A stretch of DNA of 20,480 nt from a virus: the IMG/VR virus record IMGVR_UViG_3300050123_000057, positions 1-20,480 of that record; one strand, 5' to 3'. Made by a program: the position numbers and the translations under genes. Under the pieces are notes generated by a model. It was not told the DNA's origin. It ran no database searches and saw only the letters and a list, made by a program, of their open reading frames with translations. This document shows positions 1 through 20,480 of this stretch, in pieces; within the stretch, counting starts at the first letter, position 1; every line of letters begins with the position of its first letter.

Positions 1-1829
1 TAATACGGTTGTTTTTTAAACTGCGGCAACCCGTTATCAAAGGCTTTTGAGATCATCCATGCGTCAAACCATGTGCCGCCTTCGTCAAGCGACTGCATAG
101 GGTCAAAGGCATAGAGGAAGTTATCCGCTGCAGACGCACCCCATACTTTGCCACCGAAGAGAAACGCCGTTGTGAGAGCGCAGGGGATTGTCCATATATA
201 CCACGCAAGACGGTTTTGAGCCTTTAGAATATCTGAGTAGTCTATGAAAGCGGTTGAATTGTAATCCCAAAGGTATACTTTGTTACCGACAAATAAGTAA
301 TAATAAAATCCATCATCAACCGATACTGCCGCCTGTAAATCAGCGAGGGAGTTTTTAAGTAAATCGGGATTTATGTTCTGAGATATCGGAACAATTACAC
401 GTTCGTTATTTGTGTTCGTTGTGGCGACCGTGTAAACTCCACCTTTTGAATTTGCCCATGTAAGATTATTATTGATAAGTTGAACGCTATTTGGCATATC
501 GCAACCAATACCAACATGAACCTCAGAAGTCGGATAACTCTGTTTTAGACTTGTACTGTCCCAGTAGAAGCCTTTTTCATAGGTTGAATTTTCCTTTAAA
601 ATAAACAGTTTGCCAAAGTCTTTCCCAAAGGCAGTTATGGGGTCTGAGGGAGAACCGACGTAATCAACACTGTCATCAGGCCAGTATGTAGGGTCACCGA
701 CTGCCGAATGGTATATTGCGTTCGGTTCGTTGGAATTTCCCGCAACAAACATGCTATTGCCCGATGTTTGCCCTTGATATGCTCCGCCATACCATGAGCC
801 AATAGTACATTTTTCAATAGGCGTTGGGCTTGCATATAACGTATACGAGTATGTAACAGTCATGTTAGGCACATCCGCACTTGTGGCATCAACTAAATGC
901 GTACTGAATGTAATTGTCCCTAAGATTCTGTTAAGCGTTGCTGTTATTCCTCCCTCAATATCTGTTGTAGAATTATTTGCAAATCCAAACGATAAAACCG
1001 TTCCACTTAAATTATTATAATTAATTTGTACTGTAGATTTATCCACGTTCGTGCCAACTGTAGTGTCTAATCCTTTGTCGCTTAAATTGTAGACAGTGCT
1101 TGTGGCGTCAGTACGAATTTCATTTTTTACTTGTGGAGTTATATAATTTCTTGCTTCTAAACCGGCTCCTGCACCTGATGCGTGCATATTTGTTCTAATT
1201 ACCGGAATATGGGGTGGTGTTATTCTCGACCAATAAAAAAGACTGTCAGTATCTCCTAAAGAAACTAAAAACATCAAATGGGGCAATGTTTCACCTTTAA
1301 TTATTACATCAAGTTGGTATAAAGCATTTCCGGCAGAGATAATAAGATTATTAGCCTTTATAACATTAACCGAACCATATCCAATTTCTTCTGAAAAAGA
1401 CTCTGCCAAGAGCATGTGAGCTGAGGAAAAGTCAAAATCAGCGTAAATATATGTAAAATTAGGAGCGTTGTACGTATAATCCGTGGGAACTCTTTCAATA
1501 TTTGTACCATCAAAATTTAGAAGAGCTTTCTCAGTCAATATATAAATTCCATATTTATTATCTATTTGTACACTGTTTATAATGAGATTGCGTAATAAAA
1601 CAGTTGAACCGTCACTCGGGGCAACGTCCACAATCTTCCCGTAAGTCTGCTCGATCTCCTTAACAAGCCCCGGCCGAGTTCTGAGCATGGTGTCCCTGTA
1701 CCACATATTTAACATAAGGGCATTTTGACCGTCGTCTATTTCATTCGGCAGTTTGGAAAGGTTTACGCCGCTTGCTGGGCTGTAAACTTTACTTTGGTCT
1801 TGAAGAATGGGCATTTGGGGTATTTTCAT
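1..1829 (-). CDS. P22 gp10-like tail hub / DNA stabilization protein (3' end outside window)
   Basis: The reading frame is open from an ATG at 1829 to the left edge, about 609 residues, with no stop, so the C-terminus is missing. It starts four bases after the stop of the upstream gene, whose last codons (AGG TGA) provide the ribosome binding site. The N-terminus (SGVNLSKLPNEIDDGQNALM, then NMWYRDTMLRTRPGL) is the signature seen in Firmicutes phage proteins annotated as stabilization or tail hub proteins: a short extended arm, then a bead of beta-rich repeats. Later stretches such as FGKLFILKENSTYEKGFYW, GIGCDMPNSVQLINNNLTW and YLFVGNKVYLWDY also fit that family. In P22, gp10 follows gp4 and closes the portal channel; here it likewise follows a gp4-like gene. 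It is longer than P22 gp10 (about 470 aa), so it probably carries extra beta domains. The function is inferred from family resemblance and gene order. Confidence 0.72.
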   Translation of the reverse strand, partial: MKIPQMPILQDQSKVYSPASGVNLSKLPNEIDDGQNALMLNMWYRDTMLRTRPGLVKEIEQTYGKIVDVAPSDGSTVLLRNLIINSVQIDNKYGIYILTEKALLNFDGTNIERVPTDYTYNAPNFTYIYADFDFSSAHMLLAESFSEEIGYGSVNVIKANNLIISAGNALYQLDVIIKGETLPHLMFLVSLGDTDSLFYWSRITPPHIPVIRTNMHASGAGAGLEARNYITPQVKNEIRTDATSTVYNLSDKGLDTTVGTNVDKSTVQINYNNLSGTVLSFGFANNSTTDIEGGITATLNRILGTITFSTHLVDATSADVPNMTVTYSYTLYASPTPIEKCTIGSWYGGAYQGQTSGNSMFVAGNSNEPNAIYHSAVGDPTYWPDDSVDYVGSPSDPITAFGKDFGKLFILKENSTYEKGFYWDSTSLKQSYPTSEVHVGIGCDMPNSVQLINNNLTWANSKGGVYTVATTNTNNERVIVPISQNINPDLLKNSLADLQAAVSVDDGFYYYLFVGNKVYLWDYNSTAFIDYSDILKAQNRLAWYIWTIPCALTTAFLFGGKVWGASAADNFLYAFDPMQSLDEGGTWFDAWMISKAFDNGLPQFKKQPY

Positions 1830-1833
1830 CAAG

Positions 1834-2238
1834 TCACCTCATTAAATCAGGATCGGTCAATGCACCGTAAACATCCTCAATTTCAGGCGCGTCAAAAGAC
1901 ATGGCGTTCTTTGCGTTTTCATAAGACACTGCAAAAATGTTGTATTGAGTGTCGCCATCTATTCGGGCAAACTCACGCGCTAAGCCTAAAGGTAAAACAC
2001 TTTGAGCGGTCATATCGGTTATGGTCAATTCGTCAGTAAGAGCAGTCAAAGGGGCAGGGATGCCATTAGCGACAAAATCATAACTTTCGCATGTCAGTAA
2101 TTCGAGTTGCAACATGTTACAGAACGCAGGCGCGAGATTAATGTATTTGCTTTCTCGGTTTTCCTCGACTATTCCCTTTGGGTTTACGTGTCCAAGCTGG
2201 CTTAATGATGCCAGAGCTATTGAGTTTACTGTTACCAT
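1834..2238 (-). CDS. gp4-like head-tail adaptor (connector) protein, 134 aa
   Basis: A 134-aa, mostly helical protein. The ATG at 2238 is preceded by AAGGAGG about nine bases upstream, which strongly supports this start even though it lies inside the previous reading frame. The central part (VEENRESKYINLAPAFCNML, then LQLELL) matches the look of phage connector proteins of the gp4/gp6 type, in which short helices pack under the portal ring and lengthen the DNA channel. The neighbours fit: capsid and decoration genes upstream, gp10-like hub immediately downstream with stop and start four bases apart. The assignment is by position and helical pattern; no catalytic motif is expected. P22 gp4 also has a muralytic activity, but nothing here shows it. 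Confidence 0.55.
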   Translation of the reverse strand: MVTVNSIALASLSQLGHVNPKGIVEENRESKYINLAPAFCNMLQLELLTCESYDFVANGIPAPLTALTDELTITDMTAQSVLPLGLAREFARIDGDTQYNIFAVSYENAKNAMSFDAPEIEDVYGALTDPDLMR

Positions 2239-2473
2239 TCTTTTTAGCCTCCTTAGGTGGCAGCGTGAGGGGTTTTTCTTCTATTGGAGTAATACCGCCC
2301 TCTGTGGGTTTAAGTTCGCCTGCGGGCGGCCAGTGGAGCAACAGGTACTTTAAAAACCTATCATTGTCTTTTACTTCGATAATCCCGTATTCATCGGTCG
2401 TTCCAAAGTAATGCGTTGTGTCATCGTAATCGTGTTTCAAAAGCGTATTATATAAATTCGTTTGGATTTTCAT
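2138..2473 (-). CDS. Hypothetical protein, 111 aa, long out-of-frame overlap with next gene
   Basis: The ATG at 2473 has AAGGGGG upstream. The first ~78 residues look like an ordinary folded protein (TTHYFGTTDEYGIIEVKDND, then FLKYLLLHWPPAGELKPTEG). The last ~33 residues are strongly basic (KPAWTRKPKGNSRGKPRKQ) and are encoded by the same 101 bases as the start of the adaptor gene in another frame. A LHWPPAG-type segment followed by a charged tail is seen in small phage head-region proteins of unknown role; I do not recognise a named family. It is either a genuine gene with an unusually long overlap, or one whose original end was lost by a frameshift near 2240. It is probably co-translated with its neighbours. 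Confidence 0.6.
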   Translation of the reverse strand: MKIQTNLYNTLLKHDYDDTTHYFGTTDEYGIIEVKDNDRFLKYLLLHWPPAGELKPTEGGITPIEEKPLTLPPKEAKKNGNSKLNSSGIIKPAWTRKPKGNSRGKPRKQIH

Positions 2474-2491
2474 AATTTCCCCCTTAAGGGA

Positions 2492-2512
2492 GGGCCGGAG
2501 TTTAACCGACCC
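2492..2512. other. Short GC-rich hairpin in the decoration-to-hypothetical gene gap
   Basis: GGGCCGG and CCGACCC pair over seven bases (one G-U) around a seven-base A/T loop. It lies between the stop of the decoration gene and the next ribosome binding site. On the plus strand it is followed by TTTT. On the minus (transcribed) strand there is no T-run, so it is more likely an mRNA-processing or stability hairpin than a terminator. Confidence 0.35.
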
Positions 2513-2520
2513 TTTTAAAT

Positions 2521-2850
2521 TTAGGGCAACTGGATAACGCCGACTGTGATGCTGGTGATCAAAGAAATTGCCAACGTGTACTTGCCGCCTGCGCCGAACC
2601 TCATAGAATCCAGAGGGCCTATGATTTCCGTCACACCGGCCGCAACGGTAACCACCAGATTACCGAGCGGGCTACGGATGCCAGTACCTTTGTTGATAGT
2701 GGCCGTAATGCTTGCAGCGCTGGCATTCGTGACAAGAATGGCGGTTATTTCGTCTTTAGCGTAAGGAATGGTTTGAGTAGAGGCGGCGGCCGCCATCGAA
2801 TGAACAACGCCGCTGTCTCTTACTGCTACGGTTTTAACTAAGTCAGCCAT
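2521..2850 (-). CDS. Capsid decoration / head accessory protein, 109 aa
   Basis: A 109-aa, Ala/Thr/Ile/Val-rich all-beta protein directly downstream of the major capsid gene. The pattern of an N-terminal MADLVKTVAVRDSG, a middle ITAILVTNASAASITATI, then a loop ending VAAGVTEIIGPLDSMRFGAG and a final beta strand matches the small beta-sandwich decoration proteins that bind the outside of phage capsids, where the phrase 'IGPFD..RF' recurs. The ATG at 2850 has AAAGGAGG nine bases upstream. The leader (GAGGATATGAATTATG) closely resembles that of the capsid gene, consistent with matched high expression. The call is from family pattern plus location. Confidence 0.7.
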   Translation of the reverse strand: MADLVKTVAVRDSGVVHSMAAAASTQTIPYAKDEITAILVTNASAASITATINKGTGIRSPLGNLVVTVAAGVTEIIGPLDSMRFGAGGKYTLAISLITSITVGVIQLP

Positions 2851-2866
2851 AATTCATATCCTCCTT

Positions 2867-3709
2867 TTATATTGTGGTTTCAGCCGTGTAAGAGCATTTG
2901 AGAACTGCAAACTCTTTCGGCCTGAGAACTTTACCGCCGTACAGATGTAGACCTTTGACGGCATCAGAGAACGAGGACTCAGGGTTATACGCTTTTGTCT
3001 CGGCGATCTGATCTGCAAACCCTATCGCTGAGGTCGTGCGTACAAAGCAGTAGTCGAACGTGCCATCGTTATAGATTCCGTTGGTCAGGAACACTTTCGA
3101 ACCGAGCAGACCGGCGATAGAACCCTGCAACCCGTTCTGCAAGATGGTGTCATTCGGCATACCATGTACGAGCTTTGCGAGCAAAATTTTCTGCATAAGG
3201 CCAGAAGATGCTTCAATCGAAATCGAGGCATTTGATGGGACGTTGTTGTCCCACAAATATCCGAAAGCTGCCATAATCTTCGACAGGACATTTGCAGAGG
3301 TGATGCCCGTGCAGTCGATCGTTGAGCCTGCATCGGCGTACTTCCCGTAAATGTAACTGTCCGCAGATTCCGCAAGAGCCTGAGCGGCCTGCTGCATCTG
3401 AGCTGACATGATATTGCCCTGCGCCTGCTGCTTATCAATATTGTCAATAAGAAAAGCAAAGTAGTCAGACTTATCAATGGTCATATTCGTAGACTGATCC
3501 CCGAGGTTTTCAGGCGAAATCACGGTTGAACCCTTTATGTACTGGGCCACTGTCGGGCGCAGCACACCGTTAATCTTGACGGTATCGCCGACATTTGCGA
3601 TTGCGCCCTCAAAGTCACGGTTGCAAAGGCTTATCGCAACGCAGTTCCTGTCTCGGTCGGTTTGGATTTTGTCGCTCCATATGGTTGGAATAAAATTGTT
3701 ATAAGACAT
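2867..3709 (-). CDS. Major capsid protein (P22 coat-like, HK97 fold), 280 aa
   Basis: The N-terminus (MSYNNFIPTIWSDKIQ) followed by NRDFEGAIANVGDTVKINGV is a recognisable signature of P22 coat-like major capsid proteins from Firmicutes phages, in which the second block forms the N-arm/E-loop region. The C-terminal part (SAIGFADQIAETKAYNPESS, ending GLHLYGGKVLRPKEFAVLKC) matches the end of the HK97-fold A domain in the same group. At 280 aa it is shorter than P22 gp5 (430 aa) because it lacks the extra inserted domain. It follows the scaffold gene and precedes the decoration gene, the standard order. The ATG at 3709 follows GGAGATATGAATT. It builds the procapsid shell. Confidence 0.88.
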   Translation of the reverse strand: MSYNNFIPTIWSDKIQTDRDRNCVAISLCNRDFEGAIANVGDTVKINGVLRPTVAQYIKGSTVISPENLGDQSTNMTIDKSDYFAFLIDNIDKQQAQGNIMSAQMQQAAQALAESADSYIYGKYADAGSTIDCTGITSANVLSKIMAAFGYLWDNNVPSNASISIEASSGLMQKILLAKLVHGMPNDTILQNGLQGSIAGLLGSKVFLTNGIYNDGTFDYCFVRTTSAIGFADQIAETKAYNPESSFSDAVKGLHLYGGKVLRPKEFAVLKCSYTAETTI

Positions 3710-3728
3710 AATTCATATCTCCCTTGTT

Positions 3729-4583
3729 TTAATATTTCCATTTCTTCATGGAGGTTTCGATTGCTTTTTTGTGTTTTAACTGCTCACTTGTAGACATTGC
3801 CTTGACTTCATCTACTGTATAGAAGTCTTTGTCTGCCGCAGAAGAACCCGACGCGACGCTTCCTGTGGTCGCATCTGAATTCGTCTTGTTGCCGGTAAGC
3901 ACGGCCACTGTGGCTTTCAATTCGTCCATTTCTTTTCTGTTGTCTTTGATTGCCTTGTCGGACGCATAAATCTTGTGAGCTGCGGTGACGCTCATACCCT
4001 CATTAGCTGCCATGATATTAACAAGTGCGTCGTGGACTTCATCCGGTATTGAGATTTTACCGTCCTTGTAATACTCGGGGTTGTCGCGGATTAACTGATC
4101 GAACTGCCCCTGCTGTTTTTGCTGAGTTTGTGAAAGTTGCTCACGTTTTGACGTAAGGATCTCCCCAGCCCTTTTGTCGGCCTCTATACTGGCAAGGCGT
4201 GTTGAAACTGCGTCACTGTTTCCCTCTTCGGAAATTGCCCTGTAGGTGTCGTCATAGACTTTCTGCGCAATAGCTTTTTCATCGGGTGTTAAGTCTACCT
4301 GAGGGGCGACCGGCGTGAGGGTAGGCACTGTACCGCCTAATAACCTTGACAGTTTCGCTTGCTTTACGTCGTTGTAACTCCTAACGCCAGGTATGCCGTA
4401 AATGTCGGCCATTTCAGCGACGGCCTTATCGCGCTCATTTGTGCGTCTTATATCGGCTTGCCTTGTGTTTTCCTCGGCAGACTGTGCAGGGGATTTTTCC
4501 TGTTCGGCGACTACAGGAGTTTCTACGCCATCGGTTTGAGGCTGAACGACTTCCTCTGTTACGTCCAAATTTTCGCTTTCCAT
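3729..4583 (-). CDS. Capsid scaffolding protein, 284 aa
   Basis: A highly charged, Glu/Gln/Lys-rich protein with predicted long helices and little hydrophobic core. It has an acidic, Pro/Val-rich N-terminus (residues 1-45), a central helical rod rich in Gln around residues 140-165, a low-complexity Ser/Gly/Thr linker near 235-250, and a short basic helix-turn-helix-like C-terminus (YTVDEVKAMSTSEQLKHKK onward). P22-type scaffolds bind coat through exactly such a basic C-terminal helical hairpin. It sits immediately upstream of the major capsid gene. The ATG at 4583 follows GAAAGGA. It would direct procapsid assembly and then leave before or during DNA packaging. No protease motif is seen in it. 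Confidence 0.82.
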   Translation of the reverse strand: MESENLDVTEEVVQPQTDGVETPVVAEQEKSPAQSAEENTRQADIRRTNERDKAVAEMADIYGIPGVRSYNDVKQAKLSRLLGGTVPTLTPVAPQVDLTPDEKAIAQKVYDDTYRAISEEGNSDAVSTRLASIEADKRAGEILTSKREQLSQTQQKQQGQFDQLIRDNPEYYKDGKISIPDEVHDALVNIMAANEGMSVTAAHKIYASDKAIKDNRKEMDELKATVAVLTGNKTNSDATTGSVASGSSAADKDFYTVDEVKAMSTSEQLKHKKAIETSMKKWKY

Positions 4584-4631
4584 AAAAATCCTTTCAAATT
4601 GGGTTTTTTGACGCTATCCCAAGCGAATTTT

Positions 4632-4672
4632 AAAAAAAGAGCCACTAAAACCGGTTAAGGTTTCAATGGCTC
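4632..4672 (-). terminator. Rho-independent terminator between Com-like gene and scaffold
   Basis: On the minus strand, GAGCCATTGAAACC and GGTTTTAGTGGCTC form a 14-bp stem (two G-U pairs) around TTAACC, followed by seven T. This is a textbook intrinsic terminator placed inside the structural operon. Either it attenuates readthrough into scaffold/capsid genes or these genes have their own promoter; I see no convincing promoter in the 49 bases between it and the scaffold start. Confidence 0.85.
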
Positions 4673-4693
4673 GTGTAGAGCGCTATTTGATAT

Positions 4694-4840
4694 TTACTTT
4701 TTATGCGGTTCCAAGTTGATAATTCCAGAACTCGTTGCCAAAACATGAGTGACTTCTTTACATTTGGGGCATATTTTCATGACTTCCCCATTTGCTTCAC
4801 ACAAGAGTTTTCCGCAATGAACGCATTTTATTTTCTGCAC
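4694..4840 (-). CDS. Com-like zinc-finger protein (small zinc ribbon), 48 aa
   Basis: A 48-aa reading frame starting with GTG at 4840. The sequence IKCVHCGKLLCEANGE leads to MKICPKCKEVTHVLA, giving C-x2-C and C-x2-C pairs that are the zinc knuckles of the phage Mu Com family. Mu Com is a small RNA-binding protein that opens the translation start of the mom DNA-modification mRNA; homologues are common in Firmicutes phages beside head genes, usually without mom. The GTG follows directly on the TGA of the preceding gene and is in the same frame, so it relies on translational coupling or on rare stop readthrough. The terminator lies about 20 bases after its stop. I am confident of the zinc-finger type but not of the RNA target. 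Confidence 0.75.
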   Translation of the reverse strand: MQKIKCVHCGKLLCEANGEVMKICPKCKEVTHVLATSSGIINLEPHKK

Positions 4841-5110
4841 TCACTTACCGCCTTTCTTCGCAGCTTTTGCTTTGCCTTTTGCGGCAAGTACTGTCATTTT
4901 GGCCTGCCCGTATTTTTTAGCGCCTGCATTTGCCATAATCGCGGCTGCCTCGGGTGCCGGCATTCCTTTTGCGGTCATGCCCGAAACGCCTTTTGCAAAT
5001 TTCCCTCCGCCGCCGAGTGTCATTGGCTTACCTTTAAATGTTTTAGGAGAAGTCTTTTTTGCTGCCAGCATCTTTTGAAATGCTGCCTTTTGTGCTACTG
5101 ATTGTGCCAT
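4841..5110 (-). CDS. Small basic Lys/Ala/Gly-rich protein, 89 aa
   Basis: An 89-aa protein that is very rich in Lys, Ala and Gly with almost no acidic residues, ending in a Lys/Ala cluster (KGKAKAAKKGGK). The GGGGKFAKGVSGMTAKGMP segment is flexible. No known fold is recognised. The ATG at 5110 overlaps the portal stop (TAATG), so translation is coupled to the portal. A strongly cationic small protein between portal and scaffold could bind nucleic acid or be packaged in the head, but this is inference from composition alone. Confidence 0.7.
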   Translation of the reverse strand: MAQSVAQKAAFQKMLAAKKTSPKTFKGKPMTLGGGGKFAKGVSGMTAKGMPAPEAAAIMANAGAKKYGQAKMTVLAAKGKAKAAKKGGK

Positions 5111-6789
5111 TATTGTCCACCTCCCATCTGTGGTATTTGTGGCTGCTGTTTAGCCTGCAGTTGTTGCATCTGTTGAGATTGCTGAATACTTGAAATAATC
5201 TCTTGTTTTCTGCCGTTAAACGCCTCGTTAGGTAGCATGTTCAGGTATTGAACCGTGTCGAAGTGTCCTGCCTGCGAAAGACTGCCGAACATCTGAAGCG
5301 CTGCGTCCTGCGTCCATTCCTTTGCAGCTCCGATGTCGATTTTAACGCTCCAAACCTTATCTTTTACCTTAGAGGGGTCAAAATCAACAGGATATTTGTT
5401 GCCATCGGCATCTATTACCTCTCTCCAACGTGATTCTTTTATGTATGCAAGCGTCATGTCAAGCCAGTTTAAGGCGAATTCACGGGCAAAATTATAATAT
5501 CGGTTTTGAATTGTCTGAATCGGTATCTTTGACTGTGCGATTGCGGCCAGCATGGCATTTGCGTTGGTGGGATTTATATTTCCAAGGCTCGCGTCACTGT
5601 ACCCCATCATTTCAAGGGTGTTTTTCAAAAGTGTAGCAGGAAGATTATACGCATCCGCCGCCATTGATGCAGGGATCATATATTTGGCAGCTGCGTTTAC
5701 ATCTCCATTTACTGCAATTGGTTTTGTAAAGGAGTTGTCCCACTTTGTCAAACCTGAAGAATGACTAAAAATGATCTTTGGACTACTATTTAAAAGCACA
5801 TTCAAAATGGTATATGCAACCGCTTTATTAATAGCCACCTGATTGGGGATAAGTCCTGTAATTTCAGCTCTGCCGTGGCATGAATTCTTACGTATTTTCC
5901 AATTCATCATACTTATCGGGTATCTTTTTAAAAGCGTGTCCCATGCCTTGCGTATGATTACATTCTTGCATTGCTTTTGCGCCCATACTTTTCCGTTATC
6001 CCTGTAAAGATAGAGCAGTGTTATGACCTTACCGTCAGCGTTATCTTGTAATTCGGTTTGCGACATGTCACCACTTTGATATTGATAATCGCTATCTTTA
6101 GTGATGATGTCAATGTCGTCTTGTTTTACTTTATTCTTTTTTGCCTCTGCCCTGACGTCCGACAGCATTTCACGGCGGGCAAGTATTATGTAGGGCTGTT
6201 TCTGTGGGTCACGCTCATTTGTATTGCCCGGATAGTAGTTCACGTTGTCTATGGTTTCGACACCAACATGCCCTTTTGCGGTCTGGCCTGTTTCCGCCTC
6301 GTCATCCCAATACGAAAAGAGGATAAAATCACCCGATATACAAGCATCAAGCAACCCCTCTTGACTTATATAGTCCATATTAAGGCGTCCCCAGTCCATT
6401 TCAAACATGCTGCTTAACTTCTGGGCCTCCGGCTCGTTCATTAAGAATGGATTTTTCCAGTCGTCGGGTTTTTTAGGGTTGGAAAGCGCCAATATGTTCG
6501 CCTTATTTTGAGTGACAAGCTCAGATGTAACAACTTTTCCAGGCCAATTCGGAGCTGAAAACAAGATCGCAATTTTGTTTGTGAGGACAGAAGCAATTTT
6601 CTGACCCGTGGCCCTTTCAATAAAATTAATAACAGGCTTAGGAAGGTTAACCGATGGACAACCGTGCCACTGATCACCCGCATTAAACCGCTCGTTTCTC
6701 CTGACGGTTTCATAAAGGTTAATGGCGTTTTTATAGTCTATCCCCACTTGATACCGGCTCCATAAATCCTCTATACTCGGGATATTCAT
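5110..6789 (-). CDS. Portal protein, 559 aa
   Basis: A protein of about 559 aa between terminase and capsid genes. The N-terminus (MNIPSIEDLWSRYQVG) followed by YETVRRNERFNAGDQW and VNLPKPVINFIERATGQKIA is typical of portal proteins of the P22-like/Firmicutes short-tailed group, where an early helical stretch is followed by the wing domain. The C-terminal third has long helices (crown/clip side) and ends in a Gln-rich tail (residues ~530-559). Portals form the dodecameric vertex through which terminase pumps DNA. I chose ATG 6789, five bases after AGAGGTG; a GTG at 6795 would lie inside that ribosome binding site. The upstream gene ends at 6792, giving a three-base gap. Confidence 0.87.
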   Translation of the reverse strand: MNIPSIEDLWSRYQVGIDYKNAINLYETVRRNERFNAGDQWHGCPSVNLPKPVINFIERATGQKIASVLTNKIAILFSAPNWPGKVVTSELVTQNKANILALSNPKKPDDWKNPFLMNEPEAQKLSSMFEMDWGRLNMDYISQEGLLDACISGDFILFSYWDDEAETGQTAKGHVGVETIDNVNYYPGNTNERDPQKQPYIILARREMLSDVRAEAKKNKVKQDDIDIITKDSDYQYQSGDMSQTELQDNADGKVITLLYLYRDNGKVWAQKQCKNVIIRKAWDTLLKRYPISMMNWKIRKNSCHGRAEITGLIPNQVAINKAVAYTILNVLLNSSPKIIFSHSSGLTKWDNSFTKPIAVNGDVNAAAKYMIPASMAADAYNLPATLLKNTLEMMGYSDASLGNINPTNANAMLAAIAQSKIPIQTIQNRYYNFAREFALNWLDMTLAYIKESRWREVIDADGNKYPVDFDPSKVKDKVWSVKIDIGAAKEWTQDAALQMFGSLSQAGHFDTVQYLNMLPNEAFNGRKQEIISSIQQSQQMQQLQAKQQPQIPQMGGGQ

Positions 6790-6791
6790 TG

Positions 6792-7067
6792 TCACACCTC
6801 TTTATCGCTTGGTAATTCTGCGTTATATGCCGCAAATTGTTCTAAGTTTTCTTGCATCTTATCGGAGGACTTCTTACTTTCCGCGTCCTCCTGCATGGCC
6901 TGTACACCCTCTACGACTGCCCTCACAGGGTTGCTTAGTTGCTCGGGCAGTTCGTTGCGGTAGAGTTGATAGGCGTTGCGCTGCCCCTTGATAAAACACC
7001 ACATTCCGAATACGCAGGTTATCATTCCGCAGGCTATTGCTATTAAGATAATTAGAATATCAAACAT
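6792..7067 (-). CDS. Small membrane-anchored protein, 91 aa
   Basis: The first ~28 residues (FDILIILIAIACGMITCVFG, then MWCFIKG) form one clear hydrophobic membrane segment or uncleaved signal anchor. The rest is hydrophilic and helical, rich in Glu, Gln and Lys (residues 40-91), consistent with a short coiled coil on one side of the membrane. The ATG at 7067 overlaps the previous gene by eight bases and has AAGGGAAA upstream. The stop abuts the portal start. No family is recognised. A membrane protein in the packaging operon might act at lysis, or in docking, but nothing in the sequence decides this. Confidence 0.68.
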   Translation of the reverse strand: MFDILIILIAIACGMITCVFGMWCFIKGQRNAYQLYRNELPEQLSNPVRAVVEGVQAMQEDAESKKSSDKMQENLEQFAAYNAELPSDKEV

Positions 7068-7272
7068 AATAAATTTCCCTTATCCTTTTCTTTTCTGCGA
7101 TTTGTATTTTTATTATTCGTCGAACAGTTGGACTGTCAATCCAGTCCTTAAAGTGATAAGCAACGGCTACCTTTACATAAAAAATCGGATGCTTAAATAT
7201 CGTTATCCAGTTTTTACGAGTTTTGTATGAAAGCCGAATAGAGAACGCTTCAATCCTTGATTTTAAATTCAT
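7060..7272 (-). CDS. Hypothetical basic protein, 70 aa
   Basis: A 70-aa protein rich in Lys, Arg, Ile and aromatic residues. The ATG at 7272 is preceded by GGAGG at good spacing, supporting real translation. It overlaps the following membrane-protein gene by eight bases. No motif or family is recognised. A middle segment (IFKHPIFYVKVAVAYHF) is amphipathic to hydrophobic but contains Lys and His residues, so it is not a convincing membrane span. Confidence 0.62.
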   Translation of the reverse strand: MNLKSRIEAFSIRLSYKTRKNWITIFKHPIFYVKVAVAYHFKDWIDSPTVRRIIKIQIAEKKRIREIYYV

Positions 7273-7289
7273 ATTTCCTCCATGAATAT

Positions 7290-7457
7290 TTACTTATACC
7301 ACTTGCATTTTATAGGGACCATTGCCATGAGATAACATCGGTTTTTCAGGTTGTTAAAACATTCTGTGTTTTCGCAATGCCTCAATTTTACAGGGCATAA
7401 CTCTTGACATATACATAAGGGCTTATCGGGTTCGCATATTTGGCAGGGTGAAAACAT
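7290..7457 (-). CDS. Cys-rich mini-protein, 55 aa
   Basis: This short frame starts at ATG 7457, preceded by AGGTGGTGGG. It fills exactly the gap between the HExxH gene (stop at 7473) and the next gene (start at 7272). The protein has nine Cys in 55 residues at positions 5, 8, 15, 17, 21, 28, 33, 41 and 51. It opens with C-x2-C (MFSPCQICEPDK) and has a C-x-C (LCICQELC). No signal peptide is seen, so the Cys residues more likely bind zinc or other metal in the cytoplasm than form disulfides. Tight packing, a ribosome binding site and biased composition argue that it is real. I do not recognise the family. Confidence 0.68.
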   Translation of the reverse strand: MFSPCQICEPDKPLCICQELCPVKLRHCENTECFNNLKNRCYLMAMVPIKCKWYK

Positions 7458-7472
7458 TTAGCCCACCACCTA

Positions 7473-7772
7473 TTATTTGAATATGTCGGGGTTGTCCTTG
7501 ATGACTTGATACAAGTTTTCTGCTATTGTGTTTATAAGTTCTTCGTTTTCTCGCCATTTATCATGGCCTGAGATATAGAATATTCCGTGAATTATTTCGT
7601 GCAGCAGTGTTGCACTTTTATTTTCCTCACCTTGTTTATCATAAAGATATATTGTTTGTTCCTCATATTCGATCTCTCCATACAGATCCCCACCTTTGCT
7701 GCCGGATCTATGTTCGCCTTGCGATATTACATATTCGCGCCAGCCTATTTTTACTTTATCGGGTATGTTCAA
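7473..7772 (-). CDS. Putative zincin-like metallopeptidase domain protein (HEIIH), 99 aa
   Basis: Residues 55-62 (ATLLHEII followed by H) contain HEIIH at 58-62, the HExxH zinc-binding motif, with acidic residues E77/E78 about 15 positions later that could give the third ligand. The preceding region (YGEIEYEEQTIYLYD) is the beta-sheet edge usual in small ImmA/IrrE-like zincins. Small zincins like this occur next to terminase genes in many Firmicutes phages; their substrate is unknown. The start is TTG at 7772, eight bases after AGGAGG, one base past the terminase stop; the only nearby ATG in this stretch (in GGATGG) is in another frame and closes at once. It could process a head protein, but it may also be a non-peptidase fold; this is inference. 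Confidence 0.75.
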   Translation of the reverse strand: MNIPDKVKIGWREYVISQGEHRSGSKGGDLYGEIEYEEQTIYLYDKQGEENKSATLLHEIIHGIFYISGHDKWRENEELINTIAENLYQVIKDNPDIFK

Positions 7773-7773
7773 T

Positions 7774-9180
7774 TTACCATCCTCCTGTTAGATATTCTTC
7801 CGTTACTTCGCCACCAAAAAAACTATCAGTGGGTTCTTTGGGCGTGAACATTGAAAATGCATCCGGCTGTTCCTGTGGCTCAACGTCTGTCGCGCACGGC
7901 CTTGAAATTGCCCAGTATCTAAGGGCATCCGGTAAATGCGTAACATCATGCGGCTCTGCTGCCGTGTCGTTGCCATCCTTTGTGCTGTACTGCATAAGCG
8001 GTAAACACCGAATGAGATTTACGCAATTTTCAAATATCTGCAACCTCGACGTGGCCTTACCGCCTTTGTCAAACACTTTGAGCCACTCTTTTAGGGCGAG
8101 CCATCCCGACACTCTGTCATTGCTTGCTTTCATGTAATAAAGGCCATGGTTTGCAAAAATCTCTATGGAGTTTACCCCTGAGTCTGATTTGCGTGACCAT
8201 AGATCGGGCGGGGCTATCCTCATGGTTATTTCATCGGTTTCGAGTGACTTGATTTTATTTGCTGCCTCACTCACTATCAACCCGTTGTTGTCCCTTGCGT
8301 CTTTCCCACTGAAAACTTCCCGATAGACATAGGCCACGTTGTCGGGAGAAATAGCAATCCAAAGACCGGCGAGAGCATCAAGACCGTAATCTATTACGTT
8401 ATATTTGTTCCACCCGCTCGGAATGGGAATAGGTTTACACACGTGAATATTCTTGTCAAATTCGGTGAAGTATTGCCCTGAGAACGTGTCCCATTCTCCA
8501 TTAAGCCATGCCCTGCGTAAATTTTCATCCTGGATAGTTTCAAGCGATTCTAAGTAATCGGGGTCATTCTTCATCAGCCAGTCATTATCGAATACTTTTG
8601 CGGGGATAAAAGTGAAATCTCTTTTCTTCTCTTTGCCCCTGTACTGCTGGTCTATGAATAATCTCTTGACCCATGCATGCCCAACCCCCCCAGGGTTACA
8701 GGTTATATAAAATCTTTTGGGGTGAAGTGGCATTCCGCCCCTTAAGCAAGCTCTCAAACATGTAAATTGAAACTCGGTAAACTGTGTCCCCTCATCCATA
8801 CATATGATGTCGTATTCCTGCCCCTGATACTGGAGAACGTCTGCTTCTGCGTCACAATATCCAAGTTTTAAACGGCTTCCGTTTGGAAAGAGAAAAGCCT
8901 TTTCATCGTCGTTGTAAGTAGCGACACCGTTGAGGATCCCCCGCAACGGGTTTATATGGTTTTCTCTAAGCTCCTGTATTGTTCGGCGTATCAGCAATAT
9001 TCTTATCCCTGGATATTCTACTGATAGAAGAATAACTTTCATTCGTAACGCCCACGACTTGCCTCCGCCCCGGGCCCCGCCGTATGCTATGTATCTACTC
9101 CTTGCCTCAAAGAACAGAGTTTGGCGCGCAGATGGTTTGCAGTCGAGCCAAAGTGTATTCTTTGTTACTTTCTGTCTCAT
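7774..9180 (-). CDS. terL: Terminase large subunit (ATPase-nuclease), 468 aa
   Basis: A full-length terminase motor. The Walker A is GARGGGKS at residues 35-42, Walker B IICMDE at 125-130 with the catalytic Glu as the last residue, and the coupling motif TCNPGG is at 160-165. The RNase H-like nuclease domain has VIDYGLD (262-268, Asp264) and HDVTHLPDALRY (411-422, Asp412 and Asp418), supplying the metal-binding acidic residues. It cuts concatemeric DNA and pumps it through the portal. ATG 9180 overlaps the small-subunit stop (ATGA). Its length is normal for the family and all motifs are intact, so the copy is expected to be functional. Confidence 0.96.
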   Translation of the reverse strand: MRQKVTKNTLWLDCKPSARQTLFFEARSRYIAYGGARGGGKSWALRMKVILLSVEYPGIRILLIRRTIQELRENHINPLRGILNGVATYNDDEKAFLFPNGSRLKLGYCDAEADVLQYQGQEYDIICMDEGTQFTEFQFTCLRACLRGGMPLHPKRFYITCNPGGVGHAWVKRLFIDQQYRGKEKKRDFTFIPAKVFDNDWLMKNDPDYLESLETIQDENLRRAWLNGEWDTFSGQYFTEFDKNIHVCKPIPIPSGWNKYNVIDYGLDALAGLWIAISPDNVAYVYREVFSGKDARDNNGLIVSEAANKIKSLETDEITMRIAPPDLWSRKSDSGVNSIEIFANHGLYYMKASNDRVSGWLALKEWLKVFDKGGKATSRLQIFENCVNLIRCLPLMQYSTKDGNDTAAEPHDVTHLPDALRYWAISRPCATDVEPQEQPDAFSMFTPKEPTDSFFGGEVTEEYLTGGW

Positions 9181-9584
9181 CTCGCCAACTTCTTTAACTC
9201 GGGCGGCAGTTCAATCTTGATCGTCCCTGAAACATTCACATTGTTATTGGTGTCAACCCTATACCCAAAGTGTTTGTTAAGTATTAAAGCCGCTGCAGCA
9301 GTTCTCTTCTGAGGGTCAAAAGCCATCCAGTCAAGTATTCTATTTTCAAGAACAGTGTAGAGGTTTTCTACAAGAGCTTTATAACTAAAGTCAGCCTCTG
9401 TTGACCCGAATGTGTTGTTGTTGTAATGGCTATCATCTGTACGGTAGTTATAGAGCGTCTTGAGTGTTACCCCGATATAAGCAGCTGCATGTGAGGGAGT
9501 ATTTAAACCGGTTGAAGTCTCAAGGTATTCCGCTATTTTGGATTTGAGCACATCATATTGGAATTTTGTTCTATTGGTAACCAT
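9177..9584 (-). CDS. terS: Terminase small subunit, 135 aa
   Basis: A 135-aa protein directly upstream of, and overlapping, the large subunit. Residues ~30-48 (TPSHAAAYIGVTLKTLYNYR) form the N-terminal helix-turn-helix that recognises packaging sites. The C-terminal part (AAALILNKHFGYRVD then VSGTIKIELPPELKKL) is the tail typical of Firmicutes small terminases, where LKNNFGYKD-like and IELPPEL phrases recur. It selects viral DNA and stimulates the large subunit. ATG 9584 has AAAGGAG nine bases upstream. The region just upstream is the usual place for a cos or pac site. Confidence 0.88.
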   Translation of the reverse strand: MVTNRTKFQYDVLKSKIAEYLETSTGLNTPSHAAAYIGVTLKTLYNYRTDDSHYNNNTFGSTEADFSYKALVENLYTVLENRILDWMAFDPQKRTAAAALILNKHFGYRVDTNNNVNVSGTIKIELPPELKKLAR

Positions 9585-9756
9585 TTGGAAACACTCCTTT
9601 GAGAGTTAAAATATCGGGTACGGGTATATATATACGTACTGGCAGAACGGGGGATGGTCTTTTTTCCTGCCCCCCCCTGCCCTGGGTGCATCTGCCTGCT
9701 GCCATGCTGGGGATTGTCGATGTTAGTGCTTACCTTGCTGTCATATCTGCACAGTA
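9585..9756. other. Gene-free control/packaging region upstream of terS
   Basis: There is no gene in this stretch. It holds the terS ribosome binding site, a perfect 12-base alternating palindrome GTATATATATAC (9624-9635), a T6 run, and an eight-C tract at 9670-9677 set in a C/G-rich stretch that stands out from its surroundings. Such a sequence next to terS is a candidate cos/pac or terminase-binding site, but no repeats or nick-site symmetry prove it. I see no good minus-strand promoter here. Confidence 0.4.
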
Positions 9757-9809
9757 TTGACATTGCTGAATAGACGTGATAGAATAGCCATGTAAACGGT
9801 GTCATATCT
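9739..9809. repeat. Pair of direct repeats TGTCATATCT bracketing the recombinase promoter
   Basis: TGTCATATCT occurs at 9739-9748 and again at 9800-9809, 61 bases apart, on either side of the recombinase promoter. The first copy also forms an imperfect 24-bp palindrome with the -35 box (TGTCA...TGACA, 9739-9762). The spacing is close to six helical turns. It could be an operator read by a repressor, or sub-sites bound by the recombinase itself. Confidence 0.5.
9757..9785 (+). promoter_or_regulatory. Sigma-A promoter of the serine recombinase gene
   Basis: TTGACA (9757-9762), a 17-base spacer, and TAGAAT (9780-9785): a perfect -35 and a 5/6 -10. The gene starts 48 bases downstream, with AAAAGGAG (9817-9824) as ribosome binding site. 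Confidence 0.85.
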
Positions 9810-9833
9810 TACTATCAAAAGGAGTGTATTAAA

Positions 9834-10397
9834 ATGGTCTATGGTTATGCAAGAGTATCAACGCCTGGGCAGTCACACGATGGGAACGGGTTAGAGGTTC
9901 AGGAGCAGCAGCTCAATCAATCAGGATGCGATCTTATTATATCTGAGACATACACGGGCACCAAGATTGACCGTCCGAAGTTTACCGCTCTACTCAAGCG
10001 CCTACAGTGCGGCGACACGCTCAAGGTATGTAAACTTGATAGATTTGCGCGTACTGCCATTGAGGGCGTACAGACTGTACAGGAGTTGCTCAGGCGAAGC
10101 GTTAAAGTGCATATCCTTAATATCGGATTGATTGAAGATACTCCGATGGGAAAACTCATACTCACTACCTTACTGGCCTTTGCGGAATTCGAGCGGGACA
10201 CTATAATTGAACGTATGAGAGCCGGAAAGAATATCGCCAAGCAACGAGCCGATTTTATCGAAGGCAGACCCAAAGTATATAGTAAAAAACAAATTGACCA
10301 CGCCTTAAGCCTGCTTGATACTATGTCTTTTGGTGAGGTCGAGCGGGTAACGGGAATATCTAAGAGCACATTATTCAGGGCTCGGCGTTTGCAGTAG
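9834..10397 (+). CDS. Small serine recombinase (resolvase/invertase family), 187 aa
   Basis: The N-terminal catalytic domain begins VYGYARVSTPGQ with the nucleophile Ser9 and Arg7. Downstream it has KLDRFART and the MGKLILTTLLAFAEFERDTI region leading into the long E-helix (IIERMRAGKNIA). The C-terminus (residues ~145-187, FGEVERVTGISKSTLFRARR) is a short helix-turn-helix DNA-binding domain. The length of 187 aa is that of Tn3-type resolvases and Hin/Gin invertases, not of the large phage integrases. It could resolve genome dimers, or invert a segment of the genome. It stands alone, opposite in strand to the packaging genes, with its own promoter. All catalytic landmarks visible are intact. 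Confidence 0.9.
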   Translation: MVYGYARVSTPGQSHDGNGLEVQEQQLNQSGCDLIISETYTGTKIDRPKFTALLKRLQCGDTLKVCKLDRFARTAIEGVQTVQELLRRSVKVHILNIGLIEDTPMGKLILTTLLAFAEFERDTIIERMRAGKNIAKQRADFIEGRPKVYSKKQIDHALSLLDTMSFGEVERVTGISKSTLFRARRLQ

Positions 10398-10446
10398 TTT
10401 AGGCTGCTGCCGATAGTGCATATTTGACGCATTTATGTATATTTAC

Positions 10447-10475
10447 ATTATATTCTTATTGCTAATGATTGTCAA
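10447..10475 (-). promoter_or_regulatory. Consensus-perfect sigma-A promoter reading leftward into the recombinase 3' end
   Basis: On the minus strand TTGACA (10475-10470), a 17-base spacer and TATAAT (10452-10447) match the consensus at 12 of 12 positions. Transcription would start near 10440, run antisense through the whole recombinase gene and could continue into terS at 9584. It may be the late promoter, an antisense control of the recombinase, or both. Confidence 0.85.
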
Positions 10476-10772
10476 TAGCTTTTTGAGAAGAAGAAAACCG
10501 CACGTTATGTTTTATCTCCACTCCTCTACAATCGCCTATCTACGCCATTAACCCAAATATTAACCTCTAATTATGTCTACTCATATATCACCCATATTCC
10601 GCTTAAACGGCCTAATCTCCATATATAAGTTATCTTATTACATTACTTATCTTAATGTATAACCTTATACCATAGTAAACCTATAGTATATAACGTGATT
10701 GAATGAGCTAAATTGATTATATGGCTTTACTTGGGCCCTCTATCCTGCAACCGTCATATACTCCTCACCAAA

Positions 10773-10788
10773 CGGAAATTTTTTTCCG
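10773..10788 (-). terminator. Possible weak terminator after the RepL-like gene
   Basis: CGGAAA and TTTCCG form a six-bp stem around a four-base loop about 80 bases past the stop of the RepL-like gene. The following minus-strand tract is only TTT, so termination, if any, would be weak. Confidence 0.3.
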
Positions 10789-10865
10789 CCGCTCAAATGC
10801 CCTCAAACCCTGTTGTCATAAGGCTGCAGCTCTGTTTTTACGTGAAGTTGGTCTATCTATATAGA

Positions 10866-11372
10866 TTAGCCAGTTTTGTCTTTTGCCCACGCAGACCCTT
10901 TAAACTTCTCGTAAAGCGTCTTATTGACGAAGCGCCCGCGGTTGTATATGTAAGGGTTAAATACAGTGATATAGCCATGGCCGCTCTCGGCTCTGTTTAT
11001 CACTCGTAAATCAATCAGCCTTTGCAATGATGCGTTTGCGGTTTTGCGTGTCATGCCCAGCTCTGTAATTATGTAGTCTATCTGCACCGGCTTGTAATTG
11101 CCATACGCCACAAGGCCGCTGCAAGGTCGTATAAGCGGCAGCATCAACAATATGATGCGATACTCGGCTGCTGAGAGTTTGAGCCGTGCCAACTTGCCTA
11201 TTGCGCCATCATACGCCTTGCCCCATGTCTCCGGCGCAAATATCATTTTGCTTGCGTCCTCAAACTTCAATCGGTCAATGATCTCGCGGTGCAATATTTT
11301 GTCGCCAGGCAATAACGACGTTATGTATTCGCCGGTTTCCGTGTCTATTACTGCTCTGGTCTTGACAGCCAT
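10866..11372 (-). CDS. RepL-like winged-helix DNA-binding protein, 168 aa
   Basis: The N-terminal part (residues 1-30, TETGEYITSLLPGDKI) is a beta hairpin. Residues ~68-140 form a winged helix, with recognition helices in IITELGMTRKTANASLQRLI and a wing ending GYITVFNPYIYNRG. The C-terminus (KTLYEKFKGSAWAK) completes a pattern seen in Firmicutes plasmid RepL initiators and in related phage DNA-binding proteins, where 'INP.....RG' and a final W-containing segment recur. It could start plasmid-style replication or act as a regulator. ATG 11372 has only a weak site (GGATGTGA) upstream. It is transcribed alone, divergent from the J-domain operon and upstream of the AT-rich region. Confidence 0.62.
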   Translation of the reverse strand: MAVKTRAVIDTETGEYITSLLPGDKILHREIIDRLKFEDASKMIFAPETWGKAYDGAIGKLARLKLSAAEYRIILLMLPLIRPCSGLVAYGNYKPVQIDYIITELGMTRKTANASLQRLIDLRVINRAESGHGYITVFNPYIYNRGRFVNKTLYEKFKGSAWAKDKTG

Positions 11373-11416
11373 TTATTCACATCCGATCTATCGCAAAAAT
11401 AAATTTAATTAGGGTA

Positions 11417-11445
11417 TTGACATGTCGTTACACTGGGTATACAAT
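11417..11445 (+). promoter_or_regulatory. Sigma-A promoter of the plus-strand accessory operon
   Basis: TTGACA (11417-11422), a 17-base spacer and TACAAT (11440-11445). The J-domain gene starts 37 bases later with GAAGGGGA as its ribosome binding site. It probably drives the whole set of genes up to the terminator at 13641. Confidence 0.85.
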
Positions 11446-11481
11446 GATAATACAATCTAAATACGAAGGGGAGTATATCAA

Positions 11482-11955
11482 ATGTATTTCAGCAATGTAA
11501 AGACGCTTGAAGATTTAAAAAAAGAATACCGGGCTCTTTGTTTTATCCATCATCCCGACGCAGGAGGCACAACGGAAAACATGCAGAAATTAAATAGCGA
11601 ATATGAGAAACTTTTTATAATCTTAAAGGATCGCCACAACAGCACCGCAACCGAAGAGAACAAAATTAACGAGATGCCCGAAGAGTTTATAAACATCATT
11701 TCAAAAATCAATTATCTTGACGGGATTGAAATTGAAATCTGCGGCCGGTGGTTATGGATATCGGGCAACACAATAGCATACCGAGAGATTTTAAAAAATG
11801 CGGGTTGCCGGTGGGCAAGTAAAAAACTTATGTGGTACTGGCACAGTGTAAATGAGCCGACCGTCTACCACAAAAAGACATTTTCGATTGACGAGATCAG
11901 ACAGAAATACGGCAGCGGAAAAATAGACAGCAAAGAAGAAAAGAAAATTGCATAA
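11482..11955 (+). CDS. J-domain (DnaJ-like) accessory protein, 157 aa
   Basis: Residues ~5-48 form a compact J domain: LEDLKKEYRALCFIHHPDAG carries the diagnostic HPD, followed by a third helix (MQKLNSEYEKLF). The HPD loop is what stimulates the ATPase of DnaK. The rest is not a normal DnaJ: there is no Gly/Phe region or zinc centre. Instead a C-terminal domain (GIEIEICGRWLWISGNTIAY, then NAGCRWASKKLMWYW) rich in Trp is present, as in the J-domain proteins carried by many Clostridia mobile elements. A plausible role is recruiting host DnaK to a phage process such as replication. It is first in its operon; its stop is one base before a hammerhead ribozyme. Confidence 0.85.
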   Translation: MYFSNVKTLEDLKKEYRALCFIHHPDAGGTTENMQKLNSEYEKLFIILKDRHNSTATEENKINEMPEEFINIISKINYLDGIEIEICGRWLWISGNTIAYREILKNAGCRWASKKLMWYWHSVNEPTVYHKKTFSIDEIRQKYGSGKIDSKEEKKIA

Positions 11956-12007
11956 ATGCCCTGACGAGCTTGTGAAAATCAGGCGAAACCCCTTCGGGGG
12001 TCGGCAT
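11956..12007 (+). ncRNA. Type I hammerhead ribozyme
   Basis: All conserved parts are present. Stem I ATGCC (11956-11960) pairs with GGCAT (12003-12007). The core CTGACGA is at 11961-11967. Stem II GCTTG (11968-11972) pairs with CAGGC (11980-11984) around TGAAAAT. GAAA is at 11985-11988. Stem III is A+CCCC (11988-11992), a TTCG tetraloop, and GGGG+T (11997-12001). The cleavage base is C12002. Stem I is the open stem, hence type I. Self-cleavage after 12002 would split the operon mRNA between the J-domain gene and the next gene, leaving a 5'-OH RNA 34 bases ahead of its start. It begins directly after the upstream stop codon. Confidence 0.93.
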
Positions 12008-12036
12008 ACAAAATAAATAAAAAGAAGGTCTTTATA

Positions 12037-12408
12037 ATGACAAGAAATATTCAGAAAATGGTTAAGGAAAACAAGCAGAGAGCCGCCGAACTCGTCCGGT
12101 ACGCAAATCCGAAAAGCAAAAGCAAACCGCCTGTAGAGCGTATTACCGAACTTTTAAAAGAATACATCCCATATCGCTATGACGAGGGAAAACCCGAGAT
12201 TACAAATTTCAGCGTGACAAGATGGAATGTAAACCGCATCATAAGGTCAGCACAATTTAGGGTTGAAACTTCAAACGGCAAGGTTTTTGAGATTGACGCA
12301 TACCAACACCTTACAGGCAGGACACAAGAACAAAAGGAGCAGGACAAAACCGCAGACTTTCCGAGTGGGTTGTTTAACATCTTCCATTCTGAATTAATCG
12401 CAGAGTGA
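12037..12408 (+). CDS. Hypothetical protein, 123 aa
   Basis: A 123-aa protein with a strongly basic N-terminus (residues 1-30, KENKQRAAELVRYANPKSKS) and a mixed alpha/beta remainder (SVTRWNVNRIIRSAQFRVET, then NGKVFEIDAYQHLTGR). No family is recognised. The ATG follows AAGAAGG. Its 5' leader is generated by the hammerhead ribozyme 34 bases upstream, so its translation may depend on, or be altered by, RNA cleavage. The basic first third could contact nucleic acid. Confidence 0.7.
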   Translation: MTRNIQKMVKENKQRAAELVRYANPKSKSKPPVERITELLKEYIPYRYDEGKPEITNFSVTRWNVNRIIRSAQFRVETSNGKVFEIDAYQHLTGRTQEQKEQDKTADFPSGLFNIFHSELIAE

Positions 12409-12457
12409 GCCGCTCAGGCGGCTTAATGCGGCAAGACGGTCACAAGCCCGTCACGCA
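12408..12457 (+). other. Two tandem RNA hairpins upstream of the 62-aa gene
   Basis: AGCCGC-TCAG-GCGGCT (12408-12423) is a perfect six-bp tetraloop hairpin overlapping the upstream stop codon. It is followed by a second structure (12427-12457): outer TGCG/CGCA, inner GACGG/CCGTC, with an asymmetric internal loop. Neither has a T-run, so they are unlikely to be terminators. They fill the same intergenic position as the hammerhead in the previous gap but lack its core. Confidence 0.5.
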
Positions 12458-12478
12458 AAATAAACGGAGGCGGTCAGG

Positions 12479-12667
12479 ATGAAATATTACGTTGAGACTA
12501 AATTTTTTAACAACGGAAAAACCAGTGGCAGGATGTACCTGGAATCAGAAGCTGTTAGCCTTGATAAAACACCTTACACTGAATGCAAAAATTACGATCG
12601 TTATGTTGATGAATTTGCAAGTTATGAAAAAGCGGGAAAGTTTTTAAATGATCTTAAACTCGCATAA
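12479..12667 (+). CDS. Hypothetical protein, 62 aa
   Basis: A 62-aa protein beginning KYYVETKFFNNGKTSGRMYL and ending DEFASYEKAGKFLNDLKLA: two beta strands followed by a helix. Similar small beta-alpha proteins occur in accessory operons of Clostridia mobile elements, but I cannot name a family. Ribosome binding site CGGAGG lies ahead of the ATG. It lies in the plus-strand operon between a structured RNA gap and another small gene. Confidence 0.68.
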   Translation: MKYYVETKFFNNGKTSGRMYLESEAVSLDKTPYTECKNYDRYVDEFASYEKAGKFLNDLKLA

Positions 12668-12722
12668 TTCAAAATCTGCGCTATCGGATTAGACGGGCAA
12701 AACGATGAAAGAAGGATTGAAA

Positions 12723-12923
12723 ATGAAAGCAGAAATGAGAAACACAGTTAAGCAGTTGAAACATGAAATAAGTGGTCACAGGCTTGCTCAAGCAACATAT
12801 GAAGATCTGGCAGTATTGATAGAGGCTCATAAAACAGGCGATTACGCAGCAGCACATCAAACGATACTCTATAAAAATCACGGTGCCGAATATTGCGAAT
12901 ACCTTTCTATACTTAGTTTTTAG
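12723..12923 (+). CDS. Hypothetical small helical protein, 66 aa
   Basis: A 66-aa protein, almost wholly alpha-helical (MRNTVKQLKHEISGHRLAQA, then TYEDLAVLIEAHKTGD). I prefer ATG 12723 because AAGGA lies six bases upstream; the ATG at 12705 has no ribosome binding site. No family is recognised. It belongs to the plus-strand accessory operon. Confidence 0.62.
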   Translation: MKAEMRNTVKQLKHEISGHRLAQATYEDLAVLIEAHKTGDYAAAHQTILYKNHGAEYCEYLSILSF

Positions 12924-12934
12924 CACGCTTCTAA

Positions 12935-12953
12935 AGGGCCGAGCATCGGCCCT
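12935..12953 (+). other. Perfect 8-bp hairpin between accessory genes
   Basis: AGGGCCGA-GCA-TCGGCCCT, a strong GC-rich stem with a three-base loop, 11 bases past the stop of the 66-aa gene. It is followed by ATTCC rather than a T-run, so it probably shapes mRNA stability rather than terminates. Confidence 0.5.
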
Positions 12954-12984
12954 ATTCCATCCCAAAATTTAAGGAGGTATGAAA

Positions 12985-13428
12985 ATGAACACTTACAAAA
13001 TTATGAAAGAAAAACATCAAAATGAGGTCAACGCTTTCCCGATGGCATTTGCTTTTAGTCAAAAACAATTTGAAGAGGGTATGCAAAAACTCGGTCTTAA
13101 TCCGACAGATACAGACAAGATTTATAAGCTTCACTCAACCGGTGGATTTTATCGGCGTAGCGATGCAAAGTTATTGCGCCAAATGTACTACCGCAATCAA
13201 AAACACACGGCCGGCGCAATCGAAAACGACAAAACCGGTGATGGTTTTATTTTTGAAATGTTTGATTATGAGCTGGGCAATTATGAGTATGTTATAACTT
13301 GCAGCACCGAGAACACCCTGGACGCACTTGGAATGACCGAAGAAGAAGTAAATAGTAATCCTGCACTTTTACACGGGCTTCAAAAAGCTTGCAACGCTCA
13401 GAAAGAATGGTATATACTTAACGGGTAA
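12985..13428 (+). CDS. Conserved mobile-element protein (DUF7659-like), 147 aa
   Basis: The phrases FPMAFAFSQKQFEEGMQKLG, then NPTDTDKIYKL...GGFYRRSD and KTGDGFIFEMFDYELGNYEY match a small protein family I remember from many gut Firmicutes phages and conjugative elements, annotated only as a domain of unknown function. The family usually accompanies J-domain and other small accessory genes, as here. I prefer ATG 12985, seven bases after AAGGAGG; the ATG at 12979 is too close to that site. No catalytic motif is apparent. The DUF number is from memory and less certain than the family resemblance. Confidence 0.7.
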   Translation: MNTYKIMKEKHQNEVNAFPMAFAFSQKQFEEGMQKLGLNPTDTDKIYKLHSTGGFYRRSDAKLLRQMYYRNQKHTAGAIENDKTGDGFIFEMFDYELGNYEYVITCSTENTLDALGMTEEEVNSNPALLHGLQKACNAQKEWYILNG

Positions 13429-13475
13429 AAACAAAGCGGACCGATGTTTAATCCGATAAAAGGAGTGAAAATATT

Positions 13476-13616
13476 ATGGCAAGAAAGCAACACGGTTTCA
13501 GGCTCAGTGACGAAGTGTTTAAAATCCTTCACGATCAGGCGACGCGAGAAACCCGCAGCATGGCTCAGCAGATCGAGCACCTTGTTTTAAAAGAAGAAAA
13601 AACTATCAACCCGTAG
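13476..13616 (+). CDS. Ribbon-helix-helix (Arc-like) small DNA-binding protein, 46 aa
   Basis: A 46-aa protein. Residues 6-12 (HGFRLSD) give the beta ribbon, followed by helix 1 (EVFKILHDQATRETR) and helix 2 after the turn (SMAQQIEHLVLKEE), the classic Arc/MetJ/CopG layout in which a dimer inserts its ribbon into the major groove. AAAGGAG precedes the ATG. It is the last gene of the plus-strand operon, just before the bidirectional terminator, and may autoregulate that operon or its divergent neighbour. No toxin gene is next to it, so an antitoxin role is not supported. Confidence 0.78.
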   Translation: MARKQHGFRLSDEVFKILHDQATRETRSMAQQIEHLVLKEEKTINP

Positions 13617-13640
13617 GTAAATAGAAATTGTGTTAAAAGC

Positions 13641-13669
13641 AAAAGCCCTGTCTATATGACGGGGCTTTT
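13641..13669. terminator. Bidirectional terminator between converging operons
   Basis: AAAAGCCCTGTC and GACGGGGCTTTT pair over 12 bases (one G-T) around TATAT. A-runs on one side and T-runs on the other allow termination in both directions. It separates the plus-strand accessory operon from the minus-strand replication operon, whose last gene ends inside its loop. Confidence 0.88.
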
Positions 13670-13954
13670 ACTTTCGCAAGAACATAGCCTTTTTATCATT
13701 TTATCTTGATAATCTGCAGCCGGTTTATATCGGCCTCTGATAATTTTGCTCACAAATATGTCATCTGTCGATGCGTCTGTTGAGTTTGCAAACTTTTGCG
13801 CCAGTTCCCACGCCTTTGCTTCGGATTCAATCAATGGTTCATCCTTTTCGGGAAATTGATCCAGCCTGCAAATGGCCCCGATATGCACCGAGAAATTTAC
13901 GACATACCCGTCCCTGCTGTTCTCAATGATTTTCAAGGCATATTCCATTTTCAT
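13652..13954 (-). CDS. Hypothetical protein, 100 aa
   Basis: The N-terminal half is beta-rich (YALKIIENSRDGYVVNFSVH), then SEAKAWELAQKFANSTDAST forms a helix, and the C-terminus holds two Cys (LCSCES). No family is recognised. The ATG at 13954 follows AGGGGGTG; a second ATG at 13948 is nearly as good. It is the last gene of the leftward replication operon and its stop codon lies in the loop of the terminator. Confidence 0.66.
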   Translation of the reverse strand: MKMEYALKIIENSRDGYVVNFSVHIGAICRLDQFPEKDEPLIESEAKAWELAQKFANSTDASTDDIFVSKIIRGRYKPAADYQDKMIKRLCSCESKSPVI

Positions 13955-13968
13955 TTCTTTTTCACCCC

Positions 13969-14238
13969 CTAATCTTCGTCAACGTCGTCCCATTCTTGCG
14001 GCTCAAAACTCTTGTTAAATTCTTTTTCAGCCTCTTCAAACGATAGGTGCTTTTCATTTGCCAACCTTTTTATTGCGCTTATCCTCATTTGCTTTATCTC
14101 CGGTCCCCACTTCATTCTTCCCTGTCCCCTTTCAGCCGCAGCCCCGTTAAGCCCGCGCAGCCACCCTTCGCTGTTAATATCGTGCCATTTGGCATTTCCC
14201 CGCTGCTGGGGAAAGCGTTTAAATCCGCGACAACTCAA
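13969..14238 (-). CDS. Hypothetical protein, 89 aa (TTG start; alternative ATG 14115)
   Basis: A hydrophilic protein with a basic first half and an acidic end (EPQEWDDVDED). If it starts at TTG 14238 it overlaps the upstream TGA and depends on translational coupling, since no ribosome binding site is present. A shorter 48-aa version from ATG 14115, preceded by GGGAAG, is a real alternative and would keep the helical part (MRISAIKRLANEKHLSFEEA). No family is recognised. Confidence 0.55.
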   Translation of the reverse strand: MSCRGFKRFPQQRGNAKWHDINSEGWLRGLNGAAAERGQGRMKWGPEIKQMRISAIKRLANEKHLSFEEAEKEFNKSFEPQEWDDVDED

Positions 14239-14435
14239 ATTGATTTTCTGCTACTTGCATATTCTTGGCAATGGTTAAGTGAAATTTTCAAAACTCGTTC
14301 TAAATCCTCTGGGGACACATCGAGATCGAGCGCAATTATCAAAGGGTATTCGCCGGAACGGTACCGGCGGCGCATCTCGGCTTTGTCATGTTCAGTCGGA
14401 TGGTGTGCTGTTTCAAGAACTTTCTTTCCCGTCAC
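14235..14435 (-). CDS. Small helix-turn-helix-like protein, 66 aa
   Basis: I choose GTG 14435 as start: it overlaps the upstream stop (TAGTG) and has GGGGGG four bases ahead. An ATG at 14510 would give 91 aa but overlap the upstream gene by 76 bases without a ribosome binding site. The middle (MRRRYRSGEYPLIIALDLDV followed by SPEDLERVLK) has the spacing of a short helix-turn-helix like those in small phage proteins that sense or bind DNA. Function is unknown. Confidence 0.6.
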   Translation of the reverse strand: MTGKKVLETAHHPTEHDKAEMRRRYRSGEYPLIIALDLDVSPEDLERVLKISLNHCQEYASSRKSI

Positions 14436-14731
14436 TATTCCCCCCGGCTTAATAAAATCTCTCTCCAACATTTCACGGAACGCTTTTGATCGTGCCTGCA
14501 GCCGTGGCACATTTCAAGTTTTTCCCCGTTATCTTCGGCGTATGAATCAGCGGGGCAACCACCCATGTCCTCATGCAGCTCCAGGCACTCAGCGTTAATA
14601 ACCTTGTTAAGCAAGGCGTTTTCTTTAATCCATCGGTCGCAATCGGTCACAAGCCCGTCATGATGCTTTCTCAATGCCGTAAGATCAGATTTCAGTCGTT
14701 CGTTTTCCTCCTGCAAGGTTTCAAATGTCAT
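14435..14731 (-). CDS. Coiled-coil plus Cys-rich protein, 98 aa
   Basis: Residues 1-40 form a coiled coil (LQEENERLKSDLTALRKHHD). The C-terminal half contains seven to eight Cys and His in a likely zinc-binding arrangement (CLELHEDMGGCPADSY, then CHGCRH). I choose ATG 14731, which overlaps the primase end by 11 bases and follows GGGGACTGGGAG; an ATG at 14761 lacks such a site. A coiled coil joined to a Cys cluster is common in small phage proteins near replication genes; no precise role can be given. Confidence 0.68.
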   Translation of the reverse strand: MTFETLQEENERLKSDLTALRKHHDGLVTDCDRWIKENALLNKVINAECLELHEDMGGCPADSYAEDNGEKLEMCHGCRHDQKRSVKCWREILLSRGE

Positions 14732-16502
14732 GCTCCCAGTCCCCCTCGCCTGTAATTTCAATAAAGTCCTGTTTATTGTTTGGCCTTTCCCACCCGAAAA
14801 CTTTTGTATTACCCTTCGACGGCAAATACAACCGACGGCTGATTTTATCGTAATTCAATCCGACCTGCCCGGTTATCCCCTCTGCCCTACTCTTAAGGAC
14901 TTTAAGAGCAACGTCACAGCCATGTGCTGCCCGGTCTTTTTCGTTCAGCCGCTCAAGGGAAAACACATTGTCAGCCCGGTTTGTAATGTCCCCACTGCCG
15001 GAAACGTCGTCGTTTTCAAGGACTCCGCTTGTTTTCCGGGGATGCGCCACGAGATGAACATGTACCTCATACCTTTTTGCAAACTCTATAAACAGCCCGA
15101 CAAGGTTTGACTGCATCCGATAAAAATTATTATCACTTTCCGTGCTGTATCGGCAGGTCATGAGGTTATCAATCATGAACACTCGGCAGTTGTATCGCTT
15201 AACGGCATATTCAAAGATTTTCAATATGCTTTTTGCTTCATCCGCTTGCGCTATGGTATTGTCGTAAAGCCAAAACTTTTCACGATACCAGGCCTTAATT
15301 CTTTCGGTAATTTCATGATCGACATAGCATAAATCTTTATCAAGAGTATCGTCGTGGTATTTTGTAACGTGATCTCTGCCTGCAGCCTGTAGGTCAATCC
15401 AGTGTTGAAATCTGTCTGCTCTCAATTCCCCCGAATAAGCGCATACTTTCTCGCCCTGATCCACGGCCTCAAGCATTAGCTGACCTAAAATCGTTGATTT
15501 GCCCTCACCCCTGCGCCCAGTCCATATAGACAGATCGCTCATTAAAAAGCCACCCGTCATTCGATCAAGCTCTTGTATGCCGCTCAATGACCGCTGAACG
15601 TGCCTTATATCAATCGGGGTTACGTCAGCAAGGTCAATAAGGCCGTAAACCGGTATTTCTTTTGTCGTATCATAGGCGGCCTTTACCGCGGCGGGCCCGC
15701 TCCGGTATAAAAGCTCATTCGCGTCCTTGCAATCGTGCTGCACTATGAAAATTCGATAATCTGCTAACCTTGGAATAAGCTTTTGAATCATAATCCTGCC
15801 GGGACCGTCGTTATCTCCGTAAAGGTAAATTGCCTTAAATTGTTTGAGCCAGTCCCAGCATGTATCAAGCCAGGTTAAATCTTCCGCGCCGGATGGAACG
15901 CTGACTGAATTGGGGATCCCTGCCTCATGGCCGCTCATTGCGTCAACCTCGCCCTCGTAGATACAAAGGGGATATTGCGGGTCGCATAAGTCCATGCCGA
16001 ACAGGACGGGCTTTGTGTCGGTCTCACGCCATGCCTTTGGCTCGCCTTTTTCAATCTTGTGCGACGGTCGGAATTTCACAAAAACAAGTTCGCCGTTCTC
16101 GGTGTATGGAAACACGATATTGCCCTTGATGTCACATCCCACGCCGTAAGCGTCCATTGTTGCCCGGCTGATCTTCCGCATAGCAAGGTATTTTTCGGCT
16201 GCATCCGTGGGCTTTTCAATTTTCGTTTCAGGTTTTTTATACATGGCTTTGGGCTTGTATGTATTGCCTGTTTCATCCCTGTCGGCAGTCTCTCCAAAGT
16301 CCTTGCATAACTGCCAGAAAGTGCCCTGTTTGCCGCAACTTCCGCGCTTGCAGTTATATGTCCCGTTGTCTTTATTTAGTGCAAAGCTGTACTTGTCCCG
16401 GTGTTCTCCACCATGGCAAAAAGGGCATAAATCCGGCACAATTTCGTCGCCTTTAATTTTAAAAGGGTCTAAATATCTATGGGCAAAGTCAAATATATCC
16501 AT
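14721..16502 (-). CDS. Primase-helicase (T7 gp4/Twinkle type), 593 aa
   Basis: It combines three parts (numbering from GTG 16514; subtract 4 for ATG 16502). A zinc-binding primase domain has C30-x2-C33 (CPFCHGGEH) and C55-x4-C60. A TOPRIM fold has EGEVDAMS (187-194) and YGDNDG (232-237), the acidic metal-binding residues. The RecA/DnaB-like helicase has Walker A GRRGEGKST (333-341), Walker B VFMIDN (445-450) and the sensor His in HLVAHPRK (487-494). Such proteins unwind the fork and lay down primers in the same polypeptide. ATG 16502 follows GAGGGTG; the GTG lies just upstream. All key motifs are intact. Confidence 0.93.
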   Translation of the reverse strand: MDIFDFAHRYLDPFKIKGDEIVPDLCPFCHGGEHRDKYSFALNKDNGTYNCKRGSCGKQGTFWQLCKDFGETADRDETGNTYKPKAMYKKPETKIEKPTDAAEKYLAMRKISRATMDAYGVGCDIKGNIVFPYTENGELVFVKFRPSHKIEKGEPKAWRETDTKPVLFGMDLCDPQYPLCIYEGEVDAMSGHEAGIPNSVSVPSGAEDLTWLDTCWDWLKQFKAIYLYGDNDGPGRIMIQKLIPRLADYRIFIVQHDCKDANELLYRSGPAAVKAAYDTTKEIPVYGLIDLADVTPIDIRHVQRSLSGIQELDRMTGGFLMSDLSIWTGRRGEGKSTILGQLMLEAVDQGEKVCAYSGELRADRFQHWIDLQAAGRDHVTKYHDDTLDKDLCYVDHEITERIKAWYREKFWLYDNTIAQADEAKSILKIFEYAVKRYNCRVFMIDNLMTCRYSTESDNNFYRMQSNLVGLFIEFAKRYEVHVHLVAHPRKTSGVLENDDVSGSGDITNRADNVFSLERLNEKDRAAHGCDVALKVLKSRAEGITGQVGLNYDKISRRLYLPSKGNTKVFGWERPNNKQDFIEITGEGDWEHDI

Positions 16503-16520
16503 TTGCACCCTCACTTTTAC

Positions 16521-17393
16521 TTATGTTTTAATACCGTCAAACCGGTCACCGCCGCCGCTTGTGTCGCCATAATTGCCTTCAAGAATTTTTTGGCGGTTTG
16601 CAGACTTAATAATCCAGTCAAAGCCGCATCCGTGAAAGCTTCCGGTCCGCCCCGTTAAAAAGTCGCTTGCTTCTACACGCTTGAAAAACTCTCTTATAGC
16701 ATCAAGCGTCAATTCGTCATACCTCCACCATACCCGCATAGTTGTCTGTCTTGCCTCAGTCATTGTTTTAATTTTTGGCAAACTGATACAGACGGTATTG
16801 TATATATCCATGATCTTTTGATAAGGGCAAACAGCTGCATGCCCCTCCACGGAATTCAACCCATCAAGCACAGGCTCGTCGGTGCCAACCGACATACTAT
16901 CGTCAGATAGTATACAAGGTACGGTTAGGTTAGGTACGGTTAGGTTAGGTACGGTACTCGATACGACCTCCGCGGGTAATTCCGTAGGATGGTCACACGG
17001 AATTCCGTCGGAATTACCCGGGATTTCCCTTGGAATTGCGTCAGACTTTTTGCGTTTTCGTTCCCTGTCATATTTCCGCTTACGGATTAACTGCCCAGCG
17101 TAATCATTCCAGTCGTGAATAAATAATTTACCATCAACACTATCAAACCACCTTGAGGATATCAAGGCAGTCACAAACTTTTCAGGGGACTTCCGCCACC
17201 CTGCGGCGGCGGATATCTCCTCATAATCAAGATGGCTTATTTCTCCGGTTTCGTCCTCAATCTTATCAATGGCCCAAGACCAAAACCGAGCCAAATATGC
17301 GGCGGCAAGCATTTTTTCGATGCCCAACGAGGCGGCAAGCGGTTTTAATTTAGGGTTAGTGAAAAAATCATTATGTAATTCAATCCAAGCCAA
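16521..17393 (-). CDS. Phage replication initiator / helicase loader-like protein, 290 aa
   Basis: Residues 1-100 form a winged-helix-like DNA-binding domain (MAWIELHNDFFTNPKLKPLA onward), followed by a basic patch (RKRKYDRERKRKK). A Pro-rich linker at 118-160 contains TVPNLTVPNLTVP. The C-terminal domain (191-275), ending HGCGFDWIIKSANRQKILEG, is the DnaD/lambda O-like helicase-loading end seen in many Firmicutes phages. It sits directly upstream of the primase-helicase gene, the expected partner. The start is TTG 17393, eleven bases after AGGGGG; no ATG is in range. The linker DNA is repetitive and probably forms the origin, as in lambda O. Confidence 0.85.
   Translation of the reverse strand: MAWIELHNDFFTNPKLKPLAASLGIEKMLAAAYLARFWSWAIDKIEDETGEISHLDYEEISAAAGWRKSPEKFVTALISSRWFDSVDGKLFIHDWNDYAGQLIRKRKYDRERKRKKSDAIPREIPGNSDGIPCDHPTELPAEVVSSTVPNLTVPNLTVPCILSDDSMSVGTDEPVLDGLNSVEGHAAVCPYQKIMDIYNTVCISLPKIKTMTEARQTTMRVWWRYDELTLDAIREFFKRVEASDFLTGRTGSFHGCGFDWIIKSANRQKILEGNYGDTSGGGDRFDGIKT
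16894..17020. repeat. Candidate replication origin: hairpin, iterons and inverted repeats inside the initiator gene
   Basis: There are three parts in 127 bases. (1) ATACTATC-GTCA-GATAGTAT (16894-16913), an 8-bp inverted repeat. (2) GGTACGGTTAGGTTA twice in tandem plus GGTACGGT (16918-16955), iteron-like 15-base units. (3) CGGGTAATTCCG (16973-16984) and its inverse CGGAATTACCCG (17009-17020), flanking the palindrome ACGGAATTCCGT (16997-17008). They encode the variable linker of the initiator. Phage initiators that bind iterons within their own gene have this layout. No experiment or search supports it here. Confidence 0.6.
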
Positions 17394-17408
17394 ATTATTT
17401 TATTCCCC

Positions 17409-17690
17409 CTATTCCTTTAAACTCTGAATTGCAAGCCGCATGCCAAGTTTGAAACCGGAAACAAAAAAGTCACGCGAAGCAATGGCTGACACGTCGCTCA
17501 CTCGATTGCTGAGACGTCGAAACGCTGGCAGCCGCTCTGGTACTAACGCTTTTTCAAACTCAACGGCGGCACTGTACAGCGTCTCAACAGCCGCCTTATA
17601 TTCTTTACTTTCGCAAATATCGCCCTCATTCAAAAGGCTGGCAAACATGGTTTCAATGGTGTTTTTTTGCTCAAAAATACTCTCACTCAT
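17409..17690 (-). CDS. DUF6809-like small protein with GFKLGMRL motif, 93 aa
   Basis: A 93-aa helical protein with SIFEQKNTIETMFASLLNEG near the start and DFFVSGFKLGMRLAIQSLKE at the end. The terminal 'F..GF.LG.RL' is the hallmark of a small protein family (DUF6809 as I remember it) common in Firmicutes phages. A helical hairpin fold is likely; function is unknown. It shares its last motif with the gene at 18115-18468. The ATG follows GAAAGGG. Its stop abuts the ribosome binding site of the initiator gene. Confidence 0.6.
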   Translation of the reverse strand: MSESIFEQKNTIETMFASLLNEGDICESKEYKAAVETLYSAAVEFEKALVPERLPAFRRLSNRVSDVSAIASRDFFVSGFKLGMRLAIQSLKE

Positions 17691-17755
17691 GATAAAAACC
17701 CTTTCAAAAATCTTATTTTATTCTGCAAATTTTGAGTAAATTATTAATAAAACTC

Positions 17756-17824
17756 CTATGTAGTCGCAGAGTTATTCTTACGGATATAAGCGAGAATAGC
17801 TTGCTTAATTTCGTTGTGGGTCAT
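17756..17824 (-). pseudogene. Very short ORF, possible remnant of a winged-helix gene, 22 aa
   Basis: ATG 17824 follows AGGAGAGGTGA and encodes MTHNEIKQAILAYIRKNNSA, then TT and a stop. The pattern reads like the first helices of a winged-helix protein that has been cut off. It overlaps the end of the previous gene by 20 bases. Either a leader peptide or a truncated gene; evidence is limited to the ribosome binding site and the helix-like start. Confidence 0.35.
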
Positions 17825-18113
17825 GTATTACTTTCACCTCTCCTGCCATGATATTTCTATAGGCACTCATATTTTTGGAAGTGAGGAAAGCATTGCGTTC
17901 TAAAGAATCTTGAGAAACCCGAATATCTAAATCCGGGATTGTTATTCCGAATTCGCGTTCAATGGCGTTCCGCATATAAAACGCATGCTTGAGCGCATCC
18001 TCTATGTCAGGAATGGGATTTGGAAAACTTTCAGCCCCTTCATCCGTTATGGCGGAAACCTGAAACCCCTTTCCGCTCGGATGAATGTCGACCATAATAA
18101 CAACTTTATCCAT
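17805..18113 (-). CDS. Hypothetical protein, 102 aa
   Basis: An alpha/beta protein: VVIMVDIHPSGKGFQVSAIT (two beta strands), then a helix (DALKHAFYMRNAIEREFG) and a final strand. I prefer ATG 18113, ten bases after GGGGGAG, which overlaps the upstream stop; ATG 18122 is also possible but too close to that site. Longer versions would overlap the upstream gene. No family is recognised. Confidence 0.6.
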   Translation of the reverse strand: MDKVVIMVDIHPSGKGFQVSAITDEGAESFPNPIPDIEDALKHAFYMRNAIEREFGITIPDLDIRVSQDSLERNAFLTSKNMSAYRNIMAGEVKVIHDPQRN

Positions 18114-18114
18114 G

Positions 18115-18468
18115 TCAATCATTCTCCCCCATGTCGCGGTAGTCTTTTGTATCTTCATCTTTGAAACATTCAGCGCCCAGTCGCATGCCGAGCTTAAAAC
18201 CATCTTTAAACCCCTGGTCGTATCCGGTATTTAAGTAGGAACCCTGTATGTCAGAAATAAGGTCTGATGCTTCGCGCTTTTTACCCTCCGAAATTTCTAT
18301 CAGCAAACAATCAATAGGCTTATTAAATCGTTTATCAAGCGCTTCCTCTTCAGGGGTTGACATTGCATGTCGAGTATCAGCAGCCGTCGTACATGTACAA
18401 AGATAGTCAAGCGCCGTGCCGTCGTAGTTGAATCCACATTTCTTTATAAGAGGTAAACAACCGTTCAT
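18115..18468 (-). CDS. Hypothetical protein sharing GFKLGMRL motif, 117 aa
   Basis: The N-terminus has four Cys in the first 27 residues or so (MNGCLPLIKKCGFNYD, then YLCTCTT). The C-terminal half is helical, ending DQGFKDGFKLGMRLGAECFK. The GFKLGMRL motif is shared with the 93-aa protein at 17409-17690, suggesting related helical hairpins in the same operon. The ATG at 18468 has GAAAGG upstream. Function is unknown. Confidence 0.6.
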   Translation of the reverse strand: MNGCLPLIKKCGFNYDGTALDYLCTCTTAADTRHAMSTPEEEALDKRFNKPIDCLLIEISEGKKREASDLISDIQGSYLNTGYDQGFKDGFKLGMRLGAECFKDEDTKDYRDMGEND

Positions 18469-18502
18469 TTATAATCAACCTTTCAAATTTTGATTTTTTA
18501 TT

Positions 18503-19039
18503 CTAAACCCGTGCCATGCGGCTTGTTATATCAATAACAGCGCAAGAAATACCGGCCAACTCTTGTAAAATTTTTATTTTGTCAGGAACTGCTTGATATG
18601 CCGCTGCAATACCGCTGACGCACAGCAAGACTTCGCCTTTGTCATCGTCCGGCACAGTCGCCCATATCGAAAGCAATTCGCTTGTAGTTACTTTTGCTTG
18701 GGCGGCTACTTTTTGACGGTCTTTTACTATTTCGCTAATTTCATGTTCAGGAGTAAATTGAAGCATTCGCGCTGGTGTACTACTATAATAACTTGCAAGC
18801 CATTCATAAAGGAATTCCGGTATCAATTTGCCTTTAACGGATAGCACCTGCTGCAGATGCTCAAGGTTGAAATAGTCCGGTAGTTTAATGTTGCGTTTTT
18901 CTGCCCATAAAGTGATGTAATTATATAAGCCTCTGAAATCAGTGCCCGGGTATTCTTCGTTGCGCATCTGACAGTATTCAAGAAACGCCCTGACATTATC
19001 GCTTTTCCCGGTAGTATCATTTTCAAATTGATAATTCAT
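18503..19039 (-). CDS. Hypothetical protein, 178 aa
   Basis: A mostly helical protein with aromatic-rich N-terminus (AFLEYCQMRNEEYPGTDFRG, then YNYITLWAEKRN), a central segment (FLYEWLASYY) and a C-terminal helical part. The last third (DDDKGEVLLCVSGIAAAYQA) resembles a helix bundle; no nucleic acid-binding motif is clear. ATG 19039 has GGGAGG upstream. It lies in the early operon ahead of the initiator. I do not recognise it. Confidence 0.62.
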   Translation of the reverse strand: MNYQFENDTTGKSDNVRAFLEYCQMRNEEYPGTDFRGLYNYITLWAEKRNIKLPDYFNLEHLQQVLSVKGKLIPEFLYEWLASYYSSTPARMLQFTPEHEISEIVKDRQKVAAQAKVTTSELLSIWATVPDDDKGEVLLCVSGIAAAYQAVPDKIKILQELAGISCAVIDITSRMARV

Positions 19040-19109
19040 TGTAACTGGCCTCCCAATTTTTTTATTGTATTTAAACCAATATGGGGTTATAATTGTTACA
19101 GGTATTTAA

Positions 19110-19619
19110 TTAAATTGCCCGTTTAGTATCAGCACTCCCTATATTTGCCGCCTTTACCATTCCCGTGGTGAGGGCGGCACTTTTATTAAAGAGATGATTT
19201 GCGTCCGAAAGAATACTGTTGAAATCATCAATAAAATCGGAAAGCATATTTATCTTTAAAAAAGCATCTTTGTAACCGCGGATCAACTCGGAAACCACGT
19301 CGGACGTTTCACCTTTCAAACCCTCTTCTATACCTTCTGGGCAAATACAAAAAAAGTCTGTGCTTAAATCACGCATAATTAATTGGGAATATTCGGATTT
19401 GTCTTTTGCCTTAGATAGCATATCGCCAACGTCGCAGAAATTTTTATAAGTCACAATAAAACTCGGCGCAAAAGGAGAATCAGAGGGATAAGAATTGTGC
19501 TCAGGAGTCAATAACTCGGAGGTACATTCTGAGCAATAAATTGTCTTATTGTCATAATGTGAAAAATATCTTCCCTCAATGACTTGGCCGCATCTCGAAC
19601 ATTTAATCTGATTTTCCAT
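19110..19619 (-). CDS. Zinc-ribbon protein of unknown function, 169 aa
   Basis: The first 35 residues carry two Cys pairs: IKCSRCGQVIEGRYFSHY and IYCSECTSELL, the LIM/zinc-ribbon-like pattern of many small phage and bacterial proteins. The rest is helical with no recognised fold (residues 50-169). ATG 19619 has AGAGAGGG upstream. It probably binds one zinc, with an unknown partner. It lies in the leftward early operon. Confidence 0.65.
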   Translation of the reverse strand: MENQIKCSRCGQVIEGRYFSHYDNKTIYCSECTSELLTPEHNSYPSDSPFAPSFIVTYKNFCDVGDMLSKAKDKSEYSQLIMRDLSTDFFCICPEGIEEGLKGETSDVVSELIRGYKDAFLKINMLSDFIDDFNSILSDANHLFNKSAALTTGMVKAANIGSADTKRAI

Positions 19620-19663
19620 TTTAAAAACCCTCTCTTATAATAAATTTTGATTATGCCCTTGAA

Positions 19664-20299
19664 TTATTGCACCACTTTTAAGTATGCTGGTACCGGTCTT
19701 TTTACCGGCATAGATTTATGAGTATCGGAATTAATCATAAATTCCTTGCCATCGGGAGTGGAGTATTTTGAATAAACGGGGATGCTGTTTTCAGCCGCCC
19801 AAACTTCCATAAAATCCGGTTTACCTTGAAGATGCAGAATTTTGCTTTGAACTGACATTAGTGCTACCGTAAATTTGCGCACATCCCGATTTTGATAGTC
19901 GAACAAAAGACCGGGCAAGTTTTCTTGACCTATAGGCTTGCCTGCAGGCAATTTATTAATTTCCCCAATAGTGGAGAAATAATCTTTCATTTCCCACTTG
20001 TCGCCGTCGTATCTTTTCTCAATAGGGAAAAACCTGACGAATTCAAGCGGGGTTAACGAGGACAAAATATCCATAGTGGTCGCGATAAATCCCTGATAAT
20101 TCAATAAGTCGTTGAATTCTATGATCTCTCTTTGATTGAAAACTACATACCTGAGAGCAAGAAAAGCATATTGTTTTATAATTTTCTTTTGCTCGTAATC
20201 ACTTTGCCCGTGCTGAATTTCGTTCAGCTTGCGGCCACAGGCACCAAGATAGATGTCTGGCATATTAACGGGTTTTGTTTTAACTAATTCCACGTCCAT
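19664..20299 (-). CDS. Hypothetical protein, 211 aa
   Basis: A soluble alpha/beta protein: MDVELVKTKPVNMPDIYLGA at the start, a helical middle (NQREIIEFNDLLNYQGFIAT), then PLEFVRFFPIEKRYDGDKWE. I choose ATG 20299 with AAGGAG directly upstream; the TTG at 20320 lacks one. A good -10 element lies 27 bases upstream. No family is recognised; the gene heads a set of early genes. Confidence 0.65.
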   Translation of the reverse strand: MDVELVKTKPVNMPDIYLGACGRKLNEIQHGQSDYEQKKIIKQYAFLALRYVVFNQREIIEFNDLLNYQGFIATTMDILSSLTPLEFVRFFPIEKRYDGDKWEMKDYFSTIGEINKLPAGKPIGQENLPGLLFDYQNRDVRKFTVALMSVQSKILHLQGKPDFMEVWAAENSIPVYSKYSTPDGKEFMINSDTHKSMPVKRPVPAYLKVVQ

Positions 20300-20325
20300 A
20301 ATCTCCTTATTGCTTTTCAAATCCG

Positions 20326-20356
20326 ATTATAATAGCGGTATAGATTTTTGCAGTAA
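20326..20356 (-). promoter_or_regulatory. Possible promoter of the leftward early operon
   Basis: A perfect TATAAT (20331-20326) on the minus strand sits 27 bases before ATG 20299. The only -35 near it is TTACTG (20356-20351), with a long 19-base spacer. The -10 is convincing; the -35 is weak. Confidence 0.45.
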
Positions 20357-20360
20357 CTAC

Positions 20361-20480
20361 CTATTTAGGGCAAACGGTCAGATTGATTAGGCCAACGAGC
20401 TCTTCCGGGTAAAGTTCATTTATGCGCCCTTGAACAACATCGTAACAATCTCGAAAAAAATCCTGCACATCATCTTTGCA
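20361..20480 (-). CDS. C-terminal end of a gene entering from the right edge (39 residues visible)
   Basis: The frame is open from 20480 to a TAG at 20361-20363. The visible peptide (KDDVQDFFRDCYDVVQGRIN, then ELYPEELVGLINLTVCPK) reads like real protein, helical and well balanced. No family can be assigned from so little. The following gene's promoter lies just after its stop. Confidence 0.6.
   Translation of the reverse strand, partial: CKDDVQDFFRDCYDVVQGRINELYPEELVGLINLTVCPK

Follow-up and report, generated by a model that had tools for sequence, protein, structure and literature searches.

The window analysed here is a stretch of 20,480 nucleotides (positions 1 to 20,480 of IMG/VR virus record IMGVR_UViG_3300050123_000057), and it contains a rightward accessory operon whose signals, genes and ribozymes, as described below, all lie on the plus strand. 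A promoter-like site of the operon, TTGACA-17-TACAAT (11417–11445), stands 5' of the J gene; it was picked up in a consensus scan with 11 of 12 matches and is a consensus match only. The J gene (11482–11955) is an open reading frame for a J-domain-like protein of 157 aa that ends in a TAA stop at 11953–11955. Its match to Pfam DnaJ is weak (20.4 bits, under the cut-off), and it matches PHROG 15863 at 3e-44. Next come a type I hammerhead ribozyme (11956–12007) and gene 2 (12037–12408), which encodes a 123-aa protein without assigned function that has no Pfam or PHROG match and has homologues in loci L002–L004 (46–59%). The TGA stop of gene 2 (12406–12408) lies inside the motif of a second ribozyme, a Twister-P5 element at 12399–12451. 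Gene 3 (12479–12667), an open reading frame for 62 aa without assigned function, and a gene for a DUF7659 protein (12979–13428; Pfam PF24692, 1.5e-46) lie further downstream. By eye, we also observed a simple hairpin, GGGCCGA-GCA-UCGGCCC, between operon genes at 12924–12978, and, at the operon end (13613–13675), a long hairpin, flanked by A/T-rich sequence, that resembles a bidirectional terminator; both gave weak ohsC_RNA matches.

The initial annotation had described a complete type I hammerhead with a TTCG-capped stem III at 11956–12007, and the sequence bears this out in every element. Stem I pairs 11956–11960 with 12003–12007 (AUGCC/GGCAU, five pairs), and the core CUGACGA occupies 11961–11967. 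Stem II pairs 11968–11972 with 11980–11984 (GCUUG/CAGGC, five pairs including one G-U) and carries the loop UGAAAAU, after which GAA and A15.1 fill 11985–11988. Stem III pairs 11989–11992 with 11997–12000 (CCCC/GGGG, four pairs in addition to A15.1-U16.1) around a UUCG loop, reading CCCC-UUCG-GGGG at 11989–12000. With U16.1 at 12001 and C17 at 12002, the predicted cut falls at 12002^12003. All bases of the type I core (C3 U4 G5 A6 N7 G8 A9, G12 A13 A14, A15.1-U16.1, H17) are found within 11961–12002, and the helices have the type I arrangement, in which stem I is open-ended and stems II and III are closed by loops. The placement described earlier is also exact: the first base of stem I, 11956, directly follows the J-gene stop, and the cut is followed by 34 nt (12003–12036) before the ATG at 12037. 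This 34-nt segment, which would remain as the gene 2 leader after cleavage, contains a Shine-Dalgarno-like AAGAAGG.

The minimum-energy fold of the element is the same structure as the one read from the sequence. Its folding energy is ordinary (z −1.5), and the case for the hammerhead rests on the core and on covariation rather than on energy. A strict type I descriptor matched the window once, and it found no match in 3.07 Mb of random Markov sequence with the dinucleotide statistics of the window.

A match to an Rfam type I model had been expected as well, and this expectation failed. RF00163 (Hammerhead_1) did not match the window and no Rfam hammerhead reached the gathering threshold there; the best in a permissive search was RAGATH-1-hammerhead RF03152, with 19.0 bits (cut-off 56.3). 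The window element shares the hammerhead core and a 5-bp stem I with RF03152, whereas the upstream hairpin of that family is at best weakly present in it. The missing match is uninformative, because Rfam also found none of the hammerheads in 12 other viral loci that are rich in clear ones, several of which form arrays of four or five. These results indicate that phage hammerheads of this class escape the current Rfam models, and that counts made with those models are underestimates. Therefore, we built our own covariance model, R1, from 28 phage and prokaryote hammerheads; these had come up in a DNA pattern search of viral contigs and prokaryote genomes, and neither the window nor any near copy of it was included. 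R1 gave a single match in the window, at 11952–12010, with 66.9 bits and E = 9.9e-19.

Could 11956–12007 be a decayed or fortuitous hammerhead-like fold that is inactive? The lack of an Rfam gathering match and the unexceptional folding energy would both fit such a fold. We nevertheless regard it as highly improbable, since the core is perfect, the score against an independent model is high, the descriptor is silent in random sequence, and the stop codon and next start stand at the modal position and a typical distance, respectively, as detailed below.

The relatives point in the same direction. We defined a hammerhead subclass by the loop II sequence GUGARA, and the 178 subclass matches listed were picked on the core and stem II only. 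As 146 of these 178 also form stem I, U16.1, H17 and stem III, most of the listed matches are whole hammerheads. In the alignment of the 28 sequences, 10 of 15 pairs vary on both sides and 99.5% of the cells are paired, and covariation is 0.609, compared with 0.184 in shuffled and at most 0.11 in slid controls; because these 28 rows were pre-filtered for pairing, the count of 146 among 178 carries less bias. Four-base loops III were GNRA or UNCG in 136 of 176 cases among the matches listed. The relatives conserve GUGA at loop II and an A at −6 and frequently have an A at +6, a pattern consistent with a tertiary contact between loop II and the bases beyond stem I. A near-identical contig (L125, 99.9%) carries both ribozymes unchanged, with differences too few to gauge constraint. 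Legionella, Clostridium, Paenibacillus, Mycolicibacter and archaea are among the listed genomes that carry the subclass. From the core, the pairing and the covariation, it is strongly supported that 11956–12007 is a genuine type I hammerhead on the sense strand, lying between two genes of a single operon, which is the intercistronic position originally assigned to it.

Two observations on the spread of the motif stand apart from this. The same core and loop II pattern occurs in eight archaeal assemblies of the Thaumarchaeota/Nitrososphaeria, Bathyarchaeota and Thermoplasmata (L226, L233, L244, L246, L256, L259, L263 and L265), where provirus or contamination is possible. Phage loci L011, L027, L039, L047, L094, L096 and L124 contain arrays of four to six hammerheads, most of them between consecutive genes.

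The ribozyme does not travel with its neighbours. No hammerhead was found at the homologous J-gene/gene 2 loci L002–L004 and L007, so neither gene needs one, and we rejected the idea that the ribozyme is conserved together with either of them.

The operon holds more ribozymes than the hammerhead: the Twister-P5 element at 12399–12451, which overlaps the gene 2 stop codon, is a clear member of Rfam RF02684 (60.1 bits, cut-off 37.6, E 1.7e-10). We take its cut to lie between 12424 (U) and 12425 (A), as expected from established twister knowledge. Its fold is unrelated to that of the hammerhead, and its placement at a stop codon is analogous. Gene 2 is thus bracketed by two unrelated ribozymes of the same polarity and, by position, should be released as a 422-nt single-gene RNA (12003–12424). 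At 13 Twister-P5 loci, the upstream open frame stops at −6 to −2 or at +6 of the motif; at the Twister-P5 locus L273, the longest upstream frame stops at −19 instead. Neither near the twister loci nor in the window did a strict descriptor find type II or III hammerheads, although it can miss real ones, as it did with an Rfam type II match in L305.

Such a bracket also invites the idea that the two ribozymes excise the gene 2 RNA for circularisation, giving a circular message. The polarity of the pair is right for this, and 5'-OH and 2',3'-cyclic phosphate ends are substrates for RtcB-type ligases. On the other hand, the other 12 Twister-P5 loci had no type I hammerhead in the DNA examined, and clustered hammerheads gave no detectable spliced or circular products (Perreault et al., PMC3088659). 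We consider a circular message very unlikely.

Another structured element came to light in these loci. In L007, after the J-gene relative, a compact pseudoknot of the form GCCG-N-[6–7 nt]-CGGC-UAAN-[complement]-AGAAAGG occurs at 4509–4535 and 4764–4788, and it recurs in L275, L276, L285, L289, L296, L305, L311, L334, L355 and about 25 further loci, nearly always just 5' of a start codon. It is fully paired at 33 of 81 sites, with 15 different stem pairs, compared with 0 or 1 of 81 in offset controls, and no Rfam match fell at the motif in the eight loci examined. The pseudoknot lies one gene from Twister-P5 in L275/L276 and near the type II hammerhead in L305. It may represent a regulatory RNA or a ribozyme that has not been described before.

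To describe where stop codons fall, we give the position of the first stop base relative to C3, with reading frames called by open-frame length rather than by annotation and with a hammerhead set that is a sample. Among the matches listed, 85 subclass hammerheads have a nearby upstream frame end, and the stop begins at −8 in 33 of them, at −7 in 19, at +1 in 11 (as U4-G5-A6 of the core) and at +12 in six (as a UGA at loop II). In an antisense control, none of 33 stops among the matches listed fell at −8, −7, +1 or +12. When each upstream protein family was counted once over all type I hammerheads listed, 139 of 193 stops lay between −9 and +20, that is, at the 5' edge of the ribozyme or inside it, with peaks at −8, −7 and +1. 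The distance from cut to next start, again among the matches listed, is usually ~25–40 nt (median 27–30 nt). The hammerhead of the window is typical, with its stop at −8 and 34 nt from cut to start. We did not find this stop-codon rule in the literature searched, the coverage of which was incomplete.

The UAA of the J gene spans −8 to −6, and its last two bases are the conserved [A/U]A element of the ribozyme, a conservation seen in at least 120 relatives. To whom do these bases belong? Among the matches listed, the A at −6 is 93–95% conserved whether the stop is at −8/−7 or elsewhere, and is present in 75% of the cases where no upstream frame was found. The U at −8, in contrast, occurs in 75% of the matches listed with a stop at −8/−7 and in 21–29% of those with a stop elsewhere. 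As the A is kept regardless of the stop, it belongs to the ribozyme, where it probably serves the contact with loop II. Consequently, with the A structural and the U linked to the stop, the [A/U]A of the ribozyme has been turned into UAA by an added U.

One account of this overlap is compaction of the stop codon and ribozyme into the smallest gap, with the transcript still being split and ribosomes being without influence. It shares transcript splitting with the explanation we favour and differs only in the ribosome step. Phage gaps are short, the Twister-P5 placement is compact too, and the hammerhead offers stops in three frames (the UAA before stem I, the core UGA and the loop II UGA), all of which are used. 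Any frame entering a hammerhead soon meets a UGA in the core or loop II. The use of these stops is uneven, however, with −8 and −7 dominating, and the U at −8 is enriched specifically where the stop is there. Selection for an early stop would fit this unevenness and does not require ribosome coupling. We judge the chances of compaction to be about even.

The explanation we favour, and hold with good confidence, is that 11956–12007 forms a functional type I hammerhead serving as intercistronic punctuation, possibly in competition with terminating ribosomes. Because the hammerhead abuts a stop codon, a second ribozyme ends the next gene, and the placement recurs beside at least 139 unrelated families, the products are probably single-gene messages. 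During transcription of the operon, the hammerhead would fold co-transcriptionally and cut after C12002, with the Twister-P5 that ends gene 2 cutting at 12424^12425. The polycistronic RNA would thereby be divided into a J-gene mRNA, the 422-nt gene 2 mRNA and a remainder with gene 3 onward. The 5' product of the hammerhead would carry the stop codon and stems II and III; the upstream mRNAs are therefore predicted to end a few dozen bases past their stop in a hairpin that bears a 2',3'-cyclic phosphate, while the downstream mRNAs would begin with a 5'-OH and a short leader. Cleavage and these end groups would follow from the established chemistry of both ribozymes.

What might the phage gain from such cuts? 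The original proposal that the split gives each half of the transcript its own stability and translation is a sound inference from the arrangement, and separate decay of each piece would be the likeliest benefit. We also considered whether cleavage unmasks a hidden Shine-Dalgarno sequence. The predicted folds of the gene 2 leader are identical before and after cleavage, so that this idea is unsupported, and it is unlikely that cleavage frees a hidden ribosome-binding site.

Judging by ribosome footprints in general, stem I and a portion of the core would be expected to lie under a ribosome whose A site is on 11953–11955. Since the stop abuts or overlaps the ribozyme, a terminating ribosome should cover these parts, and cleavage and termination should then compete; this competition, like the effects on RNA stability, is only an inference. 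A more general and rather doubtful extension is that intercistronic ribozymes of phages, though different in fold, act as translation-gated switches, in which a terminating ribosome on the shared stop nucleotides blocks cleavage. If this were true, segmentation of the operon would report the translation level of the upstream gene.

An association of hammerhead and twister genes with particular phage genes, and with further self-cleaving ribozymes, is known (PMC4604425). In prophages, clustered hammerheads of types I–III flank single genes or short blocks, and the processing of long transcripts was proposed as their role (Perreault et al. 2011, PMC3088659). Cleavage in vitro was shown for several of these arrays, and in E. 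coli as well for the A. tumefaciens ones (PMC3088659). Since such clustered phage hammerheads have been described, the hammerhead of the window joins an already known type, and it resembles them in flanking a single gene in a phage transcript. It differs in having a twister as its partner and in that stop-codon placement is quantified here; the term "stop codon" is absent from the main text of Perreault et al. 2011 (PMC3088659). The present analysis contributes the heterotypic ribozyme bracket together with the stop-codon rule. The bracket and a placement that holds across most of at least 193 families point to cutting right after the stop codon as the selected function, and the analogous placement in a second ribozyme fold, Twister-P5, supports the same conclusion.
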